From Frateuria aurantia DSM 6220 (lineage in GTDB: Bacteria > Pseudomonadota > Gammaproteobacteria > Xanthomonadales > Rhodanobacteraceae), in contig NC_017033.1 in the NCBI RefSeq assembly GCF_000242255.2, positions 2,615,110 through 2,679,109 of the forward strand: 64,000 nt of DNA, in the 5' to 3' direction. The notes beneath the pieces are model-generated. The model was given only the letters and a program-made list of their open reading frames with translations, did no database searches and had not been told where the DNA came from. This document shows, in pieces, positions 1-64,000 of the stretch. Position numbers and translations under genes: made by a program. How positions within the stretch are numbered: the stretch's first letter is position 1; every line of letters starts with the position of its first letter.

Positions 1-2227
1 CGAACAATCGCAGCTCGACCAGACGCTCGCCCAGCCGCTCGCGCAGCAAGGCATCGATCTGTGCCCACGCCGTAGCCTCCGGAAAATCCAGAGCCAGATC
101 ACGACGCACCGAGGGATAACGCGGAATCGGCCGGGCCTGCGGCAGGCGACGACCGGTCAGGGCCGCCAGGTTCGCTTCCAGCACATAGACTTCGCCGGTC
201 AGATCCAGTTCGCGGCTGAGCTGCGGATGCAAGGCGCCGATCACGCCCACGGCTTTGCCATCGTGCAGCAGCCGGGCGGATCGACCTGGGTGCAGCCAGC
301 TGGGCAGCCCGGCCGTATCCAGCGTCCAGCGTTGCGGCTCGCCACCCCAGTTCAGGCAGGCATCCAGGTCGCCCTTCAGATCGTAGAAATCGATCGGACG
401 ACCAGCCAGCCCCCATTGCTCGAGGGCGGCGCTGCCGCTGACGACGGCGGCAAAGCTCGGCGCTTCCAGCGGGGCCTCGCCCTCGACTGCAGGTGCAGCG
501 AAGACCCGCCCCAGCTCGAACAGACGCACGCGAGCCTGCTGCCGTGCCTGGTTGTGATGCAGGGCATCGATCAGCCCGGGCAGCAAGGAAGGACGCATCA
601 CGCCCAGATCGGCCGACAAAGGATTGGCCAGCTCGACCCAGGGCTTGGCCAGCCCCCAGCGCTGCAGCAACTCGGCGCTGACAAAGGCCAGATTGACCGC
701 CTCGTAATAGCCACGGGCTGCCCACTGCTCGCGCAAGGCCAATTCGCCGATCTTCGCTTCCGGCTCCACCGCCACCTGCAGCTGACCGCTGGGCGCATGG
801 GTGGGAATCCGGTCGTAGCCGTAGATGCGGGCGACTTCCTCGATCAGGTCTTCTTCACGCTCGATATCAAAGCGGCTGCTGGGCGCGGTGATGGTCCAGC
901 CCTGCTCCAGGGTCTCCACTTTCATGCCCAGGGTCGCGAAAATGCGTGCGACCTCGGCATCGGCGACGCTGATGCCCAGTACCCGAGCCAAGCGGGCGCG
1001 ACGCAGCAGGATCGGCTGCGGCAGGCTCGACCCCTGCTCGATTTCGGCACTGACCACCGGGCCGGGCCGGCCGCCGACGATCTGCAGCAGCAGCTCGGTG
1101 GCCCGCTCGATGGCACGATCCGGCAGCCAGGGATCCACGCCGCGCTCGAAACGATGCGAGGCATCGGTATGCAGGCCCAGCTTGCGGGCCCGCCCCATGA
1201 TCGCGGAAGGAATGAAATGCGCCGCCTCCAGAAACACATCGCGCGTCGCGTCGGTGACCTTGGAGGCTTCGCCGCCAATGATGCCGCCGACACCCAGCGC
1301 CTGCGCCTGGTCGGCCACGACAACGAACTGGTTGCCCAGCCTGGCCTCGGCGCCGTTCAGCAGTTTCAGCGGTTCGCCGTCCGCGCCATGACGCACCACG
1401 ATATCGCCCTGCACGGTGGCGTTGTCATAGGCATGCATGGGCTGGCCCAGCTCCAGCATCACGTAGTTGGTAACATCGACCACCGCACTGATGGGACGCA
1501 GGCCGGAGCGACGCAGCCGCTCGGCCATCCACAACGGCGTGGCGGCCGTTGCATCGATGCCTTCGATCACCCGGCCCAGATAACGCGGCGCGTCCTTGCC
1601 GGCCTGCAGGCTGATCGTCCGGCGCGCCTCGCTGGTCGCCGCCACTGCCATCGCACCCGGCTTGCGCACTTCACCACCGAACAGCGCCGCCACGTCATGC
1701 GCCAGACCATACAGGCCCAGGCAATCGGAGCGGTTCGGCGTCAGCTTCAGTTCGAAACAGGCATCGGGCAGCTGCAGGTAATCACTGATGGGCGTACCCA
1801 CCGGCGCATCGGCTGGCAGTTCGAACAGACCGGATGCATCCTCGTCCAGTCCCAGCTCCTTGGCCGAGCACAGCATGCCGAAGGACTCAACCCCGCGCAG
1901 CTTGGCCGGGCGGATCTTGAAATCGGGACTCAGCTGGGTCCCGACCGTGGCCAGCGGTGCCTTCAGACCGACGCGGGCATTGGGTGCGCCACAGACGATC
2001 TGCAGCGGCTCGGACTGGCCGATCGAGACCTGGCAGATCTGCAGGCGATCAGCCTCCGGGTGGCGCACGGCCTCGACGATCTCGCCGACGACCACGCCAT
2101 CCAGGCTTTCGCCCAGCACGGTGAGTTCTTCGACTTCCAGGCCGGCCATGGTCAGGCCGTGCGACAAGGTCTCGCGATCGGCATCGATACTGACCAGCTC
2201 GCGCAACCAGTTTTCGGAAAATTTCAT
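1..2227 (-). CDS. pheT: Phenylalanine--tRNA ligase beta subunit (C-terminal end cut by window edge)
   Basis: Large subunit of the alpha2-beta2 class II enzyme that charges tRNA-Phe in the cytoplasm. The frame is open from an ATG at 2225-2227 to the left edge, giving 742 codons of the roughly 790 usual for the family, so about 50 residues are missing. The start MKFSENWLREL is typical. The N-terminal tRNA-binding-like module (about residues 40-150) contains LRGVESFGMLCSAKEL. The FDX-ACB anticodon-binding domain begins near residue 700 with YPSVRRDLALDF and is truncated by the window. It lies 24 bp downstream of pheS on the same strand and must be co-transcribed with it. Family identity is clear from end to end of the visible part. 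Confidence 0.97.
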   Translation of the reverse strand, partial: MKFSENWLRELVSIDADRETLSHGLTMAGLEVEELTVLGESLDGVVVGEIVEAVRHPEADRLQICQVSIGQSEPLQIVCGAPNARVGLKAPLATVGTQLSPDFKIRPAKLRGVESFGMLCSAKELGLDEDASGLFELPADAPVGTPISDYLQLPDACFELKLTPNRSDCLGLYGLAHDVAALFGGEVRKPGAMAVAATSEARRTISLQAGKDAPRYLGRVIEGIDATAATPLWMAERLRRSGLRPISAVVDVTNYVMLELGQPMHAYDNATVQGDIVVRHGADGEPLKLLNGAEARLGNQFVVVADQAQALGVGGIIGGEASKVTDATRDVFLEAAHFIPSAIMGRARKLGLHTDASHRFERGVDPWLPDRAIERATELLLQIVGGRPGPVVSAEIEQGSSLPQPILLRRARLARVLGISVADAEVARIFATLGMKVETLEQGWTITAPSSRFDIEREEDLIEEVARIYGYDRIPTHAPSGQLQVAVEPEAKIGELALREQWAARGYYEAVNLAFVSAELLQRWGLAKPWVELANPLSADLGVMRPSLLPGLIDALHHNQARQQARVRLFELGRVFAAPAVEGEAPLEAPSFAAVVSGSAALEQWGLAGRPIDFYDLKGDLDACLNWGGEPQRWTLDTAGLPSWLHPGRSARLLHDGKAVGVIGALHPQLSRELDLTGEVYVLEANLAALTGRRLPQARPIPRYPSVRRDLALDFPEATAWAQIDALLRERLGERLVELRLF

Positions 2228-2251
2228 GTCTTGGATTCCTTGGCCGGGTCT

Positions 2252-3746
<1,495 letters not shown>

Positions 3747-3761
3747 GGTTTATTCTCCGCC

Positions 3762-3959
3762 TCAGACGTACGGCAACATGCGTGCCACACTCTTGGTGTC
3801 GCAGGCCTTGACGTGGTTGGTCGCGCGCAGGCCGCGCTTCCGCTTGGTCGACTTCTTGGTCAGGATGTGCGACTTGAACGCATGACCTGCCTTGAACTTG
3901 CCGGACGCGGTCTTGCGAAAACGCTTCGCGGCCGCCCGGTTGGTCTTGATCTTGGGCAT
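3762..3959 (-). CDS. rpmI: 50S ribosomal protein L35
   Basis: Small basic protein of the large ribosomal subunit, 65 residues, starting [14 protein letters not shown] and containing the family core [11 protein letters not shown]. The start is fixed by homology at the ATG 3957-3959, with GGAG 8 bases upstream; a longer in-frame opening up to 4166 is only unused upstream sequence. It lies between infC and rplT, as in most bacteria. Confidence 0.98.
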
Positions 3960-4185
3960 AAGAATGCTCCGTATCCATTGTTGAGTCAGATTTGGCGGCA
4001 ACCCGGAGGCTGCTCTTTCCTTCCTGCCAAAATCGGCTGCCCGCTCCATCCATACATGAGCGAGCCCGCAAGTATATTGCATCATCGCAGCCACTGCCAA
4101 GAGGCAGTCGATGCGATGCGACACCGACCCGCAGCCGGCGGGCCCGACCCGGAGGCCGGCCTGCACAGCCAGGACCCGGTTCGGC

Positions 4186-4713
4186 TTACTGCTTCTTCTT
4201 CGGTCCGATCATCATGACCATCTGCCGGCCTTCCAGCCGGGGGAAGGACTCCACCTGGCCGATTTCACCGACATCACCCTGGATCTTGCGAGCCAGATTC
4301 TGGCCCAGATCCTGATGCGACATTTCACGACCGCGGAACCGGATCGTGACCTTGACCTTGTCGCCTTCTTCCAGGAACCGGACCATGTTGCGCAGCTTGA
4401 TCTGGTAGTCGCCGACATCCGTCACGGGACGGAACTTGACTTCCTTGATCTCGACCTGCTTCTGCTTCTTCTTGGCAGCCTGGGCCTTTTTCTGGGCCTC
4501 GAACTTGAACTTGCCGTAATCCATGATCCGGCAGACCGGGGGATCGCCGTTCGGCTGGATTTCGACCAGGTCGAGTCCGGCTTCCTCGGCCACACGCAGG
4601 GCCTCATCACGGGTAAGAATGCCCAGCTGCTCAGAATCGGGACCAATCACCCGGACCCTGGGAACACGGATTTCCAGGTTGCGACGATTGCCCTTGTTTT
4701 CGGTGGTGGCGAT
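4186..4713 (-). CDS. infC: Translation initiation factor IF-3 (ATC start codon)
   Basis: IF-3 binds the 30S subunit, prevents 50S joining and discriminates against non-standard start codons. From an ATG or GTG start the ORF would be only 154 residues (first GTG at 4648-4650) and would lack the conserved N-terminus. The frame continues upstream to an ATC at 4711-4713, preceded by a perfect GGAGG (4722-4726) with 8-base spacing. That gives 175 residues beginning [18 protein letters not shown], like other gammaproteobacterial IF-3. The C-terminal domain has [13 protein letters not shown]. Use of AUC/AUU/AUA by infC is the known basis of IF-3 autoregulation. thrS ends 44 bp upstream. Confidence 0.95.
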
Positions 4714-4726
4714 ACCACTATCCTCC
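4711..4726 (-). promoter_or_regulatory. infC ribosome-binding site with rare ATC start
   Basis: A full GGAGG Shine-Dalgarno (plus-strand CCTCC 4722-4726) and an 8-base spacer lead to ATC (plus-strand GAT 4711-4713). The strong SD paired with a start codon that IF-3 itself rejects is the classical autoregulatory arrangement. Confidence 0.85.
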
Positions 4727-4757
4727 AGAAGATAAAATAAGATGGCCCACCAAGCAC

Positions 4758-6662
4758 TTAGCGCTTGGTTTCGGCCTCCAGGCGTGCCGTGAATTCGGCA
4801 ACGCTCATGCTGCCAAGGTCTTCACCTGCACGTGTACGTACGGATACCATGCCCTGTTCTTTCTCACGGTCACCGACCACGAGCAGGTAGGGCACCTTCT
4901 GCAACGTATGCTCGCGGATTTTATAGCCGACCTTTTCGTTGCGCAAATCGGACTTCACACGGAAACCCTTTTCGACCAGCTCACGCGCCACCCCGGCGGT
5001 GTAGTCGGCCTGGGCATCGGTGATGTTCAGCACCACCGCCTGAACCGGCGCCAGCCAAGCCGGCAGCAGGCCTGCATAGTGCTCGATCAGGATCCCGATA
5101 AAGCGCTCCATCGAGCCGACGATGGCCCGATGCAGCATCACCGGATGCCGTTTTGTCGAATGCTCATCCACATATTCCGCACCCAGGCGCTCCGGCATCA
5201 TGAAGTCGACCTGCATGGTACCGACCTGCCAGGCGCGGCCGATCGAATCCTTCATGTGGTATTCGATCTTAGGGCCATAGAAGGCACCCTCACCCGGCAG
5301 TTCTTCCCAACTCTCGACGCCGGCCGAACGCAGGGCCGAGCGCAGGGCGTGCTCGGCCCGATCCCAGACCTCGTCACTGCCCAGCCGGTTTTCCGGACGC
5401 AGGGCGATCTTCATCGCGACATTTTCGAAACCGAAGTCGTCGTAGACCTTCATGGCCTGCTGATGGAACGCCGTCACCTCGGACTCGATCTGGGCCTCGG
5501 TGCAGAAGATATGACCATCGTCCTGGGTAAAGGCACGCACGCGCATGATGCCGTGCAGCGCGCCCGACGGCTCGTTGCGATGGCAACTGCCGAACTCGGC
5601 ATAACGGATCGGCAGGTCGCGGTAGCTGTGCAGGCCGGCATTGTAGATCTGCACATGACCCGGACAGTTCATGGGCTTCACCGCATAGGTCCGTTTCTCG
5701 GACTCGGTGAAGAACATGTTTTCCTTGTAGTTGTCCCAGTGACCGGACTTTTTCCACAAGCTGACATCGACAATCTGCGGACCGCGCACTTCCTGATAGC
5801 CGCTCTTGCGATAGACACCGCGGACGTACTGCTCCACGGCCTGCCACAGCGACCAGCCATTGGGATGCCAGAACACCATCCCCGGGGCTTCTTCCTGCTG
5901 ATGGAACAGGTCCAGCTGCTTGCCGATACGGCGATGGTCACGCTTTTCGGCTTCGGCCAGCTGATGCAGATAGGCCTTCAGCTCCTTGTCATTGGTCCAG
6001 GCCGTGCCATAGACGCGGGTCAGCATGGCGTTGTTGGAGTCGCCACGCCAGTAGGCACCCGCCACCTTCATCAGCTTGAAGGCGCGCAGCTTGCCGGTAT
6101 TGGGCACATGCGGACCGCGGCACAGATCGGTGAACTCGCCCTGGCTGTACAGCGACAGTTCCTGGTCGGCCGGAATCGACTCGATGATTTCGGCCTTGTA
6201 GTTCTCGCCCAGTCCGCGAAAGAAGGCCACAGCCTCGTCACGGCTCTTGACGCTGCGGCTGACCGGCAGGTCCTGCTTGACGATGGCTTCCATCTCGGCC
6301 TGGATCTTGTCCAGGTCTTCCGGAGTGAACGGCCGCTCGTAGGCGAAGTCATAGTAAAAACCGTTCTCGATCACCGGACCGATGGTGACCTGGGCCCCCG
6401 GATACAATCGCTGCACGGCCTGGGCCAGCAGATGGGCGGTGGAATGGCGCAGGATTTCCAGCGCTTCCGGACTCTTGTCGGTGATGATGGCCAGACTGGC
6501 ATCATGGTCCATGACATGGCTGGCATCCACCAGCTGGCCGTCCACCTTGCCGGCCAGCGTGGCCTTGGCCAGGCCGGCGCCAATCGAGGCTGCCACCTCC
6601 TGAACCGTTACGGCATGGTCGAACGGCCGCTTGCTGCCGTCGGGAAGAGTGATTTCGATCAT
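4758..6662 (-). CDS. thrS: Threonine--tRNA ligase
   Basis: Class II synthetase for tRNA-Thr with editing of mischarged Ser. The 634-residue protein has the expected order: TGS domain (about 1-62, [20 protein letters not shown]), editing domain ([18 protein letters not shown] near residue 73), catalytic core with the zinc-ligand region [19 protein letters not shown] and [14 protein letters not shown], and the anticodon-binding domain (about 535-634). It is the first gene of the thrS-infC-rpmI-rplT-pheST cluster. The upstream 390 bp separates it from a divergent epimerase gene, so the promoter should lie there. Confidence 0.98.
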
Positions 6663-7053
6663 TGCATCAATACCTGTACAGCACCCGTCAAAGGCGCCGG
6701 TTGGGAAGTCTTAGGGAGATCGGATCGCGCAGGTCGGGCAAGGGATCTGCCGCGGACCAGGCAGGACAGGCCGGGGACAAGGCGCACCGGAAGGTGGCTA
6801 TCCGCGCCGGCGTGTCATCAAGTCGGGAAGTGACGAGTTTGCATGTCGCACACAAGACCTGCGGTCACCCGCTGGCCACCTTCTCTGGTCGAGGTTATCC
6901 CCATACCTTAGGCCTGTTGGCTACCTGCTGTCAATCAAGCCGCCAGGTGGCGGGCATGGTCGTCGCCGGCACCCGACGGGGATCGCATGCAGCGGCCTTC
7001 AACAAAATCCATGAGCGCGTAAAATCGGGACATCTTCAGGAGACTCCCAAGCC
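6663..7053. other. Divergent intergenic region, thrS / epimerase
   Basis: This 391-bp gap lies between two divergent genes and should hold both promoters. I see no convincing ORF, tRNA or terminator in it, and no clear operator-like threonyl-tRNA mimic for thrS. Confidence 0.5.
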
Positions 7054-8073
7054 ATGCGCATTCTGGTCACCGGCGCCGCCGGCTTTATCGGCGCCGCCCT
7101 GGTCGAGCGATTGCTCGCCCGCGGCGATGAGGTCGCCGGCCTCGACAACCACAACGACTATTACGACCCCGCCCTGAAAGAAGCCCGGCTGGCCCGCTTC
7201 CATGACCATCCGGCCTACCGCCACCAGCGCAGCGATCTGGCTGATGCCGGCCGCCTCGATGCCTTGTTTGCCGACTTCCGGCCGCAACGAGTGGTAAATC
7301 TGGCGGCCCAGGCCGGGGTCCGCTACTCGCTGCAGAACCCCGCCGCCTATATCAGCAGCAACCTGGTCGGGTTCGGCAACGTACTGGAAGCCTGCCGACA
7401 CCATGAGGTCGAGCATCTGGTGTATGCCTCCTCCAGCTCGGTCTACGGCGCCAATCGATCGATGCCGTTCTCGGTCGATGATCCGGTCGATCACCCGCTG
7501 AGCCTGTATGCGGCCACCAAAAAGTCCAATGAGCTGATGGCCCACAGCTACAGCCATCTGTATGCCCTGCCCACCACCGGCCTGCGCTTCTTCACCGTCT
7601 ACGGTCCCTGGGGGCGCCCCGACATGGCCCCGATGCTGTTTGCCGACAGAATCAGCCGCGGCCAGCCGCTGGACGTATTCAATTACGGCCACCACCGTCG
7701 CGACTTCACCTATATCGACGACATCGTCGAAGGCATCATCCGCACCCTGGACCGGCCACCGGCCGCCGATCCCGACTATGACCCGATGCAGCCCCATCCC
7801 GGCCGCTCCAATGCGCCCTATCGGGTCTACAACATCGGCAATGATCAGCCTGTTCCCTTGCTGCAATTCATCGAATTGATGGAACAAGGCCTGGGCCGCG
7901 TGGTCGAAAAGCGACTGCTGCCGATGCAGCCCGGCGACGTACCGGATACCTGGGCCGATGTCACCGCCTTGCGTGAAGATGTCGGCTACGCGCCGTCCAC
8001 ATCGATCGAAGCAGGCGTGAGCGCCTTTGTCGACTGGTACCGCCGCTATCACGGCCTGGATACCGCCAGCTGA
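7054..8073 (+). CDS. NAD-dependent epimerase, probably UDP-glucuronate 4-epimerase (CapI/LspL type)
   Basis: Extended short-chain dehydrogenase of 339 residues that should interconvert UDP-glucuronate and UDP-galacturonate for cell-surface polysaccharide. The N-terminal NAD site is TGAAGFIG. The motif NHNDYYDPALKEARL after the second strand is typical of the UDP-GlcA epimerases. SSSSVYG supplies the catalytic Ser and YAATKK the Tyr-x3-Lys pair. TVYGPWGRPDMAP and HHRRDFTYIDDIVEG are substrate-side motifs of the family. A ugd gene in the same window (60.7-62.0 kb) makes the substrate UDP-glucuronate. The start has GGAG upstream. GalE or another sugar-nucleotide epimerase is the alternative. Confidence 0.88.
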   Translation: MRILVTGAAGFIGAALVERLLARGDEVAGLDNHNDYYDPALKEARLARFHDHPAYRHQRSDLADAGRLDALFADFRPQRVVNLAAQAGVRYSLQNPAAYISSNLVGFGNVLEACRHHEVEHLVYASSSSVYGANRSMPFSVDDPVDHPLSLYAATKKSNELMAHSYSHLYALPTTGLRFFTVYGPWGRPDMAPMLFADRISRGQPLDVFNYGHHRRDFTYIDDIVEGIIRTLDRPPAADPDYDPMQPHPGRSNAPYRVYNIGNDQPVPLLQFIELMEQGLGRVVEKRLLPMQPGDVPDTWADVTALREDVGYAPSTSIEAGVSAFVDWYRRYHGLDTAS

Positions 8074-8128
8074 AGCCTGACATGCTCCTCGCCACGTACC
8101 CAACCGTCCGCCCAACCCAGGATTGTTT

Positions 8129-8893
8129 ATGACCCAGAAGACTATTCTCGTCACCGGCGCCAGCAGCGGCTTTGGCAAGCACATCGCCGAACGCATGGCA
8201 CGTCGCGGCGACAAGATCATCGTCACGGCGCGGCGCGCCGAGCGGCTGACCGAGCTGGCCGAAGCCTACCCTGGCCTGATCAAGCCGATCCCCCTGGATG
8301 TCACCGATGCCGCCGCTGTCGAAGCCGCCCTGGCCGACCTGCCACCGGAATGGCAGGCCATCGATGTGCTGGTCAACAATGCCGGCCTCGCACTGGGCCT
8401 GGAGCCAGCCAACGAGGCCAGGCTGGACAACTGGGAGCGGATGATCGCCACCAACTGCAGCGGCCTGGTGACCGTGACCCGGCTGGTGTTGCCTGGCATG
8501 GTCGCCCGCGGTCGTGGCCAGATCATCAATATCGGCTCCACCGCCGGCAGCATCCCCTATGCCGGCGGCAACGTGTATGGCGCGACCAAGGCCTTCGTCC
8601 ACCAGTTCACCAACAATCTCAATGCCGACCTGGTCGGCAGTGGCGTCCACGCCAGTTGCGTGGAGCCCGGACTGGTCGGTGGCACCGAATTTTCGTCGGT
8701 CCGCTTCGACGGCAACTCGGAGAAGGCCGCAGGAGTCTACCAGGACACCCAGCCACTGACCCCGGAAGATATCGCCGACACGGTCGAATGGATCATCGAC
8801 CGGCCGCCGCACGTCACCATCAATTATCTGGTGATGATGCCCGACTGCCAGTCCTTCGGCGGCCAGGTGGTCAAGCGCCGCGTCAGCAACTGA
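8129..8893 (+). CDS. ydfG: NADP-dependent 3-hydroxy acid dehydrogenase, YdfG-like SDR
   Basis: Classical short-chain dehydrogenase of 254 residues that resembles E. coli YdfG along its full length; YdfG oxidises L-serine, L-allo-threonine and related 3-hydroxy acids and reduces malonic semialdehyde. Visible motifs are TGASSGFG (cofactor), NNAGLALG, NIGSTAGS (catalytic Ser) and YGATKAF (Tyr-x3-Lys), then EPGLVGGTEFS. The basic RR after strand 2 (TARRAERL) suits NADP. I take the ATG at 8129; a TTG two codons earlier is in frame but less likely. It lies 55 bp after the epimerase gene and may share its transcript. A perfect hairpin follows. Confidence 0.9.
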   Translation: MTQKTILVTGASSGFGKHIAERMARRGDKIIVTARRAERLTELAEAYPGLIKPIPLDVTDAAAVEAALADLPPEWQAIDVLVNNAGLALGLEPANEARLDNWERMIATNCSGLVTVTRLVLPGMVARGRGQIINIGSTAGSIPYAGGNVYGATKAFVHQFTNNLNADLVGSGVHASCVEPGLVGGTEFSSVRFDGNSEKAAGVYQDTQPLTPEDIADTVEWIIDRPPHVTINYLVMMPDCQSFGGQVVKRRVSN

Positions 8894-8906
8894 CAGGCCG
8901 GACGAT

Positions 8907-8934
8907 GCAGGGGCGACGCGAGCGTCGCCCCTGC
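8907..8934. terminator. Perfect hairpin between convergent genes
   Basis: Arms 8907-8919 and 8922-8934 are exactly complementary (13 bp, very G+C rich). The hairpin sits between the convergent ydfG-like and hemJ-like genes. There is no T run on either side, so bidirectional termination is plausible but not certain. Confidence 0.55.
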
Positions 8935-8939
8935 GCAAT

Positions 8940-9398
8940 TCAGAACGGCCGCGCCATCACCAGATACAGTACGCCCAGCACCAGAAATACCGGCAGCTCG
9001 TTGGCCAGCCGCAACTGTAAGGCCGAAGGCAGGCCCTTGCTGGCGTGCTTTTTCAGACGCCGGCCGGTGAAGATGTAGTACACGAACAGCACCGCCACCA
9101 GGCCCAGCTTGGCGTGGATCCAGTGCGCCTGCCCCACCACCGGCGGCAGACTGGCCGTCATCCGCCAGCCCTGCCACAGCAGCAGGCCGCAGATCACGGA
9201 AAGACCGAACATGATGTGGCCGAAACGGTACAGACGCCGTCCCATCAACTCAAGACGCGCGGACACGGCCGCCGGCTCGCCAGCGGCCTTGACCTCGGCC
9301 AGATTCACCAGAATCCGAGGCAGATAGAACACCGCCGCGACCCAGCCCATCACGAACAGGACATGGAGCGCCTTGATCCAGAAATACCACATGAGCAT
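8940..9398 (-). CDS. HemJ/CopD-like membrane protein
   Basis: Integral membrane protein of about 152 residues with four predicted membrane segments. It matches the HemJ (protoporphyrinogen IX oxidase, heme pathway) group: the start MLMWYFWIKALHVLFVMGW carries the conserved early His, FYLPRILV follows, and HAKLGLVAVL has the conserved Lys in the third segment. HemJ oxidises protoporphyrinogen IX to protoporphyrin IX. The start is uncertain: ATGs at 9392, 9398 and 9425 are in frame and none has a strong SD. CopD-type copper proteins share the fold and are the alternative. It is convergent with ydfG. Confidence 0.7.
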   Translation of the reverse strand: MLMWYFWIKALHVLFVMGWVAAVFYLPRILVNLAEVKAAGEPAAVSARLELMGRRLYRFGHIMFGLSVICGLLLWQGWRMTASLPPVVGQAHWIHAKLGLVAVLFVYYIFTGRRLKKHASKGLPSALQLRLANELPVFLVLGVLYLVMARPF

Positions 9399-9570
9399 CC
9401 GCCCGCATTGAAAGAATCCCGCCATCGTAAGCCCGCCCCGCTGACCCGGCAATCCGGCCGCGACCGCCATCGGTCTCCTGTAGCCAGCCGGCATGCGGCG
9501 CCAGACCTTGCCCGTTGGCCGCGCTTGCGGTTCAATTCAGGCAGAAAGAGACCATGACTGCGGAGGTCCG

Positions 9571-10617
9571 ATGGCCGGGACACCGCAGCCAGTCATCCCT
9601 CCGGCCCTCGCCGGAGACGCCGGCCCCGCCACGGACAAAGGTCGCCTGCTCGCCATGGACAGCGTTTCACCCGCCCGCCACTGGATCGGCCTGCTTGCCG
9701 ACTCCGAAGATCTGCATGTGCTGCGCTTCGCCGAAGATGGTCAGGTGCCGGAGCGGCGCAAGATCGCTGCCGCCCCCATCCTCCGGGGATCTACCCCGCT
9801 GGCCGATGCCATCAACGAACTCTGCAGCGACTGGCTTCAGTACTCGCCCGCGACCGCCCTGGTCGGCGCTGGCCTGAATGCGCTGCTGCCGGCCGACACC
9901 GCACCTGCGCCGATCGAAGTCCCCTTCGAACTGGCCCCCTTGGCACGCCTGCTGCGCCCCATCCGGCAGCCCGGGTTGCCTGACTTGCATCTGCTGCCGG
10001 ATTTCGCCCAGAACGGCATCCTGCCGGGCCGCATCGACCACGGCACGGCAGCCCTGCTCGGCGTCCGCAGCAGTACCGACGAGGCCGACCTGCTGGTCGG
10101 CCTGCTGGGCGAACAGCACCAATGGGTGCGCCTGGACCGCCAGCGGGTCCGTCGCCTGGTCAGCTTCATCACCCCCAGCCTGCAACGCCTGCTGAGCGGC
10201 TCGGCCGATCAGAGTGCCGACACGCCGACGGACACCTCGGCCGACTGGCATGCCGGTGCCTTCGATTTCGGCCTGGCCGTCGCGCGCGGCGAAGAGCAGC
10301 AGGCCGGCATGCTGGCCAGTCTCGGCAGCCCGCAAGCCCTGGTGCGCAGCGGTCAGCTGGCCGCGACCGAACAGGGCAGCTTCCGCCATGGCCTGCTGAT
10401 CGGTCATGAACTGCTGGGTCTCAAGCGCATGGAGCCGGATGCTGCCCCTCACTGCCCGGTGATTCTGGTCGGCCCTGAAGATCGTTGCCTGCGCTATGCG
10501 CGCGCCCTGCAACTGTTCGGCTTCGAACATGTGGAGCGGGCCCGCCAGGCCGCCGAGCGCGGCCTCTGGCAACTGGCCCGCACCCTCGATCATGGCGCGC
10601 CGGAACCCGCCGGATGA
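9571..10617 (+). CDS. DgoK-like (2-dehydro-3-deoxygalactonokinase family) protein with eroded kinase motifs
   Basis: Product of 348 residues, or 320 from an ATG at 9655, just upstream of a KDPGal aldolase. The C-terminal half (GSFRHGLLIGHELLG, PVILVGPEDRCLRYARALQLFG) resembles the end of DgoK sugar kinases, and genomic position suits a kinase making 2-dehydro-3-deoxy-6-phosphogalactonate. The hallmark motifs are not intact: there is no N-terminal DWGT/S phosphate loop (HWIGLLADSEDL stands there), no RGEETQ (GRIDHGTAALLG instead) and no PGTHSKW (LGEQHQWVRLD instead). The frame is open and codon use looks normal, so it is not obviously a pseudogene. The start at 9571 has GGAGG 4 bases upstream. 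Function as an active kinase is doubtful. Confidence 0.65.
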   Translation: MAGTPQPVIPPALAGDAGPATDKGRLLAMDSVSPARHWIGLLADSEDLHVLRFAEDGQVPERRKIAAAPILRGSTPLADAINELCSDWLQYSPATALVGAGLNALLPADTAPAPIEVPFELAPLARLLRPIRQPGLPDLHLLPDFAQNGILPGRIDHGTAALLGVRSSTDEADLLVGLLGEQHQWVRLDRQRVRRLVSFITPSLQRLLSGSADQSADTPTDTSADWHAGAFDFGLAVARGEEQQAGMLASLGSPQALVRSGQLAATEQGSFRHGLLIGHELLGLKRMEPDAAPHCPVILVGPEDRCLRYARALQLFGFEHVERARQAAERGLWQLARTLDHGAPEPAG

Positions 10618-10628
10618 AGGGCCATGCC

Positions 10629-11252
10629 ATGCGAGAAGTCTTTCTGCATGGTTTTCTGGCCAATCTGCGGGGCATTCTGCCCGAAGAATGTGCCGATATC
10701 GTCACCACCTTGTACCACCGTGAGTTTCGACTGTTCGAAGTGCCGATCCAGGCGCCCGAAGCCCTGAACTGCATTCGCCGCATGCGCGAGCGTCTGCCGC
10801 CCGACGGCCTGGTCGGTGCCGGCATGGTCTTCAACCGCGATGACATCGAGGCCGCCTGCCAGGCCGGTGCCAACCTCGTCATCAGCCCGCACTGCGATCC
10901 GGAGCTGATCCGTGACGCGAAACAGGCCGGCCTGGCCTGCATCGCCGGTGCCGCCACTCCCACCGAAGCCTTCCGCGCCGTCAAGGCCGGCGTCGATGCC
11001 CTCAAGTATTTTCCGGCCGAACAACTGGGACCGGGCAGCCTTAGGATCTGGCGAAGCGTGCTGCCCAAGCATCTGCCCCTGCTGCCAGCCGGAGGCATTG
11101 CCACCGGGCAGATCCAAGCCTATGTCCGTGCGGGGGCGGCCGGTTTCGGGCTGGGCCGGGCGCTGTACATGCCCGGCATGGCATGCGCCGAGCTGGATCG
11201 CCGCGCGGAGGCATTCCAGCTGGCCTGGAAACAGGCCCACGGCACCGACTGA
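10629..11252 (+). CDS. dgoA: 2-dehydro-3-deoxy-6-phosphogalactonate aldolase
   Basis: Class I KDPG/KDPGal aldolase fold of 207 residues, cleaving 2-keto-3-deoxy-6-phosphogalactonate to pyruvate and glyceraldehyde 3-phosphate (De Ley-Doudoroff pathway). The catalytic residues are present: NLRGI (substrate Arg), FEVPI (Glu), GAGMV, and the Schiff-base Lys in ALKYFPAE; GGIATG binds phosphate. The ATG at 10629 has AAGG 8 bases upstream. An ATG at 10614 overlapping the previous stop as ATGA is also in frame. It is translationally close to the DgoK-like gene, so the two form one operon. Confidence 0.88.
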   Translation: MREVFLHGFLANLRGILPEECADIVTTLYHREFRLFEVPIQAPEALNCIRRMRERLPPDGLVGAGMVFNRDDIEAACQAGANLVISPHCDPELIRDAKQAGLACIAGAATPTEAFRAVKAGVDALKYFPAEQLGPGSLRIWRSVLPKHLPLLPAGGIATGQIQAYVRAGAAGFGLGRALYMPGMACAELDRRAEAFQLAWKQAHGTD

Positions 11253-11528
11253 CGGAAACCTCCATTCATCCGGCAACACTCCTTCGTGAGCGTGCCAGGC
11301 ATGGATCCGGCGAGATGGAAACCGCGGCTGGCCGGCCAGTTCGAGCCGCCCTCACCACGGAGGCCTCGCCGCCATGGACCATCGACAAAGCCATGCGCGC
11401 CGGCACCGGACTTCTGCCGCGTCAACGCTCACATACCATGGAGGCCCGAATCACACGCTGTGCAAGTTCGTTCGATTAATTTCCTTCGGACCTGTCGTCA
11501 CGGACGACCCTCAGGAGGAGACCCGAAC

Positions 11529-11837
11529 ATGCGTACACTTACCCACGATGAAATGACCTCAGTTGCGGGCGGCGGTGTTTTCGGCGATATCGGAAGCGCC
11601 ATAGGCGGAGCCATCGGCAATGTCGTCGATCTAGGCACCACCCTGCTCGGCCTCAGCACCGATGCCACCGGCCCGGCCGCCAAGCTGGGCGAGGGCATCG
11701 GCCTGATCGCCGATTCGGTACTGAATCCCGGCAACATTCCGGCAGCGATTCTGGACGTCGGCGAAGGCATCGTCGGCATCGTCGGTTTCGGTATCGATGC
11801 CATCCAGCAACTGGGCGCCGCCCACGCCAGCGCCTGA
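11529..11837 (+). CDS. Small glycine-rich peptide with double-glycine (bacteriocin-type) leader
   Basis: A 102-codon gene with a strong AGGAGGAG site about 8 bases before its ATG. The product begins MRTLTHDEMTSVAGG, a typical short double-glycine leader (conserved Leu, acidic Glu, hydrophobic positions before GG) as cut by C39-peptidase ABC exporters of class II bacteriocins and ColV-type microcins. The remaining 87 residues are Gly/Ala/Ile rich, with GxxxG-like repeats (GSAIGGAIG, GEGIVGIVGFG), no cysteine and hydrophobic stretches, which suits a membrane-active peptide. No C39 transporter or immunity gene is recognisable in the window. It sits between dgoA and a sugar porter. A longer in-frame opening from 11286 is not credible. 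Activity is inferred only from the leader and composition. Confidence 0.75.
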   Translation: MRTLTHDEMTSVAGGGVFGDIGSAIGGAIGNVVDLGTTLLGLSTDATGPAAKLGEGIGLIADSVLNPGNIPAAILDVGEGIVGIVGFGIDAIQQLGAAHASA

Positions 11838-11847
11838 GGCACCGCAC

Positions 11848-11871
11848 GCCCCGGATCTGCGGATCCGGGGC
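11848..11871 (+). terminator. Hairpin after the double-glycine peptide gene
   Basis: Perfect 10-bp G+C-rich stem (11848-11857 and 11862-11871) with a TGCG loop, starting 10 bp after the stop codon. No T run follows, so it may protect the mRNA end or act as a weak terminator. Confidence 0.5.
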
Positions 11872-12402
11872 ACCGGCATCGCGTGCTTGTCGTCGCCCGC
11901 CCCGGTCGCCAGCGCATGGCTGGCGCAGTCGTGCCATCCCCGGCGCACCGCAGCAACGAGCCCCAACCGCTTGCTGACCACCTGCACGCTCTCTCCGCAC
12001 ACATCACAAGTGCGAAGCATTCCGATCGCCGGAAAGCATCCCCATGCCGCTGGCTGCCCCGTCCAGTCAGCCCCCACTCGATATCATCGGACAGCCTGCC
12101 TTGGCAGTCATCGCCACGACCATCCATATGGACGTCCATCAGTCAGCATCAATCCGCTCCAAGGCAGCCCCATGATTTACACAAGTATTTGTTGCAACGC
12201 AATATTCAAGACCATCATTCCGGCTCCAAGCTTTGTTGAAAGAAGCGTGAAGGCGTGCATAGAATGTTCGCAAATCACCGCCCCGATCAGGCAACTTGCG
12301 GCCCGATCACCGTCAAGCTCATCGCCATCCCGACGGGCGGCCGTCTGCCGGATCGCGGCCAAGCGCTGACCGCGATCCGGCGCCAGCACAGGAATGCATG
12401 CC
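11872..12402. other. Intergenic region before sugar porter
   Basis: 531 bp without a supportable gene. The part from 12170 to 12260 is lower in G+C than its surroundings and includes an imperfect palindrome centred on GTTGCAAC (12191-12198), which could be a LacI-type operator for the porter. A 65-codon opening from 12173 has no family resemblance and was not called. No immunity-protein-like ORF was found for the upstream peptide. Confidence 0.4.
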
Positions 12403-13791
12403 ATGAGCGGAACAGCAGCAGCCACCCACCGCGGCCCCGGACTTTTCATGATCGGCCTGCTGGCCTCCCTGGCCGGCCTGATGTTCGGTCTGGACATCGG
12501 CGTCATCTCCGGCGCCCAGCAATTCATCGAGACCGATCTGCACGTGTCCGACCAAGCCATGGGCCTGATCGTCAGCGCCATGATGGCTGGCGCGGCCGTC
12601 GGCTCGCTGGGCTGCGGCTGGGCCTCGGCTGCACTGGGCCGCAAGCGTTCGCTGATCGTCGGCGGCATCGTGTTCGTGATCGGTTCCATCGGCTGCTCCC
12701 AGGCGGGCTCTGCCGAAAGCCTGATCGTCTGGCGTTTCGTGCTCGGTCTCGCCGTCGGCGTAGCCAGCTATACCGCGCCCCTGTATATCGCCGAAATCGC
12801 CCCCGAGGCGATTCGCGGACGAATGATTTCCACTTATCAGCTGATGCTGACTTCAGGCATCCTGCTGGCGTTCCTGTCCGATACGGCGTTCAGCTACCAC
12901 GGCCACTGGCGCTGGATGCTTGGCATCATCGCCCTGCCCGGCGTCCTGTTTCTGCTCGGCCTGCTGGTGCTGCCTTTCAGTCCGCGCTGGCTGCTGATGC
13001 GCGGTCGCCGCAAAGAAGCCCACGAGGTGCTGATGGGACTGCGCGGCGGCCTGCGGCGCGTGGTGGATGCCGAAATAGACGATATCGACCGCCAATTGAA
13101 AAAGCCCCAGCAGGGCTGGGGGCTGTTCCGCTCCAGTCCCGACTTCCGCCGCTCGGTGGGGCTGGGCGTGTTGCTGCAGATCATCCAGCAGCTGACCGGC
13201 ATCAATGTGGTGATGTATTACGCGCCGAAGATCTTCCAGACCATGGGCTACGCCGTCGAAGCCCAGATGTGGTTCACCGCCGCCGTCGGTCTTGTCAACG
13301 TGCTGGCCACCTTGCTGGCCATGGCAGTGATTGACCGCTGGGGACGCCGCCCCACCCTGCTGGCCGGCTTCGGCGTGATGGCCGCAGGCCTGGCGGTGAT
13401 CAGCTGGACCATGCGTCATGGCGCGCCCGCCACCCATGGCCTGCAATTGTTCACGGTCATCATGCTGCTGGTCTTTATTGCCGGCTTTGCCATGTCGGCA
13501 GGACCGCTGATCTGGACTCTGTGCTCCGAAATCCAGCCCTTGAAGGGCCGCGACTTCGGCATTGCCGCCTCCACCGTCACCAACTGGGGGGCGAACATGG
13601 TTGTCGGTTTCACCTTTCCCCTGATGCTGAGCGGACTGGGATCCTCCCGGACCTTTCTGCTTTACGCCGTGCTCAACGCCTTGTTCATCGCCTTCACCCT
13701 GGCCCTGGTCCCCGAGACCAAGGGCATGACGCTGGAGGCGATCGAGAACAATCTGATGGCCGGCAAGCCGCTGCGCCGCATAGGTCGTTGA
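12403..13791 (+). CDS. MFS sugar:proton symporter (sugar porter family, GalP/XylE type)
   Basis: Twelve-segment transporter of 462 residues in the inner membrane. Family signatures are GLDIGVISGAQQFI in the first segment, the loop motif ALGRKRSL, PLYIAEIAPEAIRGRM, LQIIQQLTGINVVMYYAP (sugar-binding segment 7), DRWGRRPTLL and the C-terminal PETKGMTLEAIE. Likely substrates are galactose, xylose, arabinose or glucose; its place beside the galactonate-type aldolase favours galactose. The ATG at 12403 is chosen because AGGA lies 9 bases before it, whereas it abuts the alternative ATG at 12394. Confidence 0.92.
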   Translation: MSGTAAATHRGPGLFMIGLLASLAGLMFGLDIGVISGAQQFIETDLHVSDQAMGLIVSAMMAGAAVGSLGCGWASAALGRKRSLIVGGIVFVIGSIGCSQAGSAESLIVWRFVLGLAVGVASYTAPLYIAEIAPEAIRGRMISTYQLMLTSGILLAFLSDTAFSYHGHWRWMLGIIALPGVLFLLGLLVLPFSPRWLLMRGRRKEAHEVLMGLRGGLRRVVDAEIDDIDRQLKKPQQGWGLFRSSPDFRRSVGLGVLLQIIQQLTGINVVMYYAPKIFQTMGYAVEAQMWFTAAVGLVNVLATLLAMAVIDRWGRRPTLLAGFGVMAAGLAVISWTMRHGAPATHGLQLFTVIMLLVFIAGFAMSAGPLIWTLCSEIQPLKGRDFGIAASTVTNWGANMVVGFTFPLMLSGLGSSRTFLLYAVLNALFIAFTLALVPETKGMTLEAIENNLMAGKPLRRIGR

Positions 13792-13854
13792 GGGGCATAT
13801 CGTCTATCGTCATAAAACCGCCATGGTCGGAACCTAGGCTGCCAGCTCCCCCTT

Positions 13855-15501
13855 GTGACCGATGATGAAGACGTGCCGGCATTCCCCTCCGCATCAGCCT
13901 CCCCTGCCACCGCCTCGCCTCGATCGCGCCGGCAACGCCTGACAGAACTCGGCAGCCTGAGCCTGCGGGCCAGGCTGCTGCTGCGACTGGTCGTGGTCAC
14001 CCTGGTCTTGTTCGGGCTGGGCGGCAGCGCCTGGCTGGCGCTGGCCAAATCCAGCCGGCAGATGGCTTCGCTGGTCAGTGACACCTTGCGTCCTGTCGCT
14101 GAACTTGGACGCATCCAGAATGATTATGCCGATGCGCTCAATGCCGTCACCCATGCGGCCATGGCCCGACTGCCCTCGGCGGTGGATATCGCCCTTGACA
14201 CCATGCAGGCCGAACAGGCCGACATCGGGCGGCGCTGGCAGTCGCTGACAGCCACGCCCTGGGTTCAAAGCCACAAGGCCTGGCTGAACACGACCGCCGC
14301 GCATCGACAAGCCCTGGATGAAAGTCTGCAGCAGTCCATGCAGCTGCTGCGCGCCGGCAATTTCGATATCGCCGTTCTGCAGGTTTCCTCGGATACCCAG
14401 TCGGCCTTCAGCCCCCTGCATGCCGACTTCAGCAATATGTTCGAGCAGGCCGTCACCATCGGCACCGCCGTAGTCGACCACAACCACCGGGAGCACCAGC
14501 ACCTGGGCTGGCTGCTGGCCGGCCTGACCGTGCTGACGGCCGCCGGCCTGCTGATCTTCGACAGCTGGCTGATCCGTTCCATGAGCCGTCGACTGGCATC
14601 CGCCATCCAGCAGGCGCGTACCGTGGCCGCCGGCCAGTTGGGACAGCCCTTCAAGCCCGGACCGGCGGACGAGATCGGCCAATTGCTGCGCGCCCTGCAA
14701 CAGATGGATCTGGCCCTGGCTTCGGTGGTGGAGCAGGTACGCGGCGGCGCCCGCCACGTCCAGCAAGCCTCCGAGCAAAGCGCCAGCGAAAGCACCGCGC
14801 TTCGCGATCGCACCTTGCACCAGTCACAGCAACTGCAGGCCTCCAGCCGGGCCATCGACCGGATCAGCGACATGATCGCGCGCAGCAAGGAACACAGTGC
14901 CCTGGCCCGCAGCGCGGCCGATGCGGCCGCCGACTTGACCGGCCAGGGGCAGCAGCTCGCACAGGCGATGCAGGCCTCCATGCTGGAAATCCAGTGCAGC
15001 GGACGCAATCTGTCGGAAATCGTCGAACAGCTTGACGACATCGCCCTGCAGACCCGGCTGCTGGCCCTGAATGCCGCCGTCGAGGCAGCCCATGCCGGGG
15101 AGCATGGTCGCGGCTTTGCCGTAGTCGCCGAAGAAGTCGGTCGCCTGGCCAGGCAGACCGCCGAAGCCCTCTCGCATGCGCAGCAACTGCTGGCAGGCAA
15201 CCAGGCGACCATCCAGGATGGCAGTGCTCGCGCCGGTCACTGCGGCGAGGTGCTGGACCAGATCGCGGACCGCGTGCAGCACCTGCAGCAGACCATGCTG
15301 GACATCGATGAACAGAGCCGCCATCAGCATCAGGAAACCTTGCAGATCACCTCGATGATGCGCGCACTGGAATCCCTGACCCGCCACCATGCCGAAGCCG
15401 CCGACAAAGCCCATCTCAATGCGGAGGGGCTGCAATCCCAGGCCCGCCTGCTGCAGGACAGGATCGGCTTTTTCCAGCCCCATGAGGCCAGTTCCTCCTG
15501 A
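13855..15501 (+). CDS. Methyl-accepting chemotaxis protein
   Basis: Membrane chemoreceptor of 548 residues. The order is a cytoplasmic N-terminus, a first membrane segment (about 39-64), a mostly helical periplasmic domain of about 150 residues (four-helix-bundle type, ligand unknown), a second membrane segment (about 220-243), HAMP (about 245-295) and the signalling domain. The hairpin tip reads [20 protein letters not shown] then [17 protein letters not shown], which contacts CheA/CheW. The start is GTG at 13855 without a clear SD, so the first residues are uncertain. It lies alone, with no che genes in the window. Confidence 0.93.
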
Positions 15502-15688
15502 AAGATCCGCGGCGCCGAGGCGAACCTGTGAGGAGATCATCCCGGCCTCCGTCCGATATCAGGCAGGACCCCGGCCTGGGTCGACCCGCGTTTCGGGTCG
15601 CTGCGGCCGGACCCTCGTCAGCCCGTGGCCGGATCGGGCTCCATCCGTCTATGCTGTGGCTTCACTCAAGCCACTGCAGGATGCCAGC

Positions 15689-16492
15689 ATGTTCAACCGC
15701 ACTGCCTACGGTCTGATCGCCCTCACCATGAGCCTGACCGCCTGCACCGTGGTCACGCCCGATGCCGGCCAACAGGCGGTTCTGATCGACCAGCCCTATT
15801 TCCTGGGCCATGGCGGCGTGCGCCCGCAAGCCGTTCCCACCGGACGCAGCATCACGTGGGGCAGCACCAGTGCCATCTATGTCGACATGACACCGCAGAC
15901 CGTGCATGTCGCCTTCAACGACTACTCCTCGGCCGACAATATCCTGCTGGACTTCGACACCGCCATCCAGTATCGCGTTTCGGATCCGGTCAAGCTGATT
16001 CGCGACTTCGGCGGACAATGGTTCAAGAACAATGTCGCAAGCCAGTATTCAGCCATTGTCCGCGAAGCGGTCAAGACCAAGACCATGACCGACATGATGA
16101 GCAATGTCAGTGCGGCGGCCGATCTGGACCGCCAGGTGACCGCACAGATCCGACGGCTGATCCGGGACAACGGCATCCCGATCCAGGTTCTGGATGTCAC
16201 CTTGGGCCGGGCCGTGCCCAATGCCAATGTGCTGGAACAGATGAACGAGACCGCTGCCCAGCAGCAGCGTCTGCGCACCCTGGATGCAGCCAAGCTGGCT
16301 GAAGATGCCCGCAAGGCAGAACAGGAATCCAAGGCCGCCGCGGACGATGCCTACCGGCAGAAGATGGGTATGTCGGTGGAAGGCTATCTGCAACTGCAGA
16401 TCGCACAGATCCAGGCCGATGCCTGCAGGGCGGCGAAGCAATGCGTGATCGCCCCGCCCGGCAGCACGGTGATCGTCGGCGGCAAGCTGTAA
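15689..16492 (+). CDS. SPFH/Band 7 (prohibitin-like) lipoprotein
   Basis: Product of 267 residues with a lipoprotein signal: MFNRTAYGLIALTMSLTAC gives a lipobox LTAC with Cys19 as the lipidated residue. An SPFH domain follows (about 25-180: QQAVLIDQPYF, VHVAFNDYSSADNILLDFD, YRVSDPVKLIRDFGG, VREAVKTKTM), then an alanine/glutamate-rich coiled coil (about 190-240) and a C-terminal segment with two Cys. SPFH proteins scaffold membrane complexes and proteases, but the role of this lipidated group is not known. AGGA precedes the start. It is a monocistronic-looking gene between the chemoreceptor and a small membrane peptide. Confidence 0.8.
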   Translation: MFNRTAYGLIALTMSLTACTVVTPDAGQQAVLIDQPYFLGHGGVRPQAVPTGRSITWGSTSAIYVDMTPQTVHVAFNDYSSADNILLDFDTAIQYRVSDPVKLIRDFGGQWFKNNVASQYSAIVREAVKTKTMTDMMSNVSAAADLDRQVTAQIRRLIRDNGIPIQVLDVTLGRAVPNANVLEQMNETAAQQQRLRTLDAAKLAEDARKAEQESKAAADDAYRQKMGMSVEGYLQLQIAQIQADACRAAKQCVIAPPGSTVIVGGKL

Positions 16493-16806
16493 GCCCCGCC
16501 ATCGATGGCGACTGCGCGCCGGACAGCCAGCTGCAAGCTGGCCGGCCATCCGTCATCATCCCTCCCATCCGACGCAAGCATCATGATGCTGCCGCCAGGC
16601 GAGATCGCCTTGGTATCCGTCTCGAGCCGGCGACACAGACGGCAGGGGACGCTTCAGGTACAGGGCCACCCCGACCGATGCCGCCGATATGCTTTATGCT
16701 GGGCAGTCATAATCCGCCGTTCCCAGCCATTGCATCGCCCACGTGGTGCCAGCACGGGCTGGATCAGCGCTTCATCCCGTTGACTGCATTGACCAAGGAA
16801 TACCGC
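16493..16806. other. Intergenic region, no gene seen
   Basis: 314 bp between the SPFH lipoprotein and the Pmp3-like peptide. Open frames here are extensions of neighbours and have no recognisable content; presumably it contains the promoter of the downstream gene. Confidence 0.4.
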
Positions 16807-16998
16807 ATGCGCCTGCTTATCGCCCTGATTTTTCCATGGCTGACCTTCTTCACCATCGGCCGCCCCATTGCCGGCATCATCTGCCTGATCCTGCAGATCA
16901 CCGTGCTGGGCTGGATTCCGGCCACGATCTGGGCCGTCTATGCGCTGAGCCAGTATCAAACCGACAAGAAAATCGCGCAGTCCATGGCTCAGCGCTGA
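16807..16998 (+). CDS. Small membrane protein, YqaE/Pmp3 family-like
   Basis: A 63-residue peptide with two hydrophobic segments (about 3-20 and 24-47) and a short charged tail. The pattern FFTIGRPIAGIICLILQIT followed by WIPATIWAVYAL resembles the YqaE/Pmp3 proteolipids, which are linked to stress or membrane potential. AAGGA lies 8 bases before the ATG. Two longer in-frame openings upstream lack family resemblance and were dropped. Confidence 0.7.
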   Translation: MRLLIALIFPWLTFFTIGRPIAGIICLILQITVLGWIPATIWAVYALSQYQTDKKIAQSMAQR

Positions 16999-17095
16999 GT
17001 CAACGGCAAACCGGTTCCGGCCACGCCGCTGGCGCAAGGCCGAACCGGGTTCCTGCGGTCTAACCCAAACCAGACCTGATTCAAACCAGATCCGC

Positions 17096-17117
17096 TCCGG
17101 CTGGCAGGCCAGCCGGA
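17096..17117. terminator. Hairpin between convergent genes
   Basis: Perfect 10-bp inverted repeat (17096-17105 and 17108-17117) located between the Pmp3-like gene and a convergent hypothetical gene. There is no T run, so the terminator role is tentative. Confidence 0.4.
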
Positions 17118-17191
17118 CAGCGACGGATCAGCGATTTTCCGACCGACCTGTGCCGATCCCTGAATCCTTTCCGGCCGCCAGAGACGCATGC

Positions 17192-17515
17192 TCAAGCCGT
17201 CATCGCAATCAGATGGTCCAGCAGTTCGAGTCGCAGCGCACCGTAGCCACCTTCCCACATCGCCCCGGCCACGGAATGGGCACGATAACCGCGGCCATTG
17301 ACGGCAGGTACCGGCATAAAAGGCTTGCCTGACCACTTTTCCCATCCGCTTGCCAGCTGACTCACCTCGACCAGCACATTCATGTCCTCGATCAGCTCGG
17401 GCGGCAGGATCTGGATCAATGCGCTGCAAATCCCCCCGTGCGGTTTTCGAAGCGAGGCATCATTCCTGAGTCGCACACAGGCTTCGTGAAACATCTTTCT
17501 CGCACGGGCATCCAT
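17192..17515 (-). CDS. Hypothetical protein, 107 residues
   Basis: I do not recognise the family. The product is soluble in composition, with no signal peptide or membrane segment. The N-terminal half is charged (MDARARKMFHEACVRLRND) and a Gly/Trp-rich middle reads WEKWSGKPFMPV and GAMWEGGYGALRLELLDHL. GAGG lies 7 bases before the ATG, which supports translation. It is transcribed on the minus strand, with a non-coding stretch on its upstream side and no operon partner. Confidence 0.55.
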   Translation of the reverse strand: MDARARKMFHEACVRLRNDASLRKPHGGICSALIQILPPELIEDMNVLVEVSQLASGWEKWSGKPFMPVPAVNGRGYRAHSVAGAMWEGGYGALRLELLDHLIAMTA

Positions 17516-17829
17516 ACCTGCACCTCGATATCATGAACTGACCCATCGGACCCGCGGCTGATATCGTCAGCGCCAAGGCCCTGAAGGCATGCTGTCGGTG
17601 CCGTTCCGCCGATAAAGGCTCGGTACGGGCGCAGCGACACCATCTGCGACGCCCCTGTGCCTATCCTCACCGCAGAGTCTGGCAGCCATCACCCATTCAC
17701 GGACTTGTCATCCCCGCCACAGGCTGGTTGGCAAACTCCGCGCCGTCATCGACAACACTGATGCCCCAGTCTGCGCCAGATGCCGGCCAGCATAAAGAAC
17801 CCGCGCCGCGCTCGGCCTGATATCGTGCC
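17516..17829. other. Intergenic region, no gene seen
   Basis: 314 bp between the hypothetical gene and the diguanylate cyclase, both on the minus strand. Short frames here have no recognisable content. Confidence 0.4.
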
Positions 17830-19038
17830 TCAGCAACGCCCAGCGCGACGCTTCGGGATTCCCGGTTCCTGATCCTCCGCCAGGACCACCCGGTCCCGGC
17901 CAGTGTTTTTCGCCGCATAGAGGGCGGTGTCCGCCAGCTTGATCAACCGGATCAAATCGGAATGCCCATCATCCATGGCCACACCGATGCTGACCGTGAC
18001 GTCGAGTCCTTCCGCTGCGGCATTCGCCGGATGACTGGCCAGATGGAGACGCAGACGATTGCCCAGTGTCATGCATGAGAGGACATCGCTGCCCGGCAGA
18101 AAGCAGACGAATTCCTCGCCGCCATATCGCCCGCACAGATCCTGCTTGCCATGCACCACATCTTTCAGGGCCGAGGAAAACCATTTCAGGATCTGGTCCC
18201 CCACATGATGACCACGATCATCGTTGATCGACTTGAAATGGTCGATGTCGATAAAGAGTGCTCCGAACGGCAGGTCTTTCGCGCGCGCGCCAGCCAGGCC
18301 CTCGGCCCCTCGGCTTATCAGGGCGGAACGGTTGAGCAGGCCGGTCATGCCGTCGATTTCGGCCGCCCTGCGCAACTCATTGATCAGTTTTTCCACCACC
18401 ATGGCCAGCAAGGCAAAGCACTTGGCCAGCGTCATGACGATCGAGATGTAGTAGATCGCGACGGAATCGGCCAGACCCTGCGGTCGACGCCAGGAAAACG
18501 CCGGCAGCAGATACAGCACTTCCAGCAGATGCATCAAGGCATGTCCGGCAATCACGATGATCGCGATGCGACGGCCGTAGATATCGCCGCCCCGCGTCCC
18601 GGGCAGCAGCAGACCGATGACCCATATATCCCATACCGCCACGGCGAAGCCGTATAAGGCGATACGTGGCAGCAGCCTGTAGCCATACAGATACAGGATC
18701 ACCTGAAGCACGATATAGAGACAGGCCGGAGCGATCAGGATCAGTGCATTCACCCTGCGACCGCAGTAATGCAGCACGCCGGCGACCAGCAGCACCTGCG
18801 AGGCCGCCAGGGCCAGATGCCCCGCAAGCAGCACCGGAAACGGCCGATGCACGGGAAAGAACATCACCACCATGATCGAGAACAGTCCGATCCACAGGCT
18901 GGCTACCCAGTAGCGGTAGGCCTTTTCATCGCTCAATGTCCTGAGGATGAGTGAAAACCCGGACGCACAGACCAGCCCGGTGACAAACAGCAGCACTGGC
19001 AGCGCACCCATCCCTTGCTCGTGCATCGGCGCGTCCAT
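17830..19038 (-). CDS. Membrane-bound diguanylate cyclase (GGDEF)
   Basis: Product of 402 residues that should make cyclic di-GMP from two GTP. About residues 1-210 form seven or so hydrophobic segments, an uncharacterised membrane sensor. The GGDEF domain (about 230-390) has DGMTGLLNRSALI, FIDIDHFKSINDD and the active-site loop GRYGGEEF; the metal-binding residues are present, so it should be active. The inhibitory I-site (RxxD five residues before GGEEF) reads GKQD, so the Arg is missing and product feedback may be lost. No other c-di-GMP gene is adjacent; an MHYT-GGDEF-EAL protein lies at 49-51 kb. Confidence 0.92.
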   Translation of the reverse strand: MDAPMHEQGMGALPVLLFVTGLVCASGFSLILRTLSDEKAYRYWVASLWIGLFSIMVVMFFPVHRPFPVLLAGHLALAASQVLLVAGVLHYCGRRVNALILIAPACLYIVLQVILYLYGYRLLPRIALYGFAVAVWDIWVIGLLLPGTRGGDIYGRRIAIIVIAGHALMHLLEVLYLLPAFSWRRPQGLADSVAIYYISIVMTLAKCFALLAMVVEKLINELRRAAEIDGMTGLLNRSALISRGAEGLAGARAKDLPFGALFIDIDHFKSINDDRGHHVGDQILKWFSSALKDVVHGKQDLCGRYGGEEFVCFLPGSDVLSCMTLGNRLRLHLASHPANAAAEGLDVTVSIGVAMDDGHSDLIRLIKLADTALYAAKNTGRDRVVLAEDQEPGIPKRRAGRC

Positions 19039-19250
19039 GTAACGTCCTGAAGGTGGGGGCCGTCAGCGGAACCCCGCCTCGGCTTGATATCCGATCCTAC
19101 CCAAGGGACAAGGCAGACATCCAGTACCCGCTCCACCAGCCGCTTGATCAGCGGCTCGAGCGCCTCCCCACGAAGAAGCCCGAAACCCGCGGGCTGGCCA
19201 TATATTCCCCGGACGAGGATCCTCGGTCTGGCATCGCCATACGCTTGTCG

Positions 19251-19901
19251 TCAGACCTGCGAGTTGTCCAATACGCGCGCCCCCGTAATGATCATGCGCA
19301 GCATCTGCGAGATCTCATCGATCAGCTTGGGGTCAAGTTCGGGCGGCTGGTCCATCGCCACCGCGCCCATGGCGAATACCAGCCGCGTAATCGCCCGGGA
19401 GACCAGCTCCGGTTCGTGGAGCTTCGAGCGTTTGGCGGCGGCAAGGCGGATGAGGTCCACCTTCAACTCGTCTTCGAAGTAATTGAGTTCACGTTCAACA
19501 GCATGCTTGAAGGCGTCCGAGCCGACCGCGCCTTCGCGCAGGAGGACGTGCAGCAACTTGTCGTCCGCGCGGAGCTGTTCCATGAAGGTTTCCACCGACA
19601 CCTTGATCACGCTGCGATCGGTGGATGTGGCGCGTTCGCGCGCCTGACCGATGATCGTACGCAGCGAGCGTCCGGCCAGGTCGATCAGGGCAATCGCCAG
19701 CTCGTCCATATCCCGGAATTGGCGATAGAAGCTGTTGGGCGCGATGCCGGCTTCACGTGCCACCTCACGCAGGCTTACCGTCGACAGGCTCCGGTTCGGC
19801 CCGATCAGCTTGAGGGTCGCTGCCAAAAGATCCTCGCGTGCAATAACGGGTTTGCGGGATGGCGCGGCGTCAAGGGGAAGGGACGGGATGATGGAAGTCA
19901 T
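19251..19901 (-). CDS. fabR: TetR-type repressor of unsaturated fatty acid synthesis (FabR/DesT)
   Basis: A 216-residue TetR regulator. The DNA-binding domain contains TVSLREVAREAGIAPNSFYRQFRD, split here as SLREVAREAGIAP and SFYRQFRDMDEL, nearly identical to E. coli FabR; the ligand domain follows (SVETFMEQLRADDKLLHVLLRE). FabR and Pseudomonas DesT sense acyl-CoA/acyl-ACP saturation and repress fabB/fabA or desCB. It is divergent from a desC-desB pair, exactly the DesT arrangement, and a perfect palindrome lies between them. The ATG at 19901 is taken; an in-frame ATG at 19934 is a possible alternative. Some would name it desT. Confidence 0.9.
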   Translation of the reverse strand: MTSIIPSLPLDAAPSRKPVIAREDLLAATLKLIGPNRSLSTVSLREVAREAGIAPNSFYRQFRDMDELAIALIDLAGRSLRTIIGQARERATSTDRSVIKVSVETFMEQLRADDKLLHVLLREGAVGSDAFKHAVERELNYFEDELKVDLIRLAAAKRSKLHEPELVSRAITRLVFAMGAVAMDQPPELDPKLIDEISQMLRMIITGARVLDNSQV

Positions 19902-19945
19902 GGTCGGTCGTTTCGGGCGATAGCGAATCATACACCTGCGACACT

Positions 19946-19963
19946 TGTATACGACTGTATACA
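19946..19963. promoter_or_regulatory. Putative FabR/DesT operator
   Basis: TGTATAC-GACT-GTATACA, a perfect inverted repeat with 7-bp arms and a 4-bp spacer, in the divergent region 45 bp before fabR and 31 bp before desC. Size and position fit a TetR-family operator controlling both directions. Assignment to FabR is inference. Confidence 0.75.
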
Positions 19964-19994
19964 CAACCGTATGCCTATGCGTATAGTGCCCGCC

Positions 19995-21065
19995 ATGAAC
20001 GCGATATCCGACTCTCGTACCTCCTGGCCGGTCCGCCTGGTCAAGTCGCTGGTGTCTCCAGCCCTGTTCGACTTCTGGTCGACACAGATCAATCCGCTCT
20101 GGACCTTCGAGCAGCCCCTGGCCCGGCTCATGACCCGCTCGAGAGCCAGCCGGGATGCCGTGACCCTGATAGTGAAACCGAACCGTCACTGGCATGGGAT
20201 GCGGGCCGGACAGCACGTGAACCTTGGCGTGGAAATCCAGGGGCGCCGGCTGGTACGCAGTTACAGCCCCACCCTTCTCGATGACGGCCATCTGGCGGTG
20301 ACCGTCAAGATGATGGAAGACGGTTGCGTCAGCCGCTATCTTGCACAGCAAGCACGTGTCGGCGAGATCTTCACGCTGACGCAGGCTTTTGGCGAGATGG
20401 TCTTGCCGGAACACCCCGGCGACCTTCTTCTGCTGGCCGCCGGCAGCGGCATTGCACCGATGCGCGCCCTGCTCCGTTCGCTCGCCAGCCGAGGCATGCC
20501 CGACAACGTCGACCTGCTCTACTGGGCGCGCCATCGCGACGAGCTCTGCTTCGTGGATGAACTGGATGCCTTGGCCGCTGCTCATCCCGGCCTGCGTGTG
20601 CGTTATCTGCTGACCCGCGAAGGCGATGCGCCGGATGCCCGTGTGGACGCCATCTCGCTGGAAGCGATTGCCTCGCTGGCCCAGCGTCGCGTGCTCGCCT
20701 GCGGTCCGAACGGCTTTGTGCAGGCAGCACGCATCCGCATGGGCGGACAGGTGGCAAGTTTCGATGCCGAAGCCTTCAGCAAGCCGACGAGAACCGACGG
20801 CGACGAGGGCGACGTCGAAGTCCAGCTCGCCGCCAGCGGCCGGACGCTTCGGCTTGCACGCGGACAGTCCCTGCTGGAGGGCCTCGAAGCCCAGGGGATT
20901 CACCCTCCGCATGGATGCCGCATGGGCATCTGCAACACCTGTGTCTGCGGCCGCCAGTCCGGCAGCACCCGCCATATCCTTACCGATGAGCTCAGCAGCG
21001 AACCTTCCTCACAGGTGCGCCTGTGCATCAGCGCGCCGAGCACCGACCTGATCCTGGACCTCTGA
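19995..21065 (+). CDS. desC: Ferredoxin reductase component of acyl-CoA desaturase (DesC-like)
   Basis: Electron-transfer protein of 356 residues feeding the adjacent desaturase. An FAD-binding domain (about 40-140; LVRSYSPT is the RxYS flavin motif) is followed by an NAD(P)H-binding domain (about 145-255; LLLLAAGSGIAPMRALLRSL) and a C-terminal plant-type 2Fe-2S ferredoxin (about 270-356; HGCRMGICNTCVCG, with the fourth Cys in VRLCIS). The ATG at 19995 lies just after the palindromic operator; a very long upstream in-frame opening is antisense to fabR and not real. desB follows after 7 bp, so the two are one operon. Confidence 0.92.
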   Translation: MNAISDSRTSWPVRLVKSLVSPALFDFWSTQINPLWTFEQPLARLMTRSRASRDAVTLIVKPNRHWHGMRAGQHVNLGVEIQGRRLVRSYSPTLLDDGHLAVTVKMMEDGCVSRYLAQQARVGEIFTLTQAFGEMVLPEHPGDLLLLAAGSGIAPMRALLRSLASRGMPDNVDLLYWARHRDELCFVDELDALAAAHPGLRVRYLLTREGDAPDARVDAISLEAIASLAQRRVLACGPNGFVQAARIRMGGQVASFDAEAFSKPTRTDGDEGDVEVQLAASGRTLRLARGQSLLEGLEAQGIHPPHGCRMGICNTCVCGRQSGSTRHILTDELSSEPSSQVRLCISAPSTDLILDL

Positions 21066-21072
21066 CAGCCCT

Positions 21073-22188
21073 ATGAGCCGTACCCGCAACCGCCCTCTTT
21101 CGTCCGACGAACTCAAGGCCTTCGGCGATGAGCTCGATGCCATCCGTGCCCGAGTGACCGCCGACATCGGTCTGAGTGATGCTCGCTATATCCGCCGCAT
21201 TGTCGCCGCGGTGCGCTGGTCCGGTGTCGCCGGACGCGCGCTGCTGTTTCTGGGAGCGTTCGTGCACGTCGTACTGGTCCCCGCGTGGATCACTGGCGTG
21301 ATTCTGCTCGCGTTGTCGAAGATCCTCGAGAACATGGAGGTCGGGCACAACGTCATGCACGGCCAGTACGACTGGATGAACGACCCCAGGCTCAACGGGC
21401 GCACGTACGAATGGGACATCGTCGCCACCAGCGACAACTGGCGCAAGACACACAACTTCCGGCACCACACCTATACCAACGTCCGCGGCATGGATGACGA
21501 TATCGGTTACGGCCTGCTGCGCATCTTTCCCGAACAGCGCTGGCGCCCGTTCTATCTGATGCAGCCGGCCATCGCCGTGGTGTTCATGCTGCTTTTCGAG
21601 TGGGGCGTGGCTATCCAGGACCTGCGGCTGGGGCGCTGGTTTGCCGGCAAGACATCGACGGCGGAGATCCGCGAAGCCTTCCGCCCGGTCCGCCGCAAGA
21701 TGGGACGCCAGCTGCTGAAAGATTACGTGGTGTTCCCGCTGCTGGCCGGCCCGTACTTCCTGCCCGTACTGCTGGGCAATATAGTGGCCAACGTGCTGCG
21801 CAGCATCTGGACCTTCGTGATCATCTTCTGCGGACACTTCACCGCCGATGCCGAGGTATTCCCTAAGCAATCGATCAGCGACGAATCACGCGGCCATTGG
21901 TATCTGCGCCAGTTGCGCGGCTCGTCGAATATCGCAGGCGGCAAGTTGTTCAACGTGCTTACCGGCAATCTCAGCCACCAGATCGAACATCACTTCTACC
22001 CCGACCTGCCCGCCAATCGCTATGCGGCCATCGCTGTCGAGGTAAAGCAGGTCTGCGCGCGCTATGGCCAGTCCTACAACACCGGCTCGCTGCCCAGACA
22101 GTTCGGTCAGGTGATCTGGCGCATCCTGCGCCATGCCTTCCCAAGCCACCCCGCCCTGCAGAACGAAGCCAAGGCAGGCGCGATCTGA
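21073..22188 (+). CDS. desB: Membrane acyl-CoA delta-9 desaturase (DesB-like)
   Basis: Integral membrane di-iron desaturase of 371 residues that introduces a double bond into saturated acyl chains, using electrons from DesC. All three histidine clusters are present: GHNVMHG, HNFRHH and HQIEHH, with hydrophobic pairs between them (about 55-85 and 165-230). Transcription with desC and divergence from fabR/desT match the Pseudomonas aeruginosa desT-desCB module, which adjusts membrane fluidity when exogenous saturated fatty acid enters. Confidence 0.93.
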   Translation: MSRTRNRPLSSDELKAFGDELDAIRARVTADIGLSDARYIRRIVAAVRWSGVAGRALLFLGAFVHVVLVPAWITGVILLALSKILENMEVGHNVMHGQYDWMNDPRLNGRTYEWDIVATSDNWRKTHNFRHHTYTNVRGMDDDIGYGLLRIFPEQRWRPFYLMQPAIAVVFMLLFEWGVAIQDLRLGRWFAGKTSTAEIREAFRPVRRKMGRQLLKDYVVFPLLAGPYFLPVLLGNIVANVLRSIWTFVIIFCGHFTADAEVFPKQSISDESRGHWYLRQLRGSSNIAGGKLFNVLTGNLSHQIEHHFYPDLPANRYAAIAVEVKQVCARYGQSYNTGSLPRQFGQVIWRILRHAFPSHPALQNEAKAGAI

Positions 22189-22401
22189 GATTGGTGCCAG
22201 CGGGCCATGGGCAGGCGATTGTCCCCTGGCCCGGGATAAGCCTCCGTGGAAAGGCCCGTAAATCGGGATAAAACTCGCGGGAGGTCTACGGAATCACTCC
22301 GGCACAGGCCTTCAGCAGGCGTTTGTCTGGCCAACCCGCCTTGCCCATCTAGCTCCGCTTTTGGCGACAGTTAAAAATGGGGTGATTACCGACCGAGTGC
22401 A

Positions 22402-22773
22402 TCAGCTCTCGTCCTTTCCCAGCAGGGATGCCAGCCTTTTTCGAGCGCAAATCTCCAGCATGGCCTCGCCGTAGGCTTCCTGCAAATCCTTCAACTGCCT
22501 CTCGTACTGCTCGCTTACATCCTAAGGCTTGGCTCGCAGTGCGTTCTCCATGCCGCGCTTGCCGTCCTCTACCCAGCTTTCAATCTCCGCCGGGGTAAGG
22601 TCGAACTGCCGGCTGGCCGCGGCCACCGTCGTCTTGCCCAGGATGATCTCAAGGACCAGTGCCGAGTCGCGCCCGGCGGCCCAACGCTTGATCTCTTCGT
22701 TGACGGGCACACCCGACTCAAGCTGCTTGAGGGCGGCCATGATCTGGCTTTCGGTAAATTTGTATTTGTGCAT
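22402..22773 (-). pseudogene. IS3-type transposase OrfA remnant, chimeric and stop-interrupted
   Basis: From the ATG at 22771-22773 the frame reads 83 codons to an in-frame TAG (22522-22524), then continues without shift to TGA at 22402-22404 (about 123 codons in all). The first 24 residues (KFTESQIMAALKQLESGVPV) are the N-terminus of one IS3 OrfA subgroup. The rest (EIKRWAAGRDSALVLEIILG, EIESWVEDGKRGMENALRA, then after the stop SEQYERQLKDLQEAYGEAML) belongs to another transposase-like helix-turn-helix family. I infer an old recombination between two elements followed by a nonsense mutation. No intact OrfB was found. Confidence 0.7.
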
Positions 22774-22969
22774 GTGGGTCTCCTGATCAAAGGATGACAG
22801 AAGCTTCTACATGTTACCGTCCAACTTCGGGAAGGCTTACACTATCAACTCATCAGGGAAATGCAGTGCTCAAAAAGCAACCAACTGACGAGCCATTAAA
22901 GCCAGATGTTAATTGCAAAAAATCTCGCATAAAGACTCCCCGCAATTATTTACCCCGGCCGCCTTCTCA

Positions 22970-23762
22970 TTACTGGTGAGGAGGGCCGCTGCTCCAGCGA
23001 GTCAACGGCAAAAATCTTAGCAAGCAAATCAATAGGGCGCACGTCGCGACAATGACACCCACCCAATCCATATGAAAATTAGTATCTACCGCAAACCGAT
23101 TAATCCACAATAGGTTGACGAGCAAGAAAGCATTGGAGACGGCATGTATGACTACTCTTTCGGCCCAATTATACCCCATATAAACAAGATAAGCCATTGC
23201 AGACTGAAAAAAAAACATCATAAAATTGATTGTTATAATGCATGATGACCAATGGAAGCAGGGCTGCAACAACCCCTGCAAAGTGGCCAAAAAATGGTGT
23301 TACAACCTTGTAAATAACACCCCTAACTAATTCCTCCCAAAGCGGGGCGGATATAAAGGCCCGGATTGCAAATGCTACCGGACCACCAACAGCTTCAATG
23401 ATTACAAGTTGAGTAAAGTTCAGCCCGCGCAAATCCCTAACTTCCGCCACAGGGATGGAAATATGGAGATAATTTGCAAAGCATAATTTCATTGCGCTAA
23501 AAACATATATGAAAAGATGACTGACCTCACTTATCAACACCCCAATAAGAAGTAGCCCAAGATACTTCTTCCTCACTCGTGGAATGCCAAAGTATAGTAA
23601 GCCAAAAATTATCAATGGTATATTTTGCTCAATTCCACTGAAGTCTTTTCGGCCAATATCAGTATATATGGCGGACACCAAGTACGACTCGATCACCATA
23701 AAAACAAAGAAGGCAAGATAGTGGGAATTACATCTCTTCATCCAATCCATGACACCACTCAT
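22970..23762 (-). pseudogene. CPBP-family intramembrane protease, split by a frameshift in a T9 run
   Basis: Two overlapping minus-strand frames together make one about 260-residue membrane protein of the CPBP (CAAX protease/bacteriocin-processing) family. The upstream frame carries motif 1, EELVRGVIYK, and the motif 2 region LPLVIMHYNNQFYDVFF. The downstream frame carries FFQSAMAYLVYMGYNWAERV and motif 3, VIHAVSNAFLLVN. They meet at nine consecutive T (plus-strand A run 23207-23215); eight T would restore one frame. It may be a decayed gene, a phase-variable gene, a frameshift-decoded gene or a sequencing error. Base composition is far more AT-rich than neighbours, indicating transfer. The start is uncertain (ATG at 23762 assumed). 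Neighbours are IS remnants only. Confidence 0.75.
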
Positions 23763-24042
23763 TATATTAATTAAGCAAATCAAGGGCGAGACAACTTAGT
23801 CGAATCCATATAAAGTAGGCGGGAATCGCACCTTAACTAGACCGATCGCGCAACCGGCGCGACTCCCTCAAAAAAATGAAGAACATCTTTACGCTGATGA
23901 CTTTAAATAATTTTGACTGCAATTAAAAAGGTCTCGTATGCCGGTGATTTTCAGAGCCAGGTAATACAATTGAAATATGCGGCGAATGCGCCCCCCATAA
24001 GTGAAATGGTGATTTTACATACCTGATTCGTGTTTAGAGGGG

Positions 24043-24070
24043 GGCGGTCTCAAGAATCAAGTGCAACACC
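24043..24070. repeat. IS30 element left terminal inverted repeat
   Basis: 28 bp, imperfectly complementary to 25104-25131 (21/28), conserved blocks CTCAAG, AAGTGCA and CACC. It overlaps the transposase stop codon. Confidence 0.8.
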
Positions 24071-25084
24071 AGACGACCATTTCGCCAATTCTTCAGCCAT
24101 CACCTCTTCTGGATTTCGCCATCCAAGCGTTTGACGGGGACAGCCGTTGAGCTGGCGGGCGATATCGTTAAGCATGGTTTGGCTGGGCTGCGACAGGTCG
24201 GTACCCTTGGGTAAAAACTGGCAGAGCAGCCCGTTGATGTTTTCATTGCTCCCGCGTTGCCATGAGGCATGTGGATCGCAAAACCATACATCGAGCTTCA
24301 GTCGCTTGCTCAGGTCAGCATGACAGGCCATCTCGCTGCCTCGATCGCAGGTCAGGCTTTGACGCAGAAAGGCCGGAGGCCTTTTCGTTTGCGGCGTAAA
24401 TCCCTCCATGGCATCAGCTGCAGTGCAGCCGTCCATTCGACATAAAATCACGAACCGGGTTTTGCGTTCGACCAAAGTGCCAATCGCTGATCGGTTGAAG
24501 GCCCCTTTGATGAAATCGCCTTCCCAATGCCCTGGTACGAGCCTGTGCTCGATGTCCTCCGGTCGATGCACAATGCGCAACGATTCCGGTACAAAGCTGG
24601 ATCCAGCCGCTGTCGTTCGGCGCATGCCGCGACTGGTTTTGGCCTGGCGAAGCGCCTGGATCATTCCTTGTTTGAGGGCGCCCCTTGGCTGGGCATAGAT
24701 GGTCGCGTAAATCGTTTCATGGCTGACCAGGCCGGGGCGCGTATCGCTAGGCAGGTATCGTAGTCTGGAAGCAATCTGCTGAGGTGACCAGCGAAAATAC
24801 ATCAGACGATCATGCACGAACTGATAAAGCGGGCTGCCACCTTGCAGCCGCGGCTTGCGTCGACAGCGCTGGCGCCTTTGATAATAGGCTTGGCCTGCTG
24901 CCGTGGCGTTATACGGATCAGATGCTGAGCAGCATCCTGCTCGAGTCAGCTCGCGACTGATGGTAGCGGCGGAGCGCTGAGTCCGCCGAGCAATCTCGCG
25001 CAGGCTGGTGCCGTTCTGACATTCGATCATGATGACGGCCCGCTCTTCTGGGCTCAAATGCTGGTAAGTGCGTTTGCTGGACAT
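24050..25084 (-). CDS. IS30-family transposase
   Basis: Full-length 344-residue DDE transposase. The N-terminal helix-turn-helix region (HLSPEERAVIMIECQNGTSLRE is quoted only as SPEERAVIMIE and SLREIARRTQRSAATISREL) binds the ends. The catalytic core has HWEGDFIKG (first Asp), TCDRGSEMA (second Asp) and the GSNENINGLLCQFLPKGTDL region with Glu, the C-terminal signature of IS30. The frame is intact, so the element may still move. The start is the ATG at 25082-25084. Confidence 0.95.
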   Translation of the reverse strand: MSSKRTYQHLSPEERAVIMIECQNGTSLREIARRTQRSAATISRELTRAGCCSASDPYNATAAGQAYYQRRQRCRRKPRLQGGSPLYQFVHDRLMYFRWSPQQIASRLRYLPSDTRPGLVSHETIYATIYAQPRGALKQGMIQALRQAKTSRGMRRTTAAGSSFVPESLRIVHRPEDIEHRLVPGHWEGDFIKGAFNRSAIGTLVERKTRFVILCRMDGCTAADAMEGFTPQTKRPPAFLRQSLTCDRGSEMACHADLSKRLKLDVWFCDPHASWQRGSNENINGLLCQFLPKGTDLSQPSQTMLNDIARQLNGCPRQTLGWRNPEEVMAEELAKWSSGVALDS

Positions 25085-25103
25085 GGCAACACCCGAGTAT
25101 GAG

Positions 25104-25131
25104 GGTGCTGCACTTCAAACTTGAGCTCACC
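25104..25131. repeat. IS30 element right terminal inverted repeat
   Basis: 28 bp, upstream of the transposase start; partner of 24043-24070. Confidence 0.8.
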
Positions 25132-25252
25132 CTATCTTGGCCAGACCAGCCGGGCATTCAATGACTGGATGCATAAGCTCGCCGCACGCGTATCGAGACT
25201 TCAAGGTCAGTTGGGAGCAGTCCCGACCAAACAAAAACAGCGAGAACCGTGA
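25132..25252 (+). other. Possible 3' remnant of a gene interrupted by the IS30 element
   Basis: Directly outside the right end of the element an open frame on the plus strand reads ...SRAFNDWMHKLAARVSRLQ and continues to GAVPTKQKQREP before a TGA at 25250-25252, followed by a hairpin. It has no start of its own and the family is not recognised, so it may be the tail of a disrupted gene or chance. Confidence 0.25.
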
Positions 25253-25268
25253 GGCACCCGCTGTTTTT
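25233..25268 (+). terminator. Terminator-like hairpin
   Basis: A 10-bp inverted repeat AAAAACAGCG (25233-25242) / CGCTGTTTTT (25259-25268), whose right arm ends in five T on the plus strand. Together with the preceding open frame it looks like the 3' end of a transcription unit. Confidence 0.6.
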
Positions 25269-25327
25269 GCATTTGAGCCCGCCACCTCGAAAAGCCAGTA
25301 ATGGCTATCGACGCTTGCATAGCTCGC

Positions 25328-25349
25328 TTGCGTGTTAGTTGCGTGTTAG
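25328..25349. repeat. 11-bp perfect tandem repeat
   Basis: TTGCGTGTTAG occurs twice head to tail between the IS30 element and the tRNA-Val terminator. Function unknown; it could be a trace of a past integration near the tRNA gene. Confidence 0.5.
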
Positions 25350-25389
25350 AAAAGCACTTGGGCCGCCCCTAAGTACAGCCCAAGTGCTT
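25349..25389 (-). terminator. Terminator of tRNA-Val
   Basis: Read on the minus strand, a perfect 12-bp stem (25378-25389 pairing with 25352-25363) ends in four T and then a pyrimidine-rich stretch, 9 bases past the tRNA 3' end. Confidence 0.85.
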
Positions 25390-25397
25390 GTTTATAT

Positions 25398-25477
<80 letters not shown>

Positions 25478-25624
25478 GTTGTCTTGACCTTCGTTTCGAA
25501 GGCTTCGTCGCCGGGGAGATGAGAAGTATAGGTATGCCCCAGGGGCTTGGCAAGCTTTTTTCGAAACTTTTTTATCTTTTTCTGCAAAAGCAAGAAGTAA
25601 CTTATAAATAACAATAGGTTACCG

Positions 25625-27655
25625 TCATGCCAAGGACTGGTCCCGCAACTGCTGGATCTGGTCGCGGACACGGGCGGCAGCTTCGAATTCCAGATCCTGG
25701 GCGTGGCGATACATCTGCTCCTCCAATTTCTTGATGGCCGCCGCCTGCTGCCCGGGTGACAAGGCACGGTAGTTGGCGGGCGTCTCGGCCACGGCGGCCT
25801 GTTTGCCGGCCCGGCCACGCCCGGCCTTGTCGCCGCGCACAGCTGCGGTGCTGCGTGCGCCCTCCATGATGTCGGCGACACGACGCACGACCGAGGTCGG
25901 GGTAATGCCGTGTTCGGCGTTGTACGCCTCCTGCTTCTCGCGCCGTCGCCGGGTCTCGTCGATGGCCGCCTGCATCGAGCGGGTGATCCTGTCGCCGTAG
26001 AGGATGGCCTTGCCGCGCTGATTGCGCGCCGCGCGACCGATGGTCTGGATCAGCGAGCCGGTGGAGCGCAGAAAGCCTTCCTTGTCGGCATCCAGGATCG
26101 CGACCAGCGAGACCTCCGGCATGTCCAGTCCTTCGCGCAGCAGGTTGATGCCGACCAGCACATCGAATTCGCCCAGACGCAGGTCGCGGATGATTTCGGT
26201 GCGTTCCACGGTCTCGATGTCGGAGTGCAGGTATCGAACCTTGATATCGTGCTCGGTCAGATATTCGGTGAGATTTTCGGCCATCCGCTTGGTCAGGGTC
26301 GTCACCAGCACGCGATCACCGATGGCGATCCGCTTGCGGGCCTCGCACAGCAGATCGTCGACCTGGGTGCCGACGGGGCGTACTTCGACCTCGGGATCCA
26401 GCAGACCGGTCGGCCGCACCACCAGTTCGACAATGGCGTCACCGGATTTCTCCAGTTCGTATTTGGCCGGGGTTGCCGAGACATAGATGCTGCGCGGCGC
26501 CCGCTGCTCCCATTCCTCGAATTTCAGTGGACGATTGTCCATCGCGGATGGCAGCCGGAAGCCGAAGTTGACCAGATTTTCCTTGCGCGAGCGGTCGCCT
26601 TTGTACATGGCGCCGAGCTGGGGAATGGTGACATGCGATTCGTCGACTACCAGCAAGGCGTCGGCCGGCAGATAGTCGAACAAGGTCGGCGGCGGGTCGC
26701 CCGGCGCGCTCTGGGTCATGTGTCGAGAATAGTTTTCGATGCCCTGGCAGTAGCCCACCTCGGCCATCATCTCCAGATCGAAGCGGGTCCGCTGCTCCAG
26801 TCGCTGGGCTTCGACCAGCTTGTCTTCTGCCCGCAGGACTTCCAGCCGTTCTTTCAATTCGACCTTGATGGTGTCCATCGCCCTCAGCACGCTCTCGCGG
26901 GTGCTGGCGTAATGGGTTCTGGGGTAGACCGTATAGCGCGGAATCCGGTGCATGACCTCGCCGGTCAGCGGATCGAACAGTGCCAGATTCTCGATCTCGC
27001 CGTCGAACAGTTCGATCCGCAAGGCTTCCATTTCCGATTCGGCCGGAAACACGTCGATGACCTCGCCGCGGACCCGATAGGTGCCGCGCCGCAGCTCCAT
27101 ATCGTTGCGCGTGAATTGCAGTTCAGTCAGATGACGGATCAGCTGGCGTTGGTCGATGCGTTCGCCGCGAGCCAGAATCAAACGCAGCGAGAGATAGTCC
27201 TCGGGATCGCCCAGGCCGTAGATCGCCGAGACCGTGGCCACGATCAACGCATCCTTGCGGGACAGCAGGGCCTTGGTCGCCGCCAGCCGCATCTGCTCGA
27301 TATGATCGTTGATCGCGGCATCTTTCTCGATAAAGGTATCGGAGGCCACCACATAGGCTTCGGGTTGGTAGTAGTCGTAATAGCTGACGAAGTATTCCAC
27401 CGCATTGTGCGGAAAGAACTCCTTGAACTCGCCGTACAGCTGGGCCGCCAGAGTCTTGTTCGGCGCCAGCACGATGGTGGGTCGCTGCACCTGCTCCACG
27501 ACATTGGCGATGGTGAAGGTCTTGCCCGAGCCGGTGACGCCCAGCAGGGTCTGGGCCGCCAGTCCGTGCTCGAAGCCCTCGGCCAGACGCTTGATCGCCT
27601 CGGGTTGGTCACCGGAGGGCTGATAGGGGGAGACAAGCTGGAATCGGTCGCTCAT
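25625..27655 (-). CDS. uvrB: Excinuclease ABC subunit B
   Basis: DNA damage-verifying helicase of nucleotide excision repair; receives DNA from UvrA and recruits UvrC. The 676-residue product has Walker [11 protein letters not shown], the beta-hairpin region ([12 protein letters not shown]), helicase motifs [10 protein letters not shown] and SATPAKYE, the C-terminal helicase half ([28 protein letters not shown]) and the UVR domain at the end that binds UvrC. The ATG at 27653-27655 ([11 protein letters not shown]) follows a GGAG; the longer frame upstream is rejected. No SOS box was identified. Confidence 0.98.
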
Positions 27656-27809
27656 GTCTCCATGGTGCGGGCGATTCCCCGGCTTTGAAAGGGGGAAATG
27701 ACTGACATGACACTCAGCGGCCGGCCGGATGGCCCGCCGGGCCGATACCGACGGTCTTCTCGATGCCCCTGTCGCAGACTGGATTCCGCTCGCTGTACGA
27801 GGCCAGGCC

Positions 27810-28328
27810 ATGAGGCAGCACGCCGGCCATACCCTGATCGAACTGCTGATGGTCATGCTGGTCGCGGCCGTGCTGACCGGCGTGGCCTTGCCGGGACTGG
27901 GCCCGCTGCTGCATCGCCATCGCCTGCAGCACGCCTGCGAGGCCTTGCTGCACTCGGCCTACTACGCCCGCAGTCAGGCCATCAGCCTGGGCCGCAGCAC
28001 CTGGCTGTGTCCCAGCCGGGATCATGCCCACTGCGAGGCGGCAACGCAGTGGCAGCACGGCTGGCTGGTGATGACCGCCGCGCCGTCGATCGACACCCCG
28101 GTGGTGCTTCGCGAGCAGGCCAGCCTGGAACCGCTGCATATCCACAGCAGCCAGGGGCGGCTGCGTTTGCGATTTCAGGCTGACGGCCATGCCGAGGGCA
28201 GCAATCTGACCTGGACCGTATGCAGCGAACAGCGGCCGCAGGACCAGGCCCGGGTGATCGTGGCCCGCAGCGGGCGGGTGCGGGTCGAGCCGCGCGCCGC
28301 AAAACCCTACCCGACCTGCCCGCCCTGA
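27810..28328 (+). CDS. Type IV pseudopilin, FimT/GspH-like
   Basis: Prepilin of 172 residues. The short leader MRQHAG is followed by [20 protein letters not shown], giving the prepilin-peptidase cut after Gly6 and Glu at mature position 5. The globular part has the FimT/GspH look ([17 protein letters not shown] early, a late Gly/Arg-rich strand) with three later cysteines that could form a disulphide. Such minor pilins prime type IV pilus or type II secretion pseudopilus assembly. GAGG lies 7 bases before the ATG. No other pilus gene is nearby. Its stop abuts the stop of the convergent next gene. Confidence 0.85.
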
Positions 28329-29147
28329 TCAGCTTCGGGCAAAGGCCGCCGCCCGCTCGACCAGCTCCGGCTCGGGACGCACGCCGGTATACAGCACGAA
28401 CTGCTCCAGCGCCTGGATCGCGATGACCTCGGCGCCGGTGATGACCCGCTTGTGCAACTGTCGGCCCAGCTTGATCAGCGGCGTCTCCGAAGGAATCGCG
28501 ACCACGTCGAAGACGGTATGGGCGGTACCGACCAGGTCCTGCTGAAAGGCCAGATCGTCGGCCTCGGGGCCACCGGCCATGCCGATAGGAGTGACATTGA
28601 CCACCATGTCCACCCGCAGGTCACGGGTGTCGGCCATCCACTCGTAGCCACAGCCTTGCGCCAGCTGCAGCCCCGCCCGTTCATTGCGTGCCACGATGAA
28701 ACCCTGCTTGAAACCCGCATCACGCAAGGCATAGGCCACGGCCTTGGCCATGCCGCCGCTGCCGCGCAACGCGAACACGCTGTCGGTCGGCACGGCGTGG
28801 CTGGCGAGCAGGCGCGAGACGGCGATGTAGTCGGTGTTGTAGGCCTTCAGATGGCCTTCGGTATTGACGATGGTATTGACCGAATCAATCGCCTTGGCCG
28901 ACGGATCCAGTTCATCCAGATAGTCGATGCAGGCTTCCTTGAAGGGCATCGAGACGGCGCAGCCGCGAATGCCCAGAGCCCGCACGCCGCCTACGGCCGC
29001 CCCGATATCCTCGGTAGTGAAAGCCTTGTAGATGTAGTTGAGGCCGAGTTGCTCATACAGGTAATTGTGGAAGCGGGTGCCGAAATTGCCGGGGCGCCCG
29101 GACAGGGACATGCAAAGCCGGGTGTCTTTGTTGATCGTGATCGACAT
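28329..29147 (-). CDS. Shikimate 5-dehydrogenase-like protein, HI_0607 (SDH-L) family
   Basis: A 272-residue paralogue of AroE that closely follows Haemophilus HI_0607 (INKDTRLCMSLSGRPGNFG, KAFTTEDIGAAVGGVRALGI). The catalytic Lys of the family lies in AVSMPFKE and the partner Asp in NTDY; the cofactor loop is GSGGMAKAV and NVTPIGM follows. HI_0607-type enzymes oxidise shikimate slowly, and their physiological substrate is unsettled. A main aroE would be expected elsewhere. The start at 29147 (MSITINKD) follows GAGAG. It is convergent with the pseudopilin gene with no base between the two stop codons. Confidence 0.88.
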   Translation of the reverse strand: MSITINKDTRLCMSLSGRPGNFGTRFHNYLYEQLGLNYIYKAFTTEDIGAAVGGVRALGIRGCAVSMPFKEACIDYLDELDPSAKAIDSVNTIVNTEGHLKAYNTDYIAVSRLLASHAVPTDSVFALRGSGGMAKAVAYALRDAGFKQGFIVARNERAGLQLAQGCGYEWMADTRDLRVDMVVNVTPIGMAGGPEADDLAFQQDLVGTAHTVFDVVAIPSETPLIKLGRQLHKRVITGAEVIAIQALEQFVLYTGVRPEPELVERAAAFARS

Positions 29148-29287
29148 CGTTAGCTCTCGCTGTGAACAAGACGGAACGGGGCCGAAGCCCTGTATTCCGC
29201 AAGCATAAAGGAATGCCCTGCGGCATACCGCCCCTGTCGCGATGCCGGCCGACTTACCCGTTGAAGTGGATACTGGCATGCTGGGTC

Positions 29288-29767
29288 ATGTCCGACCTTC
29301 CCGAACTGCGCCTGCGCGAACTGGCCTCCGATCTTGATGAAGCCTTCGTGCTGCGGCTGGCCCCCTTGTTTGCCGACTTCGAGCTTCCCGCCTGGAGACA
29401 GCGTCAGACCTGTGTGCGTGGCGTGCGCGCAGCCCTGACCGAGCGCATGGAACAGGCAGGACATGAGGCCTGCCTGCTGATCGCGGAAAACATGCAAGGG
29501 GTGACCATAGGCTTTCTCAGCCTCAGCCTGACCCGTGATTATTTCAGCGGCCAGCGCCAGGCACACTTGAATGAACTGGCAGTGGCCCCCGAACATCAGC
29601 GACAAGGCTATGGTCGCGCCCTGTTGCGCGAGGCCGAACGCTGGGCCGGCCTGCGCAACTGCCGGGCGCTGAGCCTGAACGTGTTTCCCGGCAACGAGGC
29701 CGCACGCCGGCTGTATGCCGGCGCGGGCTATCAGGTGGATCTGCTGCGGCTGGCCAGACCCCTCTGA
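29288..29767 (+). CDS. GNAT-family N-acetyltransferase
   Basis: A 159-residue acetyl-CoA-dependent acetyltransferase. The core shows ELAVAPEHQRQGYGRALLREAERWA (quoted in parts: ELAVAPEHQ and RQGYGRALL), the Q/R-x-x-G-x-G/A acetyl-CoA site, followed by SLNVFPGNEAARRLYAGAGY, the fourth GNAT motif. The substrate cannot be read from sequence. The ATG at 29288 has a weak SD. It is convergent with the SapC gene, 13 bp apart. Confidence 0.85.
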   Translation: MSDLPELRLRELASDLDEAFVLRLAPLFADFELPAWRQRQTCVRGVRAALTERMEQAGHEACLLIAENMQGVTIGFLSLSLTRDYFSGQRQAHLNELAVAPEHQRQGYGRALLREAERWAGLRNCRALSLNVFPGNEAARRLYAGAGYQVDLLRLARPL

Positions 29768-29780
29768 CCAGCTGTCGTCC

Positions 29781-30548
29781 TCAGGCAGCCGGCGTCCCGG
29801 CGGCTTCTGCGGCTTCGCGCTCGCTGAGACGGCGGGTAACCCGGTCGATATTGGCCAGCGACACCAGGTGGGCATAGATCCAGCCGAACACGCCTTCCTT
29901 CAGGAAGGTTTCCGCCGTGGCCGCATCCAGCTTGCGCAGACGCTCCTCGCTGACGATGAACAGACCGTTGAGGTTCAGGCCCTCGCCGCCGTCCTTCTTG
30001 TCCAGCCGGATACTCTGCGGCTCCAGCAGGTCGTGCTTGCGCAACTGTTCCATGAACCACTGGGTGCGTCCGACATGGGACTGGAATTCGCCCAGGAAAT
30101 TCACCGCATGGGTCAGAATCTCGTTGTCGGTGCCATCTTCCTTGAACAGGCGCTCGCCCTCGGTCTGACTGAAGCCCTCGAAGGCCTCATCCAGAAATAC
30201 GGCGAAGTCATCACCCGGCTGGCCCGGCGGCTTCTCGGCCAGCACGAAGGGATAACGGCGCACGAAGGCCGGGATGTAGACATCACTGGCCCACATGCCG
30301 TCGGCATCGACGAACAGGTTCTCGTCTTCACGCAGGCCCAGCAGGGCAATCGGACCGGCCTTGTCGGCACTGGGGCCGGCGAACAGGACCGGCAGATCAC
30401 GGGCTGCCAGCGGAAATTCGACCCCCGTCAGCGGAATCGAATGCACCTTGGCGGCAAACTTGGCGCCGGGCACCGGCTTCAGCCGCAGATCCTTGTGCTC
30501 GCCCCGGTTGAGCGGCACCGGCCGCTGGTAAAACAACATTTCCGCCAC
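29781..30548 (-). CDS. SapC family protein
   Basis: A 255-residue protein matching the SapC family, named after a Campylobacter S-layer locus gene but widespread in proteobacteria without S-layers. Typical parts are FYQRPVPLNRGEHKDLRLKP near the start, FPLAARDLPVLF, YIPAFVRRYPFVLA and LFIVSEERLRKL. There is no signal peptide or membrane segment. Molecular function is unknown. It is transcribed alone on the minus strand. Confidence 0.8.
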   Translation of the reverse strand: MAEMLFYQRPVPLNRGEHKDLRLKPVPGAKFAAKVHSIPLTGVEFPLAARDLPVLFAGPSADKAGPIALLGLREDENLFVDADGMWASDVYIPAFVRRYPFVLAEKPPGQPGDDFAVFLDEAFEGFSQTEGERLFKEDGTDNEILTHAVNFLGEFQSHVGRTQWFMEQLRKHDLLEPQSIRLDKKDGGEGLNLNGLFIVSEERLRKLDAATAETFLKEGVFGWIYAHLVSLANIDRVTRRLSEREAAEAAGTPAA

Positions 30549-30839
30549 GTCGATCCCTCTGCTTCTGTGCCTGCGGCGCTCCGGCCTGCCGGAATGGCAG
30601 GCCTGCCGAACGGTCCGCAGATCATGCTTGAATCATCCGACTATAGCAGCGGCCACGGGTCTGCACGCAAGCAACAGAGGGTGAGGATGCCGCGCCCGGC
30701 AAGAGGCTGCTCGACTTGAGGTTTTATTGTCATCTGCATGGGGTATGCTCGAAGGATCCGAACAGAACTGACCTGACCGGGTCGCCCTGTCGGCTGTTGG
30801 ACCGCTCTTTAACGCTGGACAGCTTAAGGACCGAAACAG

Positions 30840-31481
30840 ATGCTGATGGACCTGCCCCACCCTTCGCCCCTGCATGCCACCCGCATCCTGTCGCTGGATG
30901 CCGCCGGCAGGATTCTCGACTGGATCAGCTGGCAGGATGCCGCCTGCCTGTATGTCCGCGGCGCGGTGGCCTGGACTCTGGGCAACCCCTGCCTGACCCT
31001 GCATGGCGGCATGCACCGTGAAAACGGGCGGCAGAGTCTGTTGCAGCTGCATCCCATCATCGCCAGTACCGGTCGCTGCCGCGACCAGGCCATCGATCCC
31101 AGTCCCTGCCTGACCAATACCGCTCTGTTTGCCCGCGACGGCCATCTCTGTCTCTACTGCGGCGGCCATTTCAGCCGCGGCGAACTGACCCGCGACCATG
31201 TGCAGCCGATTTCCAGGCAAGGACTGGACGAGTGGGAGAATGTCGTCTCCGCCTGCCTGCCCTGCAATCTGCGCAAGAGCAACCGTACCCCGCAGCAGGC
31301 CAACATGCCCTTGCTGGCCGTGCCGTTCCGCCCCAGCTGGGTCGAACATCTGATACTGTCGAACCGGAACATCCTTCACGATCAGATGGAGTTCCTGCCA
31401 CGATCAGATGGAGTTCCTGCGCAGCCACCTGCCCAGACGCAGGCGCGGAGGAGTGGTCTAGTGTCGCCAGACGCCTTCTAA
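30840..31481 (+). CDS. HNH endonuclease with a tail altered by a 22-bp tandem duplication
   Basis: A 213-residue HNH nuclease-fold protein. The zinc site is made by CLYCGG and CLPCNLRK, and the catalytic motif is TRDHVQPISRQG ... WENVV (about residues 108-150). AAGGA lies 9 bases before the ATG. Close to the 3' end a perfect 22-bp direct repeat (31377-31398 and 31399-31420) shifts the frame: after HDQMEFL the protein now reads PRSDGVPAQPPAQ and ends in SPDAF. With one copy it would read HDQMEFLRSHLPRRRRGG and stop about 11 codons earlier than now. The core is unaffected, so it may remain active. Confidence 0.88.
   Translation: MLMDLPHPSPLHATRILSLDAAGRILDWISWQDAACLYVRGAVAWTLGNPCLTLHGGMHRENGRQSLLQLHPIIASTGRCRDQAIDPSPCLTNTALFARDGHLCLYCGGHFSRGELTRDHVQPISRQGLDEWENVVSACLPCNLRKSNRTPQQANMPLLAVPFRPSWVEHLILSNRNILHDQMEFLPRSDGVPAQPPAQTQARRSGLVSPDAF
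31377..31420 (+). repeat. 22-bp perfect tandem duplication inside the HNH gene
   Basis: Two identical 22-base units, 31377-31398 and 31399-31420. Since 22 is not a multiple of three, the duplication changes the downstream frame. Confidence 0.95.
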
Positions 31482-31620
31482 TGAAAATTTAACAAAAAAA
31501 CCTTTTCTGCGCCATTTCCTCGCTAAATACGCCGATATCCAAGGTTTTTCAGCCGAAAAACTCAACGGTTCATTAACACTGGCCCTTGCGTCCACGCGCG
31601 CGTAGACGAACAATACGTGG

Positions 31621-33516
31621 ATGAAAGCCCGCGCCCCCTATCCCTTGCTGTCGAAAATCGATTCGCCAGCCGATCTCCGTCGCTTGTCCGACGACCAGCT
31701 CCCCGCCGTTGCAGACGAGCTGCGCCGCTACCTGATCGAAGCCGTCGCCTCTTCCGGTGGTCACTTTGGTTCGGGTCTCGGCGTGGTCGAACTGACGGTT
31801 GCCCTCCACCATGTCTTCGAGACGCCAGTGGATCGTCTGGTCTGGGACGTCGGGCATCAGTGCTATCCGCACAAGATCCTGACCGGTCGCCGTGACCGCA
31901 TCACGACGATCAAGAAGAAGGATGGCCTGACGCCGTTTCCGACCCGCAGCGAGAGCGAATACGACACCTTTGGCGTCGGTCATTCCTCGACCTCGATCTC
32001 GGCGGCCGTGGGCATGGCTCTGGCGGCGCAGCGCAAGGGCGATGACCGCAAGATGGTGGCCATCATCGGTGACGGTGCCGCTACCGCCGGCATGGCGTTC
32101 GAAGCCTTGAACCACGGCGGTGACGCCGAGCCCAACGTGCTGGTCGTGTTCAACGACAACGGCATGTCGATCAGCGAAAATGTCGGTGCCCTGACCAAGT
32201 TCATGGCACGCGCCACCTCCAGCGCGACCTTGAACGCACTGCGTCAGCAGGCCAAGAAGGCGATCTCCAAGGAATCGGCAATCGGCCGCGCGGTGAGCCG
32301 GCTGGAAGAGCACGCCAAGGGCATGTTCGTGCCCTCGATCCTGTTCGAGGAACTGGGCTTCCATTACACCGGTCCGATCGACGGTCACAACATTCCCCAG
32401 CTGCTGGCTGCCCTGCGCACGGTCAAGGACCTTCCGGGTCCCCAGTTGCTGCACGTGATCACCGCCAAGGGCAAGGGCTATGCCCCCGCCGAAAACGGGC
32501 CGATCGAATATCATGCGGTCAGCCCCTTCGATCCCGAAGCCGGTCTGGCCAAGAAGGCCAAGTCGGGCAAACCGACCTATACCGACATCTTCAGTGATTG
32601 GCTGTGTGACATGGCCGCCACCGACGAGCGCCTGATGGCCATCACGCCGGCGATGCGCGAAGGCTCGGGTCTGGTCCGTTTCTCCAAGGAATACCCGCAG
32701 CGCTACTTCGATGTGGCCATCGCCGAACAGCATGCCGTGACGCTGGCGGCCGGCATGGCCTGCGAAGGCGCCAAGCCGGTGGTGGCGATCTATTCCAGTT
32801 TTCTGCAGCGCGCCTACGATCAGGCCATCCATGATGTCGCCCTGCAGAACCTGGACGTCACCTTTGCGATTGACCGCGCCGGCGTGGTCGGACCTGACGG
32901 CGCCACCCATGCCGGCAGCTTCGATCTGAGCTTCCTGCGCTGCCTGCCGAACATGGTCATCATGGCGCCGGCCGACGAGAACGAATGCCGGATGATGCTG
33001 AGCACCGGTTACGAATACGAAGGCCCGGCGGCGATTCGCTATCCGCGAGGCACCGGCATGGGCACCGCCCTGCGCCCGGAACTCGATACCTTGCCGGTCG
33101 GCAAGGCCGAACTGCGTCGCCGCGGCAGCGATCTGGCCATTCTGAGCTTCGGCGCCCTGCTGGGCACCGCCTCGGTCGTCGCCGAGGAACTGGATGCCAG
33201 TCTGGTCAATATGCGCTTCGTCAAGCCGCTGGATGTCGAGATGATTCTGGACATGGCCAGAACCCACGACGCCATCGTGACCATCGAGGACAATGCCGTT
33301 GCCGGTGGCGCCGGCAGTGCCGTGGCCGAGTGCCTGGCCGAAAACGGCGTGGTGCTGCCGATCATGCATCTGGGTCTGCCCGACCGCTATCTGGACCACG
33401 GCAGCCGCGAAGAGGTGCTCAGTGACGCCGGTCTGGATCTTCCTTCGGTCCGTGCCGCGATCCTGCGCCGCTTCCCGCAGTTCGCCGGCAAGGCCAGCAT
33501 GGCCAGCGCCAGCTGA
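31621..33516 (+). CDS. dxs: 1-deoxy-D-xylulose-5-phosphate synthase
   Basis: Thiamine-diphosphate enzyme of the MEP isoprenoid pathway; joins pyruvate and glyceraldehyde 3-phosphate. The 631-residue product has [18 protein letters not shown], the ThDP site [15 protein letters not shown] with FNDN, and the transketolase central domain [30 protein letters not shown]. The ATG at 31621 has only a weak SD. A terminator follows, then hpnN; DXS supplies the precursors of the hopanoids that HpnN moves. Confidence 0.97.
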
Positions 33517-33538
33517 TCCATCGGCAGTGCCCATCCTG

Positions 33539-33588
33539 AACCGCAGCGGCCAGACGCACCCAACCGGCGTCGCCCCTGCGGTTTTTTT
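33539..33588 (+). terminator. Rho-independent terminator after dxs
   Basis: Arms AACCGCAG (33539-33546) and CTGCGGTT (33576-33583) flank a G+C-rich inner region with further pairing, and seven T run from 33582 to 33588. It ends 43 bp before hpnN, which therefore needs its own promoter or read-through. Confidence 0.8.
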
Positions 33589-33631
33589 GTGAGCTGATGC
33601 TTCAATCTCCTTATTTGGCCAGGAGCCACCC

Positions 33632-36229
33632 ATGATTGCCTGGATCGTCCGGCTGATCGACCTGAGCCGGCGGCATGCATGGCTCACCACAGCCTGCTTC
33701 GCCCTGCTTGTCCTCGCCAGCCTGGGGCTGGCCAACAGTCGCCTCAGCGTCGACACCGACACCGATCACATGTTCGCCAGCAACCTGCCCTGGCGTCAGC
33801 ACCAGATCGAATACGGCAAGCAGTTTCCGCAATTCGATGACCTGCTGGTCGCGGTGGTGCGTGGAGCCTCCGACGAGGAAACGGCAGAGACGGCCGATCA
33901 ACTGGTCCGTCAGGCCCAGGCCGATCCCCGTCACTTCGTGGATGCCAGCCGGCCGGACGTAGGCCCCCTGTTCCAGCGCGACGGCCTGCTGCTGCTGCCG
34001 TCGGATGAACTGGCCAAGCTGATCGATTCGCTGATGACCTCGCAGCCGCTGCTGGGGCCGCTGGCTTCGGATCCGACGGCTCTGGGACTGATGCACACCA
34101 TCACCTTGATGACCCTGGGTGTGCAGCAGATGGGCTCGGATCTCAGCAGTTACCGCAAGCCGCTGCTGCAGGTCGCCGACAGTCTGCAGAACGCCGCCGA
34201 TGGCCATCCCACCCCGCTGTCGTGGAATGCACTGCTGGGCCCTTCGGTGACCCAGCAGCAGGACAACGTCCATTTCGTGCTGCTGCATCCGCAGCTCGAT
34301 CATGATTCGCTGCAGCCCGGCAAGGCCGCCACTGACCGGCTGCAACAGATCATCCGGACCTTGCCGGATGTGAAAAGTCACCGGGTCACCGTCGATTACA
34401 CCGGCTCGGTCGCGCTGTCCGACGTGCAGTTCGGCGCCATCACCGACGGCATCGTACTCAGCACCGCCGTCAGCTTGCTGCTGCTGGCGTTGTGGCTGTT
34501 CCTGGCGCTGCGCTCCTGGCGCCTGATCGTGCCGATCCTGATCACCCTGGTCGGCGGACTGGTGCTGACCCTGGGCTTTGCCGCCCTCAGCATCGGCCGC
34601 CTCAACCTTATCTCGATCGCCTTTGCCGTGCTGTTCGTCGGTCTGGCTGTGGACTTTGCCATCCAGTTCACCGTGCGTCTGCGCGAAGCCCGCCTGACCC
34701 TGCCCGAGCTGGCCGAAGCCCTGCGGGTGACGGGACGTCGCTCCGGTGTCCAGATCACCGTCGCTGCGCTGGCCACGGCCTGCGGCTTTCTGTCCTTCGC
34801 GCCGACCAGTTTCGTCGGCGTCGCCGAGCTGGGTATCATCGCCGGCGTCGGCATGATCCTGGCCCTGTTCTGCACCCTGACCCTGCTGCCTGCCCTGCTG
34901 ACCCTGTTCCATCCGCGCGACGAAGCCGCCGAAGTGGCCTTGCCGGGTGGTGCCGCAGCCGACCGCCTGATGCATCGCCATCAGCGTGCGCTGCTGGGGA
35001 TCTTCACGGTGCTCAGTGCGCTCGGCCTTTACAGCGCAATCACCTTGCCCTTCGATGCCAACCCCCTGCATACCCAGGATCCGAATTCAGAACCGATGCG
35101 TACCCTGATGGGGATGGCGGCCGATCCGGCCACCAACCCCTTCAATATCGACATTCTGGTCCCGGATCTGGCGCAGGCCCGACAGTTGACCGCCAAACTG
35201 GAAAAACTGCCGGAAGTGGCCAGCGTACTGTCGGCGGCGACCTTCGTGCCCGAAGATCAGGATGCCAAGCTCGACCAGCTCGGTCAGGCTCAGGATCTGC
35301 TGCTGCCTTCGCTGCAGTCACCGACCCAGGTCCAGACCCCGACGCCGGCCGCCTTCCGCGCAGCCATCGCCGACACCCGCAAGGATATCCACAGCGTCTG
35401 GGACAAGTTGCCGGCCGACTCCCCGCTGCGCGCCATCGACAGGGCCCTGGCCAAGCTGGAAACCACCAGCGATGCCAATCTGGCAACCTCGGCCCAGGCG
35501 CTGGTGCGCTTTCTGCCGGCACAGTTGAACAGCCTGCGGGAAGTGCTGAATGCCCAGACCATCACCGCACAGAATCTGCCGGCCGCGGTCCGTCGCAACT
35601 GGTATACCGCCGATGGTCGCGTGCATATCCAGGTATCCCCCACCGTGGCGGCACAAAGCAGTGAAGGCCTGCATCACTTCGTAAAGGCGGTCCAGGCCAT
35701 CGCCCCCGAGGCCGGAGGCCCGGCGGTGACCACCATTGCCAGTGCCGATACCATCCTGCATGCCTTCCAGCAGGCCGGCCTGCTGGCTCTTGTCACCATT
35801 TCGGTCGTGCTGCTGCTGATTCTGCGCAATGGACGGGATGCCGGCAATGTGCTGCTGACCCTGCTGGTCTCGGCGCTGCTGACCGCCTTGTTCGCCCGCC
35901 TCGGCGGCATGAGCATCAACTATGCGAACATCATCGCCCTGCCCCTGCTGCTGGGCGTCGGCGTGTCTTTCAACGTCTACTTCGTGATGAACTGGCGTGC
36001 CGGCATCACGGACTTCATCGGCTCGGCCTCGGCGCGGGCGGTGCTGTTTTCAGCGCTGACCACCGGCACGGCCTTCGGCTCGCTGGCCCTGTCGCATGAT
36101 CTGGGCATGGCCAGCATGGGCCGGCTGCTGCTGCTGAGTCTGGCCGCCGTACTGCTGGCCACCTTCGCCTTCCTGCCGGTGCTGCTGTACGCCCAGCGCA
36201 AGCATCAGCCCCGGCTGGCGCAGGACTGA
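33632..36229 (+). CDS. hpnN: Hopanoid transporter HpnN (RND/MMPL family)
   Basis: Large inner-membrane RND-type protein of 865 residues with one N-terminal segment, two periplasmic domains and two blocks of membrane helices (about 270-420 and 715-855), the usual duplicated layout. HpnN-type features are SVDTDTDHMFASNLPWRQ, QFDDLLVAVV, AFAVLFVGLAVDFAIQF and the second-half LPLLLGVGVSFNVYFVMNW. HpnN carries hopanoids from the inner to the outer membrane. The ATG follows AGGAG. No squalene-hopene cyclase gene is in the window, so hopanoid production is inferred. Confidence 0.9.
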   Translation: MIAWIVRLIDLSRRHAWLTTACFALLVLASLGLANSRLSVDTDTDHMFASNLPWRQHQIEYGKQFPQFDDLLVAVVRGASDEETAETADQLVRQAQADPRHFVDASRPDVGPLFQRDGLLLLPSDELAKLIDSLMTSQPLLGPLASDPTALGLMHTITLMTLGVQQMGSDLSSYRKPLLQVADSLQNAADGHPTPLSWNALLGPSVTQQQDNVHFVLLHPQLDHDSLQPGKAATDRLQQIIRTLPDVKSHRVTVDYTGSVALSDVQFGAITDGIVLSTAVSLLLLALWLFLALRSWRLIVPILITLVGGLVLTLGFAALSIGRLNLISIAFAVLFVGLAVDFAIQFTVRLREARLTLPELAEALRVTGRRSGVQITVAALATACGFLSFAPTSFVGVAELGIIAGVGMILALFCTLTLLPALLTLFHPRDEAAEVALPGGAAADRLMHRHQRALLGIFTVLSALGLYSAITLPFDANPLHTQDPNSEPMRTLMGMAADPATNPFNIDILVPDLAQARQLTAKLEKLPEVASVLSAATFVPEDQDAKLDQLGQAQDLLLPSLQSPTQVQTPTPAAFRAAIADTRKDIHSVWDKLPADSPLRAIDRALAKLETTSDANLATSAQALVRFLPAQLNSLREVLNAQTITAQNLPAAVRRNWYTADGRVHIQVSPTVAAQSSEGLHHFVKAVQAIAPEAGGPAVTTIASADTILHAFQQAGLLALVTISVVLLLILRNGRDAGNVLLTLLVSALLTALFARLGGMSINYANIIALPLLLGVGVSFNVYFVMNWRAGITDFIGSASARAVLFSALTTGTAFGSLALSHDLGMASMGRLLLLSLAAVLLATFAFLPVLLYAQRKHQPRLAQD

Positions 36230-36290
36230 GGCCCGCCAGCCTCCGATCGATGCCAGGGCGCCGCCGGAAATCTCCGGCGGCGTCCCGCAA

Positions 36291-37115
36291 TCAGGTCCGC
36301 CGCCGCCCCAGGGTGACCCGGTCGCGGCCTTCCAGGTCACGCAAGGTCTCGGCATCGGACCAGCCGTGCGACAGCAGCAGACTGCGCACAGCCGGCCCCT
36401 GGCGCCAGCCATGCTCCAGCAGCAGCCAGCCTCCCGGCCGCAGCAGACGTCCGCTGCCGGCCACCAGTTGCCGGATCGCGTCCAGCCCGTCACGCCCCGA
36501 GGCCAGCGCGGCGGCCGGCTCGAAACGCAGGTCGCCCCGCTGCAGATGGGGATCCGAGCTTTCGATATAGGGCGGATTGGAGGCAATCAGATCGAAGCTC
36601 CCCTGCAGCGGCGACAGCCAGTCGCCCTGCCGGAACACCACCCGGTCCAGTCCGTGCCGGCGCGCATTGCGCCGGGCCACCTCCAGCGCCTCGGCACTGC
36701 AGTCGACCGCCCATACCTCGGCCTCGGGCCGCTCGATGGCCAGCGCCAGCGCGATCGCGCCACTGCCGGTCCCCAGATCCGCCAGTCGCTGCGGCGTACC
36801 GACGGGAATCCGCTCGAGCGCGGCCTCGACCAGGGTCTCGGTGTCAGGTCGGGGAATCAGCGTCGCCGGGCTGACTTCCAGATCCAGGGTCCAGAAGCCG
36901 CGATGTCCGGTGATGTAGGCCACCGGGGTTCCCTCCAGACGACGCTGCACCGCCGTCTCGAAGGCATGCTGCAATGCGGCCTCCAGGGGATCGTCCAGAT
37001 GCGCCATGATCCAGGCCCCGGAACGTTGCAACGCATGGGCCAACAGGTAATCGGCCTCGTAGCCGTCGCTCAGGCGCGACCTCGCGGCATTCAGAACAGT
37101 ACGCAGATCAGGCAT
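36291..37115 (-). CDS. prmC: Peptide chain release factor N5-glutamine methyltransferase
   Basis: Methylates the Gln of the GGQ motif of release factors RF1 and RF2 with S-adenosylmethionine. The 274-residue protein has the N-terminal helical RF-binding domain (about 1-75, with [18 protein letters not shown]), the SAM loop [14 protein letters not shown] and the NPPY motif (SNPPYIES) that holds the Gln. The start is taken at the ATG 37113-37115; a TTG five codons upstream is also in frame. It is divergent from oxyR. Confidence 0.95.
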
Positions 37116-37235
37116 GGGGTCCGACGCCAACTTGAATCAGCCCGCAGTATGCCGCATCCAGGGTGAGCGCCGGGTGTGAAACAAACCCGCAGTCCGGCGC
37201 CGCCATTTTCATGATCGATGCATCTTGATTATGTG

Positions 37236-37250
37236 ATAGCCTGAAACTAT
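37236..37250 (+). promoter_or_regulatory. OxyR-type half-site before oxyR
   Basis: ATAG-N7-CTAT (37236-37239 and 37247-37250), the half of the OxyR consensus bound by one dimer, 16 bp before the oxyR start. E. coli OxyR represses its own gene from such a site. Confidence 0.7.
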
Positions 37251-37265
37251 CACATGGAGTCCGCG

Positions 37266-38210
37266 ATGAATCTGCGAGATCTGACTTATCTGCTCGCCCT
37301 GGCCGAGCATCGCCATTTCGGCCGCGCAGCGGAGGCCAGCTTCGTCAGCCAGCCAACCCTGTCGACCCAGATCAAGAAGCTGGAAGAGGAACTGGGGGTG
37401 GCCTTGGTCGAACGCACCCCGCGCAAGGCTTTGCTGACCGAGACCGGGCTGGAGATCGCCAGACATGCCCGGGCCATCCAGGCGGAAATCCAGGAAATCA
37501 AATCCATTGCCCAGCGCAACCGCGATCCGGAATCCGGTACGGTCAAGCTGGGTATCTTTCCCACCTTGGGGCCCTACCTGCTGCCACATGTGATTCCGCG
37601 ACTGCGCCGGGAGCTGCCGCGGCTTGAGCTGCTGCTGATCGAGGACAAGACCGAGGTGATCCTGAAGCGGCTGCGCGAAGGCAGCCTGGATCTGGGCATC
37701 CTGGCCCTGCCGGTGCATGAAGACAGCCTGCATGCCGAATTCCTGTTCGAGGAACCCTTTGTGCTGGCCGTGCCGGAAAGCCATCATCTGGCGGCTTCCG
37801 ACACGGCCCTGCCCCTGGATGCCCTGACCCGCGAAAGCCTGCTGCTGCTGGAGGACGGACATTGCCTGCGCGATCAGGCACTGGAGGTCTGCCAGCTGGC
37901 CGGCGCGGGTGAAAAACCGGGTTTTCGCGCCACCAGCCTGGAAACCTTGCGCCAGATGGTGGCCGCCAATGTCGGCATCACCTTGCTGCCGGCCCTGGCG
38001 GTGGCGCCCCCGATCGTGCCGACCCCGCATATCCGGCTGCGGGCTTTTGCCGAGCCGGCACCCAGCCGCCGGCTGGCCATGGTCTGGCGCAAGCGCTCCT
38101 CGACCACGGAGCTGTTCACTCGACTGGCGCGGATCTTCGCCGAGCTGCCGCCCGCACTGCTGTCACCGCGGCAGGCCTGCAGCACGCAGGATCCGCCGGC
38201 CACCGCCTGA
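37266..38210 (+). CDS. oxyR: Hydrogen peroxide-sensing LysR regulator OxyR
   Basis: A 314-residue LysR-type regulator. The winged helix is MNLRDLTYLLALAEHRHFGR followed by SFVSQPTLSTQIKKLEEELG. The sensing segment LLLLEDGHCLRDQALEVC carries the two cysteines that form the regulatory disulphide in E. coli OxyR (Cys199/Cys208) at the same spacing. It activates peroxide-defence genes such as katG and ahpC. GGAG lies 6 bases before the ATG at 37266, preferred over an in-frame ATG at 37254. An ATAG-N7-CTAT site precedes it. Confidence 0.95.
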   Translation: MNLRDLTYLLALAEHRHFGRAAEASFVSQPTLSTQIKKLEEELGVALVERTPRKALLTETGLEIARHARAIQAEIQEIKSIAQRNRDPESGTVKLGIFPTLGPYLLPHVIPRLRRELPRLELLLIEDKTEVILKRLREGSLDLGILALPVHEDSLHAEFLFEEPFVLAVPESHHLAASDTALPLDALTRESLLLLEDGHCLRDQALEVCQLAGAGEKPGFRATSLETLRQMVAANVGITLLPALAVAPPIVPTPHIRLRAFAEPAPSRRLAMVWRKRSSTTELFTRLARIFAELPPALLSPRQACSTQDPPATA

Positions 38211-38276
38211 AGTCCATCCGGCGACCGCCCTCGTCACATCTGCTGTGCGATGGCCGGCGGCGGACCGGTCACCGAC

Positions 38277-38795
38277 TCAGTAATGCAGCAAGGCGTGAAT
38301 ATCGCTGCCGGCCGCCCAGCGCTGGCGGCCACCCAGGGCGTCCAGCTCCATCAGCACGCTGGCGCCGATCACACTGGCACCGACCGATTCCAGCAGACAC
38401 CGGCCAGCGGCCAGTGTGCCGCCGGTAGCCAGCACATCATCGACCAGCAGGACCCGGCTGCCCGGCGTCAGCGCATCCTCGCGCACTTCCAGCCGGTCGC
38501 TGCCGTATTCCAGGTCATAGTCCAGCGCCCGTACCGGCGGCGGCAGTTTGCCGGGCTTGCGCAAGGGAACGAAACCCGCCTTCAGCTGCTGGGCCAGCGC
38601 CACGCCGAAGATGAAGCCGCGCGCTTCCAGCCCGGCCACCTGATCGATGGACTGGCCAGTCCAGGGCGCGGCCATGGCGGCGATGGCGGCCTGGAAGGCC
38701 TCGGCATCGGCCAGCAGCGGGGTGATGTCGCGGAAAGTAACGCCCAGCTTGGGATAGTCCGCCACGGAGCGGATCAGGGATTCGATGGAGTGCAA
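38277..38795 (-). CDS. apt: Adenine phosphoribosyltransferase (TTG start)
   Basis: Purine salvage enzyme converting adenine and PRPP to AMP. The 172-residue product contains GVTFRDITPLL, EARGFIFG, LRKPGKLPPPV and the PRPP loop VLLVDDVLATGGT. No ATG lies near the family start; the TTG at 38793-38795 fits the expected N-terminus (HSIESLIRSV) and has AGGA 7 bases upstream. The longer frame to 38870 has no resemblance. It is convergent with oxyR. Confidence 0.93.
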   Translation of the reverse strand: MHSIESLIRSVADYPKLGVTFRDITPLLADAEAFQAAIAAMAAPWTGQSIDQVAGLEARGFIFGVALAQQLKAGFVPLRKPGKLPPPVRALDYDLEYGSDRLEVREDALTPGSRVLLVDDVLATGGTLAAGRCLLESVGASVIGASVLMELDALGGRQRWAAGSDIHALLHY

Positions 38796-38913
38796 GAGAG
38801 GGTCCTGGTGAAACGGAAAGGATCGGCGCCGGGCCTTGGGCCGACATCGACGGACCGGCCATTTTAGCAAGCTGCGACGTGGGCCGGTATCAAGTCCCGG
38901 TGCCCGCCGGATT

Positions 38914-39186
38914 TCAGACGGAAACCGGGCCGCCGTGGGCGAACGGATCCTCGGCCAGTGCGGCCCGCCCCTCCGCCATCATCGCCTCGACCTCGGCCAC
39001 CACCCCGCCAGCTTCTTCGGCCTGCAGCGGCGAGACCATCACCGTGACATAGTCCGTTGCCGGCAACTGGCCGACCGCGCCGGTCAGGTATTCGCCACTG
39101 ACGAAGGCCGGAATGCCGGCGTGGTCCAGCGCGTCCTTGACCAGATGCGCATCCAGCATGTTTTCGGCACGATAGGCGATATGCAT
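38914..39186 (-). CDS. DUF2007 family protein (putative signal transducing protein)
   Basis: A 90-residue soluble protein starting MHIAYRAENMLDAHLVKDAL with HAGIPAFVSGEYLTGAVGQL, the DUF2007 ferredoxin-like fold found in many gammaproteobacteria. Its function is unknown; a PII-like signalling role has been proposed for the fold. It is transcribed alone, divergent from glnS. Confidence 0.8.
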   Translation of the reverse strand: MHIAYRAENMLDAHLVKDALDHAGIPAFVSGEYLTGAVGQLPATDYVTVMVSPLQAEEAGGVVAEVEAMMAEGRAALAEDPFAHGGPVSV

Positions 39187-39291
39187 GACTTCACGCTAGC
39201 CCCGGATCGCGACCGGCGCAAGCCATGCCTGCGGGCCGGCCAAGTGGGTTAGACTTGCTCCTTTCGCCATTCATGCCACGAGCCAGTACCG

Positions 39292-41037
39292 ATGTCCCAT
39301 CCTGATTCTGTCCTTGAGCCGACTGCCGACAGCCAGCCCGGCACCGACTTTATCCGCCAGATCGTCCGCGATGATCTGGCTCGGGGCAGGCATGCCCGGA
39401 TCCGGACACGCTTCCCGCCCGAGCCCAACGGCTATCTGCATATCGGCCATGCCAAGGCGATCTGCCTGAATTTCGGCATTGCCGGTGAAGTCCATGGCCT
39501 GTGCAATCTGCGGCTGGATGACACCAATCCCGGCAAGGAAGATCCCGAGTTCGTCCAGGGCATCAAGGACGACGTGGAATGGCTGGGCTATCGCTGGAGC
39601 GAGCTGCGCCACGCCTCGGACTATTTCGAGGTGTTCTACCAGGCCGCGCTGAAGCTGATCCGCGACGGCAAGGCCTATGTCGATGACCTTTCGGCCGAGG
39701 CGATGCGCGAATACCGCGGCACCCTGACCGAACCGGGCCGGCCCTCGCCCTTCCGCGAGCGCTCCGTCGAGGAAAACCTGGATCTGTTCCAGCGCATGCG
39801 CGCCGGCGAATTTGCCGACGGCAGCAAGACCCTGCGCGCGCGCATCGATATGCGTTCGGGCAATATGAATCTGCGCGATCCGGCCATCTATCGCATCCGC
39901 AAGGTCAGTCACCAGAACACTGGCGATGCCTGGCCGATCTATCCGATGTATGACTATGCACATTGCCTGTCGGATGCCCTGGAAGGCATCACCCACTCGC
40001 TGTGCACCCTGGAATTCGAAGACCATCGGCCCTTGTACGACTGGTTCGTCGACGCGGTGGATCTGGTCGGCCATCCCGAGCTGTGGCAAGGTCTGGCCCA
40101 GGCCGGCCTGCCGACCGCACCGGACAAGCCCCGCCAGATCGAATTTTCGCGCCTCAATCTGAGCTACAGCGTCACCAGCAAGCGCAAGCTGGCCCAGCTG
40201 GTCGCCGAAGGCCATGTCGGCGGCTGGGACGATCCGCGGATGAACACCTTGCGCGGCCTGCGCCGTCGCGGGGTGACGCCTGCCGCGATCCGCCGTCTGA
40301 TCGAGCGGGTCGGCATCAGCAAGCAGAACAGCGTCATCGACTATGCGATCTTCGAGGCCTGCATCCGAGACGATCTGGATCAGGTCGCGCCACGTCGGAT
40401 GGCGGTGCTGGACCCGCTGAAGCTGGTGATCGACAACCTTCCGGCCGGCCACGAGGAATCCATCCAGCTGGCCAACCATCCCAAGGATGAGCGTTTCGGC
40501 CAGCGCGAAGTCAAGTTCGGCCGCGAGCTGTGGATCGAGCGCGAGGATTTCGCCGAAGTTCCGCCCAAGGGCTTCAAGCGCCTGATTCCCGGTGGCGAAG
40601 TGCGCCTGCGCGGCATCGGCATCTTCCGCTGCGACGAGCTGGTACGGGATGCGGCCGGCGAGATCATCGAGCTGCACGGCACCCTTGATCCCGAATCGAG
40701 GGCCGGCATGGAGGGCTCCAACCGCAAGGTCAAGGGCACCATCCACTGGGTCAGCGCCGCGCATGCCGGCGCCGCCGAAGTGCGCGTCTATGACCGTCTG
40801 TTCAATGTGCCGGCACCGGATGACGAGGACTGGCTGAGTCACCTCAACCCCGAGGCCTTGCAGATCAAGCAGGGCTGGCTGGAACCGGCCGCCGCCGCCG
40901 CCGCACCCGAACAGCATTTCCAGTTCGAACGGATCGGCTATTTCAGTGCCGACCGCTATGATCATCGCCCCGAGCAGCCGGTGTTCAACCGCATCGTCAC
41001 CTTGCGCGATGTATGGGCCCGTCAGGAGAAGGCATGA
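39292..41037 (+). CDS. glnS: Glutamine--tRNA ligase
   Basis: Class I synthetase of 581 residues that charges tRNA-Gln directly. The HIGH motif is in [19 protein letters not shown], and the KMSKS-like loop is [20 protein letters not shown] is shared with GluRS relatives, and the C-terminal two-barrel anticodon domain spans about 350-580. Its stop overlaps the start of the deaminase gene (ATGA), so the three genes glnS, deaminase and VTT protein should form one operon. Confidence 0.97.
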
Positions 41038-41591
41038 CCCTGCCGACCGCGGTCAGTCTGCAACTGCCGGCATGGATCGGCGAGCTGGCGCAGGCCGGCA
41101 ACCATCACCCGCGCGATGAAGACAAGGTCGGACTGGCGATCGCGCTGGCTGATGCCAATGTCCGCCATGGCAGCGGCGGTCCATTCGGCGCCGCCATCTT
41201 CGAAGGTGATACGCTGGTCGCTGTCGGGGTCAATCGGGTGGTGCCGCAGCACTGCTCGGTGGCCCATGCCGAAATGATGGTCTTCATGCTGGCACAGCAG
41301 CAGCTGCAGCGCTTTCGTCTCAACCAGGCCGGCGGCCCTTTCACCCTGGCCACCAGTGCCCAGCCTTGCTGCCAGTGCTATGGCGCCACGGTCTGGGCCG
41401 GGATCGACCGCCTGCTGATCGGCGCCCGCGCCGAGGATGTGGAACGTCTGGCCGGCTTTGACGAGGGCCCTCTGCCCGCGGGCTGGCAGGGCGAGCTGGA
41501 ACAGCGCGGCATCCAGGTCCGTGGCGATATCCTGCGCGCCGAGGCCTGCGAGGTGCTGACCCGCTACCAGAGCATGGGGCCTGTCTATTGA
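41034..41591 (+). CDS. Nucleoside deaminase (CMP/dCMP deaminase fold)
   Basis: A 185-residue zinc-dependent deaminase. The active-site motif HAEMMVF (His and catalytic Glu) and SAQPCCQC (two zinc Cys) are intact. The length and [20 protein letters not shown] are closest to guanine/cytosine deaminase-like bacterial proteins; the exact base or nucleoside is not evident. The ATG overlaps the glnS stop by ATGA, and its own stop overlaps the next start as TTGA, so all three are translationally coupled. Confidence 0.85.
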
Positions 41592-42286
41592 AACGCCTGA
41601 AGGCGATGCTGCCGCTGCTGGCGCTGATCCTGGTCGGCGCGGCACTGTACGGCTCAGGCGCACTGGACGCCTTGCGGCCTGCCCAGCTGTTGGCGCATCA
41701 AAGTGAATTCAGGGCCGAACTGGCGGCTCATCCCTGGCTGTGCCGCGGCGCCTACGTGGCGCTGCTGACCCTGATCGTCGCCACCGGCATCCCCGGCAAT
41801 ATTCTGGTGATCATGGCCGGCGGCTTCGCCTTCGGCATCGTCCACGGCACGCTGTGGTCTTCCGCAGGGCTGACCCTGGGCTCGCTGGTACTGTTTCTGG
41901 CCAGCCGCTATGCCTTCGGCCATGGCGGCAAGCCGCCGGCCGCGATTGCCCGACTGCGCCAGGGCTATGAGCACCACCCGGTCAGTTACACCATGTTTCT
42001 GCGTCTGGTGCCGGTCGTTCCGTTTGGCCTGGTCACCGCCTGCCTGGCCTGGCTGCGCTGCCCGCTCTGGCTGTTCCTGAGCACGACCTGGCTGGGCGGC
42101 ACCGTGATGCTGGTGTTCGAATGCTCGATGGGCGCGGGCCTGGGCCGTGCCCTCGCCGCCCATCCCGAGCACGGCCTCGCCGCCCTGCTGAACCCCCAGG
42201 TCCTGTGGCCGACCATCGGCATCCTGGTGCTGGCAGTGATCCCCCTGCTGATCCGCCGCAAGCGCTGTCCGGCACCGATGGACTGA
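41588..42286 (+). CDS. TVP38/TMEM64 (VTT domain) membrane protein
   Basis: A 232-residue inner-membrane protein of the VTT/DedA-like superfamily. Hydrophobic segments lie at about 6-24, 53-75, 80-103, 155-180 and 205-222; the central signature is IPGNILVIMAGGFAFG and the later one FLRLVPVVPFGLVT. Members are implicated in lipid scrambling or membrane homeostasis; the role here is unknown. Start codon TTG at 41588 overlaps the deaminase stop (TTGA). Confidence 0.85.
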   Translation: MKRLKAMLPLLALILVGAALYGSGALDALRPAQLLAHQSEFRAELAAHPWLCRGAYVALLTLIVATGIPGNILVIMAGGFAFGIVHGTLWSSAGLTLGSLVLFLASRYAFGHGGKPPAAIARLRQGYEHHPVSYTMFLRLVPVVPFGLVTACLAWLRCPLWLFLSTTWLGGTVMLVFECSMGAGLGRALAAHPEHGLAALLNPQVLWPTIGILVLAVIPLLIRRKRCPAPMD

Positions 42287-42299
42287 ACCCTCGCCGCCA

Positions 42300-42875
42300 A
42301 GCCGCCTCGACCGGCGGCCAAGACCTCGGCCATGTCCCGCAGCAGCGCCCGGCTGGCCATCGCGATTGACGGGTCAGCGCACATGCCGGCGACATCCAGA
42401 TCAGGCCTCAGCAAGGGAGGGCAGATCGATGCAGGCTCGACCCGTTGCGCCCCCCCATAGTGACCAGGATTTCACGCAAAGCCGCATCCGCGTGATGGGC
42501 CCGAGGCGAGGCATTGAGCACGGCCACCGGCGTGCCGGCAACAGTCTCCAGCCCCACCAACCAGTCCAGCGCGTTTTTCAAGGCCCCGCTTACGCCATGA
42601 GCCTACTCCGGACTGGCGATCAGCAAGCCGTCTGCGGCCGTCACCCGCTGCCGCAGGCAGAAGCACCGGCTCGAGATCGGGATTGAACCAAGGCATGGAC
42701 GCCAACCCTTCCCATAACTCAAGCCTGATCCCGCAGGGGCCAGCTCACGGATTGCCTGCAGCCATGTGCGGTTCACCTGAGCATCTCGGAGGCTGCCGCC
42801 GATGCCCGGCACATGCACTTCCCGGTCCGGCGGCGGCGATGCGGGACCTCCTGCCGGCTTCGCCGCCTTGCGCAT
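42300..42875 (-). pseudogene. Decayed NAD(P)H-dependent FMN reductase
   Basis: Successive minus-strand fragments in different frames rebuild one flavin reductase of the NADPH-dependent FMN reductase family: VHVPGIGGSLRDAQVNRTWL (about 42760-42820), then in another frame SMPWFNPDLEPVLLP, then TAADGLLIASPE followed by an in-frame TAG where the family has Tyr, then HGVSGALKNALDWLVGLE and VAVLNASPRAHHADAALREI, then after a G-run shift RPDLDVAGMCADPSIAMASR. At least two frameshifts and one stop are visible, so the gene is dead. Such enzymes reduce quinones, chromate or azo compounds. Confidence 0.85.
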
Positions 42876-42931
42876 CCTTTATGCTCCGCTGAACCGAAAC
42901 ACGGTCTAGCTGTGCGGCATCCTGTCGTTCC

Positions 42932-42962
42932 ATAAAAAATGCCGGCCCCAAAGGACCGGCAT
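42932..42962 (-). terminator. Terminator after purA
   Basis: On the minus strand a 10-bp stem with one G-T pair (from 42962 back to 42939) and a small loop ends in six T (plus-strand A run 42934-42939), about 50 bp after the purA stop. Confidence 0.9.
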
Positions 42963-43009
42963 GCGATATCAACCGGGCACGGGACTGGCCCCGCGCCCTT
43001 CCCCGCGCA

Positions 43010-44317
<1,308 letters not shown>

Positions 44318-44372
44318 CTAATGGGGCTCCGCCATACGGAAGAACCACAAAGAAAAATTCGTCTGGCCTGAT

Positions 44373-44558
44373 TCAGCGGAGAATCCGCAACAGCATCAGG
44401 CCCACCATGATCATGCCACCACCGATCCACCGCAGCCGCCGTGGATCGAGGTTTGAAGCGTTGCGCATCGCCGCCTGCCATGGTCCGGGCACTGCAAACA
44501 GCAGCAGGCCCTCGACCGCCACCATCAAACCCGCGGCCAACCCCAGCTCATGCCACAT
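44373..44558 (-). CDS. DUF2065 small membrane protein
   Basis: A 61-residue protein with two membrane segments (about 4-24 and 43-60), starting MWHELGLAAGLMVAVEGLLL and ending MIMVGLMLLRILR, the DUF2065 pattern usually found between hflC and purA. Its ATG overlaps the hflC stop (TAATG), so translation is coupled. The role is unknown; a link to FtsH-HflKC is suggested by position only. Confidence 0.85.
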   Translation of the reverse strand: MWHELGLAAGLMVAVEGLLLFAVPGPWQAAMRNASNLDPRRLRWIGGGMIMVGLMLLRILR

Positions 44559-45445
44559 TACTTGGACGGATCGCGTACGGCTGTCGCCGCTGCCGCGCCC
44601 GCCTCCATCGTCTTCAGAAAAGCCGAATCCGGACGCAGTATCCACACATTGCCACCCTGGCCAAAGGCCGTGCGATAAGCCTGCAGGCCTTGATAGAACG
44701 CGAAGAATTCGGGTTCCTGAGCTGCGGCTGCCGCCTCGATCTGCAAGGCCTTGGCCTCACCCTCGCCACGCAGGCGCGAGGCCTGGGTGCGTGCGTCGGC
44801 GACCTGCCCGCGGGCGGCTTGGTCCGCATCGGCGCGGATCTTGTCCGCCGCCGCCTGACCTTGAGCGCGCAGCTCTGTCGCAATCCGTGCCTGACTCGCC
44901 TGCATGCCCTTGTAGACCTGCTCCAGCGCCGAATCCGGCACCGAGATCTGGCGCAATTGGAGGTCGTCGACCTTCACGCCGAAACGACTGTCAAGCTGGT
45001 CGGCCAAGGTCTTGGCGGTCGTCCCGAACAGCGTCTCGGCCGGCAATGCCACCAACTGCGACAGCGAATACGCCTTGACCCGCCCGCGCAGCTGCTCGTC
45101 AACCCACTGCCGCAACTGGGAGGCCACCGCCTGCGGCGAAGCATCGGCCGCCAGAAAACGACGGCTGTCGCGCACCTGCCAGGTCAGCACGACATCCAGA
45201 TTCACCGGCTGACCGTCGTTCGTCTGCTGCGCAATCTCCGCGGTACCGGTGGACTGCACCCGCGTATCCACTGTCTCGACCTGCTGCAGCAACGGCCATT
45301 TGAAATGCAGACCCGGAGCCTCGTCGATGCGGACCGGGCGGCCGAACTGGCTGACCACGCCCAGATGACCTTCGTCCACCACATAGACGCCGGCATAACC
45401 CAGCATCACCACCAGCAGCGCGATAATCAGCGAAAACGGTTTCAT
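44558..45445 (-). CDS. hflC: Protease modulator HflC
   Basis: SPFH/Band 7 inner-membrane protein of 295 residues that with HflK encloses and modulates the FtsH protease. One N-terminal segment (MKPFSLIIALLVVMLGYAGV) is followed by VVDEGHLGVVSQFGRPVR, GLHFKWPLLQQVETVDTR, then a long Ala/Glu/Arg coiled coil (about 170-250) and the end VWILRPDSAFLKTM. The ATG overlaps the hflK stop as ATGA. Confidence 0.95.
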   Translation of the reverse strand: MKPFSLIIALLVVMLGYAGVYVVDEGHLGVVSQFGRPVRIDEAPGLHFKWPLLQQVETVDTRVQSTGTAEIAQQTNDGQPVNLDVVLTWQVRDSRRFLAADASPQAVASQLRQWVDEQLRGRVKAYSLSQLVALPAETLFGTTAKTLADQLDSRFGVKVDDLQLRQISVPDSALEQVYKGMQASQARIATELRAQGQAAADKIRADADQAARGQVADARTQASRLRGEGEAKALQIEAAAAAQEPEFFAFYQGLQAYRTAFGQGGNVWILRPDSAFLKTMEAGAAAATAVRDPSK

Positions 45446-46497
45446 GGCTGCTTGTCCTTGACCTCGGGGGCGGGTGCTGCGCTGGAGCCGGCACTGGCCG
45501 GTCCCGCCCCGCGCCCGCCGACCGACAGATGGATCACCGTCTGGCCGGAACTGTCCACGACCTTGGCATTGGCGGCAAGGACCTGCCCGCTTGCGGCCAG
45601 CCACAGGCTGTGACGCGTCAGGGCCGGGTTCTGGCGATAAGCCGGCAGCAAGGCAGCAAATCCGGCGACATCACTCTGCGCACGCGCAATGGACTCGCTC
45701 TGCTCGGCACGAGCCGCTTCCAGCAGACGCTGCGCATCGACCTGTGCCGACGCCTGCACCTTGGAAGCATAGGTCCGGGCCTGATCCTGCAAGACATCGG
45801 ACTCGTCACGAGCCGAACTGATGGCCGCATAGGCCTCGTGCACCGCCGCAGGCGGCTCCACACTCTGGATTTCGATGGTCATCAACTGCAGGCCGACCGG
45901 GGTCCGGTCAACCACCTTCTGCACGGCCGCCCGCAGCGGCGGGGCCAAGTCGCCCCGCGGCGTTCCCAGTACCTGATCGAGGCTGTGGCGGCCGACCAGT
46001 GCGCGCAATTGCGAGTCCACCGCGCTGCGCAGCACTGATACCGGCGAGTCTGCCGCAAACAGATACCGACGTGCATCCGAGACCTGGTATTGCATGGTGA
46101 AACGCACTTCGACCAGCCCCCGATCCGTGGTCAGGGCATGGACCGTGCCGGATTCGGCCCGCAACTCGGCCAGATTGACCTTGGTCACGGTTTCCAGCGG
46201 GCGCGGCAGGCGCAGATGAAGGCCCGGTCCGAGGCTGCGCGCATAATATCCGAAGCGCTGCACGATGCCGGTCTGACCGTTGTCGATGCGGACCTGGCTG
46301 GACACCAGCAACCATGACACCACCACGGCCAGCAACAGTCCGATGATGCTGCCCGAACGGCTGGGAAGCTTGCCCAGCTTCGCTTTCAGCGTTCGCAGCA
46401 ACTGTTCCAGCCCACCGCCACCACCGCCAGACGGAGGGCGGCCGGGCGGCTTGCTCCAAGGATCGCGTGAGCCCTTGCCGGGTTCATTCCAAGCCAA
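45442..46497 (-). CDS. hflK: FtsH protease activity modulator HflK (TTG start)
   Basis: Partner of HflC, 351 residues. From TTG at 46495-46497 the product reads AWNEPGKGSRDPWSKPPGRP, the proline/glycine-rich HflK N-terminus, with AGGAG 7 bases upstream; the in-frame ATG at 46521 has no SD and would add residues the family lacks. A single membrane segment (SIIGLLLAVVVSWLLVSS) precedes the SPFH domain (DNGQTGIVQRFG, YYARSLGPGLHLRLP, IEIQSVEPPAAVHEAY) and a coiled coil. It is the first gene of the hflKC-DUF2065-purA operon. Confidence 0.94.
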   Translation of the reverse strand: MAWNEPGKGSRDPWSKPPGRPPSGGGGGGLEQLLRTLKAKLGKLPSRSGSIIGLLLAVVVSWLLVSSQVRIDNGQTGIVQRFGYYARSLGPGLHLRLPRPLETVTKVNLAELRAESGTVHALTTDRGLVEVRFTMQYQVSDARRYLFAADSPVSVLRSAVDSQLRALVGRHSLDQVLGTPRGDLAPPLRAAVQKVVDRTPVGLQLMTIEIQSVEPPAAVHEAYAAISSARDESDVLQDQARTYASKVQASAQVDAQRLLEAARAEQSESIARAQSDVAGFAALLPAYRQNPALTRHSLWLAASGQVLAANAKVVDSSGQTVIHLSVGGRGAGPASAGSSAAPAPEVKDKQP

Positions 46498-47086
46498 TTT
46501 CAGTCTCCTAGGCGTAGCCATCGCGACAACTGTCCAACCCTTCCCGCCACCAGACGGCCGGGCGGATCGAACCACTATTGTCGCAAACGGCCATGGGGCC
46601 GTCGCCTGCGACAGACGAGACTGACCATTCTAGCAAAGCCGGCCTGCCCCGTCCTAGAGATGCCTTGATCAATCTCCCATCCCCGGCATACCCCGGTCAG
46701 CCCCTGCCGCCATGGCGCCCTGACCGCGCTGGCATCTGACGCCCTGCGAAGCCGGCCGAGCCTCAGGAACACCGCTTCGCATCGACACTGTCCCGGTCCG
46801 GCCCCGCAGGACGGGAATTCGGATCCCGTGGATGCAGTCGAATGTCGCGGCAATGCCATCGGTCATGGGGACCGACGAGGAATACCCATGACGGAACGCC
46901 TTGAGAGAGCTGACCTCGCCGAGCGCTTGTTCCCGTACCAAGTCCCGCCCGAATCATGGCGCAATTTGTCGCACTTACAGGTTGGTGCGACAATGCGACA
47001 CGACTTGAATCGTGACAAATTCGACTAAACCGCAGGTCTCTCATGCAGCGGCCTGCCTGCTTCCAGCTTTACCAAGGAAATCATTG
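46498..47086. other. Divergent intergenic region, hflK / SMP-30 gene
   Basis: 589 bp between divergent genes. The first 400 bp contain only frames without recognisable content. Near the SMP-30 start lies a perfect palindrome (listed separately) in a more AT-rich stretch. Confidence 0.4.
46966..46993. promoter_or_regulatory. Palindrome upstream of the SMP-30 gene
   Basis: TTGTCGCAC (46966-46974) and GTGCGACAA (46985-46993), a perfect 9-bp inverted repeat with a 10-bp spacer, about 95 bp before the SMP-30 start, followed by a second short one (CACGA...TCGTG). It looks like an operator for an unidentified regulator. Confidence 0.5.
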
Positions 47087-48298
47087 ATGTCCAGGCCCGC
47101 CGCTCCCCACCCCGATCCCGTTCGCCGTCGCCTGCTGCAAGGTGCCGCCGGCCTCGGGCTGGCCAGCCTTGCACCCGCCAGCTTGTTCGCCACCGAACGA
47201 TCCGGGCTGAAACCGCCCAGCGTCGTCACCCAGCCGCCGCGGCAATGGGGCCCGGATGCCCCGCCTTCCTTTATCCCCGACCCCGATGTCATCGCGCTCG
47301 ATCCGTCATTCAAGAATCTGGCGTATTTCTCGGGCGAACTGCGGCGGGTCTGGACCGGGCATGGCTGGGTGGAAGGTCCGGCCTGGAATTCGGAAGGTCG
47401 CTTCCTGCTGTTCAGCAATACCATGGACAGCCGCCAGTACCGCTATCTGTGGGAGACCGGTGAGGTCACGGTCTTCCGCCCCGAGGCCTATCACCCCAAT
47501 GGCAATACCTATGACTTCGAAGGCCGCCAGATCACCTGCGAACACCAGTTCCGTCGGGTGATCCGCTGGGAGCATGACGGCTCCGCCACGGTATTGGCTG
47601 ACCATTGGGGCCGGGATACGCCCTTCAACTCACCCAACGACGTGGTCGTGCATCGCGACGGAAGCATCTGGTTCACCGACCCGGCCTACGGCGATACGCT
47701 GGCCGAGGGACATGTGGATGAACCCGGCGGCGCGGCCAATCCGCAAGGCCTGCTGCACTGGCGCCTGGGCGATGAAACCACCGGCGCCATGGGTGGACGG
47801 CGTCGTCAGCCCGACCATACGTTCCGGATCGATCCCAGTGGCCGGGTCGATGCGGTCCTCGACCAGAGCCTGGTGGCCGACCCCAACGGCATCTGCTTTT
47901 CCCCCGACTACCGGACACTCTACGTGGTGTCCACGCCCGCGGCTGTCGGTCAGCAGGGGCCGGGTGGCGATCAGGCCATTCATGCCTTCGATCTCGACGG
48001 CAGCCGGATTTCCCGGCCGCGGATCTTTACCGACATGAAGTTCCAGGGCGTGCAGATGAACCCTGACGGCATCCGCGCCGACGTCTACGGCAATCTATGG
48101 TGTGGCGCCTCAGGGCCGCTGGGCTTGTGCGGCGTATTCGTGTTCAACCCCGCCGGCAAGCTGATCGGCCGGATCCGCCTGCCCCAGGGCTGCTCGAACC
48201 TGACCTTTGGCGGCCCACAGCGCGATCATCTGTTTATGTGCGCCGCCCAGTCGCTGTACGTGCTGCAACTGGAAACCCAGGGCGCCGGTCCGGCCTGA
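47087..48298 (+). CDS. Exported SMP-30/gluconolactonase/LRE-family protein
   Basis: A 403-residue six-bladed propeller hydrolase. The N-terminus has a twin-arginine-type signal (RRRLLQGAAGLGLASLAPA), so it should be exported folded to the periplasm. The SMP-30 fold is shown by WVEGPAWNSEGRFLLFSN (Glu metal ligand), FNSPNDVVVHRDGSIWFTDP (Asn and Asp ligands), DPNGICFSPDYRTLYV and DGIRADVYGNLWCG. The likely reaction is lactone hydrolysis, for example gluconolactone. AAGGAA precedes the ATG at 47087. Confidence 0.9.
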   Translation: MSRPAAPHPDPVRRRLLQGAAGLGLASLAPASLFATERSGLKPPSVVTQPPRQWGPDAPPSFIPDPDVIALDPSFKNLAYFSGELRRVWTGHGWVEGPAWNSEGRFLLFSNTMDSRQYRYLWETGEVTVFRPEAYHPNGNTYDFEGRQITCEHQFRRVIRWEHDGSATVLADHWGRDTPFNSPNDVVVHRDGSIWFTDPAYGDTLAEGHVDEPGGAANPQGLLHWRLGDETTGAMGGRRRQPDHTFRIDPSGRVDAVLDQSLVADPNGICFSPDYRTLYVVSTPAAVGQQGPGGDQAIHAFDLDGSRISRPRIFTDMKFQGVQMNPDGIRADVYGNLWCGASGPLGLCGVFVFNPAGKLIGRIRLPQGCSNLTFGGPQRDHLFMCAAQSLYVLQLETQGAGPA

Positions 48299-48349
48299 TT
48301 CCGATGCACCGGGCCGGCCGACCGCCGGCCCGGTACGACAACCGCAGGC

Positions 48350-48856
48350 TCAGAGCTCGGGCTTGAGCCGGGCCAGGGCCGAGGCCGCGCAGGCCTCGTC
48401 CTTGTCGCCTCCGGGAGCGCCAGATACTCCCAGCCCGCCGATGACTTCCCCCTTGGCCGTGCGGATGGTCACCCCGCCGGGAATGAACAGCACCTCCGGC
48501 ACGGTATTGAGCGCGCCATTGGCCGGACCATCCTGATGGGCGGCAATGATTTCGCTGGTGGCATTCTTGTCAAAAGCCTGGCCGTACGAATAAGCCGTAT
48601 AGGCCTTGCGATAGGCTACCGACAGCGACTGCAGGGGTACCGTATCCCCCTTCACTACGGCCTGCTGGTGACCGCTTGGATCCACCACCGCGGCGGTGAC
48701 CGACCAGCCGCGATCGGCACAGATCTGCACCGCGTCCGTAGCCAGAGTCGCCGCCGTCCTCCATGGCAGCTTGTGCACCGTGACCAGAGGCACCGCCGCC
48801 ATGCCTGCCACCGGCAGCAGGCCGATCAACCCAGCAAGACACCATCGCTTTATCAT
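48350..48856 (-). CDS. Secreted GlcG/HbpS-family heme-binding-like protein
   Basis: A 168-residue protein with a Sec signal peptide (MIKRWCLAGLIGLLPVAGMA, cleaved about residue 20). The mature part is a GlcG/HbpS domain: AAVVDPSGHQQAVVKGD, SLSVAYRKAYTAYSYG, VLFIPGGVTIRTAKGEVIGG and LGVSGAPGGDKDEACA. Members bind heme or small organic molecules; the ligand here is unknown. AAGGAG lies 7 bases before the ATG at 48856. Confidence 0.87.
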   Translation of the reverse strand: MIKRWCLAGLIGLLPVAGMAAVPLVTVHKLPWRTAATLATDAVQICADRGWSVTAAVVDPSGHQQAVVKGDTVPLQSLSVAYRKAYTAYSYGQAFDKNATSEIIAAHQDGPANGALNTVPEVLFIPGGVTIRTAKGEVIGGLGVSGAPGGDKDEACAASALARLKPEL

Positions 48857-48962
48857 CCGCAGTCTCCTTGGCAGTGAAGCAGGCATGGACCGGGCCACCG
48901 CCGTCGTGGCGTGATCCCGCTCCCATCCAGCCTATACCGGGCCACCCCGGCAGGGAACCACT

Positions 48963-51047
48963 CTATCTGACCTGCAGCCATTCCTCGGACGGTATCGGCT
49001 CCAGCAGCAGCCCCAGTCCCTGCAAGCTGACCGGGAGGCCCGAAAACGGCCCCTGCACCGCATCGCAGCCCAGGGCACGCAACAGATTCAGCTGCACCAC
49101 ATTCTCGACGCCCTCGGCCACCACCGTCATCTTCAACGAATGGGCCAGGGTAATGATCGCCTCTGCCACGACGGCCCCTTGCCGCATATCCGCCGCCAGC
49201 TCCTTGACCAGCAGACCGTCGATCTTCAACTGGCTGGCCCCCAGCCTGGGCAGAAAGGCCAGACTGGAGCGGCCGATGCCGAAGCCGCTGATCGCGATCT
49301 GGAAACCGGCCCGCTGCAGATCCTGGACCCGCTGCACACTGCGCACCGGATCCTCCATCATCAAGGACTCGGAGACTTCGAAAACCACGGACTCGGGCTG
49401 AACCTGCTCGGCCTCCAGGATCTCCAGGGCGCGCTCGAGCAACTGCGGATGCAGCCATTGCGCGGGAGTCAGGGGCACGCTCACTTTGACCATGGCTACG
49501 CCTGCCTCGGCCAAGGCATGCAATTCACGGCAGGTCTTGCGCAACAACCAGTCACCCAATTCATTGCCCTGCCCTGCCCGTTCCGCCATCGGCAGCCACT
49601 CTTCGGAACTGATCCGACCCAGCACCGAGTCCGCATATTGCGGTATGGCCACTGCCCCGAGCACCCGTGCGCCCAGCACGTCGAACTGGGGGTAGAAGGT
49701 CAATTCCAGCTGGTCCCCGGCCAGCGCCTGCATCACGCCCGAGCGTATCCGCTCCAGGCGACGCTCCGAATCCTCCATCCCGGGCTCGAAAAAGCGGTAC
49801 TGTCCGCGCCCGCTGCGCTTGGCAACATACATGGCCGCATCGGCTTTGCGAATCAGGGTATCGGCATCGTGGCCATCGCCCGGAAACATCGCGATCCCGG
49901 TGCTTGGCATCACATTGCAGCCCAGCCCGTCCAGTCCTCCCGCCGCGCGGATGGGCTCCAGCAGGGATTCCACCCAGGCCACCACCACCTCGGCACCTTC
50001 CAGATCTTCCAGCAGCAGCACGAATTCGTCGCCGCCGATCCTGGCCACGGTCCCCGTCTCCGGCAGCAACGCCTTCAGACGGGCGGCAAAGGTCCGCAGC
50101 AACTGATCCCCTGCGGCATGACCCGCCGAATCATTGACCGCCTTGAAGCCATCCAGATCGAAAAACAGCACCGCCAGCAGACGATCAGCCGCAGCCGCCT
50201 CGACAATGGCCAGCTCCATCCGCTCCAGCAGCACTCCGCGATGAGGCAACTGGGTCAGCAGATCCAGCTTGCCGGCCTGTCCGATCTGATGATTGAGCTT
50301 GGACAAGGCTCCCGCCAGCGCCTGATGCCGCACCTCGAAACGCGAGGTCAACAAGGCGACCACCGACATCGCCACCACGACCAGCGAGACCAGCCCCCCC
50401 AGCCAGGAAGCATGAATGCCGTGCGCCGAACCGCATATGCTGCCCACCGGGAATGTGGCTGCATACATGCCCACATAATGCATGCCGGCAATGCCGATGG
50501 CCATGCACACGGCCGCCAGCAAACGCTTGCGGACAAGGTTCACGACTTCAGAGCGACACAGTGCGCGGGCCAACGACAAGGCCGCGAGCGAAGCCACGAA
50601 TGCGATCAGCAGCGAAAGCAGGACCAGGCCGGTGTGATACTGAATCGCCGGATGCATCTCCATCGCCGCCATGCCGCTGTAATGCATGCCGGCCACACCT
50701 CCAGCCATCAGGATCGCGCTGCCGACCAGACTCAGACGCCCCAGATCCGGCGCCACGGCAACGCGCAAGGCAAAAAAAGAAACCAGGATCGCGATCAGCA
50801 GGGACAGCGCCGTAATCAGCGGGTCATATCCCATGGGAATCGGCAGGACAAAAGCCAGCATGCCGATGAAATGCATCGACCACACGCCGCAACCCATGGT
50901 GACCGCGCCTCCCGCCAGCCAGCGCCTGCGACTGCGCAAACCCGACAGCAAGGCGATCCGACCGGAAAAATCGAGCGCGGTATACGAAGCCAATACGGCG
51001 ACCAGCAAGGAAAGCATTACCAGGTAAGGATCAAAATAGCTTGGCAT
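48963..51047 (-). CDS. MHYT sensor-GGDEF-EAL protein with degenerate EAL domain
   Basis: A 694-residue inner-membrane c-di-GMP protein. Residues about 1-230 form the seven-segment MHYT sensor (SMHFIGM, GMHYSGM, GMHYVGM), thought to bind copper and sense CO, NO or O2. The GGDEF domain (about 270-430) has LFFDLDGFKAVND and RIGGDEF, so diguanylate cyclase activity is possible. The EAL domain (about 440-690) is damaged: the signature reads AVAIPQ instead of EAL, KVSVPL replaces the N-containing strand, and ISGFGIGRSS replaces the DDFGTG loop. Phosphodiesterase activity is therefore unlikely. The ATG at 51045-51047 has a TGGA 7 bases upstream. Confidence 0.9.
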   Translation of the reverse strand: MPSYFDPYLVMLSLLVAVLASYTALDFSGRIALLSGLRSRRRWLAGGAVTMGCGVWSMHFIGMLAFVLPIPMGYDPLITALSLLIAILVSFFALRVAVAPDLGRLSLVGSAILMAGGVAGMHYSGMAAMEMHPAIQYHTGLVLLSLLIAFVASLAALSLARALCRSEVVNLVRKRLLAAVCMAIGIAGMHYVGMYAATFPVGSICGSAHGIHASWLGGLVSLVVVAMSVVALLTSRFEVRHQALAGALSKLNHQIGQAGKLDLLTQLPHRGVLLERMELAIVEAAAADRLLAVLFFDLDGFKAVNDSAGHAAGDQLLRTFAARLKALLPETGTVARIGGDEFVLLLEDLEGAEVVVAWVESLLEPIRAAGGLDGLGCNVMPSTGIAMFPGDGHDADTLIRKADAAMYVAKRSGRGQYRFFEPGMEDSERRLERIRSGVMQALAGDQLELTFYPQFDVLGARVLGAVAIPQYADSVLGRISSEEWLPMAERAGQGNELGDWLLRKTCRELHALAEAGVAMVKVSVPLTPAQWLHPQLLERALEILEAEQVQPESVVFEVSESLMMEDPVRSVQRVQDLQRAGFQIAISGFGIGRSSLAFLPRLGASQLKIDGLLVKELAADMRQGAVVAEAIITLAHSLKMTVVAEGVENVVQLNLLRALGCDAVQGPFSGLPVSLQGLGLLLEPIPSEEWLQVR

Positions 51048-52333
51048 GGTCAATTCCACCCGCGATATCTCCACCAGCTCGAACAACCGGCCCGTCCCAT
51101 CTCCACTCCTCTCGACGGACTTGCCCGCTGCAACTCAATGCGAACCATTCCGGACCGCCGACCGCGGCCGCTGTCCAGGCATGTGATTGCAACCTGTCGC
51201 GGCCAAACGGGCTGGCTGGAATGCCGACTGATCATGCCACGACAATGTGTCGCACGCCACGTATAAACAGACAGTTCGCACGCTTTTCGGCGCTGGTGCC
51301 CGACATTACCGCAGCCGAGTTCATGCATCTCGTTCCGCGATGTATCCATTCCCCGATCATGCGTCGACGCTCAGCGGTTTCATGAGGCCGTACCTCCCGA
51401 GACAGCCCCCCCCCCCTTCGGCCCTAAGGCAAGGCAATTCACTGATTCTGCGTGAATCATCCAATGTATCCCCATGAAAGATCATGCCATCAGATCATCG
51501 ATCAACAGCAGCCATCTTTCGTTATTTTTCAAAACGAATACAAGTCAAAAACATCATTCAAGCCTGGAAATAAACAATCAAGCATGAAACAAGACATTTT
51601 CAAAATATTATCCGCATCACTCCCAAAGAGGCTTGATGAACGTAAATACTTGCATTTACGCCATGGCAGCGGCACCAAAGACACAAGTTTCCACGCTGGA
51701 TCAGGTCAGGAGGCAACATGCCCGCCGATTATCAAAAGCGCATCCCTCCATCACCATTGGCACGACGCCGATTTCTGCCCATTCCCGTGGCTGGATGATG
51801 GGCATCGCCTTCCGATGCAAAAACCGCCCGCAATCCCGTTCTGACCATGGTTGCACCTGCAGCGTGCACATGCTTCATGCAAACCATTGATTCAATGATG
51901 TCGGTCGCGATGTCTGGTGAGTTTTTCCTTGGCTTTCTGAAGGAGCGCTGGCAGCAGCGGGGCAACCATCTTCGATTTGGGCACGGCCGTGCCTTTCGAT
52001 GCTTGCCGACGATTGAGCACACCTCAACCGAAGCCAGCCTGCATCGCCTTTATGCCGCCACCGGATACCCATCAAAGATGGCCATCTCATCCAGCCGCTG
52101 TCCGTATCGACGGTGATGGAAACCCACGAAGGCGAACTCAATATCTTGTGCACATTCCCCATGGCCCAGCTGTGGGCCATGGGGACACCCCCTGGGCCTG
52201 GGCGCGGCGCCGTCTGCTGATCGGATGCCAGCAAGAGACCTAGACGGCAGGCCGACTGGATCTGGCGGATCTGAGTCCGGAGTGATCCCTTGCCCACCTC
52301 GCAAGGCATGCCTCGCTTCGAGACCGCGCAACG
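51048..52333. other. Long intergenic region between MHYT gene and tRNA-Ser
   Basis: About 1.29 kb with no supportable gene. It contains an 11-C tract (51406-51416), an AT-rich stretch (about 51440-51640), an inverted repeat CGTAAAT-N6-ATTTACG (51641-51660) and a strong hairpin (52157-52184). The frames here have no recognisable content on either strand. It lies on the 3' side of tRNA-Ser and may be the residue of an integrated element. Confidence 0.45.
52157..52184. repeat. 12-bp perfect hairpin
   Basis: CCCCATGGCCCA-GCTG-TGGGCCATGGGG, without a T run on either strand; function unknown. Confidence 0.7.
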
Positions 52334-52370
52334 AAAAACGCCCGACGATCCGGAGATCATCAGGCGTTTT
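52334..52370 (-). terminator. Terminator of tRNA-Ser
   Basis: Read on the minus strand, a long stem (AACGCC plus TGATGATC-type pairing, arms about 52337-52350 and 52354-52368) ends in five T, 13 bases beyond the tRNA 3' end. Confidence 0.85.
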
Positions 52371-52382
52371 CGGCTTTCTCAG

Positions 52383-52473
<91 letters not shown>

Positions 52474-52606
52474 GTGATCGACCCTGCAAATCTCTTTGCG
52501 GGAGCCGTGCATCATACGTGCAGAAATCGAACTTGGCAACTGTTGATGTTTGGACAATGTTCCGGGCTTGCGGCATGCTGGAGCTTCCAGCGACGTAGCA
52601 GGCATC

Positions 52607-53305
52607 ATGATCGAATTTGGCCACGCAACCCATGCCGGTTTACGGCGGGTCCGCAATGAAGATACTTATTATGCCGATGCCGGCAGCGGCCTGTTTCTGG
52701 TCGCCGACGGCATGGGCGGACGGCATCGCGGCGAGGCGGCATCGGCCATGGCGCGCGAAGTGGTGGTGGACCTGCTGCAGCGGAACCAGGAGCTGGGCGA
52801 GGCCATCCGTTGCGCGCATCGCCGGCTGCACGAGTGGAGCCTGTCCTGTCGCGACGGGCTGCCGCGTGGTGCATCGCTGGCCGCCCTGCAGGTACGTGAC
52901 GAAGGCTATGAACTGGCCTGGGTCGGCGACAGCCGCATCTATCTGTGGCGAGGCGGTCAACTGATCCGCATCAGCCAGACCGCCACAGCGCCCGATACCC
53001 GACCGACAGGGCGCAACAGTCCGCGTCAGCCCCCCGCCACGGCTTCCACTCCAGCCACCCATGCGCTGGGCGTCACCGGGCTGCAGGAATTGCATATCGG
53101 CTCGGCCTCGGGACGTACCCAGCGAGGTGACAGCTTCCTGCTTTGCACCGACGGGCTGACCGAGGAGGTCAGCGAGGCCCAGCTCGGCCATGTGCTGCGC
53201 CGGCATGATCTGGCGGCGCAGGAATGCGTCGAACATCTGCTGCTGCAAGCGCTCGAGCATGGAGGCCATGACAACATCACGGCCGTACTGACCCGCTTCA
53301 GCTGA
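52607..53305 (+). CDS. PP2C-family serine/threonine phosphatase
   Basis: A 232-residue metal-dependent protein phosphatase. Conserved motifs are VRNEDTYY, LVADGMGG (metal Asp), LAWVGDSRIYLW, LLCTDGLTEEV and GGHDNITAVL. Between the core strands a Pro/Thr-rich insert of about 30 residues (near 130-160) replaces the usual flap region. Typical partners are eukaryotic-like kinases, but none is adjacent. The ATG at 52607 is chosen because MIEFGHATHAG is the family start. Confidence 0.9.
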   Translation: MIEFGHATHAGLRRVRNEDTYYADAGSGLFLVADGMGGRHRGEAASAMAREVVVDLLQRNQELGEAIRCAHRRLHEWSLSCRDGLPRGASLAALQVRDEGYELAWVGDSRIYLWRGGQLIRISQTATAPDTRPTGRNSPRQPPATASTPATHALGVTGLQELHIGSASGRTQRGDSFLLCTDGLTEEVSEAQLGHVLRRHDLAAQECVEHLLLQALEHGGHDNITAVLTRFS

Positions 53306-53326
53306 GCCCCGCTCAGCCTCGCGGGT

Positions 53327-54037
53327 TCAATCCTGCCATCGTCGCCACAGACTTTCGCCCCCTGCCGACTTGTCCAGAGCCGTCAACCGGGCCTCATGCC
53401 GGGCCAGCTCGGCCTCACTGGCCCGCAGTATCCGTGGCCGCCGGCTCAGGTTGATGGGTTTGGCGACCTCATGGTCAGCACCGCCCTGCTCGCCTTCGAA
53501 GCCCAGATCCAGGGCTACCTGCCCCGAGGTCATCGCCAGATAGACATCAGCCAGCAACTGGGCGTCGATCAGGCCCCCGTGCAGATCACGGCGTGAATTG
53601 TCCACGCCCAGGCGTTTGCAGAGCGCGTCCAGGCTGTTGCGCTGTCCCGGATATCGGGTTCGCGCCATGGCCAGGGTATCGAGCACCGGACAATAGTCGC
53701 TGATCTGGCCCCATTGGGTGCCGGCACGGGCCAGCTCGGCATTGAGGAAGCCCACGTCGAAGCTGGCGTTGTGGATGATCAGCTCGGAACCGCGGACAAA
53801 CGCCAGAAACGGCTCGATGACTTCCGGGAAGCGAGGCTTGTCGAGCAGGAATTCATCTTCGATGCCGGTGACCTGGCGGGCCCCCTCATCAATCGCCCGA
53901 TCCGGATTGAGATAGGTCTGGAACGTCTTGCCGGTAGGCCGCCGCTCGATCATCTCGACACAGGCGATTTCGATCAGACGGTGTCCTTGACGGACTTCCA
54001 GACCGGTGGTCTCGGTATCCAGCACGACCTGTCTCAT
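53327..54037 (-). CDS. dnaQ: DNA polymerase III epsilon subunit (proofreading exonuclease)
   Basis: A 236-residue DEDDh 3'-5' exonuclease of the replicative polymerase. Catalytic residues lie in [10 protein letters not shown] (Asp, Glu), [13 protein letters not shown] (Asp) and [14 protein letters not shown] (His, Asp). The C-terminal tail would bind the alpha subunit. Its start overlaps the rnhA stop by 4 bp (ATGA), so the two are translationally coupled. Confidence 0.96.
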
Positions 54038-54483
54038 GCCTTCGCCCCTTCCTTGAACCGGATCGCCTGTTCGCGTGCAGCGTCATCCACCAGTTCGTTT
54101 TCGGCATGCCCGGCATGCCCCTTGACCCATTCCCAGCGAATCTGATGCCGACCCGCCGCAGCATCCAGCCGCTCCCAGAGATCCTGGTTCTTGACCGGTT
54201 TGCGATCCGCCGTTTTCCAGCCGTTGGCGCGCCAACGCGGCACCCACTGCTCAATGCCCTGCATCACATATTTCGAATCCGTCACCAGCCGGACCTGGCA
54301 GGCACGATTCAGCGCTTCGAGCGCGGCAATCGCGCCCATCAGTTCCATCCGGTTGTTGGTGGTATCGGCCTCACCGCCGGCAAGCAGGCGCTGCTTGCCC
54401 TGGCTGCGCAGCAAGGCAGCCCAGCCGCCGGGTCCGGGATTGCCCAGACAGGCACCATCGGTAAATGCTTCAACTTCAGTCAT
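54034..54483 (-). CDS. rnhA: Ribonuclease HI
   Basis: A 149-residue RNase H that cuts RNA in RNA-DNA hybrids (R-loops, primers). The four acidic catalytic residues are visible in [34 protein letters not shown] and [10 protein letters not shown]. It lies between the yafS-type methyltransferase gene and dnaQ, as in E. coli. Confidence 0.97.
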
Positions 54484-54498
54484 GAAACCGCTTATGCA

Positions 54499-55290
54499 TC
54501 AGGAGGGGGGAAGGGTCCGGCCCGAGACACCGCCAGGGGCATCGCGCCGAATCTCTGCTGGCAGAAGTTTACACGCGCCCATGCCCCGATTGAGTACCGC
54601 GACATCAGGCACCTCATGCAACGTGCTGGTCTGGACGGCGGCCAAGCGGCCGCCCTCGGCTCGTCGACTGGCGGCCAGCCGGGTCACGAATGGCAGAATC
54701 TGGGCCCGCTCCTTGCGCGCCACCAGCACATACACACCACCCAGGCGGTTGCGCCGCTGCTGGTCGCCACGCGCCCTGGGCCAGCAACTGCCTTGCCGCC
54801 AGTGGTCGGACACCGGCATGCCGGAGAGCCTCAAAGCGAGGCGCAACAACCAGGGGGCCTGCAAACGACCGCCCTCGCCCAGCCCGTACCGGCTCCATGC
54901 GGCCCAGCCACTGACCGGATGCAGGCCACTGACCACCAAGGTTCCCCCCGGTGCCAGCAGGCGTATCACCGTCGCCAGCAGCTGTGCCGGATGAGAGCTG
55001 CGATCCAGAGCATGCTTGAGCCAGACCAGATCCAGGCTTTCATCGGCAAATGGCAACGGCGCGGCCGCATCCAGGCTCAAGTCACCGCGGCAACCGTCCC
55101 GGTCCAGATGCAGACAGACCCAGTGCGGCAGCAGCGGCAACGACGGTGGCGGATCAGCCTCGAAAGCACCCAGCTGCAAGGCATGACTGCCGGCGCAGGA
55201 TCGCAGGCCCGCCGACACCACGCCCCGTTCGGCCACGGCCAGTCGCTCCATGAGTGGATGCCGGTAGAGATCTTGCTGCCGATTCAACAT
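54499..55290 (-). CDS. SAM-dependent methyltransferase, YafS-like
   Basis: A 263-residue class I methyltransferase-fold protein. The visible core is the SAM-binding second half: LPFADESLDLVWLKHALDRS and QLLATVIRLLAPGGTLVVSG. The glycine-rich first motif is weak (RSCAGSHALQLG), as in YafS. The E. coli order gloB / yafS-rnhA-dnaQ is preserved, supporting the name. The substrate is unknown. Start at the ATG 55288-55290 with AGGA 5 bases upstream; ATG 55302 is an alternative. Confidence 0.8.
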   Translation of the reverse strand: MLNRQQDLYRHPLMERLAVAERGVVSAGLRSCAGSHALQLGAFEADPPPSLPLLPHWVCLHLDRDGCRGDLSLDAAAPLPFADESLDLVWLKHALDRSSHPAQLLATVIRLLAPGGTLVVSGLHPVSGWAAWSRYGLGEGGRLQAPWLLRLALRLSGMPVSDHWRQGSCWPRARGDQQRRNRLGGVYVLVARKERAQILPFVTRLAASRRAEGGRLAAVQTSTLHEVPDVAVLNRGMGACKLLPAEIRRDAPGGVSGRTLPPS

Positions 55291-55481
55291 CACCGTCCTC
55301 ATGTCAGCCTGAATGCCAGTGCCATGCTGCGAGACGCAAATCACCGAAACTGAAGCCGGCCCCGCTGTCCCGGCCGGGATTAACGCCTATCTAACGAGTC
55401 CGGGGAAATCGGCCGATATAGTTGGCTGCTGACATCTACGCGTTCAACCGCACACCTCGGCCATTTGAAGGAGCTCGTCCG

Positions 55482-56246
55482 GTGCAGCTTACCGCCATTC
55501 CATCGCTGACTGACAACTATATCTGGCTGCTGTCAGATGCACAGGGCCAGGCCGTGGTCGTTGATCCGGGCGAGTCCGCGCCAGTGGAGCGGCATCTGCA
55601 GGCACATGGTCTGAGCCTGCGCGCGATTCTGCTGACCCACCACCACGACGACCACATCAAGGGGGCGGCGGCACTGCAGATGAACCACCACTCCGCCGTC
55701 TATGCGCCGCATGATCCGCGCATCGACCTGATCGGCCATCGCGTCAGCGATGGTGATCTGATCAGCCTGGAGTCACCGGCTCTGACCCTGCGGGTGATGG
55801 GCGTGCCTGGACACACCCTCAGCCATATCGCCTACTGCGGCGATGGCAAACTGTTCTGTGGCGACACCTTGTTCAGTCTGGGCTGCGGCCGTCTGTTCGA
55901 GGGACAGCCGGAACAGATGCTGGCCTCGCTGGATCGCTTTGCCGAACTGCCCGCTGACACGCTGGTCTGCGCGGCGCACGAATATACCGCCGCCAACGGT
56001 CGGTTCGCCTTGAGTGTCGATCCGGCCAATCCTGCCCTGCAGCAACGGGTCCGGGACGTTGATCTGTTGCGCGCAGAACATCTGCCCAGCCTGCCGGTGA
56101 GCCTGGCCAGCGAACGTCAGACCAATCCGTTTCTGCGAGTCGATGATCCGGCGGTGATCGACTGGTGCCGGCACCACGGTGCCGCCGAGTCCAGGGTGTC
56201 GCGTTTTGCCGCCTTGCGCCAGGCCAAGGATCATTTCACGGCATGA
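55482..56246 (+). CDS. gloB: Hydroxyacylglutathione hydrolase (glyoxalase II, GTG start)
   Basis: Second enzyme of methylglyoxal detoxification; hydrolyses S-D-lactoylglutathione. The 254-residue metallo-beta-lactamase-fold protein has TDNYIWLL near the start, the metal motif THHHDDH, GHTLSH, FCGDTLFSLGCGRLFEG and the C-terminal glutathione-binding helical domain (NPFLRVDDPAVI). The GTG at 55482 has AAGGAG 8 bases upstream and gives the standard length; the longer frame from 55422 is rejected. Its stop overlaps mltD (ATGA). Confidence 0.96.
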   Translation: MQLTAIPSLTDNYIWLLSDAQGQAVVVDPGESAPVERHLQAHGLSLRAILLTHHHDDHIKGAAALQMNHHSAVYAPHDPRIDLIGHRVSDGDLISLESPALTLRVMGVPGHTLSHIAYCGDGKLFCGDTLFSLGCGRLFEGQPEQMLASLDRFAELPADTLVCAAHEYTAANGRFALSVDPANPALQQRVRDVDLLRAEHLPSLPVSLASERQTNPFLRVDDPAVIDWCRHHGAAESRVSRFAALRQAKDHFTA

Positions 56247-57478
56247 AATCATCTCTGCCTCAGAGCGCAGGCATTGCGCTGCTGGGACTTTGGCTGAGCG
56301 CCTGCACACCGACCGCCACGACACACCCATCCCGCCCGGACCAGCCTCCCGCCGAATCCGCGGCCCGACCCGCATTGATGGAGCCGCCCGGTACTCTGGC
56401 CCCCGTCAAGGTAACCGCCGACCGGATTCCCGAGCCGGTAGCGACCGACCTTTGGCAGGATTTGCGCAACAGCTTCGTGATGGATGACTGCGGTGGCGAG
56501 CAGCGGCAGGACGTCGATCACTGGGCCCATCTGTTTACTGAAAGTCCGAACCGCTTCGAAGCCAATCTGCGACGTGCCCTTCCCAGTCTGCGCTATATCC
56601 AGCAGATTGCCAGCCAGCGCGGCATGCCTGGTGAATTCGTGCTGCTGCCCTGGGTGGAAAGTCATTATCTGCCCGTGTTCAGCCGCCGCAACCGACCGGT
56701 CGGCATGTGGCAGATCATGCCGGACACCGCCAGGACCATGGGTTTGCAGGTGGGACACCATTACGATGCCCGACTGGACACGGCCGCTACCACCGAGGCG
56801 ATCTTCGACCTGATCGCCGGGTATTACCAGCAGTACCATGACTGGCGACTGGCCGATTACGCCTTCAACAGCGGCACGGGCACGATCAATCGACTGCTGG
56901 CCCGGCATGGCCCTGCTTCAGCACAAGAGTCCATTCCCAGCCTGCCGGTACATCGCGGCACTCGGGAACACCTGGTCAAGCTGATGGCCATCGCCTGCGT
57001 GATACGTCACCCCGAAGCCTATGGGGTGGAACTTCCGCACCTGGCACCATCTCAGCGACTGGAGCCGGTGGTCATCCCCAAGGCCATGCCGGTGGCCGAA
57101 GCCGCGGCCAAGGCCGGACTGCCGGAAGAAACCCTGACCCAGCTAAATTCCGCCTTTCTGGACGGAACCATCGACCCCAGCCGCAGCGAGACGCTGCTGC
57201 TGCCTCGGGCCAATGTGCAACGCTGGTATGACACCGACCCGAGCATGCAGAGCTGGCCGTCGTCCGGCGCCGAAGACCATGCGGCCGAGCGCGCCGCACC
57301 AGCCTCGCCTGATACCCGACATGCGCTGCGCAAGCGCCATTGCACGGTGAAACGCGGCGACACCTTGTCGGGTATCGCCCACCGCCATCATGTCAGCACG
57401 CAGCAGCTGATCCGCTGGAACCATCTGGGCAAGCGCCCTCTGAAACCTGGCCAGATCCTCCGGCTGGAGCCACGCTGA
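56243..57478 (+). CDS. mltD: Membrane-bound lytic transglycosylase D, lipoprotein with one LysM
   Basis: A 411-residue outer-membrane murein lytic transglycosylase. The signal ends in the lipobox LSAC (Cys21). The SLT domain (about 115-250) has LLPWVESHY, with the catalytic Glu near residue 139, [16 protein letters not shown] and [14 protein letters not shown]. One LysM repeat (about 365-411; [19 protein letters not shown]) binds glycan; E. coli MltD has two. The ATG overlaps the gloB stop (ATGA), so the two are co-translated; in E. coli they are also neighbours. Confidence 0.92.
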
Positions 57479-57612
57479 GCAAGGGCCGGCATCACCTCAT
57501 CCATACGCGCACGCACAGTAAATCCTGTCATGACAAGGGTCTGCCGCCCTCCGGGCCTGATAGAATTGGAAGGCCCGGCCACTTGGCCGACCATTCAACC
57601 TCTGGAGGAAAC

Positions 57613-58395
57613 ATGGGATTTTTGCACGGCAAGCGTGCCCTTATCGTCGGCATCGCCAGCCAGCGCTCAATCGCCTGGGGCATAGCCAATGCCATGCATC
57701 GTGAAGGTGCGCAGCTCGCGTTCACCTATCAGAACGACCGCTTGAAAGATCGCGTCGAAGAAGCCGCCAATGCCTTCGGCTCGAATATCGTGCTGCCCTG
57801 CGATGTCGCTCAGGACGAGCAGATCGATCAGCTGTACACCGACCTGGCCAAGCACTGGGACGGCTTCGACATTCTGGTCCACTCGGTCGGTTTCGCGCCT
57901 CGCGAAGCGCTGCAGGGCCAGTATCTGGACAATCTGACCCGCGAGAACTTCAATATCGCCCATGACGTGTCCAGCTACAGCCTGGCCGCTCTGGCCAAGG
58001 CCGCACGTCCGATGATGGCCAACCGCAACAGCTCGATCCTGACCTTGAGCTATCTGGGCGCCGAGCGGGCACTGGCCAACTACAATGTGATGGGCCTGGC
58101 CAAGGCCAGCCTGGAAGCCAATGTCCGTTACCTGGCCTACAACCTGGGACCGGAAGGCACCCGCGTGAACGCGATCTCCGCCGGTCCGATCAAGACCCTG
58201 GCAGCCGCCGGCATCGCCAACTTCCGCAAGATGCTGGACCACGTCGAAGAGAACACCCCGCTGCGCCGCAGCGTCACCATCGACGACGTCGGCAATGCCG
58301 CCGCCTTCCTGTGCTCGGATCTGGCCGCAGGCATTACCGGCGAGATCACCCATGTGGACGCCGGCTACAGCACCCTGGGCATGACCGGCATCTGA
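57613..58395 (+). CDS. fabI: Enoyl-[acyl-carrier-protein] reductase (NADH)
   Basis: Last step of the fatty acid elongation cycle, 260 residues. The cofactor site is [13 protein letters not shown], the active site contains the Tyr-x6-Lys pair YNVMGLAK with the preceding LSYLGAERA, and the C-terminal motif is [12 protein letters not shown]. The start is fixed at ATG 57613 with GGAGG upstream; the longer frame to 57340 overlaps mltD. It is followed by a very strong terminator. This is FabI rather than FabV, so triclosan sensitivity would be expected. Confidence 0.96.
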
Positions 58396-58429
58396 TCGCC
58401 GTCAGCCATTTGCCCTTGCCGGGCCTCTG

Positions 58430-58467
58430 AAAACAGACGGACCGCCTTGGCGGTCCGTCTGTTTTTT
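58430..58467 (+). terminator. Strong Rho-independent terminator after fabI
   Basis: A perfect 16-bp stem (58431-58446 and 58449-58464) with a two-base loop and six T (58462-58467). The A-rich left flank may allow termination in both directions, serving the convergent flavodoxin gene too. Confidence 0.95.
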
Positions 58468-58538
58468 GTCAGCCTGACGGAACACCCTCGTCACTCCGTG
58501 ATGACCAGTCATGTCTGTCAGCAGGCCGACAGCCCGGA

Positions 58539-59093
58539 TCAACCGTGCAGACGCCCGGCCACTTCGGCCACGCGCACCGCATAGCTCTTGACCGTCTCCA
58601 GATCACCGGAGGCAATCTCTTCCACACTGGCGTCTGCCGGCGACTGCACCAGGGCACCGACCGAGCCGCCCAGATTGTTGATATCGGCGCGGGTCGCGGC
58701 CTTGGTATTGGCCGGCGCCAGCCCCAGGCTGACCCAGATGCCGCCATGCTGCGAAGCCAGGGTCTGCAGGGCGATCAAGGTGACCTGCTTGTCACCATTC
58801 AGGCTGGCACTGTTGGTGAAACCGCCGAAGACCTTGTCCTGCCAGGCACGCGCGAACCACTTCTTGGAACTGGCATCGGCGAACTTCTTGAACTGCCACG
58901 GCGGTGCGGCCATATAAGTCGGGGTGCCGAAGATGATGGCCTGAGCCTCATCCAGCTGGGCCCAGCCGGCCTCGCTGACATGGCCCTCGGCATCGATCTC
59001 GACCAGTTCCGCCCGGGCCGCCTGAGCCGCCACCTCGGCGATGCGCTTGGTATGCCCATAACCCGAAAAATATACGATCACTGTCTTTGCCAC
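58539..59093 (-). CDS. Flavodoxin-family NAD(P)H:quinone reductase-like protein
   Basis: A 184-residue FMN protein. The phosphate loop region VIVYFSGYGHTKRIAEVA, FGTPTYMAAPPWQFKKFAD and GGFTNSASLNGDKQVTL are WrbA/flavodoxin-fold signatures. It probably reduces quinones or nitro/azo compounds with NAD(P)H. It is divergent from an HxlR regulator, the usual arrangement for electrophile- or redox-induced flavoproteins, with a palindrome between them. Confidence 0.88.
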   Translation of the reverse strand: MAKTVIVYFSGYGHTKRIAEVAAQAARAELVEIDAEGHVSEAGWAQLDEAQAIIFGTPTYMAAPPWQFKKFADASSKKWFARAWQDKVFGGFTNSASLNGDKQVTLIALQTLASQHGGIWVSLGLAPANTKAATRADINNLGGSVGALVQSPADASVEEIASGDLETVKSYAVRVAEVAGRLHG

Positions 59094-59173
59094 GCTGAAC
59101 TCCTCTGCCGGAATGGCGAATATCGAATCAACCTGGTTCGGATGGTATATTTAGGAAACCTGCACAACAAGAA

Positions 59174-59189
59174 GTTACCTCAAGGTAAC
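59174..59189. promoter_or_regulatory. Putative HxlR operator
   Basis: GTTACC-TCAA-GGTAAC, a perfect 6-bp palindrome with a 4-bp centre, 20 bp before the HxlR start and 81 bp before the flavodoxin start. Such symmetrical sites are bound by HxlR dimers; assignment is by position. Confidence 0.65.
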
Positions 59190-59208
59190 CACCCCTGGAG
59201 CTCACCTC

Positions 59209-59628
59209 ATGTCCGCCCCTTCCGCCAAGCCGCCTCGAGATGCCGCGCAGCGAGGCTACAACGTCTATCAGCAAGACTGCCCTGCCCGCCAGATGCTGGA
59301 TCGACTGGCCGACAAATGGTCGCTCCTCATCCTCACTCACCTGCGGACGGGGCCTGGACGCTTCAATCAGTTGCGCCGCGATATTGGCGGCATTTCGCAG
59401 AAAGCCTTGAGCCAGAGCCTGCGGAAACTGGAACGTGACGGACTGGTCAACCGCGAGGCCTTCGCCACGGTGCCGGTGACCGTGGAATACTCTCTGACCG
59501 CCCTGGGCCTGTCGCTGGCGGTCCTGGTGGATCCATTGGCGGCCTGGGCGGAGGCTTCGATCGATACCGTGCTGCAGGCCCAGCGCAACTATGATCAACG
59601 CCATGCCCCCAAGCCAGACACCCACTGA
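59209..59628 (+). CDS. HxlR-family transcriptional regulator
   Basis: A 139-residue winged-helix regulator. Family signatures are DCPARQMLDRLADKWSLLIL (with the N-terminal Cys that is redox or electrophile sensing in relatives such as QorR/HypR), LRTGPGRFNQLRRDIGGISQ and KALSQSLRKLERDGLVNRE. It likely represses or activates the divergent flavodoxin-type reductase. Confidence 0.92.
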   Translation: MSAPSAKPPRDAAQRGYNVYQQDCPARQMLDRLADKWSLLILTHLRTGPGRFNQLRRDIGGISQKALSQSLRKLERDGLVNREAFATVPVTVEYSLTALGLSLAVLVDPLAAWAEASIDTVLQAQRNYDQRHAPKPDTH

Positions 59629-59823
59629 AGCACGACTGATCTGCCCGAAGACGGTATCACCGCACTTGGCGGCAACGTCATGCCTGTCCATCTCAGGCCG
59701 ACCACCGCCACGCAGCACAGGCCTGCGCGTCGACGCCGGTGGCGCGCAGGCTATCGAACCTCACGGCTCAACCATGGCGGACAGACCGATGCAGAGCGAC
59801 TGCAAGGGCCTCGCCCTCACGGT

Positions 59824-60417
59824 TCACCACATCAGGTCGTCGGGAATGCCATCCTCGTCCACGCCGCCCTGACCCGGCTCCACCAGCAAGGCAAGAACCC
59901 GCGGCTCCAGCGTCTGCACCTCAAGGGCGATATCGCGACTGACCAGCAGATAGCGGCCATCTTTCTGGACCACGCCCAGCTCACCGGCATTGAGGGCCTT
60001 GAGCTGCTCGTCATTGACATAGATCCGGCGAATCTTGCCGCCATAGGTGAAGTGACGGACCTGCTCGGCCGCCTCGATATTCAAGGCTTTGCCTTCCAGC
60101 AGCTGCTGCAGCTTGAGCTTGCGCTCGCGCTTCTGGCGAGCCTTTTCGGCCGCCTCGGCCTCCGCCTGACGCTTTTCCTTCTGCTCGACCTGGGCACGCA
60201 CCGCCCAGGCCTTGGCCAGATTGATGTCCTCCCCGTCCCCCGCCGCTTTGCGCGAAGAGACCGGATGGCCGCCCCCCTTGCCACGCAAAGCCGCGCCGGA
60301 CTTGGCGGCGGCCCGTCCCTGCCCCGGCTTGCTGCCGGCCGGCCTTGCAGGGCGTGTTTCGGGCACCTGTTTGGCAATGCCGCTCTTGAGCAACTGCTCG
60401 CGCAGTGAATCGGCCAT
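59824..60417 (-). CDS. DUF2058 family protein (YaiL-like)
   Basis: A 197-residue highly charged cytoplasmic protein, sometimes described as a nucleoprotein/polynucleotide-associated enzyme. It starts MADSLREQLLKSGIAKQ and has a long Lys/Glu/Arg/Ala helical stretch (about 75-120, VEQKEKRQAEAEAAEKARQ) and a C-terminal domain (RHFTYGGKIRRIYVNDEQ). The function is not established. The ATG at 60415-60417 matches the family start. Confidence 0.85.
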   Translation of the reverse strand: MADSLREQLLKSGIAKQVPETRPARPAGSKPGQGRAAAKSGAALRGKGGGHPVSSRKAAGDGEDINLAKAWAVRAQVEQKEKRQAEAEAAEKARQKRERKLKLQQLLEGKALNIEAAEQVRHFTYGGKIRRIYVNDEQLKALNAGELGVVQKDGRYLLVSRDIALEVQTLEPRVLALLVEPGQGGVDEDGIPDDLMW

Positions 60418-60477
60418 GAGAATACGGAACTCCGGAAGCTGAGGGGCCGGCATGAAACCATACCGGCCGATGGGCAA

Positions 60478-60702
60478 TCAATAGTGCGGCGGCGGGGGTT
60501 CGGAATGTGCATCGCCACCATGAGCGCTGCGAACCGTCTCCAGCTCGTTGCGCAGCTGCCGGATCACACGCTCAAGCGCCACGATCTGCTGGGCCTTGGC
60601 CGCATCGGCATCCAGCAACTGGTTGAGGGCATCATCGACAAAGGCCAGCTTGATCTCGACCTCGGTCAGCCGCTCCGCCAGTGCCTCGTCTTGCGCGCTC
60701 AT
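60478..60702 (-). CDS. slyX: SlyX family protein
   Basis: A 74-residue coiled-coil protein: [20 protein letters not shown] then a second helix [17 protein letters not shown] and the typical proline-rich, His-Tyr end (EPPPPHY). Function unknown. Its ATG overlaps the ugd stop by ATGA, so translation is coupled to ugd. Confidence 0.9.
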
Positions 60703-62042
60703 GCCGACACCGCCAGGCTGCGACCACGACCGATGCCGTAGTAGGCCAGGCCGGCCTGTTCGACCACCTCCGGCGCATACAGATTGCGTCCATCCACGAT
60801 CACTCCGGCGGCCAGCGCCTGCCGCAGCCTGGTGAAGTCGGGGCTGCGAAACACTTTCCATTCAGTGACGATCACCAGCGCATCGGCCCCCTGCACGGCC
60901 TCGTCAGCACTGGCACACAGCTGCAGATCGGCACGTTCGCCCCAGATCCGACGCGCCTCGTCCATGGCTTCCGGATCATAGGCCCGGACCGTGGCACCGG
61001 CCTGCCACAGTGCAGCCAGCAAGGTACGACTCGGAGCTTCGCGCATATCATCGGTATTGGGCTTGAAAGCCAACCCCCACACCGCGATGCAACGTCCCTT
61101 CAGATCTCCCTGAAAATGCCGGCTCAGAATCTGGAACAGCCTTTCCTTCTGGGACTGGTTGACGGTCTCGACCGCATGAAGCAGACGTGCATCGTAGCCC
61201 TCGGCCGTCGCCGTGCGCAGCAAGGCCTGCACATCCTTCGGAAAGCAGGAGCCGCCATAACCGGCACCGGGATAGATGAAGTCATAGCCGATCCGTGGAT
61301 CGGAGCCGATGCCCTTGCGGACCAGCTCGACATCGGCGCCGACACGCTCGGCGATATTGGCGACCTCGTTCATGAAGCTGATCTTGGTGGCCAGCATGGC
61401 ATTGGCGGCATACTTGGTCAGCTCGGCCGAGCGCTCGTCCATCACCACCATGCGATCGTGATTGCGATTGAAAGGCGCATACAGCTTGCGCAGCACCTCC
61501 ACGGCGCGCGCACTGGAGCTGCCGATCACGATGCGATCCGGCCGCAGGCAGTCGACGACGGCATTGCCTTCCTTCAGGAATTCGGGGTTGGAGACCACGT
61601 CAAAGGAAATCTCTGCACTTCGTACCTGCAATTCGGCCTGGATCGCCTCCCGGACACGGTCGGCGGTCCCGACCGGCACGGTCGACTTGTCCACGATTAC
61701 CGAATAATGCTGCAGATGCCGGCCGATGGTGCGCGCGACCGCCAGCACATAGCGCAGATCGGCACTGCCATCCTCGTCCGGCGGAGTCCCTACCGCAATG
61801 AAGATCAGATCCGCGCGGATCACGGCCGGGCCCGGATCGGTGGTGAACTCCAGCAGACCATCCGCCGCATGACGATGCACCAGCGGCTCCAGACCAGGCT
61901 CGAAAATCGGCACCTCGCCCTGTTTCAGACGACGGACCTTGTCCTCGTCGACATCCACGCACACCACCCGGTTGCCCATCTCCGCCAGACAGGCGCCGGT
62001 GACCAGACCGACATAACCGGTTCCAAAAATCGTGACATTCAT
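60699..62042 (-). CDS. ugd: UDP-glucose 6-dehydrogenase
   Basis: Oxidises UDP-glucose to UDP-glucuronate with two NAD, a precursor for surface polysaccharide. The 447-residue enzyme starts with the NAD loop [17 protein letters not shown] and has [22 protein letters not shown], the catalytic Cys in [12 protein letters not shown] and the C-terminal UDP domain ([17 protein letters not shown]). The epimerase gene at 7.1-8.1 kb could use its product. Confidence 0.97.
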
Positions 62043-62128
62043 CGAACAGCCGAAATCGAACGCAGGGGCCCGTACTCTAGCATCTGGCCACGACGAGGCA
62101 AGCCGCGGCCGCAGAAGCCGCAGTCAGC

Positions 62129-62797
62129 TCAGCTGTTGTCGCCCAGACTGTTGGCGATCGCCTCGGGCCGCTTGGCCCCGGCAAAATGATTCGACCAGTA
62201 GCTCTGGTCCAGATTGCTGACCTCCACGGTCTTGCCCGTGGTCGGCGAATGAATGAACAGACCGTTGTCCAGATAGATCCCGACATGGGAGATCCGGCCA
62301 TGCATGCCTGCCGTGCGGAAGAACACCAGATCACCCGGCTGCATCTCGCCGCGACGCACCTTCAGCCCTTCCATGTACTGCGAGGCCGAATTGGTGGGCA
62401 GGTGCGAACCGATGGCATGCTCGAACACATAGCGGACGAAGCCGCTGCAGTCGAAACCGGTAGACGGGTCATGACCACCGCGGACATAGGGGATATGCCG
62501 CAGCTTCAGGGCCAGATTGACCAGGGTACGCCGCAGCTGGTCGTTCTGCGCCAGCATGTCGTCGGCATTCTCTTCACTCGCCTCGGTCGCCGCAGCCGCC
62601 GCCGGCACCACATGTCCGGCCAAGGTCATCGCCGGTGCCAGTGCGGCCAGCGGATTCAGCAGCGGGCCGGGAATCACCGTCGTGGCAGCGCCTGACGCCG
62701 GAGCTGTGACGGGAGGGGCGGGGGTGGCCGACAAACTCATGGCAGCGGATGCGCCGAAAAAAAGCACGACAGCAGCGGTCAATCGTTTGATTGGCAT
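62129..62797 (-). CDS. NlpC/P60 (C40) cell-wall hydrolase
   Basis: A 222-residue secreted cysteine peptidase. Signal peptide about residues 1-24 (KRLTAAVVLFFGASAAMSLS), a Pro/Ala-rich linker, then the NlpC/P60 domain (about 95-215) with the catalytic Cys in TGFDCSGFVRYVF, the His in GRISHVGIYLDNG and FIHSPTTGKTVEV. It should cut peptidoglycan peptide stems, between D-Glu and diamino acid in characterised members. Transcribed alone. Confidence 0.92.
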   Translation of the reverse strand: MPIKRLTAAVVLFFGASAAMSLSATPAPPVTAPASGAATTVIPGPLLNPLAALAPAMTLAGHVVPAAAAATEASEENADDMLAQNDQLRRTLVNLALKLRHIPYVRGGHDPSTGFDCSGFVRYVFEHAIGSHLPTNSASQYMEGLKVRRGEMQPGDLVFFRTAGMHGRISHVGIYLDNGLFIHSPTTGKTVEVSNLDQSYWSNHFAGAKRPEAIANSLGDNS

Positions 62798-62984
62798 GCG
62801 AGAAGCCCCGAGGCGTGATGGTTGTAGGCGAGACGGCCTGCAGAGGCGGCTGACTCAAAGGATGTCACCGAAAATAGCAAACGCCGCCCGGGCAAATGTT
62901 TTATTAATGTTAAATGCGGCAACAAACTTGAAATAGATGAAAAGGAGTGATAACCGTCACATCCCGGTCTCCCATCTCATCGAC

Positions 62985-63701
62985 TCAAGCGTGCAGCGGC
63001 GGGCGCGGACCGAACAAGGCGCTGCCTATCCTCACCTCGGTGCTGCCTTCGGCAATCGCCTGCGTGAAATCACCGCTCATCCCCATCGACAGGCGCGGCA
63101 GCGGCTGCCCCAGTTGCTGCTGTGCCTGCTCGCGCGCCTGCCGCAGGGTGGCGAAGCAGCGCCGGATCTCGGCCAGGTCGTCCGTCTGCGTGGCCACCGT
63201 CATCAGTCCCTGCACGCGCAAGGCCGGCAGGCGGCTCAAGCCCCGCAGCAACGTCTCCAGCTGCTCGGCCGGCACGCCGTGTTTCTGTGCCTCGGCGGCG
63301 GTATGCACCTGCACCAGCACATCGATCGAGCGCCGTGCCTGCTGCAGATAGCCATCCATCCGCTGAGCCAGTTCAAGCCGGTCCAGCGACTGCCACTCGC
63401 CGATCAGGGCCGCGGCCTGTCTGGCCTTGTTCGATTGCAGATGACCGATCAAGACCCAGGTCGGCGCCGCCGCACCCAGTACGGCCTGCTTGTCACGGAT
63501 TTCCTGGACCCGGTTTTCGCCGAAACGGGTCCAGCCCAGGGCCTGGCCCGCCGCCACGTGATCGGCGCCGAAGGTCTTGCTGACCGGCAGCAGATCAACC
63601 TCCCGCGGCAACCGGCCTGCGGCATGACAGGCCCGGTCCAGGGCCTGCCGGACGGCAAGCCAACGCTGCTGCAATGCCAGACCCAGCTCGATCTCAGGCA
63701 T
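62985..63701 (-). CDS. YggS family pyridoxal phosphate homeostasis protein
   Basis: A 238-residue PLP-binding protein of the alanine racemase N-terminal fold, acting in B6 and amino/keto-acid balance. The PLP Lys is in LLPVSKTF, followed by FGENRVQEIRDK, WVLIGHLQSNKAR, LRVQGLMTVA and LSMGMSGDFTQAI with GSTEVRIGSALFG. The ATG at 63701 is chosen, overlapping the upstream peptidase stop by 8 bp with AGGG upstream. Confidence 0.93.
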   Translation of the reverse strand: MPEIELGLALQQRWLAVRQALDRACHAAGRLPREVDLLPVSKTFGADHVAAGQALGWTRFGENRVQEIRDKQAVLGAAAPTWVLIGHLQSNKARQAAALIGEWQSLDRLELAQRMDGYLQQARRSIDVLVQVHTAAEAQKHGVPAEQLETLLRGLSRLPALRVQGLMTVATQTDDLAEIRRCFATLRQAREQAQQQLGQPLPRLSMGMSGDFTQAIAEGSTEVRIGSALFGPRPPLHA

Positions 63702-64000
63702 CGGCGTGACCCTGCCGGCCATGCCTGGCGATCACATCGGCCACGACCATGGTCAGCTTCTTGCCGGTGGGGATATGCAGAAACTCGTTCGGACCATGTG
63801 CATTGGAGTGGGGTCCCAGCACGCCGGTGATCAGAAACTGGGCCTGCGGAAATTTCTCGCCCAGCATGCCCATAAAGGGAATGCTGCCGCCCTCACCCTG
63901 ATACATTGCCGGCGCATTGAAATAAGCCAGCGAAGCCTCGTCCACTGCCGCCTCCAGCCACGGCGACAAGGCCGGCGCATGCCAGCCGCTGCCATCCTTC
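63694..64000 (-). CDS. M20-family dipeptidase/metallopeptidase (C-terminal part only)
   Basis: About 101 codons, open to the right edge, so the N-terminal catalytic part lies outside the window. The visible end, MYQGEGGSIPFMGMLGEKFP, ITGVLGPHSNAHGPNEF and GKKLTMVVADVI, is the C-terminal metal- and substrate-binding part of M20 dipeptidases. Its stop overlaps the yggS-type start by 8 bp, so the two share a transcript. Confidence 0.88.
   Translation of the reverse strand, partial: KDGSGWHAPALSPWLEAAVDEASLAYFNAPAMYQGEGGSIPFMGMLGEKFPQAQFLITGVLGPHSNAHGPNEFLHIPTGKKLTMVVADVIARHGRQGHADA

Follow-up and report, generated by a model that had tools for sequence, protein, structure and literature searches.

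How might the product of a small double-glycine precursor gene, standing alone in a sugar catabolism locus with no exporter beside it, leave the cell, and what could it do outside? The question is raised by a short frame in a 64,000-nucleotide stretch of DNA (the window) of Frateuria aurantia Kondo 67T, DSM 6220, which was isolated from lily (PMC3910546) and whose genome is a single contig of 3,603,458 bases. Papers are cited here by PMC identifier. A first-pass annotation of the window had described a double-glycine, bacteriocin-like precursor, a view that its leader, its homologues and the presence of a fitting exporter in the genome support.

A solitary double-glycine precursor gene

The gene lies between an aldolase gene (dgoA) and a sugar porter, as claimed in the first-pass annotation, and its neighbours comprise a DGOK kinase, a KDPG/KHG-type aldolase and the sugar porter. 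It is solitary, being 276 bp downstream of the aldolase gene and 556 bp upstream of the sugar-porter frame. The strong Shine-Dalgarno sequence (AGGAGGAG, 8 nt spacing) and the 15-residue leader ending in GG (MRTLTHDEMTSVAGG) noted at first pass were borne out. The leader has hydrophobic residues at -4, -7 and -12 and Glu at -8, as in the double-glycine leaders of 15-18 aa with hydrophobic -4/-7/-12 positions by which class II microcins are defined (PMC11494933, PMC13101503). The mature part proved to be Cys-free and Gly/Ala-rich as described (22% Gly, 15% Ala, three GxxxG motifs), with a pI of 4.1 and a mass of 8.1 kDa.

Table 1 Features of the precursor gene and of the distant exporter unit (window positions unless a locus or the genome is named)
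Feature	Position	Strand	Basis
Precursor gene, 102 aa + stop, ATG start	11529..11837	+	ORF, codon score, leader-profile matches
Shine-Dalgarno AGGAGGAG, 8 nt upstream of ATG	11513..11520	+	sequence
Double-glycine leader, 15 residues, predicted C39 cleavage after Gly15	11529..11573	+	leader alignments; cleavage inferred
Mature peptide, 87 aa, predicted to start GVFGDIGS	11574..11834	+	alignments with Serratia precursors
10-bp stem-loop directly 3' of stop, no T run	11848..11871	+	z -2.16; 3/200 shuffles equal it
C39-ABC exporter (PCAT), 703 aa	L004 7808-9919; genome 1227807-1229918	-	PF03412 match, alignment
HlyD-type adaptor (membrane fusion protein), 450 aa	L004 9912-11264	-	HlyD_3 above cut-off

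The codon usage of the gene fits the host (48.6 bits; 55.6 including the start/SD bonus). The leader pattern combined with a Shine-Dalgarno sequence occurs once in the window, whereas 30 Markov-resampled windows contain it 0.17 times on average; this figure is descriptive only, since the pattern spacing was fitted to this leader. Independent support comes from leader profile A3, which was built without own-genome sequences and detects the gene at E=0.0038. Judged from its sequence, 11529-11837 (+) can be regarded as confirmed to encode a real double-glycine secreted-peptide precursor. The profile search proposed at first pass for the 102-residue product gave a divided answer: the leader profile recognised it, whereas the curated families stayed below their cut-offs, with 14.7 of 27 bits for Pfam Microcin V (PF17508, gathering cut-off; residues 1-35) and 24.3 of 37 bits for NF038035 (lactococcin G-alpha/enterocin 1071A, NCBI cut-off; residues 4-28). 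An AlphaFold model from an 11-row alignment had a pLDDT of 47 and a pTM of 0.30. A search of solved structures with the peptide gave two weak matches (E 0.27 and 0.33).

The first-pass annotation had also suggested regulation with sugar use. Control together with galactonate or sugar catabolism would suit a gene placed between an aldolase gene and a sugar porter, but the gaps on both sides speak against it. A crude scan of 11200-12450 found no promoter-like site upstream of the gene in the aldolase-side gap, the sole site being at 12236-12265, downstream, and the five other precursors of the genome adjoin unrelated genes. The suggestion thus found no support, and such control is highly improbable. 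A pattern scan found no terminator-like site at the gene; the stem-loop behind the stop codon is a possible transcript end. Elsewhere in the window, a 641-aa frame at 4908-6833 (+) runs antisense to a threonyl-tRNA-synthetase-like gene at 4758-6662 (-) and is probably a high-GC artefact.

A single exporter of Enterobacterales type, 1.40 Mb away

PCATs couple cleavage of the leader by their C39 domain to export through an HlyD adaptor and an outer-membrane pore. The C39 family PF03412 has one match in the whole genome. The exporter concerned carries Cys32, His105 and Asp121, whose equivalents are named as critical for another PCAT in PMC11494933, where leader cleavage is described as well. An HlyD-type gene overlaps the start of the PCAT gene, and an OEP-family gene lies ~5 kb away in a separate gene group. 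The genome search for a C39 exporter and an HlyD partner, a check proposed at first pass, hence returned both. The remark that no C39 exporter lies near the window gene was also right: the distance is 1,397,166 bp on the circular chromosome (~1.40 Mb), and a leader scan of 19 kb around the PCAT gene found no double-glycine ORF. The label "orphan" holds locally but not genome-wide, where one PCAT could serve all precursors and five others are equally unlinked.

With the PCAT as query, 29 related loci were found in genome contigs. Identity is 57-65% with the 12 wholly readable Enterobacterales exporters versus 38-46% with 20 exporters of its own family. The PCAT joins the Enterobacterales exporters in a maximum-likelihood tree (99/100), and another clade unites the 20 exporters of its family (96/99); this sampling is non-random, the family exporters being the best C39 matches and the Enterobacterales set coming from the PCAT-query search. 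In this tree the PCAT may be either a member of the Enterobacterales group or its sister. A 21st family exporter, from Dyella (L117), is 36% identical to the PCAT; it sits on a very long branch and belongs to neither group. The adaptor follows suit, with 41-49% identity to whole Enterobacterales adaptors versus 23-31% over long alignments within its own family. Taken together, the tree and the adaptor make horizontal acquisition the simplest reading. On this comparison, the PCAT and its adaptor are of Enterobacterales type and were probably acquired horizontally. F. aurantia, isolated from a plant and belonging to the Rhodanobacteraceae, has an enterobacterial-type exporter.

Relatives of the window peptide in Enterobacterales

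The mature part of the window peptide aligns with Serratia precursors, with 24/48 identical residues for L130 (Serratia ureilytica), 23/48 for L131 (S. marcescens 106R) and 20/53 for L143/L146. These alignments have z of 11-12 and were equalled by 0/300 and 0/200 shuffles. The z for Enterobacillus L103 is about 7, and tblastn of the peptide among the fetched loci reached E 4e-6. Precursor residues 16-63 are those that align with the Serratia precursors, while residues 64-102 (the C-terminal 39) are without clear counterpart there. Conservation of the cleavage site, on which the first-pass annotation had laid weight, was found in 10/10 aligned Enterobacterales homologues as G-A, which is classed as a double-glycine site in PMC2784325.

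Single-sequence searches were less productive. Among genome contigs, 588 pattern stretches yielded no confirmed relative, a result that is no evidence of absence because the scan also missed the Serratia homologues found by other means. A search of plasmids found none. Weak matches occurred in 3 other genomes of 197 in the family (E 0.006-0.01) and in 4 other genomes of 369 in the class (E 0.002-0.007); lying in frames of 182-839 aa, they were taken as a group to be chance. A frame left open by chance would fit the small size of the gene, the lack of a full-length homologue and the empty contig scan. It is hardly conceivable given the homology of the mature part, the codon usage and a leader match obtained without the genome's own sequences.

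Profile A2 gave leader matches in 13/16 genomes behind the exporter loci. In one genome, Enterobacillus tribolii (G197), seven leader matches are spread over contigs C1, C2, C3 and C10, with exporters on two of them (L101, L103), and precursors may be scattered there too.

L131, about 10 kb from a PCAT in S. marcescens 106R, and L130 are followed by membrane ORFs of 132 aa (SD-led) and 130 aa, respectively. These are 78% conserved between S. marcescens 106R and S. ureilytica and are plausible immunity genes. Their counterpart was found neither in the window nor, by a two-row profile without positive control, in the genome. A crude screen for an immunity-like membrane ORF within 900 bp of the window gene found none, in agreement with the first-pass annotation.

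The peptide could instead be exported for a purpose other than killing, e.g. as a signal or as a surface/biofilm peptide like EbfG of Synechococcus elongatus. Double-glycine peptides needed for biofilm have been published (PMC4997328). In line with such a role, the crude screen came up empty both for an immunity candidate next to the window gene and for SD-led membrane ORFs next to three exporter-linked homologues, those of Enterobacillus (L103) and Tatumella (L105 and L108). At L110 it did find one, which seems to be the end of a transporter encoded upstream. The conserved membrane ORF behind both Serratia precursors, arranged as in a microcin-immunity pair, points the other way, and we regard a non-bacteriocin role as unlikely.

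Five further precursors scattered over the chromosome

The genome holds at least six double-glycine precursors: p2626 (the window gene), p492, p1154, p728a, p728b and p2571. The five others occupy four places, the closest 75 kb from the PCAT gene; the farthest in the set of six is 1.40 Mb from it. Profile A1, made of 15 leaders (two from the own genome and 13 from relatives' exporter neighbourhoods), detects the window gene, the one at 492618 and three more at E 0.001-0.011; the sixth forms a tandem with one of these. Profile A2 scores all six at E below 3e-5, and these are self-matches, since A2 includes all six own leaders as against two in A1. Profile A3, with zero own leaders, detects 5/6 at E up to 0.017 and misses p728b. 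Across 197 family genomes, it gives F. aurantia the most matches (5; next 3). The rows of A1 and A3 came from 12/20 exporter neighbourhoods, candidates with other leader lengths being excluded. Two candidates were dropped: a match at 151797 (A1, E 2.75) had no leader or start in frame, and 2516793 was a weak self-match. TIGR01847 found only p492 in the genome, below its cut-off.

The neighbours of these precursors include a peptide deformylase, an aspartyl-protease-like gene, a nitronate monooxygenase, a tyrosine recombinase and, judged by eye, an EF-Tu-like gene. A search for a shared upstream motif at five precursor loci gave a best score of 5, equalled in 2/20 shuffled sets.

Two of the places have membrane ORFs. 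The p728a/p728b tandem (L068 5573-6371; genome about 727.6-728.4 kb, minus strand) is very Gly/Ala- and GxxxG-rich. For p728b, the PF10439 Bacteriocin_IIc score of 32.9 bits exceeds the cut-off of 27.1, and an SD-led membrane ORF of 69 aa overlaps the gene; the group looks like a two-peptide bacteriocin with its immunity gene. Behind p2571 comes a membrane ORF of 160 aa, also SD-led. Another family genome (G014) has a relative of p2571 (66% over 64 aa, E 0.03) adjoined by a relative of the membrane ORF (32% over 107 aa, E 5e-9); this pairing is as expected of a candidate precursor with its immunity gene. The G014 relative (L099 about 2098-2526, contig 37) is a frame without complete leader. 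Just upstream of it lies what by eye is a transposase-like fragment, perhaps the trace of an insertion that cut the precursor.

p492 matches a Serratia precursor adjoining an adaptor gene (46% over 118 aa, z about 23), and p1154 resembles one from family genome G193 (22/49 identical, z 10). With the window peptide and p492 matching Serratia and p1154 matching the family, the six-precursor set is of mixed affinity.

Linkage of precursors and exporters among relatives

Outside F. aurantia, 32/45 leader matches have a C39 ABC gene no more than 10 kb away, compared with 0/6 of the own precursors (Fisher p 0.0015). The 45 are A3 rows with E up to 0.01, and the C39 ABC genes are those among the matches listed, so that some "unlinked" relatives may in fact be linked. 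When the 15 profile-source loci are removed, 17/30 are linked versus 0/5 own loci (p 0.045). As 13/45 of the relatives' leader matches lie away from a listed exporter, the unlinked state is not peculiar to F. aurantia. In another Rhodanobacteraceae genome (G022), a microcin-like locus seems to have been triplicated: contig C1 has three equal-score C39 matches and three equal-score leader matches, each pair about 1.8 kb apart, near 2580786 (within L060), 2610594 and 2628336.

A model of export in trans

We consider it likely that the window gene is a class II microcin-like precursor whose product is cut and exported in trans by a horizontally acquired PCAT, most likely for use against competing bacteria. 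The peptide is very probably a substrate of that PCAT. For an antibacterial role the chances appear about even, the crude screen having shown no immunity candidate. In this scheme, once the gene is expressed, the C39 domain of the sole PCAT would recognise the 15-aa leader and cut after Gly15. The 87-aa peptide would then exit through the PCAT, the HlyD adaptor and a TolC-type pore, and would most likely act on competing bacteria. The same PCAT probably serves the five further precursors. Export in trans is what we infer from the fact that no second C39 domain was found in the genome. Against the microcin reading stand the curated-family cut-offs, none of which was passed, the missing immunity candidate nearby and the unmatched C-terminal 39 residues.

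The acquired enterobacterial-type PCAT could also be a general secretion line, the common outlet of at least six scattered genes of mixed affinity, with the window peptide and the other immunity-less ones serving as signals or surface peptides and not as killers. We rate this as quite unlikely. Decidedly unlikely is a relic of an acquired microcin cluster, in which the PCAT would be active for other peptides and the immunity-less window gene silent or decaying. Its lone position, without an immunity partner, an upstream promoter-like site in the crude scan or a family relative by single-sequence search, would suit decay, but the intact frame, the strong Shine-Dalgarno sequence, the host-like codon usage and a leader that still matches the exporter's pattern do not. 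If export in trans is true, precursors that look like "orphans" in their own locus become interpretable. The search for microcins tends to centre on the surroundings of exporters (PMC11494933), and none of the six precursors of F. aurantia is near the PCAT.

Comparison with known systems

Most described microcins come from Enterobacteriaceae (PMC10233263), and Xanthomonas microcin candidates were screened in 2026 (PMC13174018). A literature search for a Frateuria bacteriocin found none by title, and the word "bacteriocin" is absent from the genome paper (PMC3910546). Like the Microcin V system (CvaA/CvaB/CvaC), that of F. aurantia has the 15-aa kind of leader, a PCAT with the three critical residues and an HlyD-type adaptor. 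Unlike it, the window gene has no exporter linkage and, by the crude screen, no immunity gene, and the match to Microcin V covers the leader end only.

The closest likeness is to the class II microcins of S. marcescens (PMC13101503): both the window peptide and p492 are matched by homologues from S. marcescens 106R/S. ureilytica, and the PCAT near these homologues is 60-61% identical to that of F. aurantia. The Serratia homologues are shorter (77 and 75 aa against 102), have a G-A site instead of G-G, and are followed at L131/L130 by the membrane ORF that the window gene lacks. Among 40 Serratia class II microcins tested, 12 were inhibitory to the E. coli strain secreting them and 7 produced zones on S. 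marcescens; more than one microcin occurs in 74% of microcin-bearing S. marcescens assemblies, and SM020 and SM064 sit away from the main cluster (PMC13101503).

The exporter-side precursors of Rhodanobacteraceae share with F. aurantia the leader pattern MxxLxxx(E)xxx(V)xGG, 15 aa long. p1154 and p2571 resemble precursors of G193 and G014, respectively, yet the exporters of these relatives form another clade.

Several Gly-rich double-glycine precursors per genome are also found in Neisseria meningitidis 8013 and in cyanobacteria (PMC2784325, PMC3140520). N. meningitidis 8013 differs in having two exporter units for five candidates (PMC2784325). In cyanobacteria, some precursors are distant from the clusters, as in F. 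aurantia, whereas the clusters themselves have several precursors beside the exporter (PMC3140520). Microcins tend to co-locate with PCAT and MFP (PMC11494933, PMC13174018), and more than two per assembly are called rare in PMC11494933. Being near the exporter genes is a usual, non-obligatory trait of class II microcin precursors, absent for the window gene. Precedents for unlinked or distant precursors in Serratia and cyanobacteria limit the surprise; set beside these and the unlinked precursors of its relatives, the dispersal in F. aurantia, as judged from the genome, appears unusually complete.
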